From: an uncultured Kiloniellaceae bacterium
GTDB lineage: Bacteria; Pseudomonadota; Alphaproteobacteria; Kiloniellales; Kiloniellaceae
Length of the DNA stretch: 64,000 bases
NCBI GenBank assembly: GCA_947493695.1
Contig: CANLSF010000006.1
Span: forward strand, 186,001 to 250,000
Direction: 5' to 3'
Under the pieces are notes generated by a model that searched no databases, was not told where the DNA came from, and worked only from the letters and a program-made list of their open reading frames with translations. Shown in pieces: positions 1 through 64,000 of the stretch (position 1 is its first letter; the number at the start of each line of letters is the position of its first letter). The position numbers and the translations under genes are program-made.

Positions 1-1
1 G

Positions 2-1267
2 CGCGACACCGGGATCGGGATTGCACAGGATAACCTGCCCTACCTCTTCGACAAGTTTACGCAAGCCGACACCTCGACGACCCGGCGCTTTGGCGGCACG
101 GGATTAGGGCTCGCGATCTGTAAGGAAATGGTCGGATTGATGTCCGGTGAGATCGGCGCGGAGAGTCAGCAGGGCTCCGGCAGTCTGTTCTGGTTTACCG
201 TCAAACTAGACCGGCAGATAAACGAGCCAAAGGACAGTCGGGAGCAAACCGCATCGCAGCTGGCCGATCTGCACATCCTCGCGGTCGACGACAATGAGAT
301 CAATCGCCTGGTCTTTGAGAAACAGTTCGCCGCCCTCGGGATCAAGGGGGCCGTTGTGCCTGATGCAAAATCCGCCCTGGAACTCTTGAACCCTTCAGCA
401 GGTTCCGGTGGTTTGGATGCCGTCATTATCGATCACATGATGCCGGATATGGACGGCGTGGAGTTGGCAAAACGCATTCGCGAATTCCCTGATTACCACA
501 CGACCAAGCTGATCCTTTCGTCTTCGTCCGGACAGATCACAAGCAATCTGCGCGCCCGGGAACTTGGCTTCGATGCAGCCATGCCGAAACCTCTGGGTTT
601 TGGGGTCATGGTCGGCTGTATCGCGCCGCTGTTCGGCGGAGAGCAGCATAGCGACAACCATCCGCTTTCGAGTGAAGACCCGGAACAGGCGGACTCTCAA
701 AGTCTGCGGATCCTTGTGGTCGAGGACAATCAGGTCAACATGCTGATCGCGACCACCATTCTCAAGAAAGCCGGACACCGGGCCGACGGCGCCAGCAATG
801 GGCTCGAATCTTTAACTGCGATCCGCAACCAGCCCTATGATCTTGTTCTGATGGACATGATGATGCCGGAAATGGATGGACTGGAAGCGACCCGGGCTAT
901 CCGGCAACTCAGCGGCTCACGCTCCGAGATACCCATCATTGCCATGACCGCGAACGCCATGAAGGGTGATCGCGAAAAATGCCTGCAAGCCGGTATGAAC
1001 GATTACCTCTCTAAACCGATCGACAAATCACTGCTGTTCGAAAAAATCGAGCACTGGTGTGGCGGCGCCAATGGCGCCAATGGCACCAATGGCACCGGTT
1101 CAACGGATCAGCTTTCTGCGGATACCGGCGCGTCAGTGCTCGAAACCACCCCCCCTTCCGACAACGACGCAGAGCCCGGACACAGCCTTTCCCAAGACAC
1201 CGGATATGCGCTGGAAGACCCGCACACTTCTCCCGACGAGGCGGAAAAGGCCGTAAAGTCCGGCTAG
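2..1267 (+). CDS. Hybrid sensor histidine kinase, C-terminal part (HATPase end plus two receiver domains), truncated at the window start
   Basis: Frame is open from base 2: [21 protein letters not shown]...[13 protein letters not shown] (N/G box motifs), then receiver domains with VDDNEINR...[11 protein letters not shown] and VEDNQVNM...[11 protein letters not shown]. Confidence 0.93.
1064..1099 (+). repeat. In-frame 9-nt minisatellite (ggcgccaat/ggcaccaat, about 4 units) encoding GANGANGTNGTG
   Basis: Direct reading: ggcgccaat ggcgccaat ggcaccaat ggcaccggt. Confidence 0.85.
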
Positions 1268-1373
1268 ACCGGATCAAGTTTCAAGTGTGCTTTGCCGCCG
1301 GGCACGCAATATCCTTGGGTCATGCCCCGCCGGTGATGTAACGTCCTTTTCGCTTTAAGAGGAGAGGATCTGA

Positions 1374-2045
1374 ATGGTTGCCATCATCACCGCTATTCTG
1401 GACGAGCAACAGGTAAAGGCGACACTGCAGCACATGGCCTCAGCCCCCTTCGTGGACGGGCGCATGAGTGCCGGCCCCCTGGGTCAGGACATCAAACGCA
1501 ACACGCAGATGTCCAACAGTCATGCAGCGTACAAGCCACTGGTGCAGTCTGTGATGAACCAGATTACAACCAACGCAGAATTCAACGTGACCGCGATCCC
1601 CAAGCGCGTCCTTCCCCCCATTTTCAGCGTCTATGATAAGGGAATGCACTACGGCTCACACGTCGATGCATCGCTGATGGGACCTTACCCCGGCATGCGC
1701 ACCGACCTCTCAATGACGATTTTTCTGAGCGACCCTCAAAGCTACAAAGGGGGTGAACTGGTTATGGAGACGGTCTTCGGCGAACAGCAATTCAAGCTGA
1801 AGGCAGGTGACGCGGTGGTCTATCCGACGCACTACGTTCACCACGTAAATCCGGTGCGCTCTGGACGGAGAGCCGCAATCGTTACCTGGATCGAATCAAT
1901 GGTTCGCGACCCGGCGAAACGCGAGATACTGGGTGAACTGGCAGAGGTGACAAAGTGGCTTGCGGAAAATCACCCGGAAAGCGATCAGTTCAAAACAGCA
2001 GAGAAGAGCCGCCTGAACCTGCTGCGGATGTGGGCTGATAGCTGA
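1374..2045 (+). CDS. PKHD-type Fe(II)/2-oxoglutarate hydroxylase (PiuC/YbiX family)
   Basis: HYGSHVDASLMG...MRTDLSMTIFLSDPQSYKGGELV...YPTHYVHHVNPVRSGRRAAIVTWIESMVRD; RBS-like aggagagg upstream. Confidence 0.92.
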   Translation: MVAIITAILDEQQVKATLQHMASAPFVDGRMSAGPLGQDIKRNTQMSNSHAAYKPLVQSVMNQITTNAEFNVTAIPKRVLPPIFSVYDKGMHYGSHVDASLMGPYPGMRTDLSMTIFLSDPQSYKGGELVMETVFGEQQFKLKAGDAVVYPTHYVHHVNPVRSGRRAAIVTWIESMVRDPAKREILGELAEVTKWLAENHPESDQFKTAEKSRLNLLRMWADS

Positions 2046-2472
2046 CGCCACATCAGGCGCTTAGAATCCAGCCCCAACATCATTCGTCGTCAAAGCATCA
2101 AAGGATTGTAAGAAAACTGAAGCAGATGCCTCATAAGCTGTCTTCATCGCTGTCCACCAGCGCTTCAGTGCCGCGGACCGGAGTGATGAATTTAAGGTAG
2201 CTCCGGCACCCGCCGCACAGAAAAGCCCGATCAATTGGCAGTCCGCGGCACCACCCCCCGTTTTGTCGCGGACTGCACTTTTTTCCATCTAATGATCAGC
2301 GCGCGTCGCATCCTGTCGAACCCTTGTAATCAAGGGTGGAACAAAGACCGCTTTTGCGCCGCAAGACATGCAGGCATGGATTCAGCAGATGAAATGATCC
2401 GTTGATTGGCCAGCGTCACCGGAAGACATCTGCCGTCAGGCTGTTTAAATATTATATCATGAGGGATGGAAT

Positions 2473-2547
2473 TGGCTGGGGCGGCAGGATTCGAACCTGC
2501 GCATGGCGATACCAAAAACCGCTGCCTTACCGCTTGGCTACGCCCCA
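2473..2547 (-). tRNA. tRNA-Gln (anticodon TTG), CCA encoded
   Basis: Reverse complement TGGGGCGTAGCCAAGCGGTAAGGCAGCGGTTTTTGGTATCGCCATGCGCAGGTTCGAATCCTGCCGCCCCAGCCA folds as a cloverleaf; loop TTTTGGT with anticodon TTG; T-loop GGTTCGAATCC. Confidence 0.96.
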
Positions 2548-2759
2548 TTGGCCAACTCGCGGACAAAATAGCGATGAAGTTCCGCTTCCGCAACGCTCGT
2601 TTCAGCAAAAAAAACGTATTTTAACCATCAAATAAAGCTCTTACCGATAAAGTCCAGACACCCGTAGGGTCTAAAGGTGCAATTCGGTCTTTAAATACAT
2701 ACCGGAAGGTTGTATTTCGCCTCAAGCATTGCCCAGACGCGTCGGACTATGCTTCACTA

Positions 2760-4214
2760 GTGACGGATATCACATTGATTCGGCGAGATATGAGCGAGCA
2801 ATCAGACAAGCCCGCCAAAGAAACAAAGACAATTGCGACCGACTCTGCATCCGATGCCAAGACCGGTAAGAGCACGTCCAAGACTTCGACAAGCGAAGTG
2901 ACGGACAAGGCTGGCGAAGGGCGTAAAGCGTCGGAAGCCGCGCGCGCGTCCGAGAACTCGTCTCTGGATATTCCCTCTGCCACGGAATCGCGTACCAGCA
3001 GCGACGAAAAAGCCGCCTCAAAGTCAAAGTCCGCCAGCTCACGGCAAACAGCTGCTAAGTCTGCCGAAAAAGGGCTGTTTGAGACAACGCCCAGCGAATC
3101 CGAGCGCAAGGACCAGAAGGCAGCGCCCAAGATCGGGGAGAAGCCCACATCCGCCGACGCGGCGACACCCAAAAGCAAAACATCAAAAGCCACGGGAACG
3201 CCGACCTCTGAGTCCGAACCTGCGGAGACGGCGAAGAAGAAGGACGTAAAGAAGAAGACAACGTCAGAGGTTGCGAAGCCTAACGAAGAGCAGACTCAAA
3301 GCAACAAAGCCGCCGGGTCTGCAGCTTCGAGCCGAAAAACATCTGACAGCAAGAAAAGCAACGGCGCGAAGGCGAAAGCTGCGACCGGCGACAAGAAGAC
3401 AAAAGTCGGCTCCAAGCAAAAGCCAGGCACGCGCATGACGTCAGGTGGCGACCCTACGATTGAACGTAAGGCTGCCCTGACCACGACAACACCGATTCGC
3501 AAACGCAAATCGGATGGCGGCGGCATGGCCGTATTGATTGCGTTGCTGGTTGTTGTTGTCGCCGCCGGCTACTACTTCCTCACACAGACCGGCGGTTTGG
3601 AAGCCTTGAGAGGCGACGACGCAACGACGGTTGCTTCCTCCGAAAGCGACGCACCGGAAGGCGAGAGCACCGCAACGCCGGAGCCGAAAACCGATACGCC
3701 CGCAGCGGTCCCTGCCGCGACAGACTCCGTTGCGACGGAAACGTCAGATACAGCCACAACGGCAAGCGACGAAACGGCAGTCGAAGGCACATCTGTCGAG
3801 GCTGACAAGCCTGATGCATCGGCCACGGCAACAGAAACGCCAACTCAGAAATCCACTGAAGAAACCGCCGCAGCGCCGGAACCGAACGAGACGCCGCCCA
3901 CTGAACCGGAAGCGGCAAAAGAACCTTCCCTACCCGTTCAGACCGCAAAGGCTCCTGCAAACGAGACACCTGTTGAGAGTGTGACGACGCCTGAGCTACC
4001 CCTTGTTCTGAACGAGGTGACGTTAAAGGAAATCGAAGATCTTCTTCTGCGCCTTCAGATAGATCCCGGTCCCGCCGATGGCGTTATCGACAATCAGACC
4101 GTGACTGCGATCCGTCTCTATCAGGAAATTGCGGGTTTGCCGGTGGACGGTGAAACATCACCCGAACTATTGATCGAGCTGCGCGAAGTCGTCGAGCTTT
4201 TGTCCAACGAGTAG
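2760..4214 (+). CDS. Membrane protein: low-complexity Lys/Ser-rich N-terminus, one TM helix, Thr/Glu/Pro-rich linker, C-terminal peptidoglycan-binding-like domain (alternative ATG at 2790)
   Basis: TM segment MAVLIALLVVVVAAGYYFL; C-terminus LLLRLQIDPGPADGVIDNQTVTAIRLYQEIAGLPVDGETSPELL resembles PG_binding_1. Confidence 0.8.
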   Translation: MTDITLIRRDMSEQSDKPAKETKTIATDSASDAKTGKSTSKTSTSEVTDKAGEGRKASEAARASENSSLDIPSATESRTSSDEKAASKSKSASSRQTAAKSAEKGLFETTPSESERKDQKAAPKIGEKPTSADAATPKSKTSKATGTPTSESEPAETAKKKDVKKKTTSEVAKPNEEQTQSNKAAGSAASSRKTSDSKKSNGAKAKAATGDKKTKVGSKQKPGTRMTSGGDPTIERKAALTTTTPIRKRKSDGGGMAVLIALLVVVVAAGYYFLTQTGGLEALRGDDATTVASSESDAPEGESTATPEPKTDTPAAVPAATDSVATETSDTATTASDETAVEGTSVEADKPDASATATETPTQKSTEETAAAPEPNETPPTEPEAAKEPSLPVQTAKAPANETPVESVTTPELPLVLNEVTLKEIEDLLLRLQIDPGPADGVIDNQTVTAIRLYQEIAGLPVDGETSPELLIELREVVELLSNE

Positions 4215-4242
4215 CAGGCTCAAAATCTCTCGGGTTTGTTTT

Positions 4243-5115
4243 CTAAGAGACCTTCCCGTCGGCAACCCACCAGCCTTGCTGCACAGCCTTGATAGCGCGT
4301 GCTGTTTCCGCGGCTTCTTCCGGTGCCGCAAAGAGTCCGAAGCAACTTGCACCGCTGCCCGACATGCGGGCCAGCAAACAACCCTCGGACTTGCGCAATT
4401 CACTCAAGCATTCGTCGATCTGAGGGACCAGGCTGACCGCTGCCGTTTCCAGGTCATTCGAACTCTTCGAAAGCACCTCAAGCAAGATGTTCAGATCATG
4501 GCCTCGCTCGCCTGGATAGGTGTTGGAAGCATCTCTCACCGGCGAGTAACCGCCCTTGCGCGCAGCGAAAACCTGCGGCGTTGAGAGAGCAATTCCCGGA
4601 TTGATCAACACCATCCATAGAGTGGGAAAGGCTTCGATAGGCTCCACAGTTTCGCCGATGCCCGTGAGGTAACAGGGCGAAGAGGCCAGACATACCGGGA
4701 CATCGGCGCCAAGACCCAACCCGATGTCCATAAGCGCCTTGTGACCGATAGAGAGTTTCCAGAGCGCCGTCAGGCCGGAGAGACACGCGGCCGCGTCGGC
4801 CGAACCGCCCCCCAATCCAGCCGCAACCGGTAGATTTTTGGTAAGTGTGATCCGCGCCCCGTAGTCAACACCGGCATGCGCGCGCAGCCGATGCGCTGCC
4901 TGCAGGACGAGGTTTTGCTCAGGTGCCTCACCCTGCAACGAAAGGGAGTTGGGGCCGTCGACCTGCAACGTCAGATCCTGCGCAGGCTCAAAGGTCAGAA
5001 CATCACCGACCGAAGGAAAGACGACCAGGCTGTCGAGCTCATGATACCCGTCGGCTCTACGTTCGGTCACCCTGAGGTCCAGATTCACTTTTGCCGCAGC
5101 AAGACAGGTGATCAT
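4243..5115 (-). CDS. ispE: 4-diphosphocytidyl-2-C-methyl-D-erythritol kinase
   Basis: AAAKVNLDLRVTERRADGYHELDSLVVF; LPVAAGLGGGSADAAA; ARMSGSGASCFGLF (GHMP kinase motifs). Confidence 0.94.
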   Translation of the reverse strand: MITCLAAAKVNLDLRVTERRADGYHELDSLVVFPSVGDVLTFEPAQDLTLQVDGPNSLSLQGEAPEQNLVLQAAHRLRAHAGVDYGARITLTKNLPVAAGLGGGSADAAACLSGLTALWKLSIGHKALMDIGLGLGADVPVCLASSPCYLTGIGETVEPIEAFPTLWMVLINPGIALSTPQVFAARKGGYSPVRDASNTYPGERGHDLNILLEVLSKSSNDLETAAVSLVPQIDECLSELRKSEGCLLARMSGSGASCFGLFAAPEEAAETARAIKAVQQGWWVADGKVS

Positions 5116-5178
5116 AACTTGTCATCTCGGCCATTCGCGACACACGCCGCAAATGGCCCCATCAAGCGAACAAAAGTT

Positions 5179-7095
5179 CTAGATGTCGTTGGAGGCATTC
5201 AGTCCGCGGGTGACCTTGCCCTGAAGCGTTGGAATCTGGTCTTCCTCCGGCTTCAGGCTCAACGCCCGGCGCCATTGGAATCTGGCTTCCTTCTGACGGC
5301 CCACGCGCCAGTAAGCATCCCCCAGGTGATCGTTGATCACAGAATCCTGCGGCCGCAGTTCGACAGCCTGCTCGAGATACCCAACGGCATTCTCATACTC
5401 GCCCATGCGGTAAAGAACCCAGCCCAGACTGTCGACGATGTAACCGTCTTCCGGACGCAGTTCAACAGCACGCACCAGCATCTCCCGGGCTTCTGTGAGG
5501 TTCTGCTTCTTCTCAACCCAGGAATAGGCCAGGTAGTTCATGACGAAGGGCTGTTCCGGCTCCAGCTCAAGCGCCTTCAGGAAATCGGCTTCAGCGCGGG
5601 TCCAGTTCTTCGAACGCTCCAGCGCGATCCCACGGAAATAGAGAAGCGTCCAATGCTCCGCACTCAAATCGCCGAGGCGCAGGGCGGCACGGTCATAGGC
5701 CTTCACGGCTTCCGCGAAATTTTCTTCGCCGCGCAGAAGGTTTCCGAGACGGAACAGAGGCTCGAAACGATCAGGTTGGAAGGACGCCAGTGACTCCAGT
5801 TCATTGACCGCATCGTCGACCCGGCCCAGGCGCTCCAGTTCTTCCGCAATCCGCAGACGCGTGGTCCAGGAGAAAGGTGAATCGCGAGGAACATCCCGGT
5901 AAACCGCGATGGCCTCGTCGCCACGCTCCTGGGACTGCAGGACTTCGCCCAGCAGAACATTCGCAACCAGAAAGTCAGGTTTCAGGCGGAGAGCCTGATG
6001 TACATAGACCAGCGCTGCATCTTCCGCCCGTTCCTGTGACAGGAGTCCGGCAATATTAAACAACACCTCAGCGATACCATCCTTGGCACCCTTGATCTCG
6101 GGCTTGGCCGCTTCGCCGCTATCCAGCTGCGCAAGGATCGGCTCCATCAGCGTCGAGTTGGGGCGTCGTTCAAGAAAGGCCTGATAAAGCGCCCGTGCCT
6201 GCTCCGGCTTGCCCGTGCGCTCGTAGAAATTGCCGACCAGCCAGACCAGACGCAGTGTCGGGTCGCCCACGGTCGAGAGGATGTTCAGATAGGCGGCTTC
6301 GGCCTCTTCATGAGCGCCCATGACATCATTGATCAGCGCCAGATGAAGCCGATAAAGAACACTAAAACCTTTGTTATCCTTGAGCGCGCCAAGCTGTTCC
6401 AGCGCGGTCTCCCGGTCGCCGCGTGCTACATGCGTCCAGGCCTGGAGCATAGGACCGGCCAGCGTATTCAGGCCGCGCGGGGGCAGGTCCGAGATGATCC
6501 GGTCAGACTCTTCCCAGTCGCCCCGCTCGGCAGCACCGACGGCCAGCACCAGGTTGGCAATACCGTGCGTTGGATCGAATTCGACCAGACTCTCCGCCAG
6601 CTCGGTCGCCTTTTTATGGCGCCCGTCCGCCGCCGTGAGCGCAAAGCTCCGGCGCAAAAGCTGGGGATTCTTGGGATCGAAGCGCAAGGCATAGAGCATG
6701 AAATCCGTCGCAGAGGACACATCGCGCTCGTAACCCGCAACGATGCCAGCAAGATAGGCCCCGTAAGGCGAAACAAACGGCGACTGGGTCAGCGCGTCCT
6801 GGCTCGATCCGGCATTCGCGGCGAGAATAATGCGGTTTGACGCCGAATTGCCCTGAGGTTCGGCTTGCGACTGCGTTGCTTCACCGCCGGTACAGGCCGC
6901 GGCGACAAAGCCCATGGCTGAGACCTGCAGCATACGGCTGATCCGAGACTTGGCGGATCGCTTGGATTTTGCACCTGTGTTCACGGCAAACCTCGCATTG
7001 CATTTCGTTTTGGAACCGGCTTCTGCGTCAACGCAAACGACCTTGCCTGCGGCTGCATACGCTCCTGAGCGCAATTCGGATAGGTATCGCGTCAA
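5179..7095 (-). CDS. Tetratricopeptide repeat protein, probably exported or lipoprotein
   Basis: Many TPR units (e.g. YIVDSLGWVLYRMGEYENAVGYLEQAVELRPQD); N-terminal region MLQVSAMGFVAAACTGG resembles a lipobox. Confidence 0.88.
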   Translation of the reverse strand: MTRYLSELRSGAYAAAGKVVCVDAEAGSKTKCNARFAVNTGAKSKRSAKSRISRMLQVSAMGFVAAACTGGEATQSQAEPQGNSASNRIILAANAGSSQDALTQSPFVSPYGAYLAGIVAGYERDVSSATDFMLYALRFDPKNPQLLRRSFALTAADGRHKKATELAESLVEFDPTHGIANLVLAVGAAERGDWEESDRIISDLPPRGLNTLAGPMLQAWTHVARGDRETALEQLGALKDNKGFSVLYRLHLALINDVMGAHEEAEAAYLNILSTVGDPTLRLVWLVGNFYERTGKPEQARALYQAFLERRPNSTLMEPILAQLDSGEAAKPEIKGAKDGIAEVLFNIAGLLSQERAEDAALVYVHQALRLKPDFLVANVLLGEVLQSQERGDEAIAVYRDVPRDSPFSWTTRLRIAEELERLGRVDDAVNELESLASFQPDRFEPLFRLGNLLRGEENFAEAVKAYDRAALRLGDLSAEHWTLLYFRGIALERSKNWTRAEADFLKALELEPEQPFVMNYLAYSWVEKKQNLTEAREMLVRAVELRPEDGYIVDSLGWVLYRMGEYENAVGYLEQAVELRPQDSVINDHLGDAYWRVGRQKEARFQWRRALSLKPEEDQIPTLQGKVTRGLNASNDI

Positions 7096-7543
7096 ATCGC
7101 TCTCCTAAAAAAACGGAACGTGAAGTGTAGCCGAGACTCGCCACATGCCACAACGCCGCAGAATCCAAGGGCTTCCTGGTAACCATACCGCAGCAAAAAC
7201 ACCACTCAGAGCTTTAACCACAAAATTGCCCGCCCCGGCTGGGCTTTCACCAAACGCCACTTTTGACTTGGAAAAATCAGCCTCCTCCTTGGAAATAAGG
7301 TTAAGAGACCGAAAATGTCAGACAATATTGAGGCAAAAACGGTTAATCTCGAAATTGTGATGTCATCCTTGAAAAATATAGGCGGAAGACGAAAAATTTC
7401 GAGGGTGCGAGGTCATTGTTTTAACAAACGGCGTTAATTTAACCATCAATCTTATCCTTAACGTCCCAATTTGTGTTATCGACCTGTCGATCACAGGATG
7501 TGGGCGAGTGCTCCAACTGCAGAAATTCCCGGAAGCCTTCACG

Positions 7544-7580
7544 CAAAAACAAAGGGCGCCGGTGACTGGCACCGACGCCC
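7544..7580 (-). terminator. Intrinsic terminator downstream of the ETF-QO gene
   Basis: Minus strand GGGCGTCGGTG-CCAGT-CACCGGCGCCC followed by TTTGTTTTT. Confidence 0.8.
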
Positions 7581-7607
7581 TCAGAAGCAGCAGATAGCCA
7601 ACGGCGG

Positions 7608-9269
7608 CTACATATTGGGATAGTTCGGACCGCCCCCGCCTTCCGGTGTGACCCAGTTAATATTCTGGGTCGGATCCTTGATATCGCAGGTTTTGCAATG
7701 GACGCAGTTCTGCGCGTTGATCTGAAGCCGCGGATTGGAGCCGTCGTCCTCACGCACGATCTCATAGACCCCTGCCGGGCAGAAGCGCTGCTCCGGCGCA
7801 TCGTAAAGGGCCAGGTTATGGTCGACCGGCACCGAGGCGTCCTTGAGGGTCAGGTGAATCGGCTGGTCTTCCTCGTGGTTGGTGTTCGAAATGAACACGG
7901 AGGAAAGACGGTCGAAGGACACAACGCCATCCGGCTTCGGATACTCGATCTTGGGCATTTCCGCCGCGGGCTTCAGGCATTCATGGTCGGCGTGCTTGTA
8001 ATGGAAGGTCCAGGGCGCCTTGCCCCCAAGCACCTTAAGATCCAGGCCACCGTAGATCATTGAGCCGTAGAGGCCCCATTTGTTGAAGGCCGGGCGGAAA
8101 TTCCGTGCCTTATAGAGCTCCTCGTAAACCCAGGAGCCCTCGAACTTGGTGACATAGCTGTCCAGAACCGGAGCCGAGGTCTCTTCTTCGCCTGCTGCCG
8201 TCAGGGCCTCGAAGGCCGATTCAGCCGCCAGCATGCCGCTCTTCATCGCGTTGTGGCTGCCCTTGATCTTCGGCACGTTCAGGAAACCTGCCGAACAGCC
8301 GATCAGCGCGCCGCCGGGGAATACAAGACGTGGCAGGGATTGCAGGCCACCTTCGTTCAGGGCCCGCGCACCGTAGGAAATGCGTTTTCCGCCCTCGAGC
8401 ATGCTTCGGATCGCCGGATGGGTTTTGAAGCGCTGGAACTCCTCAAAGGGTGAAAGGTGCGGGTTCTCGTAATCGAGACCCACAACATAACCGACGTAGG
8501 CCTGGTTATCTTCCAGATGGTAGATAAAGGATCCGCCCCAGGTGCTGTTGTTCATGGGCCAGCCGGCAGTATGAACGATGCTGCCTTCCTTGTGTTTCTC
8601 AGGATCCAGCTGCCAGAGTTCCTTCAGGCCGATCCCGTAGGTCTGTGGATCGCAGTCGGCCTGCAGGTCGAAACGCTCGAACAGGGTCTTGGTCAGAGAG
8701 CCACGGCAACCTTCACCGAAAAGGGTATACTTCCCATGCAGCTCCATTCCCTGCTGGTAACCGCCTTTCTGCTCGCCGTCACGCCCAACGCCCATGTCAC
8801 CGGTCGCAACGCCCTTCACACGACCGTCTTCGTGATAGACGACTTCAGCAGCGGCAAAACCTGGGTAGATTTCAACGCCAAGCGCTTCAGCCTGTTCGCC
8901 GAGCCAGCGGCAGACGTTGCCAAGGGAAACAATATAGTTGCCGTTGTTATGAAGTTGCGACGGCAGGAGGCCGACCGGAACGGAGGTCTTGCCCTTCTCG
9001 CTCAGGATCATGAACTTCTCGTCGGTGACGGCCACATTCAGGGGCGCGCCAAGTTCTTTCCAATTTGGAAACAGCTCGTCCATCGCACGCGGTTCCATGA
9101 CTGCGCCCGAGAGGATATGCGCGCCGACTTCCGAGCCTTTTTCCAGCACGCAAACCGTAATCTCCCGGCCCGATTCAGCCGACAACTGACGGAGTTTAAT
9201 CGCCGCAGACAGGCCGGCAGGGCCAGCGCCTACGATAACGACGTCATACTCCATGAACTCACGTTCCAT
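7608..9269 (-). CDS. Electron-transfer flavoprotein:ubiquinone oxidoreductase
   Basis: [43 protein letters not shown]-terminal 4Fe-4S motif [37 protein letters not shown]. Confidence 0.96.
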
Positions 9270-9625
9270 TAACCCGATCCTCCGTCGCGCAGGCCTGCGG
9301 GCGCTTCGCCTCTGTCAGCCTGCCGGTTTCCACCTCGCCACCACCATGGTGATTGCTTATTTTCCATATTACGTCATTTAATTGACGCATACGTCAACTT
9401 AGAACAACTGCGCGCCTTGGGATCTGCCCACCAGTCCCCAAAGGCGCAAGGCCTGCGTATCGCCCGAGACCTTTTAACCTGAAGCCCCGGAGTACAAGTA
9501 TTTTTATCATTCTCATAATGCTGGTCGTACGATTCCCAGCCGACAAGATGTCCTATATCAAAGAAATTCGATATTCTCCAAGACTCCGCGTTTCGGAACG
9601 CGCCATGTTTTGTTAGTTTCACGCC

Positions 9626-10540
9626 ATGATCAGAACTCCGGATCCAGATTCTTCCCTGACCTCAGAGGCGCTCGCTGCACTTCAGTGGCTGCTCGATGCC
9701 GGTGCCGACGAGGCAATCGGTGACGACGCGCCCGATCGCACGGCGGCACAGCCCCCTCAAAACATTGCGGGTCCCAGTGCATCGCCAAGTTCCACCGTCA
9801 CCGGGTCCGCAGGTCAGAGCAGCCCGGCAACTCAAGGCCGCTTTCAGGAGGCTCCACAGCCCCCCCTCTGGCAACCCAGCGCGGGCAACCTTTCGTCGAC
9901 CGAAGACACCCTCGTCAGCGCCCGTAAACAGGCGCGGGAAGCCACGAGCGTGGAGGAATTGCGGGCCGCCGTTGCTGCGTTCGAGGGGTGCCCCCTCAAG
10001 AAAACCGCCATGAACCTGGTATTTGCCGACGGTAACCCAGAGGCCCGCATCATGTTCATCGGCGAGGCGCCGGGCGCTCAGGAGGATCGTCAGGGTCTGC
10101 CGTTCGTCGGCGCCAGCGGTCAGTTGCTGGATCAGATGCTGTCTCATATCGGACTGGATCGAACCTCGGTCTATATCACCAATCTGCTGTTCTGGCGCCC
10201 ACCGGGCAACCGGACCCCAACCCCAGGTGAAATCGCGTCCTGCCTGCCTTTCCTGGAACGGCATATCGAACTGGTGAACCCCAGCCATATCGTGCTGGTC
10301 GGCGGCATATCGGCGAAGACCCTGCTCGACCGCCGGGAAGGTATCTTAAAGCTGCGGGGTCAGTGGGGGCATTACCGGCCTGAGGGTTTGGAGCGGCCGA
10401 TCCCGGCTCTGGCAACCCTGCACCCGGCGTATCTTTTGCGGCAGCCGGCACAAAAGCGTCTGGCCTGGCGGGATCTGCTGTCCCTGGCGCAAGCCCTGGA
10501 GTCAGGTGAAGACCCGGTTCCTTCCGATCAGAGCCGATAA
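9626..10540 (+). CDS. Uracil-DNA glycosylase, family 4 (Fe-S type)
   Basis: [94 protein letters not shown]. Confidence 0.92.
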
Positions 10541-10656
10541 CCGGGCCCGGTGACCGCGTCGGTAACCTTAACGCCTTCTTTAGCCATATAGTTTAAGCCG
10601 TTTATTGCAGTCTTGTTCTGCATTGATTAACCTTAAGCGGTATCTTCGGGGGTCTC

Positions 10657-12627
10657 TTGAATCTATCCGTGAATCTTTGCGTTTCGACGCTTCGCCGCGC
10701 CGGTGGAGCAACCTGCTCATTCTTTGGAACGAGCGGTGGTGCGCGGTTGGCTGCAACGCTGCTGATACTGGGCGGGCTGCTGGTGCCTGCGGATTCGCGA
10801 CTATCGCCGACTGCGCAGGCTCAGGCGACGGAGCCGACGGCTGTTCAGGTCGCAGCAGCAGCCAGCAAACAAGCGCCCCTTCCAACAGAGGCCAAGACCG
10901 CCCTTAAAGTTCTTTCAGATCGTGACGCCCAGCTTTATCGCGATATCTTTACCCTGCAAAAAGCCGGAAAGTGGCGCAAGGCAGACAAGAAGATCGGACA
11001 GCTCAGCGACCAACGCCTCATGGGTCACGTTCTGGCGCAGCGCTATCTTCACCCCACAGCCTATCGCTCCAAGTACAAAGAACTGAGCGCCTGGCTGAAA
11101 TCCTACGCAGATCACCCCCAAGCTCCCCGGCTTTACAAGCTGGCGCTCAAGCGCCGCCCCAAGAACTATCGGATGCCGACCCGCCCGGAGATTCGCAAGG
11201 CAGGACCACGCGCCACGACATTGGGCGCAACAACGGCCAAACCCAAGAAAAAATACTACAAGCTGCCCCGCAAGAATCTCAGCAAGGCCAACCGCCGGGC
11301 CGCAAACAGCCTAAAACGTCAGATCCGCAGAAACGCTCTTCGCACGCGCCTGAGCGTTACGGAAAAACTCCTCGCCGGGAAAAAAGCGAAACGGCTGCTC
11401 CATCAGGCGGAAATCGACGATGGCTACACCAAAGTCGCCGCAGCCTGGTTCTACTACGGCAACGATCAGAAGGCCTATAATCTGGCCAGTTCTGCCGCCG
11501 CCCGTTCCCGAAAGCATGTTCCAATCGCAGACTGGATCGCAGGCCTCGCAGCCTGGCGTCTCGGCGATCTCGAAAAAGCCGGTCAGCATTTCGAACATCT
11601 TGCGACCGCTGAACGTGCATCGGGCTGGAATACGGCTTCGGGCGCCTACTGGGCGGCCCGGGTCAGCCTGAAGCTGCGCAAACCTGCCGAGATGAGCCGC
11701 TGGCTGAATATCGCGTCGCACTATCCCCGCACCTTCTATGGATTGCTCGCGAGGGGCGCCTTGGGCCTGGATCTGGAGTTCACTTCTCATCTAACGGACA
11801 TTGACACTGCCGAGTTGGCGCGGCTGGAAACCATTCCCGAAGGCGCGCGCGCTCTTGCGTTGGCACAGGTTGACCGCTGGGAAGACGCGCAGAAGGAATT
11901 GCTTCGGCTGGTTAAAGCCAATGATCCGAACCTGACCGAACCGCTTCTGACGCTGTCCGAGCTGGTCGGCCTGCCGAACCTCGCCTACAAGCTGGGCTCG
12001 CGGCTTGCCCGTCATCAGCCGACAGGTACGGAAAACGACACCATTGATGCCGCGCTTTACCCGATTCCGCCCTGGAGTCCCGAAGGTGGATTCAAGCTGG
12101 ACCGCGCCCTGATCTACGCTGTGATGCGGCAGGAATCCTCTTTTAATCCGCGTGCAAAGAGCCCTGACGGCGCCCGTGGTCTGCTTCAATTGATGCCAGC
12201 CACTGCAGGCTATATCTCGAAGCAAAGCTTCCGCGGCAAAAAGACGCGCAAGCTCTACGAGCCAACCCTCAATATGAAGCTCGGGCAGAACTACATTGCC
12301 TACCTGCTGAAGCATAATTTTGTTCAGGGCGACCTCTTTCGCCTGACCACGGCCTACAACGGAGGCCCAGGAAACCTGAACAAATGGCAGCGGAAAATGG
12401 ATTTCGACAACGACCCCCTCCTGTTCATCGAAAGCCTGCCATCACGCGAAACACGCCTGTTTGTCGAACGGGTGCTGGCCAATCTCTGGATTTACAGAAC
12501 GCGTCTGGGTCAGAACACGCCATCACTGGAAGCCATTGCGGCGGGCGACTGGCCGAAGTATGAATCCCTCGACAGTAACCGCACGAGGGTGGCCAGTAGC
12601 GGTGGAGACTCCTCTACCGGCCGATAG
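10657..12627 (+). CDS. Soluble lytic murein transglycosylase (SLT domain)
   Basis: DRALIYAVMRQESSFNPRAKSPDGARGLLQLMPATAGYISKQ...LNMKLGQNYIAYLL...TTAYNGGPGNLNKW; TTG start. Confidence 0.93.
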   Translation: MNLSVNLCVSTLRRAGGATCSFFGTSGGARLAATLLILGGLLVPADSRLSPTAQAQATEPTAVQVAAAASKQAPLPTEAKTALKVLSDRDAQLYRDIFTLQKAGKWRKADKKIGQLSDQRLMGHVLAQRYLHPTAYRSKYKELSAWLKSYADHPQAPRLYKLALKRRPKNYRMPTRPEIRKAGPRATTLGATTAKPKKKYYKLPRKNLSKANRRAANSLKRQIRRNALRTRLSVTEKLLAGKKAKRLLHQAEIDDGYTKVAAAWFYYGNDQKAYNLASSAAARSRKHVPIADWIAGLAAWRLGDLEKAGQHFEHLATAERASGWNTASGAYWAARVSLKLRKPAEMSRWLNIASHYPRTFYGLLARGALGLDLEFTSHLTDIDTAELARLETIPEGARALALAQVDRWEDAQKELLRLVKANDPNLTEPLLTLSELVGLPNLAYKLGSRLARHQPTGTENDTIDAALYPIPPWSPEGGFKLDRALIYAVMRQESSFNPRAKSPDGARGLLQLMPATAGYISKQSFRGKKTRKLYEPTLNMKLGQNYIAYLLKHNFVQGDLFRLTTAYNGGPGNLNKWQRKMDFDNDPLLFIESLPSRETRLFVERVLANLWIYRTRLGQNTPSLEAIAAGDWPKYESLDSNRTRVASSGGDSSTGR

Positions 12628-12632
12628 CAGCT

Positions 12633-13178
12633 ATGGCGCGCATCGACGAATCACTTCCCTTCCTTCCCGTCAACATTGCCGTCCTTACGGTTTCCGACAG
12701 CCGTACGCTTGAAGACGATAAGTCCGGTCGGACGCTTTGCGAAATGATCGAAGCTGACAATCACAAGGTCGCCAGCCGGGAGATCATTCGCGACGACTAC
12801 GACGCAATCGTCGACAAGCTGCGCGGCTATAGCGCAGATCCAGGCATCGATGTGGTGATCACCACCGGTGGAACCGGCGTGACCGGACGCGACACCACGC
12901 CGGAAGCCATGAAGGCGGTCCTGGAGAAGGAGATCGAAGGCTTCGGCGAACTGTTCCGCTGGCTCAGCTATCAGAAGATCGGCACGTCCACCATTCAAAG
13001 CCGGGCACTCGGCGGTGTCGCCGACGGGACCTATATGTTCGCGCTGCCGGGATCGCCGGGCGCCTGCAAGGACGGCTGGAGCGATATTCTGAAATTCCAG
13101 CTCGATTCACGGCACCGGCCCTGCAATCTGGTTGAACTGATGCCGCGCCTGAAAGAGCACCTTAAAGCGGCGGGCTGA
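12633..13178 (+). CDS. moaB: Molybdenum cofactor biosynthesis protein B
   Basis: [83 protein letters not shown]. Confidence 0.94.
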
Positions 13179-13782
13179 ACTGCCTTTGAGACCGGGCGAG
13201 ATCAGCGCCTGAATCGACATCGTCGAGTTGCTCCAACAGACCGAACGCCGCACCGCGCAGTCCGGACAGGGTATCCCGGAGGGTCTCCGGGCTGGACCAG
13301 CGCACGTCCTCAAATGGCAGCGGCATGCGAAGACAAGGCCGACGCGCAGCGCCGACCAGCCAATAGCCACCGTCAGCCGCCGGTCCGAACACCCAGCTTT
13401 TTCTGCCGAGCATCCGAAAGGCCTGTTCCAGGTGTTTCGGCTCAATCGCAGGAATATCCGATCCGACAATGACAACAGGCCCGTGCGGAACGCGGCGAAG
13501 CATCCGTCCCATCCGTTGCCCGAGATCGCCTCCTCCTTGCGGAATAACAGTCACCTGGTCGGAAATACCGGCGACTCTGGAGACGGCCCGGTCGGGCGTG
13601 ATGGCGAAACAGACTTCCCAACGGGGATCCCGTCCAAGGCGCCTCAGCAGACTCTTCAAGCTATTGCGGTAAAAGCGCCAGGCCGCGAGATCGCCAACAT
13701 CGCGCGCCAGCCGCCGTTTGCCGACCCCAACTTGTGGTAAGCGACCCATGACCACGACAGTTCCAAGACTGCGACCCGCCAT
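13162..13782 (-). CDS. DUF2064/TIGR04282-like glycosyltransferase; the ORF extends to 13872 but start MAGRSLG at 13782 is more plausible
   Basis: VVVMGRLPQVGVGKRRLARDVGD...VIVGSDIPAIEPKHLEQAF...WVFGPAADGGYWLVGA; 13782 start lies 6 nt after the upstream stop. Confidence 0.85.
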   Translation of the reverse strand: MAGRSLGTVVVMGRLPQVGVGKRRLARDVGDLAAWRFYRNSLKSLLRRLGRDPRWEVCFAITPDRAVSRVAGISDQVTVIPQGGGDLGQRMGRMLRRVPHGPVVIVGSDIPAIEPKHLEQAFRMLGRKSWVFGPAADGGYWLVGAARRPCLRMPLPFEDVRWSSPETLRDTLSGLRGAAFGLLEQLDDVDSGADLARSQRQFSPPL

Positions 13783-13787
13783 CTCGC

Positions 13788-14474
13788 TTAGTACAGCCGG
13801 GTCAGCAGCCGCGGCGACGCGCCAAGGCTGAAGAGGGTCAGGAGTGCAATGTTGCGTAAGGGTCTGAACCACCAGCCATCCCGACGGTAGCGCACAGCCG
13901 ATGTCGTAGCGGTCGAAGGCAGACAGCAGATGCGGCGGCGGCCGATACGCCGCACGATTTCCACATCCTCCATCAGCGGAAACGCGCGGAACCCACCCAG
14001 CCGCTGATAGAAAGCCTTGCGAATCAAGAGCCCCTGATCGCCATAAGGGAGCCCAAGAACCCGATTGCGCCAGTGGGTGATACGCTCGACCCGACGCGCC
14101 CTGGGGTCAGGGTCATCCAGCGCAAACTGAAACACAGCCGCTTTTTCCCGATTGGCGGGATCCTCGACAAAGGCGGCAACCGCCTGCCCCCAATTCTCAT
14201 CGAGGATCGTATCGGCATGCAGAAACAACAGCCATTCACCATCGGCCTCCTCACCTCCCAGTGCCAATTGCCCGCCGCGGCTGGCCGCCGCCTGCAAAAC
14301 CCTGGCCCCGAGGGATGCCGCCAGTTCACGCGTTCCATCGACCGATCCGCCGTCAACCACGATGATTTCAGACACAAGCACCTCCTGCGCCTGTGTGTTC
14401 AGGGCAGATACGCTGCGCCGAAGCACAGCGCCCGAATTGAAGGTCGGGATCACAAGTGAGAGAGATGCAGTCAT
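13788..14474 (-). CDS. Glycosyltransferase family 2 (TIGR04283-like)
   Basis: LSLVIPTFNSGAVLRRSVSAL...EIIVVDGGSVDGTRELAASLGARVLQAAASRGGQLALG...LFLHADTIL. Confidence 0.88.
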   Translation of the reverse strand: MTASLSLVIPTFNSGAVLRRSVSALNTQAQEVLVSEIIVVDGGSVDGTRELAASLGARVLQAAASRGGQLALGGEEADGEWLLFLHADTILDENWGQAVAAFVEDPANREKAAVFQFALDDPDPRARRVERITHWRNRVLGLPYGDQGLLIRKAFYQRLGGFRAFPLMEDVEIVRRIGRRRICCLPSTATTSAVRYRRDGWWFRPLRNIALLTLFSLGASPRLLTRLY

Positions 14475-14604
14475 TCTGCCTTTGTCACGTAGCCATTGCG
14501 GTTATTCCGGCTTTATCCTGCCGGGCACAGCTTGTCTACTCACGGAAGCTTGCGCGAGCCAAAAACGAAGCCAAGTTACCAGCAGACCAACGATCCGGAA
14601 AGCC

Positions 14605-15690
14605 ATGAGCGTAATAGCAAATCTGCCCGCCCTCCTCCTCAAATTACAGGAAATAGACGGCTTCGAAGGCACTTCCCTTGAGCAGCTCGAGCCGCTCGAG
14701 GTCAAAGGCCTTGCGCATGATCATGTTGAAGTGCTGGGCCGTGACCTGCTGCTTCGCGTGCCCAAGCAAAGCCAGTTCGCGATGGCCGCCGCCGAAAATC
14801 TGAACTATCAGGCCGCCTGTTTCCGTCGGGTCCGCAAGTCTGGTCACGCCCCCGGTTTGGAGGCCGTCATCGAACCCTGTGAGAGCGTGCCCATGGGAGC
14901 ACTACTGGTGGAACGAATCAATGGGCGTGCGCCATCCCTGCCGAAAGACTTGGGCGCTCTCGCAGAATGTATGGCAAGGGTCCATGCCCTGCCGCTCCCT
15001 GAATCTGAACAGCGTTCCCCCCTGGAAGACCACAGAGATCCCATCGCCGGAGCCATGAAAGAGATCGAGCAGCAGGCCCTGTTCCTGGACGATGCGGCCC
15101 TAAGCGCGGAGGCCCGGCAGGAACTCGACGCCGAACTCGCCTGGGCGCGTGCCTTTGCATTGAAAAGCGATGGACGGCCACAACCCCTGACCCTGGTTCT
15201 GACAGATACTCACCCGGGGAACTTCCTTATCGATCAGAAGGGCCGCGCCATCATCGTCGATCTTGAAAAGGCCCTCTACGGTTCGCCCGGGACCGACCTT
15301 GCCCATGCAACAATTTACTCTTCAACGACATGGGACACCGACGTATACGCGGACCTGTCGATTGATGAGGTTTCAGCCTTCTACCAACGATACCTGGAGA
15401 CAGTGCCAGAGGAGCTCGCTGAAGCCCTTCATCCCTGGCTGCTGCCTTTGCGACGCATCACGATGCTCCGCGCGATTACCTGGTGTGCAAAATGGCGTGT
15501 GCTTCAGAGCCACAAAAAAACAGAGAACAAACATGCAGCACAATCGACTGAAGACTGGTCGGCGGATAACAACACAGCAGACCTGGTGGCGCATGTCGCG
15601 GGGCGTGTCGACGAATACTTGGAGGCCAAAACCCTGCAACGCATGCGCGCCGAATGGTTGGGAACGCCGTCGCTGGCGGATTTTTTTTAG
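14605..15690 (+). CDS. Phosphotransferase / APH-like kinase domain protein (ORF opens at 14152; ATG at 14605 preferred)
   Basis: LVLTDTHPGNFLIDQKGRAIIVDLEKALYGSPGTDLAHAT; the N-terminal 151 aa of the longer ORF lies antisense to the upstream glycosyltransferase. Confidence 0.82.
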   Translation: MSVIANLPALLLKLQEIDGFEGTSLEQLEPLEVKGLAHDHVEVLGRDLLLRVPKQSQFAMAAAENLNYQAACFRRVRKSGHAPGLEAVIEPCESVPMGALLVERINGRAPSLPKDLGALAECMARVHALPLPESEQRSPLEDHRDPIAGAMKEIEQQALFLDDAALSAEARQELDAELAWARAFALKSDGRPQPLTLVLTDTHPGNFLIDQKGRAIIVDLEKALYGSPGTDLAHATIYSSTTWDTDVYADLSIDEVSAFYQRYLETVPEELAEALHPWLLPLRRITMLRAITWCAKWRVLQSHKKTENKHAAQSTEDWSADNNTADLVAHVAGRVDEYLEAKTLQRMRAEWLGTPSLADFF

Positions 15691-15767
15691 TGTGGTGGAA
15701 CAGAAATTCATAGAGAGTTTGGGGCTGAGAACGCTTTTCAGCTCAAACTCCGTAAAGACCGCAAAGC

Positions 15768-17129
15768 ATGGCAACTCTTCTCGCGCGTAACGCAACTCTC
15801 CTGGCGACCTTCGGCCCTGAAAACGATGAAATAAGCGACGGCGGGCTTTTCATCAGAGATGGCGTTATCGAAGCAGTAGGCCGCAGCGCAGAGCTTCCGG
15901 AAACAGCAGACCGCGTGATCGACCTGCGCGGCCACGTCGTTATTCCCGGGCTCATCAACACCCATCACCACCTCTATCAGACACTGACACGCGTCATTCC
16001 CGCCGCCCAGGACGCTCTGCTCTTCGACTGGCTGAAGACTCTCTATCCGCTCTGGGGGCGTTTAACACCTGGCGCGTTGAAGACCGCAACTCAGACAGGG
16101 ATCGCCGAGCTTCTGCTCTCGGGCTGCACCGCGACCAGCGATCATCTCTATCTTTTTCCCAACGGTGTCCGCCTGGACGACAGCATCGAGGCCGCGCTGG
16201 AAACCGGTATCCGCTTTCACGCAACACGCGGCAGCATGAGCATCGGTGAATCCAAGGGAGGCCTGCCGCCAGATTTCCTGGTCGAAGAGGAAGCCGAGAT
16301 TCTGCGCGACAGCCAGAGGCTCATCGAGACCTATCACGATCCTGCTGACTTCGCGCGGATCCAGGTGGGTCTGGCGCCCTGCTCACCCTTCTCCGTCAGC
16401 CGCGATCTGATGCGCGAAACCGCGGTAATGGCGCGCAGCTATGGCGTCCGGCTACACACCCATCTGGCCGAAAACGCCCAGGATGTCGTCTATTCGCAAG
16501 AGAGCTTCGGTCAGAGACCCGGAGCCTATGCCGAAGAACTGGGCTGGGTTGGCGAGGATGTCTGGCACGCGCACTGCGTCCAGCTGGACGAAAGCGAGAT
16601 CCGGCTTTTCGCGAAAACCGGCACGGCGGTCGCACACTGCCCCTGTTCGAACATGCGTCTTGGGTCCGGCATCGCGCCGCTGCGCCGGATGCTGGATAGC
16701 GGTGTGCCCGTGGGCCTCGGCGTTGACGGTTCGGCCTCCAATGACGGTGGCGATCTGCTTGGGGAAGCCCGACAGGCCATGTTGCTGCAGCGCGTGCGTG
16801 AAGGTGCGGCGGGTATGACCGCGCGCGAAGCCCTCAAAGTGGCAACTCTGGGCGGTGCGCGGGCACTCGGCCGGAAAGATCTGGGATATCTCGCACCGGG
16901 CATGGCCGCTGACTTTGCAGCCTTTTCAACCGACACAGCCACAATGGCAGGCGCAGGAAGCGATCCACTTGCCGCCCTGGTGTTTTGCGGACCGCACCGG
17001 GCCCGTTACACAGTGGTTGGCGGTGACGTCCTGGTCGATCAGGGAAAGATCACCTCTCTCGACCTGCCCAACCTCCTGTCAGATCACAGGACGGCCGCCG
17101 CGAACCTCCTGCGCGACGAAGCCGGTTAA
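15768..17129 (+). CDS. Amidohydrolase, probable 8-oxoguanine deaminase
   Basis: VVIPGLINTHHHLYQTLTRVIPAAQDALLFDWLKTLYPLW; HTHLAEN; AHCPCSNMRLGSGIAPLRRML; GVDGSASNDGGDLLGEAR. Confidence 0.88.
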   Translation: MATLLARNATLLATFGPENDEISDGGLFIRDGVIEAVGRSAELPETADRVIDLRGHVVIPGLINTHHHLYQTLTRVIPAAQDALLFDWLKTLYPLWGRLTPGALKTATQTGIAELLLSGCTATSDHLYLFPNGVRLDDSIEAALETGIRFHATRGSMSIGESKGGLPPDFLVEEEAEILRDSQRLIETYHDPADFARIQVGLAPCSPFSVSRDLMRETAVMARSYGVRLHTHLAENAQDVVYSQESFGQRPGAYAEELGWVGEDVWHAHCVQLDESEIRLFAKTGTAVAHCPCSNMRLGSGIAPLRRMLDSGVPVGLGVDGSASNDGGDLLGEARQAMLLQRVREGAAGMTAREALKVATLGGARALGRKDLGYLAPGMAADFAAFSTDTATMAGAGSDPLAALVFCGPHRARYTVVGGDVLVDQGKITSLDLPNLLSDHRTAAANLLRDEAG

Positions 17130-17141
17130 GCGGATGCTGAT

Positions 17142-18299
17142 TTAGGACGCAGGCTCCAGGCGGATCAGCGATCCTTCGGAATCATCGATCAGGAGATACA
17201 ACAATCCGTCGGGCCCCTGACGCACATCGCGGATCCGTTCATCGACATCCACCAGCAGTTGCTCCTGATGCACGACCCGTTCTCCAACCAACTCCATCCG
17301 TATCAGTGCACGGGCCGAAAGACCTCCGACAAAGAGGTTTCCGCTCCACTTCGGAAAAGCCTCGCCGTCGTAAAAAGATAATCCCGAGGGCGATATGGAC
17401 GGCACCCAGTAGGTTACGGGCTGCAACATCCCGGCTTTCTCAGTGCCTTCGCCAATCGAGAACCCGGCATAGCTGCGGCCATAGGTGATTACCGGCCAGC
17501 CGTAATTCGCGCCGGCTTCGATCACATTGAGCTCATCGCCGCCGCGCGGTCCGTGTTCGACCGTCCAGATCCGGTTCGTATCAGGCTGTAACGCCATTCC
17601 CTGCGGATTGCGATGTCCCCAGGAATAGATTTCCGGCTTGGCCGAAGCATTGTTCTTAAAGGGATTGTCCTCCGGCACCTCGCCATCTGCCGTCAGACGG
17701 ATCACCTTTCCGGCATGATCCTGCAGGTCCTGAGCCCGGTCCGGGTCGCCCCGTTCACCTGAAGTGATGTAAAGCATTCCGTCCGCAGCAAAGAGCAGGC
17801 GGGAACCGAAGTGGCGGCCACCGCCGGACTTTTGCGAGACCGCAAAGATCTGCTCCACATTTAGCAGGGTACCACCCTCGAGACGCCCACGGACGATCTC
17901 GGTTCCGGCACCACCTTCGCCCGCGCCAGCGTAGGAGAGATAGATGAGCTGGTTATTTCCGAAGTCAGGGTGGAGTGCGACATCCAGCAAACCGCCTTGC
18001 CCGCTTTCGACAACCTCGGGAATGCCGGAAACCGGCTTGGGGTCCTCCCCTTCCCTGATTACGAGCAACCGGCCGGGACGCTCGGTAACCAGCATCCCGC
18101 CATTGGGCAGAAACGCCAAACCCCAGGGATGTTCGAGGTCTTGCGCCAGTGTGGTGATCCGAAAGTCGTGCCGCTCGCTCTTGATGACGTCCGCTGAGGC
18201 CCGGTCAGAAAGCACCACAGCCCCCGAAGCGACAGCTCCGAACACGGCAAATGCCGAAAGCAGTTTGAAGGAACACCTGTTTGCAAACGTCAAACGCAT
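17142..18299 (-). CDS. PQQ-dependent sugar dehydrogenase (soluble aldose dehydrogenase, YliI-like), signal peptide
   Basis: LEHPWGLAFLPNGGMLVTERPGRLLVI; IYSWGHRNPQGMALQPDTNRIWTVEHGPRGGDELNVIEAGANYGWPVITYG. Confidence 0.94.
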   Translation of the reverse strand: MRLTFANRCSFKLLSAFAVFGAVASGAVVLSDRASADVIKSERHDFRITTLAQDLEHPWGLAFLPNGGMLVTERPGRLLVIREGEDPKPVSGIPEVVESGQGGLLDVALHPDFGNNQLIYLSYAGAGEGGAGTEIVRGRLEGGTLLNVEQIFAVSQKSGGGRHFGSRLLFAADGMLYITSGERGDPDRAQDLQDHAGKVIRLTADGEVPEDNPFKNNASAKPEIYSWGHRNPQGMALQPDTNRIWTVEHGPRGGDELNVIEAGANYGWPVITYGRSYAGFSIGEGTEKAGMLQPVTYWVPSISPSGLSFYDGEAFPKWSGNLFVGGLSARALIRMELVGERVVHQEQLLVDVDERIRDVRQGPDGLLYLLIDDSEGSLIRLEPAS

Positions 18300-18410
18300 A
18301 GAGAAAGTCCTCTCGCATCTCTGGGTGACCGGATCCGTCGAAGCTTTCGATATAGGAACGAAAGGATCGAAAAACCAGCGGACGGTCAGATGGGGGGCCC
18401 CGAGGCGGAT

Positions 18411-18659
18411 CTATTCTTCAGGAATGCCATCGAGGCGGAACTCCCACCAGCCCAGCAGGCACTCGCCAAAGTCGGGGCTGACAATCCCATCCAGAAGGAA
18501 ATAGGCGCTGATCCGGGATTGAACGACAATCAGAGGCAAATCGGATTCTTCGAGCATGTCGGTTTCAATCCAATCGCAGGGGCTGAAACTTTCATAGCGA
18601 ATGAAGGTGGCACCCGCCGCAACAACAGCCAAAAGAAGGACCACAACGAGATATTTCAT
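18411..18659 (-). CDS. Small membrane-anchored or exported protein of unknown function (ATG at 18659 preferred; ORF opens at 18710)
   Basis: MKYLVVVLLLAVVAAGATF hydrophobic start followed by a short domain with two Cys. Confidence 0.55.
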   Translation of the reverse strand: MKYLVVVLLLAVVAAGATFIRYESFSPCDWIETDMLEESDLPLIVVQSRISAYFLLDGIVSPDFGECLLGWWEFRLDGIPEE

Positions 18660-18928
18660 TCCTACCGATTCCTGACGCCAGTACCCAAAGTGCTTTGTCG
18701 GGAGCCTCATCGTCTATTTTTGCGCCGAAGACAAACAATTAGGCTCTTTGTCATACATTTGAGCCAGAATTCACATTCTTGACTCTTTCCACGACCAAGG
18801 CCGCCCTCTATTCACAGCGCGATCCGCCGTGCTGCACACCTCAGAGAATTCCGCATGCATTTTCACCTCGAACCACTTCAGCCATCAAATTGATTCCAAA
18901 TAAAAAGCTCATGATTTAGACTCGCGCC

Positions 18929-20296
18929 ATGCAGGATCACGTCGGCGACATCACCGGAATTGCGATCGTAGCCGTCGCGGCGCTGGCCTTTGGCATCGGG
19001 ATGCGACGGCTTGGGCAGCCGGCGGTGCTTGGATACATCCTGACCGGTGCGATTCTCGGGCCCTCGGTGATCGGTGTGGTCGAAAATCGCGATGCCATCC
19101 GGACGCTCGCCGAACTCGGGGTGCTGACCCTGCTCTTTGCCATCGGCATGGAACTCTCGCTCCGCGGTATTCGAGAGGTGTGGAAGGTCGCGCTGATCAC
19201 CACGCTACTGCAAATCACAGTTGGCCTGGGAGGCATGTTCGCGCTCGGCGCCGTTCTCGGCTGGTCCAACGAACTCAGCATCGTAATTGGTTTTGTAGTC
19301 GCCCTTTCGAGCACCGCCGTCGCGGTTAAAATGCTGGAGGAGATCGGCGAACTGCGCACGCGCGTCGGTCAGATTACCATCGGCATTCTGGTCGCCCAGG
19401 ACCTCGCTGTCGTGCCGATGATGCTGATCGTCGGCTCCTTCGGTGGCGAAGACGGCATCGGTATCGATGCCATCATAAAGGTCGTGCTGTCGGTCGCTTT
19501 CCTGGCGTTGCTGATCGTCTACCTCAGCCGGCGTCAAAGACTGCGCCTGCCCTTCGTCAAATCGATTGGCGGAGACGCAGACCTTACGCCGCTGGCGAGC
19601 CTGGCCTTCTGCTTCGGCACAGCCGCGGTCTCCGGACTGATGGGATTGTCACCGGCCTACGGCGCGTTCCTGGCAGGCCTTGTCATCGGAAATTCGACCA
19701 GCCGCAGAACCCTGCATCGCCACACCGCACCGATCCAGAGCATCCTGCTGATGGTGTTCTTTCTCTCAATCGGCCTCTTGATTGACTTCAGGTATCTGTT
19801 CGACAACATCGGTACCGTTCTCCTGATCGTGACCTTCGTCGCGATCTTCAAGACCGCGTTCAATATCCTCCTGATCGGATTTCTGGGCGAGAACTGGCCC
19901 CGTGCTTTTTTATCAGGTGCAATCCTGGCTCAACTCGGCGAGTTCTCCTTCATTCTGGCGGCCATCGGCCTGCGGTCCGGCGCCTTGACCGACGAGGACC
20001 ATCGCCTCATTGTCGCTGTGACGGTTGTCTCGCTGCTCGGCAGCCCCTTCTGGCTCGAAACCGCGCGCCGCCTGCATCGCATTACCCTGCTGGGGATTAC
20101 ATCCGGACGGGAGACTGTGCGCCTGACCTATGGCAAAGAACTTCTCGCGCTCTTCAAATCCACGCGAAAGGCAGAGCATGCGATGATCAACATCGCGAGC
20201 GGCGCCACGCGCTGGGTCGGTGACATCACCCCTCGCCGCGACCGCAATCGAGGGGTTCGCGGTACGGAAGACCAAGACAGGCCCCCGAAGGAATGA
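18929..20296 (+). CDS. Monovalent cation:proton antiporter 2 (CPA2/KefB-like) membrane domain, no RCK domain
   Basis: AALAFGIGMRRLGQPAVLGYILTGAILGPSVIGVV; LSSTAVAVKMLEE; GQITIGILVAQDLAVVPMM; LSPAYGAFLAGLVIGNS. Confidence 0.92.
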   Translation: MQDHVGDITGIAIVAVAALAFGIGMRRLGQPAVLGYILTGAILGPSVIGVVENRDAIRTLAELGVLTLLFAIGMELSLRGIREVWKVALITTLLQITVGLGGMFALGAVLGWSNELSIVIGFVVALSSTAVAVKMLEEIGELRTRVGQITIGILVAQDLAVVPMMLIVGSFGGEDGIGIDAIIKVVLSVAFLALLIVYLSRRQRLRLPFVKSIGGDADLTPLASLAFCFGTAAVSGLMGLSPAYGAFLAGLVIGNSTSRRTLHRHTAPIQSILLMVFFLSIGLLIDFRYLFDNIGTVLLIVTFVAIFKTAFNILLIGFLGENWPRAFLSGAILAQLGEFSFILAAIGLRSGALTDEDHRLIVAVTVVSLLGSPFWLETARRLHRITLLGITSGRETVRLTYGKELLALFKSTRKAEHAMINIASGATRWVGDITPRRDRNRGVRGTEDQDRPPKE

Positions 20297-20357
20297 GCAA
20301 AGGCAGAATTCCACACCTGCACCGCCCCTCCAAACGAAAGCGCAAACGGAAGATCCT

Positions 20358-22187
20358 GTGGCTGAGACAAGTAACCGGCAAGATCAACTCAATTCAGCCA
20401 TCTCCTCGCATCGCAGCGGCAATCTGAAAGTCGCTCTCGCGGGTTACATTCACTATCTGGCATCCGCACCGGACCATCTGGAGATTTGCAGTCTGGCCGC
20501 AGAAGCGGCGTTCGGCCTGAAAGATTTCGCACAGGCCGCCAGTCTGCTGGGGCGTATTGCCAAGGCCCAACCCAACAATGCGCAGGCGCATTACAATCAT
20601 GGCGTTTGCTGCAAGGAGGCTGGCGATCAGAACGCAGCAGCCAGGGCCTTCAGCCAGGCAATCGCCATCCGGCCCGATTACGCGGCGGCGCAATTTCAGC
20701 TGGGCGTTTCACTCTCTCAGCTGGGGCAGCAGAACCTCGCTGTCGAAGCCTACCGCCGCGCGATAGAGCTGGAACCCGGCAACATCGAAGCTCTCTCGAA
20801 CTGTGCTGTCGCCCTGAAGGACCTACGACGCTTCAACGATTCCCTGGCGCTCTATCGCCGCGCCATCGCGCTGCAGCCAAATCATGCGGGCCTGAACTAC
20901 AATTTCGGTCTGGCGCTGGAGGGCACCGAACGCATTGAACAAGCCGTTGCCGCCTTCCGCAAGGCAACGGATATCAATCCGAACCTCACCCTCGCCTATT
21001 CGAGTCTGGCGCGCTGCATGAGCCGGCTCGGTCAACATGAAGACGCGGTCATCCACTATCGCAGAGCCTTGAGCCTTAAGCCCGGTTCAGCGGAACTGGA
21101 ATCCAAACTCGGGCTCGCGCTCCACGCGACCGGGGCCTTCGAGGAGGCGATAGTAGCGCATCGCTGTGCGCTGGAACGCACGCCGGAGTCCGAAACCTGT
21201 TTATGCGCGTTCGGTGAGACCCTGACCGCCTGCGGCCGCTATGATGAGGCGATCAGCGCTTTCGATCAGGCGCTCGAGCTTAAGCCTGATTTCCATGAAG
21301 CCATCGCAAAGAAAGGCCTCGCGCTCGAAGAACTGGGCCGCGCTACGGAAATTGTCGCGGATCTGAAACTGGCCCTGGAAAAGCAGCCGGATGCCACGGA
21401 TCTCGCTATGAGCCTCGCGCGATCGCTTTTGCAGTCCGGCGATGCTCAGGGAGCCATCGATGTCTGCGACCGTTGCTTGACGCGCCATCCCGGATTGACC
21501 ACGGCACTTGCCTATCGTGCACTGGCTTTGCGGGAGACCGAGAAGCTCGTCGCGGCGCGTGCATTGGTCGACCTGGAAGGTTTGATCCAGCCACTCTCCA
21601 TTCCGAAACCCAACAACTTCCAGAGCATCGCTGCGTTCAACGAGGACCTTTCCCGCCATATCCTGGCGCACCCCACCCTCTTGCGCGACCCGCCCGGACA
21701 TGCAACCAAGGCCGGACGCCACACCGGTGAGCTGTTGATCGAACCCAAAGGGCCGATTGCCGATCTTGAGAAAGCGATCAACGCCGCTGTCGAAAGCTAC
21801 ATGCGGCAACACCCAAAGGTTCCGGACCATCCCTTCCTGGCGCGCCAACCCAAGCGCTGGACCCTCAACATCTGGTCTGTCGTGCTGGAAGCTCAGGGGC
21901 ATCAGATTCCCCACATCCACCCTGCTGCCTGGCTGAGTGGTGTCTACTACGTCCAGATCCCCGAGATCGTCGCGCGCTCGGGCAACAATCACGCCGGCTG
22001 GATCGAGTTTGGTCAGCCTTCGGCGAATTTGAACTGCAGCGCGACACCTGAGTTGCGGGACATCCAGCCTGAAGAAGGCCTGATGGTCCTGTTCCCGGCC
22101 TACTTCTATCACCGCACCCTGCCGTTCGACACCGAGGGCACACGGATCAGTATCGCCTTTGACGTTCTACCCTTCGGTGAAAGCTAG
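20358..22187 (+). CDS. TPR-repeat protein fused to a C-terminal putative 2OG-Fe(II) oxygenase (ORF opens at 20220; GTG at 20358 preferred)
   Basis: About 10 TPR units; C-terminus HQIPHIHPAAWLSGVYYVQIPE...IQPEEGLMVLFPAYFYHRTLPFDTEGTRISIAFDVLP. Confidence 0.9.
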   Translation: MAETSNRQDQLNSAISSHRSGNLKVALAGYIHYLASAPDHLEICSLAAEAAFGLKDFAQAASLLGRIAKAQPNNAQAHYNHGVCCKEAGDQNAAARAFSQAIAIRPDYAAAQFQLGVSLSQLGQQNLAVEAYRRAIELEPGNIEALSNCAVALKDLRRFNDSLALYRRAIALQPNHAGLNYNFGLALEGTERIEQAVAAFRKATDINPNLTLAYSSLARCMSRLGQHEDAVIHYRRALSLKPGSAELESKLGLALHATGAFEEAIVAHRCALERTPESETCLCAFGETLTACGRYDEAISAFDQALELKPDFHEAIAKKGLALEELGRATEIVADLKLALEKQPDATDLAMSLARSLLQSGDAQGAIDVCDRCLTRHPGLTTALAYRALALRETEKLVAARALVDLEGLIQPLSIPKPNNFQSIAAFNEDLSRHILAHPTLLRDPPGHATKAGRHTGELLIEPKGPIADLEKAINAAVESYMRQHPKVPDHPFLARQPKRWTLNIWSVVLEAQGHQIPHIHPAAWLSGVYYVQIPEIVARSGNNHAGWIEFGQPSANLNCSATPELRDIQPEEGLMVLFPAYFYHRTLPFDTEGTRISIAFDVLPFGES

Positions 22188-22192
22188 CAAGG

Positions 22193-22834
22193 ATGCCGGA
22201 TTTTTCGCTTGAGCGAGAACTCGCTGACGAACTGCGCGATCTTCTCACGGCCCCGCGGATCGTCGGCGTCGATGAAGTCGGGCGCGGTCCCTGGGCCGGA
22301 CCGGTTGTGGCCGCGGCTGCCTGGCTGGACCAGGACGCTCTGCCGGACCGCCTGACCAAGCGCCTGGACGATTCCAAGAAGCTCTCGAAATCCGCGCGTG
22401 AAGATATCTCCGCCCAACTCCATGACCTGGCAAAGGATGGCAAGGTGATCCTCGCGTTGGGGCAGGCCGAGGTCGAAGAAATCGACAGCCTCAATATTCT
22501 AAGAGCCAGCCTGCTCGCCATGTCCCGTGCCACCGCAGAACTCGCGTTTGTTCCGGACGGCGCGCTGGTTGACGGAAACAAACTGCCGGATCTCTCCTGC
22601 CCGGGCCGGACCGTTATCAAGGGTGACGGCCGCAGTCTGAGCATTGCCGCGGCCTCAATCGTTGCGAAAGTGTCGCGCGACCGCCAGATGGCTGAACTCG
22701 CCCAAAAGCATCCCGGTTATGGTTGGGAGCGGAACCAGGGCTATGGCACTGCGGAACATCGCGCAGGAATCGCCCGACTGGGAATCACAGCGGCCCACCG
22801 ACGCTCTTTTCGACCAATTCGTGAAGCAGAGTAA
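22193..22834 (+). CDS. rnhB: Ribonuclease HII
   Basis: IVGVDEVGRGPWAGPVVAAAAWL; DGNKLPD; SIAAASIVAKVSRDRQM; YGWERNQGYGTAEH. Confidence 0.97.
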   Translation: MPDFSLERELADELRDLLTAPRIVGVDEVGRGPWAGPVVAAAAWLDQDALPDRLTKRLDDSKKLSKSAREDISAQLHDLAKDGKVILALGQAEVEEIDSLNILRASLLAMSRATAELAFVPDGALVDGNKLPDLSCPGRTVIKGDGRSLSIAAASIVAKVSRDRQMAELAQKHPGYGWERNQGYGTAEHRAGIARLGITAAHRRSFRPIREAE

Positions 22835-22846
22835 TTAACACTTTGA

Positions 22847-23983
<1,137 letters not shown>

Positions 23984-24008
23984 AGATTCGCGCCTAGGCT
24001 GGGAACTC

Positions 24009-24914
24009 TTATCCCACACGCCCCTTCTCCGCGAGGAAATCGAGCAGCGCACGCACACGTGCGGGAAGCAAGCCACCCTGACCGAGGTAGACCGTATGGA
24101 ACTCCTCAAGGTCGCCGGGATTGCATTCTTCCAGTATCGGTACCAGCCGTTTTTCCCGAATGTCTTCACGGACCATGAAGACCGCCAGTCGGGCTAGGCC
24201 GACACCGGCGAGCGCCAGCTGTCTTAGAGCTTCGCCGTCGTTTGCCTGTACGCTCCCGACAGCTGGAATATTGACCGTCTTGTCACCTTGAATCAGCGGC
24301 CAGCCCTCAATACTTCGCGCATAGCAAAAGCCCAGTCGAAGATGCTTTTCAAGTTCATCGACGCGCTTTGGGTAACCATTTTTTTCCAGATACGACGGCG
24401 CACCAACAATCATCATCGGGGTGGCCCCGAGTTTTCGAGCAACCAGACGGGAACTTTTAAGCGGCCCGGCGCGAACCGCGACATCCGTTCGTTCCTCAAG
24501 AAGATCAATCACAACATCGGTTTGCGCAATGTCGAGCGAGACACCCGGGTAGCGGGCGATAAACTCAGGCACTAAAGGCGTCAGGATATGCGTCGCATAT
24601 GCGGCACTGGTATTGAGACGCACCCGGCCTTCGGGCCGTTCACCGGTTCCTGCGCTCAACTCAGCCTCATTGAGATCGGCCAGTACGCGTGTGCTGCGTT
24701 CATAAAAGGCACAGCCCTCAGGTGTGAGCTGCAGCTTGCGCGTCGAACGATTGAGCAAACGGGCGCCAAGGCGTGATTCCAGACGTGCAATCAATTTGCT
24801 CACCGCCGAGGGCGTCATACCTAATGTCCGGGCCGCGGAAGAGAAACCTCCCATTTCGACGACCCTGACAAAGACTTCCATTTCGCCGGAACGATTGACC
24901 TCAAGTCGCCCCAT
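24009..24914 (-). CDS. LysR-family transcriptional regulator
   Basis: MEVFVRVVEMGGFSSAARTLGMTPSAVSKLIARLESRLGARLLNRSTRKLQLTPEG. Confidence 0.95.
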   Translation of the reverse strand: MGRLEVNRSGEMEVFVRVVEMGGFSSAARTLGMTPSAVSKLIARLESRLGARLLNRSTRKLQLTPEGCAFYERSTRVLADLNEAELSAGTGERPEGRVRLNTSAAYATHILTPLVPEFIARYPGVSLDIAQTDVVIDLLEERTDVAVRAGPLKSSRLVARKLGATPMMIVGAPSYLEKNGYPKRVDELEKHLRLGFCYARSIEGWPLIQGDKTVNIPAVGSVQANDGEALRQLALAGVGLARLAVFMVREDIREKRLVPILEECNPGDLEEFHTVYLGQGGLLPARVRALLDFLAEKGRVG

Positions 24915-25204
24915 TGTGAATTCATCTCATAAGTAATTGTATTTCACGCAGTCTATCTCATCACAGATAAAACGACCAGATTGTGCAGCAGAGTTGATAA
25001 CCCTCCTCCGCTCAAAGCATTCCTGGAAAGTTCTTCATCGTGCCTCTCGCCCTCTCCGCACCGCCTAGCGCTAACTGCCATCTCATTGGCCGCAGCGCAG
25101 CCCACCATGGGTGTCGCAATGCACCCATCATAAGGCTCGGCCTGTTCAACAGCCGCTCATGCAGAATTTGACCTGATCCATTCCGCTAGAAAGGGAAACC
25201 CAAC

Positions 25205-26239
25205 ATGGAATACAGATACCTCGGTGCCTCCGGCCTCAAAGTACCGGCGCTCAGTCTTGGCACGGGAACTTTCGGTGGTAAGGGACCACTGTTTGGCGCC
25301 TGGGGGAATACCGATGCAAACGAGGCGCGTCGGCTGCTCGACATCTGCCTGGAAGCAGGCGTCAGTCTTTTCGACACCGCCGACGTCTATTCCGGGGGAG
25401 CTTCGGAAGAAGTTCTGGGTGAAGCCATCAGGGGACGACGTGACCAAACCATAATCTCCACAAAAACCACCTTGCCCATGGGCGATGGTCCAAATGATGC
25501 CGGGTCCTCGCGATCACGTCTAATCCGGGCCCTCGAAGATTCCCTTCGCAGGCTTGGGACCGACTACATCGACTTGCTGCAGCTGCACGCTTTCGATAGC
25601 TACACTCCAATCGAGGAAGTTCTCTCCGCACTGGATGATCTCGTCCGTGCAGGCAAGGTCCGGTATGTCGGCGCATCCAACTTCTCTGCCTGGCAGCTTA
25701 TGAAATCACTCGCGATCTCCGAAAAACGAGGCTATCCGCGGTACGTTGCACACCAGGCTTACTATTCGCTGATCGGTCGTGACTACGAGTGGGAACTGAT
25801 GCCTCTAGGTAAAGATCAGGGTGTAGGTGCGCTGGTTTGGAGCCCGCTGGGCTGGGGACGCCTTACCGGGAAACTGCGCCGCGGACAGCCCCTGCCCAAA
25901 CAAAGCCGCCTGCATGAAACCGCCGACTTCGCTCCCCCGGTCGAAGAGGAGCGGCTTTATCAGATCATAGATGCACTCGATGCGGTCGCGCAGGAGACCG
26001 GCAGAACAATCCCGCAAATTGCCATCAACTGGTTGCTAAAGCGGCCAACCGTTGCATCGGTGATCATTGGCGCCCGCAACGAAGAACAGTTACGCCAGAA
26101 CCTGGGCGCGGTAGGTTGGTCCATGACACCCGAGCAGCTTGCCAGTCTGGACGCCGCGAGCGAAGTTTCTGCCCCCTATCCATACTTCCCTTATCGCAGG
26201 CAGGAAGGCTTCGCCAGACTTAGTCCTCAGTTAGTCTGA
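25205..26239 (+). CDS. Aldo/keto reductase
   Basis: MEYRYLGASGLKVPALSLGTGTFGG; LFDTADVYSGGASEEVLGEAIRGRRDQTIISTKT; IDLLQLHAFDSYTPIEEVLSALDDLVRAGKVRYVGASNFSAWQ. Confidence 0.95.
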   Translation: MEYRYLGASGLKVPALSLGTGTFGGKGPLFGAWGNTDANEARRLLDICLEAGVSLFDTADVYSGGASEEVLGEAIRGRRDQTIISTKTTLPMGDGPNDAGSSRSRLIRALEDSLRRLGTDYIDLLQLHAFDSYTPIEEVLSALDDLVRAGKVRYVGASNFSAWQLMKSLAISEKRGYPRYVAHQAYYSLIGRDYEWELMPLGKDQGVGALVWSPLGWGRLTGKLRRGQPLPKQSRLHETADFAPPVEEERLYQIIDALDAVAQETGRTIPQIAINWLLKRPTVASVIIGARNEEQLRQNLGAVGWSMTPEQLASLDAASEVSAPYPYFPYRRQEGFARLSPQLV

Positions 26240-26386
26240 AGCAAACATCGTCGCCGACGATCTAAATCACGGGCCTATTTTTCTGTTTCCAAGACCAGGC
26301 ACAAATTCCTGACCCGCGGCACGGGCTTTCCACAGCATCCGTGCCGCGGACTTGGGTAAAAAAGCCACATGCAGTGAAAGTCCGGA

Positions 26387-27181
26387 TTAATGCTCCACTA
26401 CCTTTCGGTAGAGACGCCAGGTCGCGTGCCCAAGCACCGGCATCACCACTGCAAGCCCGACGAAAAATGGAATCGACCCAAGGACCAGAGCCCCGGCAAC
26501 GATCATGCCCCAAATAGCCATCGTCACCGGGTTCTTGGAAACCGCTTTGACCGAAGTCTGGATCGCCACGCCTGCACCGACATCTCTATCGAGCAGCATT
26601 GGGAACGAAAACGCACTGATCGCAAGAACGGCCACAGCGAAAAGAAAACCGACGCCGCATCCCAGCGTAATCAGTGTCCAGCCGGCAGGCGTGGTAAAGA
26701 CCTGAGCCACGAACCCGCCGATTGAAGTGGGAACTTCGCCACCGAAGGAAAACTCGTAAATCGCCAGGGCCGTGACAAGCCAGACCAGGAAGATAACCAT
26801 CAGCAAGGCACCGAGGGCGACGATGGAGCCGATCGACGGTGAATGTCGGATCTCGAACACATCTTTCCAGGAAACCTCGAGGCCCTGTTCTCTACGGCGG
26901 CTCAACTCGTACAATCCAATCGCCGCCAATGGCCCAATAAGGGCAAAGCCGGAGACCAACGGGAAGATCAGCGGCAACAGGTCGTAACCGGCTGCCGCCC
27001 GCGCCGCCAAGAGCCCGACGATGGGATAGATAAGAACCAGAAGGACAATGTGACTTGGTTTTTCCCTGAAATCGGTCAGTCCTTTGCGCAGAACTTCCTT
27101 GAGATCCGTGACGTCGATACTGCGAACCGAAGGAAGCTCGGCAGCCTCCGCCTGATCTGAGAACACACCTGTCTTAGCCAT
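26387..27181 (-). CDS. DUF2189-like multi-pass membrane protein
   Basis: VLRKGLTDFREKPSHIVLLVLIYPIVGLL; SVKAVSKNPVTMAIWGMIVAGALVLGSIPFFVGLAVVMPVLGHATWRLYRKVV. Confidence 0.85.
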   Translation of the reverse strand: MAKTGVFSDQAEAAELPSVRSIDVTDLKEVLRKGLTDFREKPSHIVLLVLIYPIVGLLAARAAAGYDLLPLIFPLVSGFALIGPLAAIGLYELSRRREQGLEVSWKDVFEIRHSPSIGSIVALGALLMVIFLVWLVTALAIYEFSFGGEVPTSIGGFVAQVFTTPAGWTLITLGCGVGFLFAVAVLAISAFSFPMLLDRDVGAGVAIQTSVKAVSKNPVTMAIWGMIVAGALVLGSIPFFVGLAVVMPVLGHATWRLYRKVVEH

Positions 27182-27579
27182 GGTTTTTGCTCCTGCACCT
27201 CAGAGGTTTCCCGCCCTTTGGGTTGAGACAACCACCTATGCAGGGCACCTTCTGATCAAGGATTTCAGAGACTGACGCAGGTATCCTGAGACGCTCAAGA
27301 GATGAGTGGTCAGCCTCCAGGCACAAACGAAAACGGCGATATTCTGATCAATACGGAGTGGCCAGTGTGACCGTCGATCTGTCATGAGCCACTGCATGAA
27401 GGCTCTGATCCGAGACGGGCGGTCTGATCGGCCAGTTTCGCGATGGGCCGTTCTCCGCTTGCTTATGGTTAAGATATGCTCAGGAGTGAAGATTGTCACC
27501 TCACCCCTGGTTCACAAATCCGCCATAGTGCGCCGTGGTACCGTCAATTTGTCGACAGCGCGACTGTACGCCGATTGGA

Positions 27580-28701
27580 TCAGGCGGCTGTTTGTTTGAG
27601 TGCGAGTTTCACGATCTTACGCATCACGCTGGGCAGCGCTTCCTCCGCCAGCCCGTCCACCGACACCCATTTGCTATCGGGTAGCGCCGCGCTGTCCTCC
27701 GCGACCTGACCCGCCCAGACATCAATCTCAAAATGAAAGTGGGTAAAGGTATGCCGCACCATGCCCGGCAGTTCGCGCCACTCAGTTGGATAAGGCAGAT
27801 GACTCATGGTCTCGCCTTCGCTCCAGGCCTCCTCCCGCCAAGGCGTGGAAGGGACTTCCATCATTCCACCCAGAAGTCCCTTTGGCGCCCGGCGACGCAG
27901 CAGAATGTTACCATCGGCGCGCTGAACCCAGAAGGCCACAGCCCGGCGCGTCGGGCGCTCCGGCTTCGGCATCTTTCGCGGCAGGGTCTCTGCGATGCCC
28001 TGCGCACGGGCCAGACAAGGCTCCGACAAAGGACAGAGCATGCATTTCGGTGTTCTGGGCACGCAGACCGTTGCCCCGAGGTCCATCATGGCCTGGGCGA
28101 AATCTCCGGGTCTCACGCTTGGTGTCAGCGAAGCGGTGTGACGCTTTATTTCCGGTTTAACGCCCGGCAATGGTTCCGTGAGTGCGAAGAGCCGCGAGAT
28201 CACACGCTCGATGTTTCCGTCCACGACTGCGGCGGGCCGGTCGAAGGCGATTGCCGCGATGGCTGCTGCTGTGTAAGGCCCCACACCCGGCAACTTTAAA
28301 AGTCCTTCTTCCGTATCTGGAAAGACGCCACCGAGCTCATCGGCGACGAAACAGGCGCATTTATGCAGGTTGCGGGCGCGCGCGTAATACCCCAGGCCGG
28401 CCCAGGCGGTCAGCACATCGTCAAGGCTGGCCGCAGCCAGATCCTCCACCCGAGGCCAGGTTTCCGTGAAATTCACAAAATAGGGGGCGACGGCTGCCAC
28501 GGTGGTCTGCTGAAGCATGATCTCGCTCAGCCAGACTTTATAGGGGTCGGCGAGCCAGCCTGGCTTTCTGGAACCATTGCCCCGGTTCTTGCCCGCCGCT
28601 TTCGGGGGTATCCGCCAAGGCAGTTCCCGGGCGTGTCTGTCGTACCAGTCCAGAAGGCTTTGCGCTAACGTGGTCTCGTGTCGGCTGATTGTCCTATCCA
28701 C
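27580..28701 (-). CDS. mutY: A/G-specific adenine glycosylase
   Basis: PYKVWLSEIMLQQTTVAAVAPYFVNFTETWP; LPGVGPYTAAAIAAIAFDRPAAVVDGNIERVISR; 4Fe-4S CVPRTPKCMLCPLSEPC. Confidence 0.97.
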   Translation of the reverse strand: MDRTISRHETTLAQSLLDWYDRHARELPWRIPPKAAGKNRGNGSRKPGWLADPYKVWLSEIMLQQTTVAAVAPYFVNFTETWPRVEDLAAASLDDVLTAWAGLGYYARARNLHKCACFVADELGGVFPDTEEGLLKLPGVGPYTAAAIAAIAFDRPAAVVDGNIERVISRLFALTEPLPGVKPEIKRHTASLTPSVRPGDFAQAMMDLGATVCVPRTPKCMLCPLSEPCLARAQGIAETLPRKMPKPERPTRRAVAFWVQRADGNILLRRRAPKGLLGGMMEVPSTPWREEAWSEGETMSHLPYPTEWRELPGMVRHTFTHFHFEIDVWAGQVAEDSAALPDSKWVSVDGLAEEALPSVMRKIVKLALKQTAA

Positions 28702-28836
28702 CCTGTTTGCGTCAGCGCAGATTGATCGCTATCGCATATGGTCATTGCTTTGGCGGGCACTATACTGAGCGCATGCCCGAAGAAAACACCCGAACGCGTC
28801 GAGAGCACCGCAATCCAATACCCGAAGATAGTTAGA

Positions 28837-29379
28837 ATGACCGGCAAGCAAGACAAGGACGGCAGTAAAGCAGGCGCAAAACAGGCTGTATCACGCGCCA
28901 AACGACGTGGCGGCGGTCCAAAAGCCCTGGCCCAGGCCCTTCCGGCGATCACCAAAAGGATCCTCGGGAAACGCGGACTTGCGGAAGGCAGTCTGATCAG
29001 TGACTGGAGCTCCATTGTCGGTGAGCAGGTCGCAAGCCGCTGCATTCCAAAGCAACTCGCCTTTAAACGCAGCAGTGAACGGCGCGAAGGAACACTGACC
29101 CTGCGCGTGGAAAGCGGCTTCGCAACTGAACTGGTCTACCTCGAACAACAGCTGCTTGAACGGATAAATGCCCACTTCGGCTACCGGGCCGTGGCAAAAT
29201 TGAAACTCCAACAGGGACCAGTCATCGCCCCGGGTCAACGCAGGCGAACGGCACCAAAACCTCTCTCGAAGGCCGATAAATCCGCTTTGGACGCAAAAGT
29301 CGCGGATGTTGAGGACGAAGACCTGAGAAAGGCACTCTCCGATCTGGGCGCCGCCGTTTTTGGCAAGCCGAAGAGCTAA
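28837..29379 (+). CDS. DUF721 / DciA-like protein (ORF opens at 28738; ATG at 28837 preferred)
   Basis: DWSSIVGEQVASRCIPKQLAFKRSSERREGTLTLRVESGFATELVYLEQQLLERINAHFGYRAVAKLKLQQGP. Confidence 0.85.
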   Translation: MTGKQDKDGSKAGAKQAVSRAKRRGGGPKALAQALPAITKRILGKRGLAEGSLISDWSSIVGEQVASRCIPKQLAFKRSSERREGTLTLRVESGFATELVYLEQQLLERINAHFGYRAVAKLKLQQGPVIAPGQRRRTAPKPLSKADKSALDAKVADVEDEDLRKALSDLGAAVFGKPKS

Positions 29380-29560
29380 GCGGTCTGGCTGTGATTTCAA
29401 TTAAGTGATAAGCAGGTGCAGATCTCTGCTGGACAGACGTCCTGCGAACGCCCAAATACCGCCATATTGCGGCGTTCGACTGCGGCGGGGATCTCTTGAA
29501 GAGGACGCTTGTCGAATCGGATTGGCGTCACTAGCATACACAACATATGGTGGGTGAGTT

Positions 29561-30181
29561 ATGAATAGACGGAAGATACTGACAACAACGGCGGCCGTGT
29601 CTGCGCTCGCGGTGGGAAGTTCCCTCGGCCTGCGGATCCCCTCGGCGCACGCAGACGAAGTGCCCTTGTACGATGATGACCGCATCGTCGGCTCATTGGA
29701 TGCTCCGATCACAATTGTCGAGTACGCGTCTCTGACCTGCCCACATTGCGCCTCATTTCACGCCAACACCTATCCTGAGCTGAAGAAGCAGTGGATCGAC
29801 ACGGGCCGGGCGAAGCTGGTCTTCCGCCACTTCCCGCTCGATGGCCTTGGTCTGCGCGCAGCCGCGGTCAGCAACTGCCTTGAAGGCGACAGGCATTTCG
29901 GTTTCATCGAGATCCTGATGAAATCCATGCAGCAGTGGGCCCGCGCAGCGGATCCGACCAAAGCTCTGGCCCAGATTTCCGCGCTGGCAGGCATCAATCA
30001 GGAGCAGTTCGAAAAGTGCTTCAATGACGAAGCCGAAATGGACAAGATCCTTGAGCGCCGGACCGAAGCCGCAAGTGATTACAAGGTCAATTCAACGCCA
30101 AGCTTCCTGATCAACGGTCGCCTGCATCCGGGCGCCTTGGGCTTTGAAGCTTTTGACAGACTATTGGAAGATGAGACCTGA
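29561..30181 (+). CDS. DsbA-family periplasmic thioredoxin-fold protein
   Basis: Exported N-terminus MNRRKILTTTAAVSALAVGSSLG; ITIVEYASLTCPHCASFHANTYPELKKQW (CPHC); VNSTPSFLINGRLHPG. Confidence 0.93.
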   Translation: MNRRKILTTTAAVSALAVGSSLGLRIPSAHADEVPLYDDDRIVGSLDAPITIVEYASLTCPHCASFHANTYPELKKQWIDTGRAKLVFRHFPLDGLGLRAAAVSNCLEGDRHFGFIEILMKSMQQWARAADPTKALAQISALAGINQEQFEKCFNDEAEMDKILERRTEAASDYKVNSTPSFLINGRLHPGALGFEAFDRLLEDET

Positions 30182-30258
30182 TTTATAAGGTCCAGGAACG
30201 TGCGTGCGGACAAACCGGTCCGCATCGCGCGCCCTGAGTTCGGGGGAATGATCCGGGC

Positions 30259-33200
30259 GTGGTGCAATTCAAGAAGCTCCACCTGAGCGGTTTTAAATCG
30301 TTTGTCGATCCGACCGATCTACTGATCGAGCGCGGGATGACCGGAGTCGTCGGCCCGAATGGCTGCGGCAAGTCGAATCTTGTCGAAGCCCTGCGCTGGG
30401 TCATGGGCGAGACCTCAGCCAAAAAGATGCGCGGCAGCGAGATGGACGATGTCATCTTCGCCGGCAGCTCGACCCGCCCTGCCCGCAATGTCGCTGAAGT
30501 TTCCCTGCTGCTGGATAATCGCCAGCGCAAGGCACCCGCCATGTTCAACGATAATGATGAGCTGGAAGTCATCCGGCGAATCACCCGTGGCGGCGGATCC
30601 AACTATCGGGTCAACGGCAAGGAAGTTCGCGCCCGAGACGTACAGCTCCTCTTCGCCGACGCCTCCAGCGGCGCGCATTCGACCGCACTGGTCAGTCAAG
30701 GCCGGATCGGCGAGATCATTAACGCAAAGCCGACCAATCGCCGGGCTATCCTGGAAGAAGCAGCGGGCATCACCGGACTGCATTCCCGGCGGCACGAGGC
30801 TGAACTGCGTTTGCGCGCAGCCGAGACCAACCTGGAACGTCTCGACGACGTCATCGTGACCCTCGAGGCACAACTCGCAAGCCTTAAGAAACAGGCCCGG
30901 CAGGCATCGCGTTACCGCAATATCGCCGACCACATCCGGCGCAACGAGGCCATTCTCTTCCACCTGGACGCAAAATCGGCACGTCAGGAGGTCGAGGACA
31001 GCATGGCCAAACTGCGGGCCTGCGAACTCGCGGTCGGACATGCGACCCAGAAAGCTGCGGCCCTCTCCAGTGCCCAGGTGGACGTTGTGGCGGCCATGCC
31101 AAAGCTACGCCAGGCTGAGGCCGAGGCAGCAGCGGCCCTGCAAAGACTGATGGTCGACCGGGAAAACCTCGAGCGCGAGGTCAATCAGGCAAAAAGCGCC
31201 AAGGCCGATGCCGAGCAGCGCCTGGAACAGATCAAAGCCGACCGGGAACGCGCTGCATCCCTGGATCGGGACGCCGCCACCGCCCAGGAACGCCTGGAGC
31301 AGGAGCGCGGTGAGCTCATGACCGCGGCTGAGGGCGAAAAAGACGCACACAAAGAAGCCGAGCAGCAACGCCAGCTCGCCAGCGAACAGGTCGCGCTCAG
31401 CGAGCAGGAATTGGGTGACCTCTCCCAACGGGTTGCCGGGGACGAGGCAAACGCCAATGCTTTGCGGCGAAATATTGCCGATCTGACCAGCCGTCATGAA
31501 CGGCTGAAGCAACAGGCCGACAGCATCACCAAGCAGCGCGAAAGCATGCAGGCCGTGCGCGAAGCCGACACTGAACTGGCAATTGCGGAAGCGACCCTGG
31601 CGGAAGCCGAAGAGCACATGAAGTCCTGCCGTGCAGAGGCAGAGGCCTGTGAGCAACGGCTTACGGCCGCCAGAGCCGCCGAATCTGCGGCCCGTGAGGA
31701 CTACCAGACCCAGGAGAACATCCGGACCAAGCTGGATGCCGAAATCGCCGCGCTCTCGGCTGTTCTTTCGGTCGACGACGATGAGAACCGGGTGCCGGTG
31801 GTCGATAAGGTTTCTGTCGCGACCGGATTTGAGAAGGCCTTTGGCGCGTCCTTGGGCGACGACCTTGCAGCATCAACCGACCAGGATGCCGCGGTGCACT
31901 GGGCGACGTTGCCTCCGCTCAGCGGCGGGCCGGAGCTACCGGCAGGCATTACCCCCTTGCTTTCGAAGGTTACAAATCCAGGGCCTCTGGCGCGCCGTCT
32001 GACCCAGATCGGCATCGTAAAGGATGCTGCCGAGGGACTGAAGCGGCAGGAGGAACTGTCGGTTGGGCAACGCCTCGTCACCGCCGAGGGTGATCTCTGG
32101 CGCTGGGATGGCCTGATCGTCAAGGCGGATGCGCCGAGCGCGGCAGCCGTCCGCCTGGAGCAGCGCAACCGCTTGGGTGAACTCAAGTCGAAGTACGACA
32201 CAGCGGCGCAGGCAAGTGAGACCGCCAAGGCAAAGCGCGATGAAACCCGTGCGACGCTGGAGCAGGACCAGAGCAAGGAGCGTGAAGCCCGCAAGGCGAT
32301 GAACGCCTCCTTCAACAGTGTCAACCTTGCCCGCACCCGGCAGGCCGATCTGGCGAAAAAATCCGCGACGATTACATCCCGGCTGACCGCGCTTGAAGAA
32401 TCGGCTGAACGGCTGGAAACGGATCTACAGGAAGCTGCCGAGGCCCTGAAAGCGGCGCAGAGCGATCAGGCGGCATTGCCGGATCTCGAATCGGAACGCG
32501 CGAGGCTCGCGGAGCTGCGTAGCGATCTTGCCGAGAAACGCAGCCATCTGGCGGCACAGCATTCACTGGTTGAGCGACTGTTGCGCGAAGCCGAAGGGCG
32601 GGCCCAACGGCGACTTTCAATTGAGAACGAGAAGAAAACCTGGATTCGCCGGGCTGAAGAATCTGGCGTACACATCGCCGATCTGGACCAGCGTCAGCAG
32701 CGCGCTCAGCAGGAAATCGAGGTCTGGGCGGCCAAACCGGTCGAGCTGGAAGGCAAGCGCGACGCCCTGATCAATCTGATCGAGCAGGCCGAAGAGAAAC
32801 GTAAGGTCGCCGCCGACGCTCTGGCCAAAGGTGAGACCCGTCAAGCGGACGCCGACCGCGCCCTGAAGGAAGCGGAGCAGGCTCTGGCAACCGCCCGGGA
32901 AGACCGGGTCCGTGCCGAATCGGCTGTCTCACAGGCGAACCTCGGCCTGGAAACCATCACCGAACGGGTGCGCGAACGCCTCGGCTGCGGGCTGGACGGT
33001 GTGCTGGAGATTGCCGAACTCGACCCAAGTCAGGACCTGCCTGCCCGCAACGACATCGAGACCAAGCTAGAACGTCTGAGCCGCGAACGTGAAAACATCG
33101 GGCCGGTGAACCTGCGTGCCGAAGCGGAAGCCAGTGAGCTGGACGAACAGATCACAGGCATGCAGAACGAGAAAAATGACCTGATTTCAGCCATTTCCCG

Positions 33201-33723
33201 TCTGCGCCAGGGTATTGCAAGTCTCAACAAGGAAGGCCGGGAGCGGCTGCTTGCGGCCTTTGAAGTCGTTGACGCACACTTCTCGGAGCTCTTTGTCCGG
33301 CTGTTCGGCGGTGGACGGGCACACCTGAAACTGACGGAAGCCGATGATCCGCTTCAGGCCGGTCTGGAAATTATGGCCAGCCCCCCCGGCAAGCGGCTTC
33401 AGGTTATGTCACTGCTCTCCGGCGGCGAGCAGGCCCTGACCGCTCTGTCGTTGCTGTTTGCGGTGTTCCTGACGAATCCGGCGCCGATCTGTGTTCTCGA
33501 CGAGGTCGATGCGCCGCTCGACGATGCCAACGTAGATCGTTTTTGCTCTTTGGTAGAAGAACTTACCCAAAACTCTTCAACCCGTTTTCTGGTCATCTCC
33601 CATCACCGCATGACCATGGCACGTGTCGACCGGCTGTTCGGGGTCACAATGAGCGAACGTGGAATTAGCCAGTTGGTTTCTGTAGATCTGGAAGCCGCCG
33701 AAGGCATTCGCGAGACCGCCTGA
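30259..33723 (+). CDS. smc: Chromosome segregation protein SMC
   Basis: KKLHLSGFKSFVDPTDLLIERGMTGVVGPNGCGKSNLVEALRWVMGE; long coiled coils; LLSGGEQALTALSLLFAVFLTNPAPICVLDEVDAPLDDANVDRF; GTG start. Confidence 0.98.
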   Translation: MVQFKKLHLSGFKSFVDPTDLLIERGMTGVVGPNGCGKSNLVEALRWVMGETSAKKMRGSEMDDVIFAGSSTRPARNVAEVSLLLDNRQRKAPAMFNDNDELEVIRRITRGGGSNYRVNGKEVRARDVQLLFADASSGAHSTALVSQGRIGEIINAKPTNRRAILEEAAGITGLHSRRHEAELRLRAAETNLERLDDVIVTLEAQLASLKKQARQASRYRNIADHIRRNEAILFHLDAKSARQEVEDSMAKLRACELAVGHATQKAAALSSAQVDVVAAMPKLRQAEAEAAAALQRLMVDRENLEREVNQAKSAKADAEQRLEQIKADRERAASLDRDAATAQERLEQERGELMTAAEGEKDAHKEAEQQRQLASEQVALSEQELGDLSQRVAGDEANANALRRNIADLTSRHERLKQQADSITKQRESMQAVREADTELAIAEATLAEAEEHMKSCRAEAEACEQRLTAARAAESAAREDYQTQENIRTKLDAEIAALSAVLSVDDDENRVPVVDKVSVATGFEKAFGASLGDDLAASTDQDAAVHWATLPPLSGGPELPAGITPLLSKVTNPGPLARRLTQIGIVKDAAEGLKRQEELSVGQRLVTAEGDLWRWDGLIVKADAPSAAAVRLEQRNRLGELKSKYDTAAQASETAKAKRDETRATLEQDQSKEREARKAMNASFNSVNLARTRQADLAKKSATITSRLTALEESAERLETDLQEAAEALKAAQSDQAALPDLESERARLAELRSDLAEKRSHLAAQHSLVERLLREAEGRAQRRLSIENEKKTWIRRAEESGVHIADLDQRQQRAQQEIEVWAAKPVELEGKRDALINLIEQAEEKRKVAADALAKGETRQADADRALKEAEQALATAREDRVRAESAVSQANLGLETITERVRERLGCGLDGVLEIAELDPSQDLPARNDIETKLERLSRERENIGPVNLRAEAEASELDEQITGMQNEKNDLISAISRLRQGIASLNKEGRERLLAAFEVVDAHFSELFVRLFGGGRAHLKLTEADDPLQAGLEIMASPPGKRLQVMSLLSGGEQALTALSLLFAVFLTNPAPICVLDEVDAPLDDANVDRFCSLVEELTQNSSTRFLVISHHRMTMARVDRLFGVTMSERGISQLVSVDLEAAEGIRETA

Positions 33724-33787
33724 CAATCCCGATTCAATCAAACAATATTATTATAATTCAACAGGTTAATCCCTCTGGGATTCATCC

Positions 33788-33817
33788 TTGACAGCCCCCA
33801 AGAGCACCCCGTATGTT
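33788..33817 (+). promoter_or_regulatory. Possible sigma70-type promoter for the F0 operon (TTGACA-N18-TATGTT)
   Basis: TTGACA at 33788-33793, TATGTT at 33812-33817. Confidence 0.4.
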
Positions 33818-33876
33818 TCGCGCGCCTTTCGGGGTGCAGCACAAGCTGAAGATGGCGGATTATAAGGCGCCTGCGA

Positions 33877-34230
33877 ATGACAGAGCCCGACGATCAATCG
33901 TCACTGAAGCAACTGGATGAGCGACTTAAAGCCGCCCGTTTGCAGCGCGACAAGGACCGTGGCATAAACCAGCCCGGTCGAAGTCCAGCGAGCAATGCGG
34001 GCGTTGGTTTTCGAATCGCCGTCGAGATGGTTGCGGCCCTGGTGGTCGGTGTCGGGATTGGTTTGCTTCTCGACAACTGGCTTGGAACGAAACCTTGGAT
34101 GTTGATCCTTTTCTTCATTCTTGGGTGTGGCGCGGGTTTTACGAATCTGATCCGGGTTGCGCGAGACATTGACAGGAAAACGCGGCTTGCCAAGCAGTCC
34201 AAGGACTCTGGCGGCGGTCAAGAGGGTTAG
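33877..34230 (+). CDS. atpI: ATP synthase protein I (AtpI)
   Basis: RIAVEMVAALVVGVGIGLLLDNWLGTKPWMLILFFILGCGAGFTNLIR; directly upstream of atpB. Confidence 0.92.
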   Translation: MTEPDDQSSLKQLDERLKAARLQRDKDRGINQPGRSPASNAGVGFRIAVEMVAALVVGVGIGLLLDNWLGTKPWMLILFFILGCGAGFTNLIRVARDIDRKTRLAKQSKDSGGGQEG

Positions 34231-34242
34231 AGGGGAAGAGTC

Positions 34243-34986
34243 GTGGCGGCAGGCGAAAAGCATAGCCCACTCGATCAGTTTAAGATCACAGCGCTCAGCG
34301 ACGAACCGACGATGCTCGGCGGTTTCGACATCTCTTTCACCAACTCATCGGCGGCGATGCTGGTGACAGTGTTGGCCGTCACTTCTTTCCTGGTCTTTTC
34401 GATGCGCGGCCGCGCCCTTATTCCGGGCCGTTGGCAGAGCTGCGCCGAGATCTGCTACGAGATTGTCGCCAACATGCTGCGTGACAACGTCGGATCTGAA
34501 GGACGCAAGTACTTTCCCTTCATCTTCTCTATCTTCATGTTCGTCCTCTTCGGTAATCTGATCGGCCTGATCCCCGGTTCCTTTACTTTCACCAGTCATG
34601 TCATCGTCACCTTTGTGATGGCGTCGGTGATCTTTATCGGTGTGACCGCGATCGGTTTTGCGCGCCACGGGCTCGGCTACTGCCGCATGTTCTTCCCGCA
34701 CGGCGCTCCGCTCTGGACGGCGGTTATCCTGGTTCCCATCGAACTGGTATCCTATCTCTCGCGCCCGCTCAGCCTGTCTGTCCGGTTGTTCGCGAACATG
34801 GTCGTTGGCCATGTGCTGCTGAAGGTTATCGCCGGTTTTGTGATCGCGCTGGGTTTCTTCGGTATCGTGCCGCTGGCCTTTCTGGTCGGCATCACGGCGC
34901 TGGAATTCCTCGTGGCTGCGCTCCAGGCCTACATCTTCACAATCCTCACCTGCATCTATCTGCACGACGCCATTCATATGCACTAG
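34243..34986 (+). CDS. atpB: F0F1 ATP synthase subunit a
   Basis: LSRPLSLSVRLFANMVVGHVLLKVIAGFV; ALEFLVAALQAYIFTILTCIYLHDAIHMH. Confidence 0.97.
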   Translation: MAAGEKHSPLDQFKITALSDEPTMLGGFDISFTNSSAAMLVTVLAVTSFLVFSMRGRALIPGRWQSCAEICYEIVANMLRDNVGSEGRKYFPFIFSIFMFVLFGNLIGLIPGSFTFTSHVIVTFVMASVIFIGVTAIGFARHGLGYCRMFFPHGAPLWTAVILVPIELVSYLSRPLSLSVRLFANMVVGHVLLKVIAGFVIALGFFGIVPLAFLVGITALEFLVAALQAYIFTILTCIYLHDAIHMH

Positions 34987-35071
34987 GCGCGGCGGAAAGA
35001 GCTCACAAGTCGTAACGGTTAATTCAAACCAAATCTATCCAACCTCATTCAGCGTTAAGGGAGCTGGAATT

Positions 35072-35296
35072 ATGGACGTAGAAGCTGCAAGACTAATCGG
35101 TGCCGGTCTGGCCACCATTGGTATGATCGGTGCCGGTATCGGTGTCGGTAACGTATGGGCCAACTACTTTTCGGCTATCGCCCGCAACCCAGCCGCCAAG
35201 GACGAAATCGGCGCAAGCATCTGGATCGGCTTCGCCGTGACGGAAGCTATTGCTCTCTTCTCGCTTCTTGTCGCACTGATGGTGCTCTTCGGTTAA
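35072..35296 (+). CDS. atpE: F0F1 ATP synthase subunit c
   Basis: 74 aa; GAGLATIGMIGAGIGVGNVWANYFSAIARNPAAKDEIGASIWIGFAVTEAIALFSLLVALMVLFG. Confidence 0.97.
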   Translation: MDVEAARLIGAGLATIGMIGAGIGVGNVWANYFSAIARNPAAKDEIGASIWIGFAVTEAIALFSLLVALMVLFG

Positions 35297-35408
35297 GGCG
35301 GACGGATCCGGCAGAGGTTTCCGGTTGGAGACCTCTTACGATCCAAGCACCTGCAAAGCCGGGTGCATTCGTTTTTTCCATCACCAGGTAGTTAGGGCGC
35401 GTTAAACC

Positions 35409-35900
35409 ATGCCCCAATTTGATCCGTCGTCATTCTCGAGCCAGATTTTCTGGCTGATTGTGATGTTCGTCGTTCTCTACCTGCTCATGTCCAAAATCGC
35501 TTTGCCACGTATCGCAGAGGTTTTGGAAGAGCGGCAGGATAAGATCGACGATGACCTCGCCAAGGCTGAGAAGCTGAAAAGCGAAGCCGAGCAGGTGCTG
35601 GCCGAATACGAGAAGGCAATTGCCGATGCTCGTTCCTCTGCGGCGGCTGCTCTGAAGGACGCTTCTGCTGAAATGGCTGCGCAAGCCGCCAAGCGGGAAG
35701 AAGCTTTCGGCGCAGAACTGGCCGTCAAGATCTCCGAAGCTGAAGGGCGTATCGCCACCGCGCGGAATGAGGCCTTGCAGAACCTGACTGTGGTCGCCAC
35801 CGAGGTGACTGCTGCAGCGACTGACCGCCTGATCGGTGCCAAGCTCGACGAGGCGACGGTCCGCAAGGCCGTCGACGATGCCATGGGGGACGCTAGCTGA
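35409..35900 (+). CDS. atpF': F0F1 ATP synthase subunit b'
   Basis: FDPSSFSSQIFWLIVMFVVLYLLMSKIALPRIAEVLEERQDKIDDDLAKAEKLKSEAE. Confidence 0.94.
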   Translation: MPQFDPSSFSSQIFWLIVMFVVLYLLMSKIALPRIAEVLEERQDKIDDDLAKAEKLKSEAEQVLAEYEKAIADARSSAAAALKDASAEMAAQAAKREEAFGAELAVKISEAEGRIATARNEALQNLTVVATEVTAAATDRLIGAKLDEATVRKAVDDAMGDAS

Positions 35901-36382
35901 TGTTTGGAAGCGAAACCTTTTGGGTAGCCGTTGCCCTCGTCCTGTTCCTGGCGCTGGCCTACAAGATGGGCTGGAAGTCGGCAATGGGCAGTCTGGATGC
36001 CCGCGGCAACAAAATCCGCAAGGACATCGAGGACGCGCAGACGCTGCGTGAAGAAGCTCAGAAAGCTCTGGCAGAGTATAAGCGCAAACAGCGCGATGCC
36101 CTTGCCGAAGCAGAAGAGATCATCGCGCACGCCAAGGCTGAATCGAAACGCCTTCAGGAGCAGGCTCAAGCCGATCTCGAAGCCTCGCTGGTCCGCCGTG
36201 AGCAGCTGGCTATGGAGAAGATTGCGCAGGCCGAAGCTTCCGCTATGGCTGAAGTCCGCGACAGAGCGGTCGACGTCGCAATCGCCGCCACGGAGCAGTT
36301 GCTGCGATCCAATCTGGATGCGGCTCAGTCGGGCGCAATCATGGATCGCGCCATCGGAGAGCTCTCGGAAAAGCTCCACTGA
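35900..36382 (+). CDS. atpF: F0F1 ATP synthase subunit b
   Basis: ETFWVAVALVLFLALAYKMGWKSAMGSLDARGNKIRKDIEDAQTLREEAQKALAEYKRKQ; overlaps atpF' by 1 nt. Confidence 0.94.
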   Translation: MFGSETFWVAVALVLFLALAYKMGWKSAMGSLDARGNKIRKDIEDAQTLREEAQKALAEYKRKQRDALAEAEEIIAHAKAESKRLQEQAQADLEASLVRREQLAMEKIAQAEASAMAEVRDRAVDVAIAATEQLLRSNLDAAQSGAIMDRAIGELSEKLH

Positions 36383-36407
36383 TCGCGCGGATCACAACGC
36401 AGAAAAG

Positions 36408-36439
36408 AAAGCCCTCAGCACTTCGCTCGAGGGCTTTTT
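36408..36439 (+). terminator. Intrinsic terminator after the F0 operon
   Basis: aaagccctc-agcacttcgctc-gagggcttttt. Confidence 0.88.
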
Positions 36440-36600
36440 CTTTGGCATGACCGGATCCACCGCAAACCTTACGAAAATTTAATCTCCGCGACAGGCGAAG
36501 GTAATCCCTGCTCCCCACTTGCTTGAGACATGACAACGCGAGGCATGAAGGCGCCTCGGACCGCAGGTCCAGTTTAGATCTTAAGCACGAGGGAATATCC

Positions 36601-38142
36601 ATGAGCATTACAACTTTTGCCAATCGTCGTCCTCGTTTTCCCGTTCGGCCCAGGTTTGGAAGGAAGACCACCGCTGCAGGTGCCATGGCGGTGATCCTGC
36701 TCGCTTCCGCAGGTTTCGCTCAGGCCAGGCCGGCTCCGGATAGTTTTGCTGATCTGGTCGAGGATGTCTCACCGGCTGTGGTAAACATCGCGACCACTTC
36801 GCAGCCTGAGTCCGGACAGCGCACACCGGAGCGTTCAGGGCCCGAGGGACATAATTTCCGTTCACCCCTGCCGGAGGGGCATCCCTTCAACGACTTCTTC
36901 GAGAAATTTCTGGAGCCGCGCCAATTCGGTAACCGACCAGACCAGCCGCCAACCCCACGACAGAGGGTTTCCGGTGCCGGTTCCGGGTTCATTGTGGATG
37001 CTGAAGGTTACATCGTTACCAACAGTCACGTGGTGAACAACGCGGAAAAGATCGAAATAACCCTACGCGACGGCCGGAGCTTCGACGCAGAACTGATCGG
37101 TCAGGACCCCAAGACCGATCTCGCACTGCTAAAAATCGAGACTGACATGCCCCTGCCCTTTGTCGCGTTCGGAAACTCGGACCAGACAAGGGTTGGCGAT
37201 TGGGTCCTTACCGTCGGCAATCCCTTCGGACTTGGAGGCTCAGTAACCGCTGGCATCATCTCGGCGCGCGGTAGGGACCTTCCAGGTGGCACACTGATCG
37301 ACTTTCTGCAGATCGATGCACCGATCAATCCCGGGAACTCAGGCGGACCCGCATTCAATTCCGCATCACAGGTGATCGGCGTCAACACCGCAATCTTCTC
37401 GCCCAATGGCGGCAACGTCGGTATCGGCTTCGCGATCCCCTCGAATCTGGCAGCCTCGGTGATTGAAGACCTGCGCGATGACGGTCAGGTCAATCGCAGC
37501 TGGCTTGGCGTTCAAATCCAGGGCGTCACCGACGACATCGCAAAAGGCTTCGGTTTGGAACAGCCAACCGGCGCGCTGGTTGCCGCGGTTGAGGACGGGA
37601 GTCCGGCTGCCGCCGCCGGCCTCTTGCGGGGGGACGTGATCCTGGAATGGGGCGACATAGAAATCGGGTCCGTCAGCGACTTGCCACGCGCCGTTGCCTT
37701 CACACCGGTCGGCAAGACTCTGAATGTCGAAGTGTGGCGTGCGAAAAAGCACGAGACGCTAGCGGTAACAACCGCGGCTCCACCATCGGAAGAAGCCCTC
37801 GCTGATTTGCAGGAGCCACCGTCTGGTGGCGCGGAGCACAAGCTCGACGAGACCGGTATCACCCTCAGCAATCTGACTTCCGACCTGCGCAAACGCTACT
37901 CCGTTAAGGAGACAACCAACGGCGCGCTGGTGGTTGAAATAGAGCCCGGCAGCGAAGCGGAAGAAAAAGGACTGCGACCCGGTGACGTTATCCTCAGCGT
38001 GGGGTTGGACCCTGTGTCCTCCGTCGAAGAACTTTCCGTCGAGATCGAAAAACTGCGGGAAGAAGAGGTTACCGTCGTCACTTTGGGACTGCAGCGCGCC
38101 GACCGCGAGAGCTTCGTCGCCTTACGCCTGGGCCATGCCTGA
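36601..38142 (+). CDS. DegP/HtrA-family (Do-like) periplasmic serine protease with two PDZ domains (ORF opens at 36523; ATG at 36601 preferred)
   Basis: GSGFIVDAEGYIVTNSHVVNNAEKI; DPKTDLALLKIE; QIDAPINPGNSGGPAFN; PDZ motifs PAAAAGLLRGDVILEW and SEAEEKGLRPGDVILSV. Confidence 0.96.
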   Translation: MSITTFANRRPRFPVRPRFGRKTTAAGAMAVILLASAGFAQARPAPDSFADLVEDVSPAVVNIATTSQPESGQRTPERSGPEGHNFRSPLPEGHPFNDFFEKFLEPRQFGNRPDQPPTPRQRVSGAGSGFIVDAEGYIVTNSHVVNNAEKIEITLRDGRSFDAELIGQDPKTDLALLKIETDMPLPFVAFGNSDQTRVGDWVLTVGNPFGLGGSVTAGIISARGRDLPGGTLIDFLQIDAPINPGNSGGPAFNSASQVIGVNTAIFSPNGGNVGIGFAIPSNLAASVIEDLRDDGQVNRSWLGVQIQGVTDDIAKGFGLEQPTGALVAAVEDGSPAAAAGLLRGDVILEWGDIEIGSVSDLPRAVAFTPVGKTLNVEVWRAKKHETLAVTTAAPPSEEALADLQEPPSGGAEHKLDETGITLSNLTSDLRKRYSVKETTNGALVVEIEPGSEAEEKGLRPGDVILSVGLDPVSSVEELSVEIEKLREEEVTVVTLGLQRADRESFVALRLGHA

Positions 38143-38438
38143 CTCTTCGCTCCATTCTCATAAACCTCATCCCGGCCTCGCCCTTACCCCACCCCAGCCG
38201 GGGTGAGGCGGCGGGCCCGCTACGGCCATACCCTCCGTACCGGGTCCGCCACTTCATTATCCTGGAAGGAGAAAGAAGCCCCTGCAGCCCTTTTGTTCAG
38301 GCACCTTGACTGCTGTAACGAAACCCTCAAATCTGAAGCACAAGAGACAGAGTGCAGCGCGACAGTGCCCAGCGTCCGCGCAATCCTGAATGCCAGGAAC
38401 GGCGACATCGTGAACCAGACCGCGAGAGTTTTAGAAGT

Positions 38439-39116
38439 ATGCGCATTTTGATTATCGAAGATGATACCGATACGGCCGCATACGTCTCGAAGGGCCTCTG
38501 CGAGAACGGTTACCGGGTTGACGTTGCAAATAACGGCAGAGAAGGCCTGGTGCAGGCCATTGGCGAAGACTACGATCTGGCGATTGTCGATCGTATGCTC
38601 CCGGAACTGGACGGCCTCTCGATTGTTGAAACCCTGCGCAAGGCGGATAGAGACACACCCATAATCTTTTTGAGCGCTCTGGGCGGCGTCAACGACAGGG
38701 TCAAGGGATTACGCAGCGGCGGCGACGATTATCTTGTTAAGCCCTTCGCGTTTTCGGAGCTCTTGGCTCGTGTTGAAGCTTTGTTGCGGCGTCCCGCAAC
38801 CCGGGTTGTCGAGACCAACCTACGGGTTGCCGATCTGGAGATGGATTTACTGGCACGGCAGGTGATACGCGCCGGACAGACGATAGAATTGCAACCCCGC
38901 GAGTTCAGACTGCTTGAGTATCTCATGCGCAACGCAGGGCGGGTCGTCACCCGGACCATGTTGCTTGAAAACGTGTGGGACTATCACTTCGACCCACAGA
39001 CCAACGTGATTGACGTTCACATCAGCCGTCTGCGGCAGAAGATCGACAAGGACTTTGAACAGACTCTCCTCCATACGGTCCGTGGTGCCGGTTATTCCCT
39101 GCGTGAGCCGGGTTGA
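38439..39116 (+). CDS. OmpR/PhoB-family response regulator (ORF opens at 38352; ATG at 38439 preferred)
   Basis: MRILIIEDDTDTAAYVSKGLCENGYRVDVANNGREGL; winged helix RVVTRTMLLENVWDYHFDPQTNVIDVHISRLRQKID. Confidence 0.95.
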   Translation: MRILIIEDDTDTAAYVSKGLCENGYRVDVANNGREGLVQAIGEDYDLAIVDRMLPELDGLSIVETLRKADRDTPIIFLSALGGVNDRVKGLRSGGDDYLVKPFAFSELLARVEALLRRPATRVVETNLRVADLEMDLLARQVIRAGQTIELQPREFRLLEYLMRNAGRVVTRTMLLENVWDYHFDPQTNVIDVHISRLRQKIDKDFEQTLLHTVRGAGYSLREPG

Positions 39117-40540
39117 GCCCTGTGCCCAGAACCGACTCTTCAGCCACCTTCTATAATCGTCGGCTTTTCCATTCGCGAATCTTTCGCCTTACGGTGATCT
39201 ACCTCTGTCTCTTTACCGCGTCCGTACTGGGTCTTCTGGGGTTCATCTACTGGTCGGCCACAGAGTCCGTCACTCGTCAAATCGACAGTACGATCAATGC
39301 GGAAATCACCGGTCTGGCAGAACAGTTCAATCAACGCGGTCTTATCGGTCTGGTCCAGGCGATCGAACGGCGCGCCGGGAAAGCCGGGACCTCGCGCGGC
39401 CTCTACATCCTGGCCGACGAGTCTTTTGAGCCCATCGCCGGGAACCTCTCCCGCTGGCCCGATGAAGCGCCCGATACAGAGGGTTGGGTTACCTTTCGTC
39501 TCGAGTATCCAGACGATTCCGGCGGCAGCACCAATTTCGGCCGAGCCAGAATCTTCGACCTGGGCCAGCGCTTTCACCTGATGGTCGGCCACGACATTGA
39601 AGAGCGCAGCCGCATCGCAGCCTCCATTCGCGGCACCTTGATCTGGAGTGTTGTCATTGCGATCGGTGTTTCACTCATCGGCGGCATTCTGATGAGCCGC
39701 TCGCTTCTGAGCCAGATCGACACCATCAACGAAACCAGCCGGGAGATCATGGCCGGAGACTTGACCCGTCGGATACCGATTGGGAAACACGGCGACGAAA
39801 TCGACGAGGTGGCGAGCAATCTGAATGCTATGCTCGATCAGATCGAGCGCCTGCTGGCCGGAATGAGCCAGATATCCGACAATATTGCCCATGATTTGCG
39901 CACGCCGATTTCCAGGCTGCGAACCGGCCTCGAATCCGCCCTGATAGGGCGGGCCGATCCCGAGGATTACCGTGATGCCATCAGCGGTGCCATCGAGGAG
40001 GCCGATAACATCCTCAAGACCTTCAACGCCCTGCTCAGCATCGCTCAGGCGGAAGCCGGGGCAACTGAAGCTCAGTTCGAGTATGTGGACCTGAAAGCCC
40101 TGCTCCGCGATGTTGGGGAACTGTACGAACCCCTGGCGGATGAACAGGGTATTCAGCTCAAACTCGAACTCGGCGCAAACAGCTCATTGAAGGGCGACCG
40201 TAACCTGCTGTTTCAGGCGGTCGCCAACCTGACGGACAATGCCCTGAAGTTCTCGACAACGGATTCCTGCGTGACGCTTACTCTCAGAGATGAGGTACAG
40301 GACGAGGGAATTTCACAACACGCAGAAATCATCGTCACCGATCAGGGGCCGGGTATTCCAGCGGGTGACCGGGACCGGGTTCTCGAACGATTCCACCGCC
40401 TGGAAGCCAGTCGCAGCACACCGGGCAACGGCCTGGGACTCAGTCTGGTATCCGCTGTCGCAAAACTGCACGGCGGCGCGTTGCGCCTGGAAGACAATGC
40501 CCCCGGATTACGCGCAACTCTGTCTCTTCCTTTTTCATAG
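39113..40540 (+). CDS. Sensor histidine kinase (HAMP + HisKA + HATPase)
   Basis: HDLRTPISRLRTGLESAL; NLTDNALKFSTTDSCVTL; IIVTDQGPGIPAGDRDRVLERFHRLEASRSTPGNGLGLSLV; overlaps the response regulator by 4 nt. Confidence 0.95.
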   Translation: MSPVPRTDSSATFYNRRLFHSRIFRLTVIYLCLFTASVLGLLGFIYWSATESVTRQIDSTINAEITGLAEQFNQRGLIGLVQAIERRAGKAGTSRGLYILADESFEPIAGNLSRWPDEAPDTEGWVTFRLEYPDDSGGSTNFGRARIFDLGQRFHLMVGHDIEERSRIAASIRGTLIWSVVIAIGVSLIGGILMSRSLLSQIDTINETSREIMAGDLTRRIPIGKHGDEIDEVASNLNAMLDQIERLLAGMSQISDNIAHDLRTPISRLRTGLESALIGRADPEDYRDAISGAIEEADNILKTFNALLSIAQAEAGATEAQFEYVDLKALLRDVGELYEPLADEQGIQLKLELGANSSLKGDRNLLFQAVANLTDNALKFSTTDSCVTLTLRDEVQDEGISQHAEIIVTDQGPGIPAGDRDRVLERFHRLEASRSTPGNGLGLSLVSAVAKLHGGALRLEDNAPGLRATLSLPFS

Positions 40541-40564
40541 AGTGCTGCTGGCTTCAGTTGGGGT

Positions 40565-41506
40565 CTACCGTTCCGGCCAGGCATGGCGCTGCGCCAGCCG
40601 GGTCATGATATCCAGTACAGGCGAGTGCCGTCTGCCGGCGACGGTCACCAGGGAAATGGTACGCGCGACCTCGGGTTCGCTGACCGGGCGCATCGCAATG
40701 CCCGGCATGACCGGCAAAAATTCGGGCATCACGCTACAGCCCAGCTTGGCCAGAACCATCGCCTGTATCCAGTCCTCTCGCTCGGACGAGTAACGCACGT
40801 TTACCTCGTGCTCCTTCTTGCCGCCCAGAGCCGCGAAGTGATCGGAGAACTCGCAATGAACGCGGACCAGATAGTCTTCCTGATCGAGTTCTTTCAAGGG
40901 AACGGCGTTCATCTGCTCGAAGCGATGCCCCTTGCCGAACGCAATCGTATAGCGTTCGGAATACAGTGGCAGAGCACGCAGACGCTCCGGAAGCTCCGGT
41001 AAACCAATCAACCCGATATCGATCTCCCCTTCGATCAGGGCGTCAACAAGTGCCTGGCCCGAGGCCTCACGGATATTCAGATCCAGCGAGGGCACCTCTG
41101 ATCTCAGTTGACTGATAAAGCCGATCATCTGTGACGGTCCGATGGTGGACATGACGCCGAGGTTAACCGTTGTCTTTTCGTTCAGTTTGAAAACGTCCGC
41201 ATCGGCTTTGGCCGCCGTGGTCGCAGCAAAAATTGTCGAGAGGTGCGGTTTCATCAACTGCCCGAGATCGGTCAGTTGAGTCTGATTCCGCTCCCGGCGG
41301 AAGAGTTCGCCCCCCAGTTCCTCCTCCAGTTTCTTGATCGCCTTGGTTAAAGAGGGTTGCGCGACCCGGCAGGCCTCCGCCGCACGCGTGAAGTTCTGTG
41401 TCTCGCAAATCGCGAGGAAATAACGGACTTGATGCATTTCCATAGCCAAAACCTCACGAAAACCGGTGCGCGCCTCACAGGATCGTGAAATTTTGTGCGA
41501 TTTCAA
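40565..41506 (-). CDS. LysR-family regulator, divergent from the cupredoxin-like/MerA-like/VTT locus (real start probably the internal MEMHQVRYFLA)
   Basis: MEMHQVRYFLAICETQNFTRAAEACRVAQPSLTKAIKKLEEELGGELFRRERNQTQLTDLG. Confidence 0.95.
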   Translation of the reverse strand: MKSHKISRSCEARTGFREVLAMEMHQVRYFLAICETQNFTRAAEACRVAQPSLTKAIKKLEEELGGELFRRERNQTQLTDLGQLMKPHLSTIFAATTAAKADADVFKLNEKTTVNLGVMSTIGPSQMIGFISQLRSEVPSLDLNIREASGQALVDALIEGEIDIGLIGLPELPERLRALPLYSERYTIAFGKGHRFEQMNAVPLKELDQEDYLVRVHCEFSDHFAALGGKKEHEVNVRYSSEREDWIQAMVLAKLGCSVMPEFLPVMPGIAMRPVSEPEVARTISLVTVAGRRHSPVLDIMTRLAQRHAWPER

Positions 41507-41523
41507 GGCGTTTTATAGCCGCC

Positions 41524-41542
41524 AGCTATCAATCATATAGCT
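41524..41542. promoter_or_regulatory. Candidate LysR-type operator, AGCTAT-N7-ATAGCT
   Basis: Perfect dyad agctat caatcat atagct between the divergent genes. Confidence 0.6.
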
Positions 41543-41648
41543 GAACAGTATTTCAAACCGCGCCTGCCGGGCCCCATCTCAGTTCTGTCACTGAACGACA
41601 GCCTGAAAACAACCTCCGCCGGACGCGGAGCAAACGGAGACTGAGACG

Positions 41649-42119
41649 ATGTCTAAGAGCCTTTATGCAAGTTCCCTTCTCGCAGCCGGTATGTTGGCGG
41701 CAGCTTTCGCTGCGCCCGTACAGGCCGCCGATGAGCCCCAGATCATCGAGCTGACGCAGACAGCCTGTCAGTTCGTGGAGATTGAAGGCAAGGACCACGG
41801 CTATACCTCCACCAAAAAAGCCGATTGCAATGAGATTAACGACAAGACCGGTGCCGAACGTATCGCCAATTCCGAAGTCCTGAAGCTCAAGCCCGGCAAA
41901 TACATCTTCCGGGTCAAGAACGAGAACGTCCCCTACGCGCTGGGTTTCTGGGTACGCGGCGATGGGCTGCTCAATCGGGCCAGCCTGCCGAGCGTTTCGG
42001 GTGGCGGCCTGACCCAGGGCACCACCAAGGACTACGAGATCACTCTGGAGGCCGGCGAGTACGTCTTCTCCTGCCCTCTAAATCCCACACCTGACTACAA
42101 GCTGGTTGTCGAGGGCTGA
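41649..42119 (+). CDS. Secreted cupredoxin-like protein of unknown function
   Basis: Signal peptide MSKSLYASSLLAAGMLAAAFAAPVQA; beta-rich domain ending TLEAGEYVFSCPLNPTPDYKLVVEG. Confidence 0.65.
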   Translation: MSKSLYASSLLAAGMLAAAFAAPVQAADEPQIIELTQTACQFVEIEGKDHGYTSTKKADCNEINDKTGAERIANSEVLKLKPGKYIFRVKNENVPYALGFWVRGDGLLNRASLPSVSGGGLTQGTTKDYEITLEAGEYVFSCPLNPTPDYKLVVEG

Positions 42120-42172
42120 GCCCCGCGCCCTGAACCAACCGCGCAAAACGCATCGAGTGAGGAGACACAAGA

Positions 42173-43603
42173 ATGTCCAAGAAACAGGTCATCAAAGCCG
42201 ACATCGCCATCATTGGCGCAGGGTCGAGCGGATTGAGCGTCGCAGCCGGCGCAGCCCAGATGGGCGCGAAAGTCGTCCTGATCGAAAAAGGTAAAATGGG
42301 CGGCGACTGCCTGAACTATGGCTGTGTCCCCTCCAAGGCCATGATTGCTGCGGGCGAAGCCGCTGAGATGGTTCGCACCTCCGGCAAGTTTGGCGTCAAC
42401 GGTCATGAGCCCGCGATCGACTTCGCAAAGGTCAACGCGCACGTCCATGACGTCATTGCCGGTATCGCACCCCATGACTCGGTCGAACGCTTCGAAAGCC
42501 TGGGCGTTCAGGTTATTCAGGCCGCTGGCCGCTTCATAAGCAAGAACGAGATCGAAGCCGGAGACTACGTCGTAAAGGCCCGCCGCTTTGTCGTCTCGAC
42601 CGGCTCTTCGGCCTTCGTGCCGCCGATCCCCGGTCTCGACCAAGTGCCTTATCTGACCAACGAGACCGTCTTCAACCTGACCGACCGTCCGGCGCACCTG
42701 ATCATCGTAGGTGGTGGTCCCATCGGCATTGAAATGGCGCAGGCCCATCGACGTCTCGGCGCCAAGGTCACGGTCATCGAAGGCCTCTCGATCATGGGCA
42801 ATGACGACCCAGAGGCCGTAGAGGTTGTCCGCCAGCGTCTGATCGCAGAAGGCATCGACATTCGCGAGCAGGCGAAGGTCGAGAGCGTCATCCCGGAGGG
42901 TAACGGCGTCTCGGTTCTGGTCAGTCACGAAGGCAAGAGTGAGCGTGTGGACGGTTCACACCTCCTCCTTGCTGTCGGGCGCCGGGCCAACGTCGCCAAC
43001 CTGGGTCTGGAAGAGGCGGATATCGATTACTCACCTCGCGGTATCGAGGTCGACAAACGCCTTCGGACTTCAAACAAGCGCGTCTTCGCAATTGGCGACG
43101 TGGCAGGCAGCTATCAGTTCACCCACGTTGCCGGGTACCACGCCGGGATCGTGATCCGGAACGCCATGTTCAATCTGCCGTCAAAGGTCGACGTGAAAGC
43201 GGTTCCCTGGGTGACCTACACCGATCCCGAGCTGGCGCATGTCGGTCTCAGCGAAGCCGCCGCCAAGGAACAGGGCCTGGAGTTCAAAGCCGTCAGCTTC
43301 GGCTTCGACGGCAACGACCGGGCAAGGGCCGAGCGTGCAACGGAAGGCTTCATCAAGGCCGTGATCGGCAAGAAGGGTAAGATCCTGGGAGCGACCATTG
43401 TCGGCCGACACGCCGGTGAATTGATCCTGCCCTGGGTCCTGGCCGTCCAGAAGGGCCTGAAGGCCTCCGACATGGCCGGGATCATCGCACCCTACCCGAC
43501 GCTCGGCGAAGTCTCCAAACGTGTCGCAGGCGCCTATTACACGCCTGCCCTCTTCTCTGACCGCACCAAGAGCGTGGTCGGCCTCATGCAGCACCTGCCG
43601 TAA
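42173..43603 (+). CDS. MerA/dihydrolipoamide dehydrogenase-like flavin disulfide oxidoreductase
   Basis: ADIAIIGAGSSGLSVAAGAAQMGAKVVLIEKGKMGGDCLNYGCVPSKAMI; FAIGDVAGSYQFTHVAGYHAG; no N-terminal HMA domain and no C-terminal Cys pair. Confidence 0.9.
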   Translation: MSKKQVIKADIAIIGAGSSGLSVAAGAAQMGAKVVLIEKGKMGGDCLNYGCVPSKAMIAAGEAAEMVRTSGKFGVNGHEPAIDFAKVNAHVHDVIAGIAPHDSVERFESLGVQVIQAAGRFISKNEIEAGDYVVKARRFVVSTGSSAFVPPIPGLDQVPYLTNETVFNLTDRPAHLIIVGGGPIGIEMAQAHRRLGAKVTVIEGLSIMGNDDPEAVEVVRQRLIAEGIDIREQAKVESVIPEGNGVSVLVSHEGKSERVDGSHLLLAVGRRANVANLGLEEADIDYSPRGIEVDKRLRTSNKRVFAIGDVAGSYQFTHVAGYHAGIVIRNAMFNLPSKVDVKAVPWVTYTDPELAHVGLSEAAAKEQGLEFKAVSFGFDGNDRARAERATEGFIKAVIGKKGKILGATIVGRHAGELILPWVLAVQKGLKASDMAGIIAPYPTLGEVSKRVAGAYYTPALFSDRTKSVVGLMQHLP

Positions 43604-43646
43604 CGCTCTGGCGCTGAGGTTCTCCAAAAAGTAAGGAACGAAAAAG

Positions 43647-44387
43647 ATGAGTACGACCACCGTCAATCAGCCGCCCCGCGGCTTCGGACAGAAAGCGAAG
43701 CGATTTGCACCGATTGCCGTAATTGCGGCGGCCATCGCGGGCGCCTTCGCACTGGGTGTCGATGATTATCTGAGCTTCGATGCACTGCGCGAGAACCGCG
43801 AAGTCCTGATGAACTTCACCCAGAGCAATGTTGTTGCAGCTGCGGCCCTCTTCATTGCCGCCTATGCCCTGACAACGGCTCTCTCACTTCCCGGCGGGGC
43901 GGTCTTGAGCATAGCCGGCGGATTCCTCTTCGGCAGCATCTTCGGTACGGCCTGGGTCGTGCTGGGCGCCACCATCGGCGCCGTCGGCATCTTTCTTGCC
44001 GCCCGTACGGCCCTTGGTGACTTCCTGAAAGCCAAGGCCGGCCCCTGGTTGAAAAAGATGGAAGCCGGCTTCCAGGATAATGCCTTCAGCTACCTGCTGG
44101 TCCTGCGCCTGGTACCGCTCTTCCCCTTCGTCGTGGTGAACCTGGTTCCCGCATTCCTGGGCGTAAAGCTTCGGACCTTCGCTCTGGCAACCTTTATCGG
44201 TATTATTCCGGGCTCCTTCGTCTTCGCCTCCATCGGCGCAGGTTTAGGCAGCGTCTTCGACCGCGGCGACAGCTTCTCGCCTGCCAATGCCCTGACCCCG
44301 GAAATCATCGTGGCGCTGGTCGGTTTATCCGTCCTTTCGATCATCCCCGTGGCCTACAAGAAGATCAAGGCGCGCAGGACCGCCTGA
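43647..44387 (+). CDS. TVP38/TMEM64 (VTT/DedA-like) family membrane protein
   Basis: YALTTALSLPGGAVLSIAGGFLFGSIFGTAWVVLGATIGAVGIFLAARTALGDFL; FSYLLVLRLVPLFPFVVVNLVPAFLGVKLRTFALATFIGIIPGSFVFASIGAGLG. Confidence 0.94.
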   Translation: MSTTTVNQPPRGFGQKAKRFAPIAVIAAAIAGAFALGVDDYLSFDALRENREVLMNFTQSNVVAAAALFIAAYALTTALSLPGGAVLSIAGGFLFGSIFGTAWVVLGATIGAVGIFLAARTALGDFLKAKAGPWLKKMEAGFQDNAFSYLLVLRLVPLFPFVVVNLVPAFLGVKLRTFALATFIGIIPGSFVFASIGAGLGSVFDRGDSFSPANALTPEIIVALVGLSVLSIIPVAYKKIKARRTA

Positions 44388-44427
44388 CACCCTGCCGGGT
44401 CTGAGTTGATTAAAGCTTGGCTTTGCA

Positions 44428-44466
44428 GAGCTCCGCCATAGATCCTGTGGCGGAGCTCTTTCTATT
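44428..44466 (+). terminator. Intrinsic terminator after the VTT gene
   Basis: gagctccgcca-tagatcctg-tggcggagctc followed by ttctattt; lies inside the longer SDR ORF and argues for the later SDR start. Confidence 0.8.
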
Positions 44467-44503
44467 TGCGGAGCTGCACCCGGACACGGTATTGGGGCGA
44501 AAC

Positions 44504-45253
44504 ATGGTTAAATTGGCGTCTTTTGGGGCTGGATTGAACGTAGCGGTCGTCGGCGCCTCCGGCGGCATCGGCAGTGCTGTGCTCACAGCATTGCAGGATC
44601 ACCCGAACGTCGAACGGATTTTTGCGTTTTCACGCAAGGGCACGACGGAGCTGTCTGCGCCCAAAATCATCCCGGCGAGGCTTGATCTCGTTCAGGAAGA
44701 CTCCATTCAGGCCGCCGCAAATCATATTGCCGAGTATGGCCCCTTGCATCTGGCGTTCGTCGCAACCGGCATGCTGCATCAAAGCAATGAGGTACAGCCT
44801 GAAAAGACCTGGGGCGCTATCACTCCCGACGCGATGGAGCTCGCTTTCAGGATCAACAGCATGGGTCCAGCTCTCGTGGCCAAGCACTTTCTTCCCCTGC
44901 TCGCGAAGGACCGGAAGTCTGTCTTTGCCGCTCTTTCGGCGCGCGTCGGCAGTATCTCGGACAACCACCTGGGCGGCTGGTACAGTTATCGCGCTTCAAA
45001 GGCGGCTCTGAACATGTTTCTCAAAAGCTTTGCGATAGAGCTCTCCCGGCGGAATGCTACGGCCCTGTGCGTCGGACTGCACCCGGGGACAGTGGACACC
45101 TCTCTCTCGGAACCTTTTCAACGCGGGGTGCCCGAAGGAAAGCTGTTCACGCCCGCCATATCTGCCAATCATCTGCTCGAGGTAATCGATGGTCTGACGG
45201 CAGAAGACAGTGGCAAGATATTCGCCTGGGATGGCGCTGAGATTCCGGGTTAA
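44504..45253 (+). CDS. Short-chain dehydrogenase/reductase (C-factor/CsgA-like); ORF opens at 44417, ATG at 44504 preferred
   Basis: NVAVVGASGGIGSAVLTALQDHPNVERIFAFSR; YSYRASKAALNMFLKSFAIEL; VGLHPGTVDTSLSEPF. Confidence 0.9.
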   Translation: MVKLASFGAGLNVAVVGASGGIGSAVLTALQDHPNVERIFAFSRKGTTELSAPKIIPARLDLVQEDSIQAAANHIAEYGPLHLAFVATGMLHQSNEVQPEKTWGAITPDAMELAFRINSMGPALVAKHFLPLLAKDRKSVFAALSARVGSISDNHLGGWYSYRASKAALNMFLKSFAIELSRRNATALCVGLHPGTVDTSLSEPFQRGVPEGKLFTPAISANHLLEVIDGLTAEDSGKIFAWDGAEIPG

Positions 45254-45453
45254 ACGGATACCGGAGCCGGGGGTGTTCATGCGGCATTCGGCTCGCATAA
45301 TGAAGATATCTCCAGCTGGCCGAGCTGTTCCTACAGCGTCGGGCTCACGACACGCCGTGCCCTGACAACCGGATTGAATGACGATGACGCCGAACTTGTC
45401 ACAAAGACCTTCTGCATCGGTGCCAAGAAGACCTGATTGAGGTCTCATGCTGC

Positions 45454-45496
45454 AAAAAATCGGGCCCGCCGGAATACATCCGACGGGCCCTTTTTT
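45454..45496. terminator. Bidirectional intrinsic terminator between the SDR gene and gcvP
   Basis: aaaaaatcgggcccgccgg-aatacat-ccgacgggcccttttttc. Confidence 0.88.
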
Positions 45497-45528
45497 CTGC
45501 ACTCGCTGCAGCAAAGACTGAATACCTG

Positions 45529-48417
45529 CTATTCGGCGGCGTCCCGGTAACTCTCGATCGAAGGACAGGAGCAGGCAAGATTCCGGTCGCCGTAGACATT
45601 GTCGACACGTCCGACCGGCGGCCAGTACTTGGCGGTCCGCAGCGACTCAACCGGATAGACGGCGGCCTCGCGGCTGTAGGACCGGTCCCAATCCGCGGAG
45701 ACCAGATCTTCAGCGGTATGCGGCGCATGAGCCAGGGGACTTGCCTCATGGGAAATCGTCCCGTTTTCAATCTCGGAAATTTCCGCACGGATCGCCAGCA
45801 TGGCATCGCAGAAACGATCAAGCTCCTGTTTCGATTCCGATTCCGTCGGCTCGATCATTAGCGTCCCCGCAACCGGGAATGACATGGTAGGCGCATGGAA
45901 CCCGTAATCGATCAGGCGCTTGGCCACATCGTCGACGGTCACACCGGTCTGGTCTTTAATAGGCCGCAGATCGATGATGCACTCATGCGCGACCATGCCG
46001 TCCGCACCGGCGTAGAGCACGGGGAAGGCAGGATCCAGGCGCTTGGCAATGTAGTTCGCGCTCAGGATGGCCGCTTCCGTCGCCTTGCGCAGGCCGTCCG
46101 CCCCCATCAGAGCGATATAGGCCCAGGAGATCGGCAGGATCCCGGCAGAGCCCCAGGGCGCCGCGGAGACTGCACCGACGCCGCTCTCGGGCCCGGCCTC
46201 AGCCACCAGGGAGTGATTTGGCAGGAACGGCGCCAGATGTGCGCCGACACCGATAGGACCAACACCGGGACCGCCACCGCCATGCGGAATGCAGAAGGTT
46301 TTATGCAAATTGAGATGGGAGACATCCGAGCCGAACTTGCCGGGCTTCGCAACACCCACCATGGCATTGAGATTGGCACCGTCCATATAAACCTGCCCGC
46401 CATGATCGTGAATGATCTGACAGATCTCGGTGATGCGGGCTTCGAAAACACCGTGGGTCGAGGGATAGGTTACCATCAACGCGGCAAGACGGTCTGAGTG
46501 TTCCTCCGCCCGGGCGCGCAGGTCGTCGACATCGACGTTACCGTCACTGTCGCAGTTAGTGACCACGACCTTCATCCCGGCCATGGCGGCACTCGCCGGG
46601 TTGGTTCCATGCGCGGACGAGGGAATCAGGCAGATATCACGCTGATCGTCACCGCGGCTTTCATGGTACTTCTTGATCGCCAGCAAACCCGCATACTCGC
46701 CCTGCGATCCGGCATTAGGCTGCAGAGAGACCGCGTCGTAGCCGGTAATCTCGGCCAGCATGTCCTCGAGCTCTTTGATGAGTTCGAGATAGCCGGTGGC
46801 CTGATCCATGGGAACAAAGGGATGAATCGCACCGAACTCCGGCCAGGTAATGGGGATCATCTCCGTAGTGGCATTCAGCTTCATGGTGCAGGAGCCAAGC
46901 GGGATCATAGCCCGATCCAAAGCGATGTCCTTGTCCGCAAGCTTGCGAAGATAGCGCAGCATTTCGGTCTCGGCGTGATAGCGGTTGAAAACTTCGTGCG
47001 TCAGAATCTCTGAACTGCGCAGCAAGGCGGCAGGCAGGGCATCCGGTGTCTTTCCATCCAGCTCAGTAACACTCAAACCATCCGCGCCAAAGATCTTCCA
47101 AAGAAGCTCGACGTCTCCGGCAGACGTGGTCTCATCAAACGAGATACCCAGCGTATCGGCGTCGACTTCACGCAGATTGATCTGGTTCTGGCGGGCCTGT
47201 CCGGCAATCTCCGCCGCACGTCCCGGAACCTTCAGGGTAATGGTATCGAAGAAGTGTGTCGTCGCGACTTCAACACCGCCCTGCCGCAGACCCGCAACGA
47301 GGATTGCCGTCAAACGATGAACCCGCTTTGCAATCGTCTTCAGGCCTTCCGGACCATGATAGACCGCGTACATGCTGGCGATCACCGCAAGAAGCACCTG
47401 GGCCGTACAAATGTTACTCGTCGCCTTCTCGCGGCGAATATGCTGCTCACGGGTCTGGAGTGCCAGACGCAACGCAGGACGCCCGCTTGAATCAACGGAC
47501 ATGCCGACAAGACGTCCGGGCACCGAACGCTTATGCTTGTCACGCACCGCCATATAACCGGCGTGGGGACCACCGAAGCCAAGCGGCACGCCAAACCGCT
47601 GCGAGGTGCCGACGACGACGTCTGCGCCAAGTTCCCCCGGAGGGGTCAGGAGCGTCAGGCTGAGCAGGTCAGCCGACACCGCCGCCATTGCACCCCGACT
47701 CTGGAAACCGGCAATTACATCACGGTCATCCCGAATCTCGCCGGAACTGCCGGGATACTGCAGCAACACGGCGAAGACATCCGCGTCCCGGTCCGCGCCG
47801 CGCGGATCGCCAACCACAACTTCGATATCGAGGGCACTGGAGCGGGTCCGGATGACGTCGATGGTCTGGGGATGGCAGTCGGCGTCCACGAGGAAACGGT
47901 TGCTTTTACTCTTCCCAACCCGCTGACAGAGGGTCATGGCCTCGGCAGCGGCCGTACCCTCGTCCAGCAGTGACGAGTTGGCCAGTTCCATGCCGGTCAG
48001 GTCCGCAATCATGGTTTGGAAATTGAGAATCGCTTCCAGCCTGCCCTGAGAGATTTCCGCCTGGTAGGGCGTGTAAGCCGTATACCAGGCTGGATTCTCA
48101 AGGATGTTCCGCAGAATAACCGTCGGTGTGTGGCTGTTGTGGTAACCCATCCCGATCAGCGATTTGAAGACCTTGTTCTTGTCCGCAAATTCGCGAATCC
48201 GTGCCAGGATTGCCGTCTCGCTGCGGCTCTGACTGAGCGCTAAGGGCGCATCATTCATAATAGTCTCCGGCACAGCCTTCTTGATCAGACTGTCCAGGGA
48301 ATCGATCTTCAGATAGTCCAGCATCTCGGCGATCTGCGCATCGTCCGGTCCGATGTGTCTGCGCAGAAATTCATCCTGCTGCTCGAGTTCACCAAGCGAA
48401 GTTACCGCATCAGCCAT
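45529..48417 (-). CDS. gcvP: Glycine dehydrogenase (decarboxylating), single-chain P protein (ORF opens at 48555; [23 protein letters not shown] at 48417 preferred)
   Basis: [70 protein letters not shown]. Confidence 0.97.
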
Positions 48418-48569
48418 GAGCCTGTTTCCTCTATCTTCACGTAAATGGCCTGCGATCAAAGAACCGGCGACCATCTGCCCTCTCGGGCAGGGTCCCGGCA
48501 TCAATTGACGCAAAATCGGATCGGCGGTGTCGCGGAGACCGCTGCCGACCCGCAAATTCTGTCAGCGTG

Positions 48570-48947
48570 TTACGACTGCGATTCGACGAAGGCTTTGTAC
48601 GCTGCCGCGTCCATCAACTCATCGAGTTGCCCGGCATCGGAGATCTTCATTTTGAAGAACCAGCCTTCGCCTTCAGGGTCGTTGTTGACTGCAGCAGGAT
48701 CGTCCGCCAATCCGCCGTTGCTCTCGACGACCTCGCCATCGAGCGGCGCATAGAGCTCACTCGCAGCCTTGACGGATTCGACCACGGCAACTTCGCCGCC
48801 CTTTTCAACAGCGGTGCCGACCTCAGGCACTTCGACGTAGACAACATCGCCGAGCTGCTGCTGCGCGAATACAGTGATGCCGATCGTGCCGACATCCCCC
48901 TCGACACGAATCCACTCGTGATCCTCACTGAATTTTACGTCACTCAT
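48570..48947 (-). CDS. gcvH: Glycine cleavage system H protein
   Basis: VKFSEDHEWIRVEGDVGTIGITVFAQQQLGDVVYVEVPEVGTAVEKGGEVAVVESVKAASELYAPLDGEVVESN. Confidence 0.97.
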   Translation of the reverse strand: MSDVKFSEDHEWIRVEGDVGTIGITVFAQQQLGDVVYVEVPEVGTAVEKGGEVAVVESVKAASELYAPLDGEVVESNGGLADDPAAVNNDPEGEGWFFKMKISDAGQLDELMDAAAYKAFVESQS

Positions 48948-48970
48948 CGTTCTATTCCCCTGTTACAAAA

Positions 48971-50086
48971 TTATCCGCGATAGAAACTGTGCGCCACGAA
49001 GGGCATCTTTACAACTTCACACGGCCGTGGTTTGCCCCGCACCATCGCCTGAACACTTGTTCCTGGGGATGCGAACGCAGACTCCAGGTAACCCATGGCC
49101 ACAGGTCCGCCCGCTGTCGGACCGAAGCCGCCTGAAGTGATCTTCCCGATAACGCGGCCGCTGTCATCGGTCAGTTCGGTGCCCTCCCGGCAGGGCGCGC
49201 GCCCTTCCGGTTTCAAACCGACAAGGCGGCGGGGCGCCCCATCGGCCAGTTGTTTTTGAATGATGTCGGCCCCCGGGAACCCGCCCTCCGAGCGCCTGCG
49301 TTTTTGCATCGCCCAGGTCAGGCCGGCTTCCACCGGAGTGGTCGTCGTATCGATATCGTGACCGTAGAGACAGAGCCCTGCCTCAAGCCGCAGCGAATCG
49401 CGCGCACCCAAGCCCGACACAGAAACAGACTCGTGTTCGAGCAAAGCGCGGGCAAAAGCGACAGCCTGATCCGACTTCATCGCAATCTCATAACCATCCT
49501 CGCCACTGTAGCCCGAGCGACTCACCCGGCAATTCACACCGGCGAGCGTAAAGTCTCGAGTCGACATGAAGGGCATGGTTGTTGCCTCAGGCGCCCACTG
49601 AGCCAGGACCTCAGCGGATTTCGGTCCTTGCAGCGCAAGCAACGAAAGATCGTCGAGGACTTCAAGCTGGGCATCGCCCTTAAGTTTGGCCCGCATGTGC
49701 GCGATGTCCGCGTCCTTGCAGGCAGCATTGATGACCAGGATCAGGCAATCCGCAGCCTGTGTGATCATCAGGTCATCAAGAATTCCACCGGTCTCGTTGG
49801 TAAAAAAACTGTAGCGCGTCTTGCCGACCTCAAGGTTTTTGACGTCGGCTGGAACCAGGGCCTCCAGCGCAGCAACACGGTCGGCACCGGTAATACGCAC
49901 CTGTCCCATGTGGGAGACGTCGAAAAGCGCCGCCGAGTCGCGTGCGCGTTGATGTTCAAGCATGATTCCCGCATCGGCATACTGCACAGGCAGCATGTAG
50001 CCCGCAAAGGGAACCATCTTGCCGCCAAGCTCGACGTGCAGCGCATAAAGCGCGGTTTTCTTGTTTTGGGAGTCTTGATCCGTCAC
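48971..50086 (-). CDS. gcvT: Glycine cleavage system aminomethyltransferase (T protein)
   Basis: TALYALHVELGGKMVPFAGYMLPVQYADAGIMLEHQRARDSAALFDVSHMGQ; GARDSLRLEAGLCLYGHDID. Confidence 0.97.
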   Translation of the reverse strand: MTDQDSQNKKTALYALHVELGGKMVPFAGYMLPVQYADAGIMLEHQRARDSAALFDVSHMGQVRITGADRVAALEALVPADVKNLEVGKTRYSFFTNETGGILDDLMITQAADCLILVINAACKDADIAHMRAKLKGDAQLEVLDDLSLLALQGPKSAEVLAQWAPEATTMPFMSTRDFTLAGVNCRVSRSGYSGEDGYEIAMKSDQAVAFARALLEHESVSVSGLGARDSLRLEAGLCLYGHDIDTTTTPVEAGLTWAMQKRRRSEGGFPGADIIQKQLADGAPRRLVGLKPEGRAPCREGTELTDDSGRVIGKITSGGFGPTAGGPVAMGYLESAFASPGTSVQAMVRGKPRPCEVVKMPFVAHSFYRG

Positions 50087-50144
50087 GGCTCAGTCCTTCA
50101 ACACGGGGGTGTAAGTCCATACCCACCGATAATCGGCAGCTACG

Positions 50145-50375
50145 GCCCCCTCTGTCTTAGAACCTGAGAGATTCACTCTTCCCAAAACCGGATCATGGCC
50201 GGAGAAGAGCTTACTCCTTCGGTGCAGTCCATTGCTGAGCAATAGCCTGCTTTCCAGAGTTACCTTCCCTTAGCGGTCCGCTGTGCCTGAGAGTTTCCGG
50301 GGCGGTTGCTCCTTCGGCGCCGATACCATCCTTCCGGATGGCTCGGTCTCTCCCGCTAGGGATAAACGGTCAATG
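50145..50375 (-). ncRNA. Tandem glycine riboswitch upstream of gcvT
   Basis: Minus strand carries two gcvT-type aptamer cores: GGCGCCGAAGGAGCAACCGCCCCGGAAACTCTCAGGCAC and GCACCGAAGGAGTAAGCTC...GAATCTCTCAGGTTCTAAGACAGAGGG, followed by gcvT. Confidence 0.95.
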
Positions 50376-50599
50376 CTTGTCCGGCTTCACGCCGGTCATC
50401 ACCTTGTCTTCAAGGTAGCGGCTTTGTTCGGAATGTCAACTCAGGGCAAAAACACGACAGCACGGTCGCCACCAAGGACAGAAGCTTGAAGCATAAATTC
50501 CGCACAAATCCAGCAGTATACGACAGCATTTGGCGTGTAACGATTTGGTGAAGGTCGCTCCCGCAGTCAGTTCAGAACCCCGCTCGTCGCAGAGCGCTG

Positions 50600-51142
50600 T
50601 TAGCGGTTCTCGCGGTTGTACTGCAGTTCATCCGGCGTCAGCTGAAGCCCGATATAGACCAGATAATCGTCTCCGTCGCGGCCGGGTCGCAGAGGAATAT
50701 TCGGGAAAATCTCTTCCAGTGCCACGACTCGTGTGCGATTTCCTTCGAAGGGAATCGTTAAATCAAACTCTTCGCGCGCCAGGATCTCGCGTTCAGGCGT
50801 CCCGATTGCCACGAAGTAGCTGAAAGACGCTGCGCGGTCACGATCTGCCGGGCCGCGCGCGGCGATAAAGCGAATCCCCAGCGCACTCTCGATCACATCA
50901 TCATCGTATTCGCAAACCAACCGTACTTCGTTGATATCAAGTTCAAAGAGTACGTCGGTCAAATCACGGCCGGGGCCCTCGAACTTGACCAATCGCTCCG
51001 CGTCCTTGATCAATATTGCCTCAGGGCACACGGGGGGCGCTTCATCCTGTGACGCACAGGCCACGAGAAAAAGCGGTGCCAGCGTCAAAAGTGAAAGTCG
51101 AAGAAAACCCGCACTGCGTACGGCCGCTACTAATGAATGCAT
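50600..51142 (-). CDS. Predicted lipoprotein of unknown function (ORF opens at 51295; MHSLVAAVRSAG at 51142 preferred)
   Basis: Signal LSLLTLAPLFLVACAS lipobox; remainder without a recognised motif. Confidence 0.75.
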   Translation of the reverse strand: MHSLVAAVRSAGFLRLSLLTLAPLFLVACASQDEAPPVCPEAILIKDAERLVKFEGPGRDLTDVLFELDINEVRLVCEYDDDVIESALGIRFIAARGPADRDRAASFSYFVAIGTPEREILAREEFDLTIPFEGNRTRVVALEEIFPNIPLRPGRDGDDYLVYIGLQLTPDELQYNRENR

Positions 51143-51164
51143 AAAGTCAATCAGACCAAGTGGA

Positions 51165-51404
51165 TCAAAGATCGTTGTGAGAGCCGTCGCAGAGCGGCTG
51201 GCCTTCTGTCGCTTTGCAGCCACAGAAGAAGACGTTGTCCGCCTTTTCGGCCTTGAATTTAACCGGCGTAATATCGGTGCCTGAGTGCGAACCATCGCAG
51301 AAAGGCTGTTTCTTACTCAACCCGCATGCACACCAAAAATAGGTGCGTCCAGCCTCAACGGTAACTTCGTAGGGCGATTTTTGGGCGGGAACGGGATCGG
51401 TCAT
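51165..51404 (-). CDS. Tandem CDGSH iron-sulfur domain protein
   Basis: FWCACGLSKKQPFCDGSHSGT and FFCGCKATEGQPLCDGSHNDL. Confidence 0.95.
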   Translation of the reverse strand: MTDPVPAQKSPYEVTVEAGRTYFWCACGLSKKQPFCDGSHSGTDITPVKFKAEKADNVFFCGCKATEGQPLCDGSHNDL

Positions 51405-51635
51405 AAAACTTCCTCTCGGCCTGTCGCATAGGGGCAGTCATTCACAAGTAGCCAGCCATCAAACACATTTATCAGCATTTGCGCGGTTTTCAGGGCGACT
51501 CTTCCAAAACTTGCTGGACTTTAGGGAACCGCTGGGACAAGTACAAGGGTGTGGACAGTGTTCAAAGTAAGCTCCCAAGCTTGCGCGCACACCACAGTGT
51601 AAAACGGCCTTAATCAGCTATTGTGTAGATCGAAA

Positions 51636-52598
51636 ATGACCAAGCGTGCACAACTCGACATACTTTTGGCTAACCCCCGTGGTTTTTGCGCCGGTGTCGA
51701 TCGGGCAATCGATATCGTCGAACGCGCCATCGAAAAGTACGGTGCCCCGGTCTATGTGCGTCACGAGATCGTTCATAACCGCTATGTCGTTGAAACACTT
51801 GAGTCTCAGGGTGCCGTTTTCGTTGAAGAACTTGACGAGGTACCAGAGAACGTTCCGGTTATTTTCTCGGCACACGGTGTCCCCAAGGAGGTTCCGGCGG
51901 AGGCCCAGCGGCGGGAGATGATTTACGTTGATGCGACCTGCCCACTGGTCAGCAAGGTTCACCGTGAGGCAGAAACCCACGAACGCGCGGGCCGGCAGAT
52001 TATCCTGATCGGGCATGAGGGACATCCCGAAGTCATCGGCACGATGGGACAGCTACCCGAGGGTTCGATGCTGCTGGTTGAAAAGCTGGAGGACGTGGCG
52101 AAGATCGAGGTGCGCGATCCGGAGAACCTCGCCTACATCACGCAAACCACCCTGTCCGTAGACGATACAGCGGAGATCGTGGCTGCGCTCAGAGAGCGGT
52201 TTGTCAATATTGAAGGGCCACGCAAAGAAGACATTTGCTACGCCACCACCAACCGCCAACTTGCCGTCAAGGCCATAGCGAAATCCTGCGACGCCCTGCT
52301 GGTGGTCGGCGCGCCGAACTCCTCGAATTCACGCCGCTTGGTCGAAGTCGCGTTCAATCACGGCTGCGAGCGGGCTGCGCTGGTTCAACGTGCGGAAGAC
52401 ATCAACTGGGATCAACTCAAAGGTGTCAAGCGCCTGGGCATCACAGCGGGCGCATCCGCACCCGAAATTCTGGTGGACGAAGTTATTCAAGCCATCGAGG
52501 CACGCTTTGAAGTCACCATCGAAGAGGTTTCAGTGACTGAGGAAGACGTGATCTTCCGGGTCCCCAGATCTCTCTTAGATCATAGTGAAACGGCCTAA
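51636..52598 (+). CDS. ispH: 4-hydroxy-3-methylbut-2-enyl diphosphate reductase (ORF opens at 51621)
   Basis: [90 protein letters not shown]. Confidence 0.97.
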
Positions 52599-52610
52599 GC
52601 TGGAACTCTC

Positions 52611-53576
52611 ATGGCCGTTTATACCGAAGTCTCGGACGAACACCTCGAAGCCTTTCTCACCGAGTACGATATAGGCGAAATGCTCTCGCTCAAAGGGATC
52701 GCCGAGGGTGTTGAGAATTCCAACTTCCTGCTTCACACCACGACCGGCAGCTATATCCTGACGCTTTACGAAAAGCGCGTCGATCCCAAGGACCTGCCCT
52801 ACTTCATCGGTCTGATGGAGCATCTCTGCGAACAGGGCGTTGACTGCCCGCTGCCTATTCACGGCAAGGACGGAGAAAGCCTGCGCCGCCTTTGCGGCCG
52901 CCCCGCAGCGATTATCTCTTTCCTGGAAGGCATGTCGCCACGCCGTATCCAGCCCTTTCATTGCCGTGCGCTTGGGGCCGGGCTGGCCCAGATGCATCTG
53001 GCGAGCGGCAATTTCGAGATGTCTCGACCGAATACGCTCTCGATGACGTCCTGGCGCCCATTGTTCGAACTAAGCAAAGACCGCGCTCACGAAGTTCTGC
53101 CGGGCCTTGCAGAAGAGCTTGAGCGCGAACTGACGAGCCTTGAAGAACACTGGCCGGATAACCTGCCATCCGGGATCATCCACGCGGATCTCTTTACTGA
53201 CAATGTGTTCTTTCTCGGACAGGAACTCTCGGGTGTCATCGATTTCTATTTCGCCTGCAACGATGCCTTCGCCTACGATCTGGCGATCTGCCTCAACGCC
53301 TGGTGTTTTGAGCCGGATACCAGCTTCAACATCACCAAAGCACAGATGATGCTGAAGAGTTATCGCGAACTGCGACCCTGTTCGGAAGCCGAGGTCAAGG
53401 CCCTGCCGATCCTGGCTCGCGGCAGCGCGATGCGGTTTCTACTCACCCGCCTTTTCGACTGGCTGAACCATCCCGAAGGGGCTTTCGTGAAACCGAAAGA
53501 CCCGATCGAATACTGGAAAAAACTTCAGTTTCATCAGCGCGTTAATGGCCCCGGCGCCTACGGCATCGATCTATAG
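52611..53576 (+). CDS. thrB: Homoserine kinase (APH-fold type)
   Basis: [101 protein letters not shown]. Confidence 0.95.
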
Positions 53577-53617
53577 CACCAAGAACCACTGACAACACAA
53601 AAAGGCACATTTGCCCC

Positions 53618-54052
53618 ATGGATAGAGTCGAAATTTTTACCGACGGCGCCTGCTCCGGCAATCCCGGCCCCGGCGGCTGGGGCGCCATCCTGCGCTACAA
53701 GGGCACCGAGAAGGAAATCTTCGGTGGAGAGCCGGAATCGACCAACAACCGCATGGAGATGATGGCGGCGATTTCAGCGCTTGAAGCCCTGACAAGGCCC
53801 TCTAAGGTCGATCTGACCACGGACAGCAGCTACGTCAAAGACGGCATCACCAAGTGGATCCACGGCTGGAAGAAACGCGGCTGGAAGACTGCCGACAAAA
53901 AGCCGGTGAAGAACATGGACCTCTGGCAGCGCCTGGAGAAGGCATTGGAACGTCACGATGTCCAGTGGCACTGGGTCAAAGGCCACGCCGGCCATGCCGA
54001 GAACGAGCGGGCGGACGAACTTGCACGTCAGGGTGTCGAACAAAACCGCTGA
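53618..54052 (+). CDS. rnhA: Ribonuclease HI
   Basis: [99 protein letters not shown]. Confidence 0.97.
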
Positions 54053-54093
54053 GTCTTATTCGCTTTGTACCGGATTCAGGTACAACCGCATTC

Positions 54094-54153
54094 ACGCGAC
54101 TCAAACGAAAACGGCGGCTCCGGTCTGGAAGCCGCCGTTTATCTGAGTCGCGT
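54094..54153. terminator. Two-tier hairpin between convergent rnhA and peroxiredoxin genes (probable bidirectional terminator)
   Basis: Outer stem acgcgactca/tgagtcgcgt (10 bp) enclosing inner stem aaacggcggc/gccgccgttt. Confidence 0.7.
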
Positions 54154-54181
54154 CTAGCTAGAACCTGACTTTATCGCCGGC

Positions 54182-54664
54182 CTAGAGAGCGGCCATCACA
54201 GCTTCGGCCGTCGAGACTTCGAACGCGCCGGGCTGCTCGACGTTCAACGTCGTCACCTTGCCGTCTTCGACAATCATGGCGTAGCGCTGGGAGCGCGTGC
54301 CCATCCCAAAGCCACTGGCATCGAAATCCAGGCCAATCGCTTTCGAGAAGTCTGCATTACCGTCGGCAAGCATGAGAACGGAGCCGTCAGCGCCCTGCTC
54401 CTTGCCCCAGGACCCCATGACGAAGGCATCGTTCACGGACAAACAGGCAATGGTGTCGACCCCCTTGGCCTTGATAGCGTCCGCGCTGCTGACAAAGCCT
54501 GGAAGATGTTTCGCCGAACAGGTCGGCGTGTAGGCACCCGGAAGGGCAAAGAGAACGACCTTCTTGCCGCCAAACAATTCTTCGGTCGAGAGGTCGTCGA
54601 GACCGCTTTCCGTCTTAACTTTAAAGGTCGCACTTGGAATGCTGTCGCCCACCTGAATGGCCAT
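54182..54664 (-). CDS. Peroxiredoxin (Prx5-like)
   Basis: LFGGKKVVLFALPGAYTPTCSAKHLPGFV; SVNDAFVMGSWGKEQGADG; GTRSQRYAMIVEDGKV. Confidence 0.94.
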   Translation of the reverse strand: MAIQVGDSIPSATFKVKTESGLDDLSTEELFGGKKVVLFALPGAYTPTCSAKHLPGFVSSADAIKAKGVDTIACLSVNDAFVMGSWGKEQGADGSVLMLADGNADFSKAIGLDFDASGFGMGTRSQRYAMIVEDGKVTTLNVEQPGAFEVSTAEAVMAAL

Positions 54665-54859
54665 GTTGTTCTCCCCTTCTACGGAATTTCACTGATATCT
54701 GCGTGGAGTTTTAAGATCGTACCCGCACGCTCGGATTAGAATCTGATTGTCAAGATAGAGCCGCGGCAACGTATTTCCAAGCGGGCTCTTGGAGAATTCC
54801 ACCATATGGCAAGATCAAGGACCGCTACGATGACAAATCCTGGCCCAACCCTCGCAACG

Positions 54860-55780
54860 TCATACGGACTTGTCCGCTTGATAAAGACGGGCCACCGCAG
54901 AAAAGTCCTCCGCCCCCAATCCCTTCGCCTGACCGTCTTGAAGGCGTGCAACAACCTGGTCCAGAAGCGGCGCGTTCATCCCGACATCCCTGGCCAGGTC
55001 TTGTGCCAGCTTCGAGTCCTTGGCCATCAGGTCCAGCATGAAAAGCGGCGAGAAATCGCCTTCGCGCATGCGCGGCATCCGTTTCTCAAAATATCTCGAA
55101 TAGGCAAAACCACCGCCATTGCAGACGACGTCGTAAAAACAATCGAGGTCCGTATCACTTGCCTCGCAAAGCGACATGGCCTCTGCAACCGCAACTGCGT
55201 TGGCGGCCACGAGAGTCTGATGGATCATCTTGATACGATTGGCTGAACCGGCTGGCCCCGCATGCTTGGTAAAACGGCCAAGAAGGTCAAGAAGAGGTTG
55301 AATTTGTTCAAGCGCGGCAGCATCGCCGCCAACCACAAAACCAATCTCTCCGCTTTCCGCCTGCGGAACCGAACCAAGCATGGAAGCGTCCATGTGATGC
55401 GCACCCTTTTTCAGCGCGACCGCAGCAACAGACTGAGTGACCTTCGAACTGACCGTGGAACAATCAACTGTGACTTTACCCTCCGAGAGCATCTCGACAA
55501 TGCCGCCCGCATTAAGATAGACGCTCTCCACAATCTGATCGTTGGGGAGACAGGTGAAGATCACATCGGTGGTCGCAACAAGCTGTTTGATATTACCCGC
55601 GACGGTCACCCCGGTCAGGATCGCAGCACGCGCGGATTGGCTCGCGTTCGCGTCCCAAACAGTCACGGGCACGCCATTTTTGGCGAGCATCGCGGTCATG
55701 GGAAGCCCCATCGCACCGATACCGATGAAACCTACTGAGATTGACATGAAACGCTCCTCCCCTTTTTGCCCATCAAACAT
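54860..55780 (-). CDS. 3-hydroxyisobutyrate dehydrogenase-family NAD(P)-dependent oxidoreductase
   Basis: ISVGFIGIGAMGLPMTAMLAKNGVPVTVWDANAS; VTVDCSTVSSKVTQSVAAVALKKGAHHMDASMLGSVPQAESGEIGFVVGG. Confidence 0.93.
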   Translation of the reverse strand: MFDGQKGEERFMSISVGFIGIGAMGLPMTAMLAKNGVPVTVWDANASQSARAAILTGVTVAGNIKQLVATTDVIFTCLPNDQIVESVYLNAGGIVEMLSEGKVTVDCSTVSSKVTQSVAAVALKKGAHHMDASMLGSVPQAESGEIGFVVGGDAAALEQIQPLLDLLGRFTKHAGPAGSANRIKMIHQTLVAANAVAVAEAMSLCEASDTDLDCFYDVVCNGGGFAYSRYFEKRMPRMREGDFSPLFMLDLMAKDSKLAQDLARDVGMNAPLLDQVVARLQDGQAKGLGAEDFSAVARLYQADKSV

Positions 55781-55806
55781 GCCAGACCCTGCGGGTCTTA
55801 ATGGGC

Positions 55807-55842
55807 GCCGTTTACGTATCCGCTATTGAATACATAAACGGC
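55807..55842. repeat. Inverted repeat GCCGTTTACGTAT-N10-ATACATAAACGGC upstream of the HIBDH-family gene
   Basis: 12 of 13 bp pair. Confidence 0.75.
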
Positions 55843-55874
55843 TGTAGAGGGTAGAGCCTTTGTGACGTTGATGA

Positions 55875-55890
55875 TTCGCCTATAGGCGAA
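55875..55890. promoter_or_regulatory. Perfect 16-bp palindrome TTCGCCTATAGGCGAA
   Basis: Sequence equals its own reverse complement. Confidence 0.7.
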
Positions 55891-55910
55891 GCTGTTATGT
55901 TCTGCCGGAA

Positions 55911-58088
55911 CTATTTGGCTGTCTCATCGGCGGCAAGCTTCGCACCGTCACCGGAAGCCCGGGCAACGGCATCGCGTACCACATCGAGCGTCAGGAGTTC
56001 CGGAAGCGCAATGCCTTCGGGAGCACCCGGGCCATAAACCGCATTAAACGGGATGCCATAGCGGCCAAAGCTCGCAAGGTATGCAGTGATCGATGCATCC
56101 GGCGAGGTCCAGTCGCCCCGCATGGCAACTGTTGAATCCCTCTCCAGAATTTCCTGAACCTCGCCCGTATCGAGCACGAGTTTCTTGTTCACCTGACAGG
56201 TGATGCACCAGTCCGCGGTCACATCTACGAAGACAAGATGGCCCTGTTCGACCAGTGCCGCGATTGCGGGTTCGTCGAGCGGCGCCCAGCTGTCCTCTGT
56301 TACCTGAACCTTCGGAGCCTCGGCAAAACTGCTCGGCAGGGCAAAAGCGCCAAAGGCGAGCAGGAACGCAATGCCGGTCGCAAGCACCCCTCGTGCCTGC
56401 GCGGGATTGCGCCCAAGCCAGAGAACAAAACCCAGTCCAACCAGCAACGCCGCGGCAACAGCGGTTGCCAGCACGCCGATCTGGCTGGCCAAGACACTCA
56501 GCAGCCAAACAGCCGTTGCGACCAGGGCAAGCCCCAGGATACGCCGCAGTGTCACCATCCAGGCACCGGGCTTCGGCATGCGGGTGGCGAGCCCGGGAAA
56601 GGCCGCGACCAGCAGGAAGGGCGCTGCCAGACCAATTCCCAAAGCAGTGAAGATCAGGAAGATTTCCCCTGCTCCCCGCGCCAAAGCGAAACCAACAGCG
56701 GTTCCAAGAAACGGCGCGGAACAGGGAGTCGCCAGAAGCGTGGCAAAAGCACCGCTGCCGAAGTGCCCAGCAAGCTCTCGAGCCTTCCCTTGCGGCTCGG
56801 CACTCTGCGGCGTCGGACGTCCAAGAATGTTGGCAAGACCGGACGGCAAGCCGATCTCGAAAAAGCCCATCAGATTAAAGGCAAAAAGGGCGACCAAAAG
56901 TGTGATGGCCGTCAAAAACAGCGGTTGCTGGAATTGAATCCCCCAGCCCACCGCCGCCCCGCCCGACTTCAAAGCAACCGCCACTGCCGCCAGCGCCAGG
57001 AAAGAGGCGATAATACCGGCAGACGACGCCAGGAAACCCGCCCTGACATCACCTCGGCTGCGACCACCCTGCTCTACGACGGAAAGCAGCTTGATGGAGA
57101 GGACCGGCAATACGCAGGGCATGAGGTTCAGGATCAAACCGCCAAGCAGCGCCAGGCCCAAAATCGGAAGCAGTGCAATCAGATCAAATTCTGCGGCACC
57201 TCCGGCGCGCATGCTGTCAAAGCGCGCAATGGCGGATTGCTCCATCCCCTGATTGCCATCAGTGACGGTCAGAGTGAGCTGCTTGCCTTCGATTACGCCT
57301 TTCGCCCGTGAAGTTTTACCTATCGCCGCCCGCAAAAGTGCTGTCTTGCCACCATCGCTCAGCTCAACTTCGGGCTTACCGTAGGTGAAGCCCGGCGGGC
57401 CTTCCAACAGGAGGTCAGGCGCTGCAAAAGGTGAACCGGACTTCGCCACCACCTCGATCGACGGTGCCTCCATGTCGCCGACCAAAGCTGCCGAGATCAG
57501 AGACCAGCCTGCGCGCGTGCCATCGTCGGGGACCAAGGCGTTATAACTGTCGATCAGGAAGCCTTCCGGCGCCCGGCTGTCGGGCCCGGCGGAAAGATCG
57601 AGCGAAATTTCCTGATTATGCGGGATACAGATTTCGTCGCAGACCAGATAATTGACCTGTCCGCGCAGGTTCAGGCCATCACCAACACGTTCAGCTTTGG
57701 CGGTGATCGGAAAAACGACCTCATCACCGTAGCCGAAAGTCTCAAGCCCGAAGAGTGAAAAACGGTGAGGCACCGGCCAGGACTGTTTGGCCTCGGCCAG
57801 ATTTGACGACGCGGACCAATCGGTCGTGGGTGGGAAACCCGCATCGCCCGGCGAGCGCCAGTAAATCTTCCAGCCTTTTGCCAGTTTGAAGTGAAGACCA
57901 AGCTGAACCTCGCCGTTTTCGCCTGTCGTCGCACCGGACGCGATCAGCCGCACCGCAGCCTGATCGTTCTCCGCCCAGGGGCCTGCAGCCGCAGAAACCT
58001 CCTGCGACGGACCAGCCGCAAAGGGAATCGCAAGGGCCAGAACGGCGCCCAGTCTGGCGAAACGCCGGTATAATCCTGTTAACGGCAA
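55911..58088 (-). CDS. DsbD/ScsB-like protein-disulfide reductase (periplasmic domain, TM domain, C-terminal thioredoxin-like domain)
   Basis: VCDEICIPHNQEISLDLS; LILNLMPCVLPVLSIKLLSVV; LLATPCSAPFLGTAVGFAL; FVDVTADWCITCQVNKKLVL. Confidence 0.94.
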   Translation of the reverse strand: MPLTGLYRRFARLGAVLALAIPFAAGPSQEVSAAAGPWAENDQAAVRLIASGATTGENGEVQLGLHFKLAKGWKIYWRSPGDAGFPPTTDWSASSNLAEAKQSWPVPHRFSLFGLETFGYGDEVVFPITAKAERVGDGLNLRGQVNYLVCDEICIPHNQEISLDLSAGPDSRAPEGFLIDSYNALVPDDGTRAGWSLISAALVGDMEAPSIEVVAKSGSPFAAPDLLLEGPPGFTYGKPEVELSDGGKTALLRAAIGKTSRAKGVIEGKQLTLTVTDGNQGMEQSAIARFDSMRAGGAAEFDLIALLPILGLALLGGLILNLMPCVLPVLSIKLLSVVEQGGRSRGDVRAGFLASSAGIIASFLALAAVAVALKSGGAAVGWGIQFQQPLFLTAITLLVALFAFNLMGFFEIGLPSGLANILGRPTPQSAEPQGKARELAGHFGSGAFATLLATPCSAPFLGTAVGFALARGAGEIFLIFTALGIGLAAPFLLVAAFPGLATRMPKPGAWMVTLRRILGLALVATAVWLLSVLASQIGVLATAVAAALLVGLGFVLWLGRNPAQARGVLATGIAFLLAFGAFALPSSFAEAPKVQVTEDSWAPLDEPAIAALVEQGHLVFVDVTADWCITCQVNKKLVLDTGEVQEILERDSTVAMRGDWTSPDASITAYLASFGRYGIPFNAVYGPGAPEGIALPELLTLDVVRDAVARASGDGAKLAADETAK

Positions 58089-58329
58089 GGTTCTTTACAT
58101 CCTCATTGAAACCATGTGAGATAATATAGGTGTGGATGGAGCTTGTGCACGCGTAACATTATCGTGTTGTCAACTTGTCGCGGGCAGAGATTCTAGACGC
58201 ACAGAAAGTAAAGTTCGCGTTAACCAATACATGTGTAAGCATCAGTGTTATCGCACGCCAACATTATGAAGAAGAGGCTGACTCACGATTTTCTCTGAAA
58301 CAGCGAAAATCGATCAGACTCGAGGACCA

Positions 58330-58902
58330 ATGAGCGAAGCCAGCGAAGATACCTCTCTAACGGGCCAACTTCTCATCGCGATGCCGCAGATGATGGACCC
58401 TCGTTTTACGCGATCCGTTATATATGTGTGCGCGCACAACGAAAATGGCGCTATGGGTCTGGTGATTAACCGTCTTGTCGGCGCGATAACCTTCCCTGAC
58501 CTCCTGGAACAGCTTGGCGTCGCGCGCGACAACGCATCGGACGAAATCAAGGTCCATTTCGGCGGTCCGGTGGAATCGGCAAGAGGCTTCGTACTCCACT
58601 CCGGAGAATACATTCAGGATTCCAGCCTCCAGGTGGATGGCTCGGTCGCTCTGACCGCAACGATCGATATCCTGCAGGATATGGCGAGCGGGAACGGCCC
58701 ACGCCGCAGTTTGCTTGCCTTGGGCTACGCAGGCTGGGGACCGGGTCAGCTTGATGGAGAGATTCAGGCGAACGGCTGGCTGCACGCCACCGCCGATGAA
58801 GAGTTGATTTTCGACACCAATCTCGACAACAAGTGGGAGCGTGCAATCGGAAAGCTCGGGATCGACATTTCGATGCTCTCAGGCGACGCGGGTCACGCCT
58901 AA
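58330..58902 (+). CDS. YqgE/AlgH family protein
   Basis: LTGQLLIAMPQMMDPRFTRSVIYVCAHNENGAMGLVINRLVG; VHFGGPVESARGFVLHSGEY; ALGYAGWGPGQLDGEIQANGWL. Confidence 0.95.
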   Translation: MSEASEDTSLTGQLLIAMPQMMDPRFTRSVIYVCAHNENGAMGLVINRLVGAITFPDLLEQLGVARDNASDEIKVHFGGPVESARGFVLHSGEYIQDSSLQVDGSVALTATIDILQDMASGNGPRRSLLALGYAGWGPGQLDGEIQANGWLHATADEELIFDTNLDNKWERAIGKLGIDISMLSGDAGHA

Positions 58903-58926
58903 AAGCCATTGCATCAGGAACGCTTG

Positions 58927-59544
58927 CTAGCCGCTCCAACCTTCTGCGGCAGAACTGCGCGGACGCTTGTCATCGCGCAAAACCGCGAACAGGCGATGAT
59001 CCTGCCACTGTGCATTGATCCGCAGGTATTCCCGGGCATATCCCTCTTCAGAGAAGCCGACCTTCTGAAGTAAGCCCTGGCTGGCTTCGTTAGTCGGCAG
59101 GCACGCCGCCTCGATGCGATGGAGGCCCAGGTCGTCAAAGCCATAGTCCAGGACAGCGACCAATGCTTCACTCATGAAGCCCTGCCGGGCGTAACGCCGG
59201 CCAATCCAGTAACCGAGGCTTGCACACTGGGCGACGCCTCGGCGCAGGTTCGAGATTGTGATCCCGCCCATCAGCGCATTGTCCTCGCCGCGAAAGACGA
59301 AAAAGCTGTATCCGACTCCCTGCTTCCACTCGCTGCCGTATTGACGCAGGCGACGCCGGAACGCCCCGCGCGTGAGGGCATCGTACGACCAGGTCGGTTC
59401 CCAGGGCGTCAGAAAGTCACGGCTTTGCGCGCGTACATCGGCCCAGACGCGCCAATCGCCCGATTGCGGGGCACGGAGATAGACCCGTTGATTTATAAGG
59501 CGCAGTGACTTCGCATCCTGGCTACGAAAGTTCGACAACAGCAC
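58927..59544 (-). CDS. GNAT-family N-acetyltransferase (RimJ-like)
   Basis: VYLRAPQSGDWRVWADVRAQSRDFLTPWEPTW; ASLGYWIGRRYARQGFMSEALVAVLDYGFDDLGLHRIEAACLPTNEASQGLLQKVGFSEEGYAREYLRINAQWQDHRLFAVL. Confidence 0.95.
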   Translation of the reverse strand: MLLSNFRSQDAKSLRLINQRVYLRAPQSGDWRVWADVRAQSRDFLTPWEPTWSYDALTRGAFRRRLRQYGSEWKQGVGYSFFVFRGEDNALMGGITISNLRRGVAQCASLGYWIGRRYARQGFMSEALVAVLDYGFDDLGLHRIEAACLPTNEASQGLLQKVGFSEEGYAREYLRINAQWQDHRLFAVLRDDKRPRSSAAEGWSG

Positions 59545-59550
59545 CGCTCG

Positions 59551-60807
59551 TCACCCCAACCGATTTACAATTTCATCCATTGATACCACCGCCCCGATCG
59601 GCCCCATGGTCGCCACTGTCGGCGCGGATGCAATCATCCGACGGGCCAAAGAGACAACCTGCGCCCCGTCAACCGCAGATATCTTTTCAACGACCTCCGC
59701 CGCGTCCACGGGACGCCCGTAGACCAGAAGCTGTTGCGCGAGCTGCTCACAACGCGCCCCGCTGCTTTCCCGGCTCATCAGGATAGAGGCCTTAAGCTGT
59801 GCGGCCGCCCGCGCGACTTCCTGATCGCTCACGCTCTCACAGAGCTTGAGCACCTCGTCGCAAATCACCGGCACCATTTCCGCAGCCTCGTCTTCGCCCG
59901 TACCCGCGTAGATTCCGAAAACGCCATCATCGCTATAGGCCGACGCAAAGGAGTAGATGGAATAAACCAGCCCCCGCTTCTCGCGAATCTCCTGGAACAA
60001 TCGCGAAGACATCCCGCCACCGAAGAGGGTCGACATCAGCAATCCGGCGTAATAATCCGGGTCATGGTAATCGACCGAACGGAATCCCAGGAGGAAGTGA
60101 ACCTGTTCGAGATCACGCTTCTCGCGAAATTCGCCGCCCCGGTAATCGGCTTTTTCCTCTTTCAGCGAAGTTCCCGCAGCCAGTCCACCGAAATGCGATT
60201 CCACCAGGTCGACGAATTGACGGTGGTCCACTTTCCCTGAAGCGGCAACCACCATATTTTCCGCACCATAGTGATCGGACATATAGTTGCGCAGGGTGTC
60301 GCGCTGAAAACTTCCAACGATCTCGCTGGTGCCCAAAACCGGTCGTCCTAAAGCCTGCGACGGATAGGCGGTTTCCTGGAAGTGGTCGAAAATAATGTCG
60401 TCGGGCGTATCCGCGGCCTGTCCGATCTCCTGCAGCACCACGGCACGTTCGCGCTGCAGTTCTTCCTGATCGAAGGTCGAGGACTGCAGGATATCGCCGA
60501 TGATATCGACCGCAAGCGGCACATCTTCGGCGAGAGTGCGCGCGTAGAAAGCCGTGTTTTCGCGGCTCGTATAGGCGTTCAGATGCCCGCCGACCGCCTC
60601 TATTTCCTCGGCAATGGCGTAGGCAGAACGGCGTTTGGTGCCCTTGAACGCCATGTGCTCCAGCATATGCGCAACGCCATTCACCGCAGCCGGTTCGTGA
60701 CGCGTCCCGACGCCGACCCAGGCGCCGAGTGAGGCGGTCTCAACCGTATCGATGCGGTCGGTCGCAACGCGCAGACCATTGGAAAGCGTTGATACCTCTA
60801 CGCTCAT
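59551..60807 (-). CDS. M16-family (insulinase/mitochondrial-processing-peptidase-like) zinc peptidase
   Basis: GVAHMLEHMAFKGTKRRSAYAIAEEIEAVGGHLNAYTSRENTAFYARTL (HxxEH); GGMSSRLFQEIREKRGLVYSIYSF. Confidence 0.96.
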   Translation of the reverse strand: MSVEVSTLSNGLRVATDRIDTVETASLGAWVGVGTRHEPAAVNGVAHMLEHMAFKGTKRRSAYAIAEEIEAVGGHLNAYTSRENTAFYARTLAEDVPLAVDIIGDILQSSTFDQEELQRERAVVLQEIGQAADTPDDIIFDHFQETAYPSQALGRPVLGTSEIVGSFQRDTLRNYMSDHYGAENMVVAASGKVDHRQFVDLVESHFGGLAAGTSLKEEKADYRGGEFREKRDLEQVHFLLGFRSVDYHDPDYYAGLLMSTLFGGGMSSRLFQEIREKRGLVYSIYSFASAYSDDGVFGIYAGTGEDEAAEMVPVICDEVLKLCESVSDQEVARAAAQLKASILMSRESSGARCEQLAQQLLVYGRPVDAAEVVEKISAVDGAQVVSLARRMIASAPTVATMGPIGAVVSMDEIVNRLG

Positions 60808-62237
60808 GCCGATCGCTCCGAAGACACAGCAGCCCCCTGGTTGGACGGCCAGCGGTTGCTTTCGACGAAAGACATCAATTGGTTCAGATCATTAGGCAGA
60901 GTGGTCAGACGCTCCTCGCGCTCGTAAAGGTCGGTTAAAGCCGCTGGTAACGGAGGCCTGATCCCACAGGCGCGTTCAACGGCATCGGGAAATTTTGCCG
61001 GGTGAGCAGTCGCCATGGCGACCATGACCGGAACATCGTCCCGGCGTTTGGCACGGGCTGCCGCAATTCCGATCGCTGAATGAGGATCGATCACTTCGCC
61101 CGTCGTGCGATGCAGATGGGCCATCTCGGCCAGAGTCGTTTCATCATCCAGGCGGTAACCATCGAAGAGGCGCTGAGCTCTCTGCAGGCGTTCCGGCGCG
61201 AGTTCAAAGCGCCCGCTAGTCCGGAAGCTCGAGAGCGTCTCGGCAACCGCAGTTCCATCCTGATCCAAAAGATCGAACAACAGACGCTCAAAATTGCTGG
61301 AGACCTGAATATCCATGGACGGCGAAAGACTGGCTTCCACCGCCAGCATATCCATGGTGCCGGTCTCAAAGAAGCGCGTCAGGATGTCATTCCGGTTGGA
61401 GCCCACAATCAGTTGCGAAACCGGCAGCCCCATCCGTCCGGCAGCATAGGCGGCAAAGACATTGCCGAAGTTGCCGGTCGGCACCGAAAACCCAATGGGC
61501 CGGTCCGGCGCACCCAACGCCACCCCTGCCGCGAAGTAATAGACGATCTGGGCCATAATCCGCGCCCAGTTGATTGAGTTCACCGCCGACAACGACACCC
61601 GGTCGCGGAACGCGCCGTCATTGAACATGGCTTTGACCGCATCCTGACAGTCATCGAAGGTGCCATCCAACGCGACATTGTAAACGTTCGCGGCCTGAAC
61701 CGTGGTCATCTGGCGGCGCTGAACTTCCGATACCCGCCCCTGCGGGTGCAGGATGAAGATATCGATCTGGGAACGGTCGCGGCAGGCCTCGATGGCGGCT
61801 GAACCGGTATCCCCCGATGTCGCCCCGACAATCGTTACGCGCTCGCCACGCTGGGTCAGGACGTAGTCAAACAAACGGCCCAGGAGCTGAAGTGCAAAGT
61901 CCTTGAATGCCAGCGTCGGCCCATGGAACAGCTCCATGACCCAGAGATCTGATTCCAGCTGCTTCAAGGGTGCGACGGCTGCATGCCCGAACTCGCTGTA
62001 GGCATCATCAATCAACGCCTTCAGATCCTCTTCGGGGATACAGTCACCGACGAAGGGGCGAACGATGTGGAAAGCCAGATCCGGGTAGCTCATTCCCGCG
62101 AAGGACCGTATCTCCTTGGCGGAAAAACTCGGCCAGGTTTCAGGCAGATAAAGCCCGCCATCCCGCGCCAGACCGGCAAGCAGCACATCATCGAACTTCA
62201 GGACCGGGGCGTTCCCCCGAGTGGAGCGGTACATCAT
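60804..62237 (-). CDS. thrC: Threonine synthase
   Basis: MMYRSTRGNAPVLKFDDVLLAGLARDGGLYLPETWP; LFHGPTLAFKDFALQLLGRLFDYVL; TIVGATSGDTGSAAIEACRD; FSVPTGNFGNVFAAYAAGRMGLPVSQLIVGSNRNDILTRF. Confidence 0.97.
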   Translation of the reverse strand: MMYRSTRGNAPVLKFDDVLLAGLARDGGLYLPETWPSFSAKEIRSFAGMSYPDLAFHIVRPFVGDCIPEEDLKALIDDAYSEFGHAAVAPLKQLESDLWVMELFHGPTLAFKDFALQLLGRLFDYVLTQRGERVTIVGATSGDTGSAAIEACRDRSQIDIFILHPQGRVSEVQRRQMTTVQAANVYNVALDGTFDDCQDAVKAMFNDGAFRDRVSLSAVNSINWARIMAQIVYYFAAGVALGAPDRPIGFSVPTGNFGNVFAAYAAGRMGLPVSQLIVGSNRNDILTRFFETGTMDMLAVEASLSPSMDIQVSSNFERLLFDLLDQDGTAVAETLSSFRTSGRFELAPERLQRAQRLFDGYRLDDETTLAEMAHLHRTTGEVIDPHSAIGIAAARAKRRDDVPVMVAMATAHPAKFPDAVERACGIRPPLPAALTDLYEREERLTTLPNDLNQLMSFVESNRWPSNQGAAVSSERSA

Positions 62238-62248
62238 CTGCGAATACT

Positions 62249-62313
62249 CTAGACCGGATCATGTTTAGTCGGAACCACTTCGTGGTTTCGCCGAAACATG
62301 TGAATCCGATCTA
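62249..62313. repeat. Imperfect palindromic element in the thrC leader (tip AACCAC-TTC-GTGGTT)
   Basis: tagaccggatcatgttt...aaccacttcgtggtt...aaacatgtgaatccgatcta. Confidence 0.7.
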
Positions 62314-62325
62314 CCTCATATAGTA

Positions 62326-62387
62326 AGAGCAGATTCACAAGCTCGACAGACCGCCTGTGGCGATTCTATCTAAACTTGATCTGCTCT
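62326..62387. repeat. Second palindromic element, arms AGAGCAGAT / ATCTGCTCT
   Basis: agagcagat at 62326-62334, atctgctct at 62379-62387. Confidence 0.7.
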
Positions 62388-62580
62388 AGAAAAAATAGAG
62401 GATTAATTTAGACAGCACCTGGGCTCTCAGCAAGCCTCGCCGAAGCAGGTCCGGATTAAACCCACCCCCAGCCAAATTCACTCAATCCACCGGATCTGTT
62501 TCAATCAACCGAATTAGCATGGACCCGCAGGATTTGGAGCCCCTCACAATCTGAAACATGGCCGATCGCGGCTTTACGCG

Positions 62581-63993
62581 TCAATTCAGATAACGGTTTG
62601 CCAGATAGCCTTTATAGAGCTCCACATCGAGGGCTTTTCCCGTCGCCTGTTCAAGCAGCGCATCTGTACTGAGCAACGAGCCCTGGCCATGTACATTGGT
62701 CCCCAGCCAGCTCATCAGGCGGCTGAAATCGCCCCTGGCTATATCCGCAGGGATTTCCGGCTCGGCTGTCTTTGCGGCGGCAAAGAGCTGCGCGGCCGCC
62801 ATAGCGCCGAGCGTGTAGGTCGGGAAGTACCCCAGCGCGCCGTCGAACCAGTGGATATCCTGTAGGCAGCCTAAACTATCGTCAGGCGGTGTAATTCCAA
62901 GCAACTCGTGAAGCCCGTCGTTCCAGGCTTCAGGAAGGTCCGCCAGCGGCAGTTCATCCTCGATAAGCGCCTTCTCCAGACGATAACGCAGAATCACATG
63001 AGCCGGGTAAGTTACCTCGTCCGCATCGACCCGGATAAAGTCCGGTTTCACCTGATTGTAAATTGCCAGCAGGTTTTCTTCCGACCAGGCAGGACCTGAT
63101 CCGCCGAAAGCCTCACGGGCGAGCGGCGCAGCAAAGGTCATAAACTCAGCGCTGCGACAGGCCTGCATCTCGATCAGAAGTGACTGACTCTCATGCACGG
63201 CCATCCCCCGTGCCTCGCCAACCGGCTGCAGCCGCCAGTCTTTCGGCAGACCGCGCTCGTAGAGCGCATGCCCGGTCTCATGAAGGACACCCATGAGCGA
63301 CTTCATGAAGTCGTCGCTGTCATAACGCGTCGTGATCCGGACATCATCCGGCACCCCGCCACAGAAAGGATGAAGACTGACATCCAGCCGCCCGTGTTCG
63401 AAATCGAACCCGACCGCCTGCATCATCTTGCGCGCCAGAGCCTCCTGTGCGTCCAGGGCAAAGGGTCCTTCAAGCGGGGTCGGGGCAGGCTTCTGAGCTT
63501 GCCAGTCGAGAACGTCAGACAGGAAATTCGGCAGAAATTCAGCGAGATCGTCAAAGATGTCATCGATCCTGTCAGACGACCCACCAGGCTCGTACTGATC
63601 CAGCAGCGCGTCATACGCAGAACAGTCGAACACTTCCGCTTTTGCAGCTGCCGCTTCGCGCGAAAGTTTCAACACTTCGCTCAGCGCAGGCAAAACAGCG
63701 GCAAAATCGCCTTTCGGCCGGGCGTCACGCCAGATCATCTCGCAGTTCTTGCCAGCCTTCATCATGGCTTCGACCAACTGGGAGTTCAGCGCTGTCGCAT
63801 GACGCCATCGCCTGCGCATTTCGCGAAGGTTTGCCTGTTTCCAGCTATCCTGCTGCAGGCTGCTGTCTTGCTCAGCCGCCTCAAAAAACGCCTTCATCTC
63901 CGGATCGACCAAAAGCTCGTGGCTCGTGACGCTCAAAACCGCCAATTGCTCTGTGCGCGCCTGCGCACCGCCCGACGGCATCATTGTCGACAT
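62581..63993 (-). CDS. M32-family carboxypeptidase (Taq carboxypeptidase-like)
   Basis: LMGVLHETGHALYERGLPKDWRLQPVGEARGMAVHESQSLLIEMQ (HExxH-type HETGH); YPAHVILRYRLEKALIEDELPLADLPEAWN. Confidence 0.95.
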   Translation of the reverse strand: MSTMMPSGGAQARTEQLAVLSVTSHELLVDPEMKAFFEAAEQDSSLQQDSWKQANLREMRRRWRHATALNSQLVEAMMKAGKNCEMIWRDARPKGDFAAVLPALSEVLKLSREAAAAKAEVFDCSAYDALLDQYEPGGSSDRIDDIFDDLAEFLPNFLSDVLDWQAQKPAPTPLEGPFALDAQEALARKMMQAVGFDFEHGRLDVSLHPFCGGVPDDVRITTRYDSDDFMKSLMGVLHETGHALYERGLPKDWRLQPVGEARGMAVHESQSLLIEMQACRSAEFMTFAAPLAREAFGGSGPAWSEENLLAIYNQVKPDFIRVDADEVTYPAHVILRYRLEKALIEDELPLADLPEAWNDGLHELLGITPPDDSLGCLQDIHWFDGALGYFPTYTLGAMAAAQLFAAAKTAEPEIPADIARGDFSRLMSWLGTNVHGQGSLLSTDALLEQATGKALDVELYKGYLANRYLN

Positions 63994-64000
63994 ATCCCAG

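Follow-up and report, generated by a model that had tools for sequence, protein, structure and literature searches.

Within the 64,000-nucleotide stretch of DNA that was analyzed (the window), the genes CUP, FDR, and VTT follow one another on the plus strand, with a divergent LysR-type regulator gene ahead of them on the minus strand and an intrinsic terminator at the end (Table 1). A preliminary description had given the same coordinates for three co-directional genes, a spacing of 43 to 53 bp, and a strong terminator at 44428. All of these stand, with ORF coordinates placing gaps of 53 bp between CUP and FDR and 43 bp between FDR and VTT. Its divergent LysR gene stands as well, but the TTG start at 41506 is probably wrong: the N-terminal sequence MEMHQVRYFLA, read from the ATG at 41443, is conserved across 15 loci and marks that codon as the most likely true start, so the LysR-CUP gap is ≈205 bp. 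Downstream, a 278-aa ORF with a TTG start at 44417 overlaps the terminator, and for this SDR gene the ATG at 44504 is the more likely start.

Table 1. Features of the CUP-FDR-VTT unit and its divergent regulator
Feature	Coordinates	Strand	Description
LysR-type regulator	40565..41443	-	292 aa counted from the conserved ATG; OxyR-like
OxyR-type operator (predicted)	41515..41551	+	LysR-CUP intergenic; ATAG-N7-CTAT-N7-ATAG-N7-GTAT, 15/16 consensus bases
CUP	41649..42119	+	156-aa exported (predicted) cupredoxin-fold protein, EfeO N-domain type
FDR	42173..43603	+	476 aa; flavin-dependent pyridine nucleotide-disulphide oxidoreductase
VTT	43647..44387	+	246-aa membrane protein, DedA/VTT (PF09335) family
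Intrinsic terminator	44427..44459	+	15-pair stem (9 G-C), then T-rich tail

CUP begins with a predicted signal peptide (approximately residues 1-26). By sequence it has no match among solved structures and only a weak match to cupredoxin (PF13473, 18.5 bits, under the cut-off of 27). Its predicted model (pLDDT ≈96 across residues 31-156) supports a cupredoxin fold, matching the cupredoxin domains of EfeO, azurin, amicyanin, and N2O reductase with modest TM-scores of 0.3-0.5. The top Foldseek match is EfeO (7wgu, E 1.6e-5), and hhalign pairs CUP with the EfeO N-terminal cupredoxin (E 2.9e-6, 88%) rather than azurin (E 0.15, 0.4%). Across 111 sequences the conserved positions are C40, C60, C142, Y96, N145, and Y150; the three cysteines are invariant, as are N145 and Y150 downstream of C142. 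The same alignment holds no conserved His or Met for the His-Cys-His(-Met) set of type-1 copper sites, and on this ligand conservation a type-1 copper electron carrier was rejected. The term "cupredoxin-like" in the preliminary description is therefore upheld by the predicted fold but unsupported in the copper-electron-carrier sense, with the sequence match itself weak.

The closest solved fold is the N-terminal cupredoxin (Cup-I) of EfeO, from the EfeUOB iron transport system, which has a cysteine ahead of strand 2 and a C-terminal [ST]-C motif at the same places. Unlike EfeO, CUP stands alone and ends after the cupredoxin domain, with no C-terminal M75 domain; it carries an extra helix (57-74) bearing C60, and neither EfeU nor EfeB was found near it. 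CUP represents an unnamed family of EfeO-type cupredoxins that stand alone, are strongly conserved, and share the three fixed cysteines. A viral origin was discarded, as the only matches in a viral fold search were weak and scattered beta-sandwich folds. A plasmid-borne resistance island was discarded too, since a search of the plasmid collection gave no match to CUP and none to FDR at E 1e-120 or better.

The redox pair of FDR, C46-L-N-Y-G-C51 (CxxxxC), is kept in 50 of 50 FDR sequences. The C-terminal catalytic His of Lpd/GR enzymes (His-Glu dyad) is replaced by Tyr441, which aligns with the catalytic His of 1ebd, is likewise present in all 50 sequences, and corresponds to the Tyr of MerA. 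FDR thus shares its fold, its CxxxxC pair, and this replacement with the MerA core, and its closest sequence match in the PDB is a mercuric reductase (E 2.7e-77). It differs from MerA in having other partners, no HMA/NmerA domain by domain search, and no vicinal Cys pair at its C terminus (...SVVGLMQHLP). It also scores 368 bits against the curated MerA model TIGR02053, whose cut-off is 454; Pro183 occupies the site of a Tyr in Bacillus-type MerA, and no MerR/T/P genes lie beside FDR. Judged by curated sequence models, FDR is not a mercuric reductase, which the preliminary description had already thought unlikely for a CLNYGC motif unaccompanied by an HMA domain or C-terminal Cys pair.

VTT is a member of the VTT membrane protein family, as first described (PF09335, 77.6 bits, cut-off 33.9). 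A 2023 mBio study (PMC10127716) describes VTT proteins as lipid scramblases or flippases, not metal permeases. It proposes that COG0398 DedA proteins are phospholipid scramblases linked to aerobic metabolism, and it gives a pyridine nucleotide-disulphide oxidoreductase (PF07992 + PF02852) as their commonest domain fusion. Here the same two partners are neighboring genes, and in Azoarcus a fused VTT-FDR adjoins CUP. FDR-VTT without CUP is near-universal in the host's order (Kiloniellales) and is the older core of the set. The flavin reductase-VTT partnership is thus already on record. What this locus adds to the DedA-reductase pair is the predicted exported, cupredoxin-fold CUP and a dedicated LysR with an operator; neither a CUP-type partner nor a LysR with operator for that pair was found in the passages of PMC10127716 consulted or in the literature searched.

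The three-gene unit itself co-occurs beyond close relatives, as first proposed: of the 80 best CUP loci, a gene-neighborhood check finds 27 with FDR and/or VTT near CUP, while a second class has CUP-VTT(-FDR) in a different gene order. Because the arrangement is seen again in many genomes and in several gene orders, it is not due to chance. The FDR genes adjoining CUP form one clade, within which CUP has been lost a few times. In Pelagibius the trio is present but both the divergent LysR and the operator are missing, and other lineages have msrB-msrA-cup or msrA-cup gene strings. A small-genome family (f167) has CUP-VTT-FDR. No description of the CUP-FDR-VTT combination was found in the literature.

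The regulator resembles OxyR in its nearest solved relatives (best PDB match, Pseudomonas aeruginosa OxyR), in the four-box ATAG geometry of its operator, and in an invariant Cys within an R-x-[HN]-C-E-F motif at the site of the OxyR peroxidatic Cys. It differs in that the second OxyR redox Cys is absent, another invariant Cys lying further along in an LGC motif, and in scoring 110.6 against the NCBIfam OxyR model, far under the cut-off of 329. The predicted 37-bp operator was scored against ATAG-N7-CTAT-N7-ATAG-N7-CTAT, for which 3000 dinucleotide shuffles gave a maximum of 12. At the equivalent position, 15 further loci carry sites that score 11-15, making 16 loci in all. A genome-wide scan found it to be the only full match in its own genome, with three sites carrying two mismatches, the level of the reversed-pattern control; no wider regulon is therefore readable from the operator.

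Azospirillum brasilense has a homolog of this LysR (57.8% identity) whose gene diverges from a bufferin operon, DUF2282-DUF692-DNA-binding-DoxX. Between the two lies the same operator, which scores 14/16, with 9/16 the runner-up in the 10.9-kb locus. Rhizobium and two relatives likewise have LysR and bufferin genes near each other; the Rhizobium site in front of bufA itself reaches only 11/16. The operator and this bufferin link are new here. Bufferins are RiPPs that chelate excess copper, and copper, gold, and oxidative stress often switch on their clusters (PMC12452194; PMC13097082). Like the bufferin operons, CUP-FDR-VTT pairs a periplasmic Cys-bearing product with a membrane protein; unlike them, the trio has no RiPP precursor or MNIO enzyme (DUF2282 with DUF692), and nothing here marks CUP as a modified peptide precursor. 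The host genome has its sole DUF2282 match on another contig, and its bufA-like gene has no LysR regulator of this type. The LysR family also adjoins genes for patatin, 3-hydroxybutyrate dehydrogenase, cupin, and MFS proteins, so the bufferin link is one among several. A more distant homolog in Skermanella has a peroxiredoxin-like gene and a gene for an FAD-containing oxidoreductase as its neighbors.

The gene set, its conservation, the operator, the regulator class, the folds, the residues, and the regulator and operator beside bufferin operons are established computationally; we infer the signal, metal binding by CUP, the FDR substrate, transport by VTT, and any physical coupling of the parts. 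Our tentative preference is that CUP-FDR-VTT is an envelope stress operon for oxidants or soft, copper-like metals. The dedicated OxyR-like LysR would turn it on from the four-box operator, most probably in response to excess copper or copper-like or oxidant thiol stress. Exported CUP would bind or buffer metal, or take the oxidative hit, in the periplasm via its conserved cysteines. VTT and FDR would pair at the inner membrane, with VTT moving the substrate or a lipid across. FDR, in the cytosol, would draw on NAD(P)H and its Cys pair for the reduction of a substrate other than an ordinary disulphide, in the way that MerA reduces a metal ion. The envelope-linked redox or metal role first suggested is thus still the best reading, strengthened by the regulator's operator and bufferin link; a pathway passing electrons or metal between the three proteins is not directly supported.

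In favor of the stress operon are the conserved set, including the second class and the Azoarcus fusion; the operator, at 15/16, in place in 16 loci, and unique in the genome; the OxyR-related LysR with its invariant Cys; and the bufferin neighbors in A. brasilense and Rhizobium. The Skermanella peroxiredoxin-like neighbor, the msr strings, EfeO as a periplasmic metal protein, and the MerA-like Tyr441 point the same way. Against it are the regulator's varied neighbors, the weak Rhizobium bufA site, the host's own bufA-like gene, which stands elsewhere in the genome without this regulator, and the Pelagibius trio. FDR-VTT is also common without CUP and the LysR regulator, and its basic job may therefore be unrelated to the signal.

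A bolder version, which we consider doubtful, would have VTT and the flavoreductase carry out transport-coupled reduction of a metal or oxidised substrate. In two Pseudomonadota classes the pair would have gained a periplasmic EfeO-type cupredoxin, the old copper site of which is now a fixed Tyr/Cys/Asn/Tyr site. The result would be a protein-based substitute for bufferins, controlled by a stress switch of the same type. Membrane-lipid maintenance, with VTT as a COG0398-type scramblase, FDR reducing a lipid-linked or quinone substrate, and CUP merely a co-regulated stress protein, would suit the proposed scramblase activity, aerobic link, and commonest fusion in PMC10127716, as well as the near-universal FDR-VTT pair; it is unlikely, leaving unexplained why CUP is so tightly linked in two classes and why CUP-associated FDRs form a clade.

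We think it rather improbable that the locus serves metal uptake in the manner of EfeUOB or FtrABCD, with CUP presenting iron (or copper), VTT as permease, and FDR reducing the metal in the cytosol. The EfeO N-domain is the nearest fold, and EfeO and FtrB cupredoxins function in iron uptake (PMC9174327, PMC11966278), but CUP lacks M75, Ftr1/EfeU permease and EfeB are absent among the neighboring ORFs examined, VTT proteins are described as lipid scramblases or flippases and not as metal permeases, and the regulator's relatives adjoin copper-chelating bufferin genes, not iron genes. We give a similarly low standing to a sulfur-compound redox unit, in which CUP would carry or protect sulfane sulfur on a cysteine, VTT pass it on, and FDR reduce persulfide or polysulfide. 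In beta, gamma, and alpha loci the neighbors of CUP do include genes for sulphur transporters of the YeeE/YedE type (PF04143), for SoxA/TsdA-like cytochrome c, and for DUF302 and FGE-sulfatase-like proteins, and Azoarcus has the row YeeE, CUP, fused VTT-FDR; all of these neighbor genes are, however, absent from the window locus and the Kiloniellaceae trio loci examined, and the OxyR-type regulation and bufferin link point elsewhere. Mercury resistance with FDR as a true MerA, to which the best PDB match and Tyr441 would lend themselves, was discarded because of its domain content and its scores against the curated models, with Pro183 and the missing Mer neighbors also against it, and is very improbable.

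COG0398 DedA proteins occur widely, as do their flavoreductase partners. The locus adds to such a pair a partner in the periplasm, its own regulator with a predicted operator, and, through that regulator, a connection to copper-chelating bufferin operons, making the DedA-flavoreductase role directly testable, and it defines an undescribed stand-alone family of EfeO-type cupredoxins.

Four genes and a terminator, a divergent LysR gene included, are present as the preliminary description had them: an exported cupredoxin-like protein (CUP), a flavin disulfide reductase (FDR) and a DedA/VTT membrane protein (VTT) facing the OxyR-like LysR. The downstream SDR gene, beyond the terminator, is a separate unit. 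The source genome (6.46 Mb) is Kiloniellaceae-like and alphaproteobacterial, with Denitrobaculum and Pelagibius as its closest named relatives. LysR most likely starts at the ATG at 41443, since in 15 loci the conserved part of the protein begins with MEMHQ.

Features of the locus and of loci compared with it
Feature	Location	Strand	Remarks
Response regulator/histidine kinase pair	window 38352-40540		ends 25 bp from LysR; same place in three same-genus relatives (L039-L041)
Predicted operator	window 41515-41551		between LysR and CUP; ATAG-N7-CTAT-N7-ATAG-N7-GTAT
CUP	window 41649-42119	+	
FDR	window 42173-43603	+	
VTT	window 43647-44387	+	
Second CUP, own genome	C1:54234-54671 (L051:6232-6789)	-	62% identical; flanked by HemN-like radical SAM and YceI-cytochrome c fusion genes; arrangement kept in three other genus members, no FDR/VTT there
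Second FDR, own genome	C2, L058:5927-7354		64% identical, without CUP; no VTT match nearby; neighbors a TAXI-type solute receptor and a GST-like gene
DUF2282 (bufferin-like) gene, own genome	C5:125878-126018 (L248)		
msrB-msrA-cup, co-directional	L092:4797-6426; L134:4707-6402		Comamonadaceae MAG and Methylotenera
Tandem pair of CUP genes	L130:5250-6480		
LysR with operator	L274:7045-7081		LysR 62% identical, operator 14/16; faces a small exported protein in place of CUP
Another LysR	L275		59%; two 14/16 operators
Skermanella overlapping operator-like sites	L211:9814-9864	both	two sites, 13/16, one per strand; flanked on one side by a cupin-MFS-FAD oxidoreductase-peroxiredoxin string, on the other by a 3-hydroxybutyrate dehydrogenase gene

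When neighboring genes were compared across loci by tblastn, FDR and/or VTT were found to adjoin CUP in 27 of the best 80 CUP loci on genome contigs, among them one from Azoarcus in which VTT and FDR are fused. In another class, a family with small genomes has VTT next to CUP at 23 of 29 CUP loci, mostly in the order CUP-VTT-FDR. The CUP-linked reductases, those of the other class included, form one group against other FDRs in the FDR tree; this group holds three members without CUP, and the divergent Azoarcus fusion falls outside it. The simplest reading is a single origin of the trio, transfer between classes and some losses. In the remaining loci, CUP stands alone or has as its neighbor msrB-msrA, a YeeE-type sulfur transporter, a YceI-cytochrome c gene, DUF302, or a cytochrome of the SoxA/TsdA-like or multiheme kind. 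An msrA-cup pair also occurs in an alphaproteobacterial locus (L091), and a YeeE/YedE-type gene directly adjoins CUP in L105, L106, L111 and L114, followed in L106 by a fused VTT-FDR protein.

CUP is nearly an orphan by sequence, with a weak PF13473 match in 49 of 64 members. Residues C60, C142, Y96, N145 and Y150 are invariant in all 111 homologs, and C40 is present in 110 of them. The AlphaFold model is confident, with block pLDDT values of about 95-98 starting at residue 31, and its top Foldseek match is the EfeO N-domain (E 1.6e-5), with classical cupredoxins next. At the sequence level, profile comparison likewise supports EfeO (E 2.9e-6, 88%), not azurin (0.4%); it aligns C142 with EfeO Cys103, and C40, as read from the sequences, stands at the position of EfeO Cys41. 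EfeO reportedly employs these Cys41/Cys103 cysteines for metal, a finding attributed to Rajasekaran in 2010. Unlike the plastocyanin-type loop, C-x2-H-x4-M, that of CUP is C-x2-N-x4-Y, and the type-1 copper site is therefore not conserved.

FDR is a flavin pyridine nucleotide-disulfide oxidoreductase. It comes nearest to models of the PRK06370 type ('FAD-containing oxidoreductase'; 487 bits against a cut-off of 620) and scores under the curated cut-offs of both the MerA and Lpd models. Its C46-x4-C51 pair and Tyr441 are invariant in 50 homologs, the latter at the position of a catalytic His in Lpd and a Tyr in MerA. In established enzymology, absence of the Lpd histidine argues against ordinary disulfide reduction. 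VTT matches PF09335 (77.6 bits). FDR relatives occur in 55 of the 60 genomes searched within the order, and VTT adjoins FDR in 18 of the 21 examined FDR loci without CUP. Partnership of the VTT family with such reductases is already known: a 2023 mBio study names PF07992/PF02852 as the domains most often fused to COG0398 DedA proteins (PMC10127716).

The best solved relative of LysR is Pseudomonas aeruginosa OxyR (E 4e-24), and a cysteine aligned with the peroxidatic Cys of Corynebacterium glutamicum OxyR is invariant in 15 orthologs. LysR does not qualify as a canonical OxyR: its score is too low and the second Cys is missing. The predicted operator agrees with the OxyR four-box consensus at 15 of 16 bases, against a maximum of 12 in 3000 dinucleotide shuffles with both strands scanned, and is the only full match in its own genome. 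Another 15 loci with a divergent LysR have similar sites (scores 11-15) in the equivalent position, the close relatives among them not being independent.

A link to bufferins, copper-chelating RiPPs, comes from Azospirillum brasilense, whose LysR (57.8% identical) is divergent from DUF2282, DUF692, DNA-binding-domain and DoxX genes, the layout of a bufferin operon. The region between LysR and these genes holds a 14/16 operator, oriented towards the operon as in the window locus; no other site in the 10.9 kb scores above 9. More distant LysR homologs (42-49%) occur within a few kb of a DUF2282 gene in two Rhizobium species and two relatives' genomes (G031, G004). A Skermanella homolog (41%), with two operator-like sites nearby, adjoins a peroxiredoxin-like gene and an FAD-containing oxidoreductase gene (product 34% identical to FDR). 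Other members of the LysR family, however, adjoin unrelated-looking genes, and the Rhizobium site before bufA itself scores only 11/16. The 12 kb around the DUF2282 gene of the source genome showed neither a LysR of this kind nor a strong operator, the best site scoring 12/16. Bufferins act as chelators of excess copper (PMC12452194), and copper, gold or oxidative stress often induces clusters of this type (PMC13097082). On these grounds, the best guess is that the signal at the locus would be copper-like or oxidant stress.

Set beside the observed gene set, its conservation, operator, regulator class, folds and residues, a mechanism may be proposed in which a copper-like or oxidant signal would switch the system, CUP would carry out metal or thiol chemistry, FDR would reduce a non-disulfide substrate, and VTT might provide passage for substrate or lipid. 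The trio is not categorically new; it is a new combination in which known parts are grouped about a pair that is already on record but unexplained, and it is worth testing.
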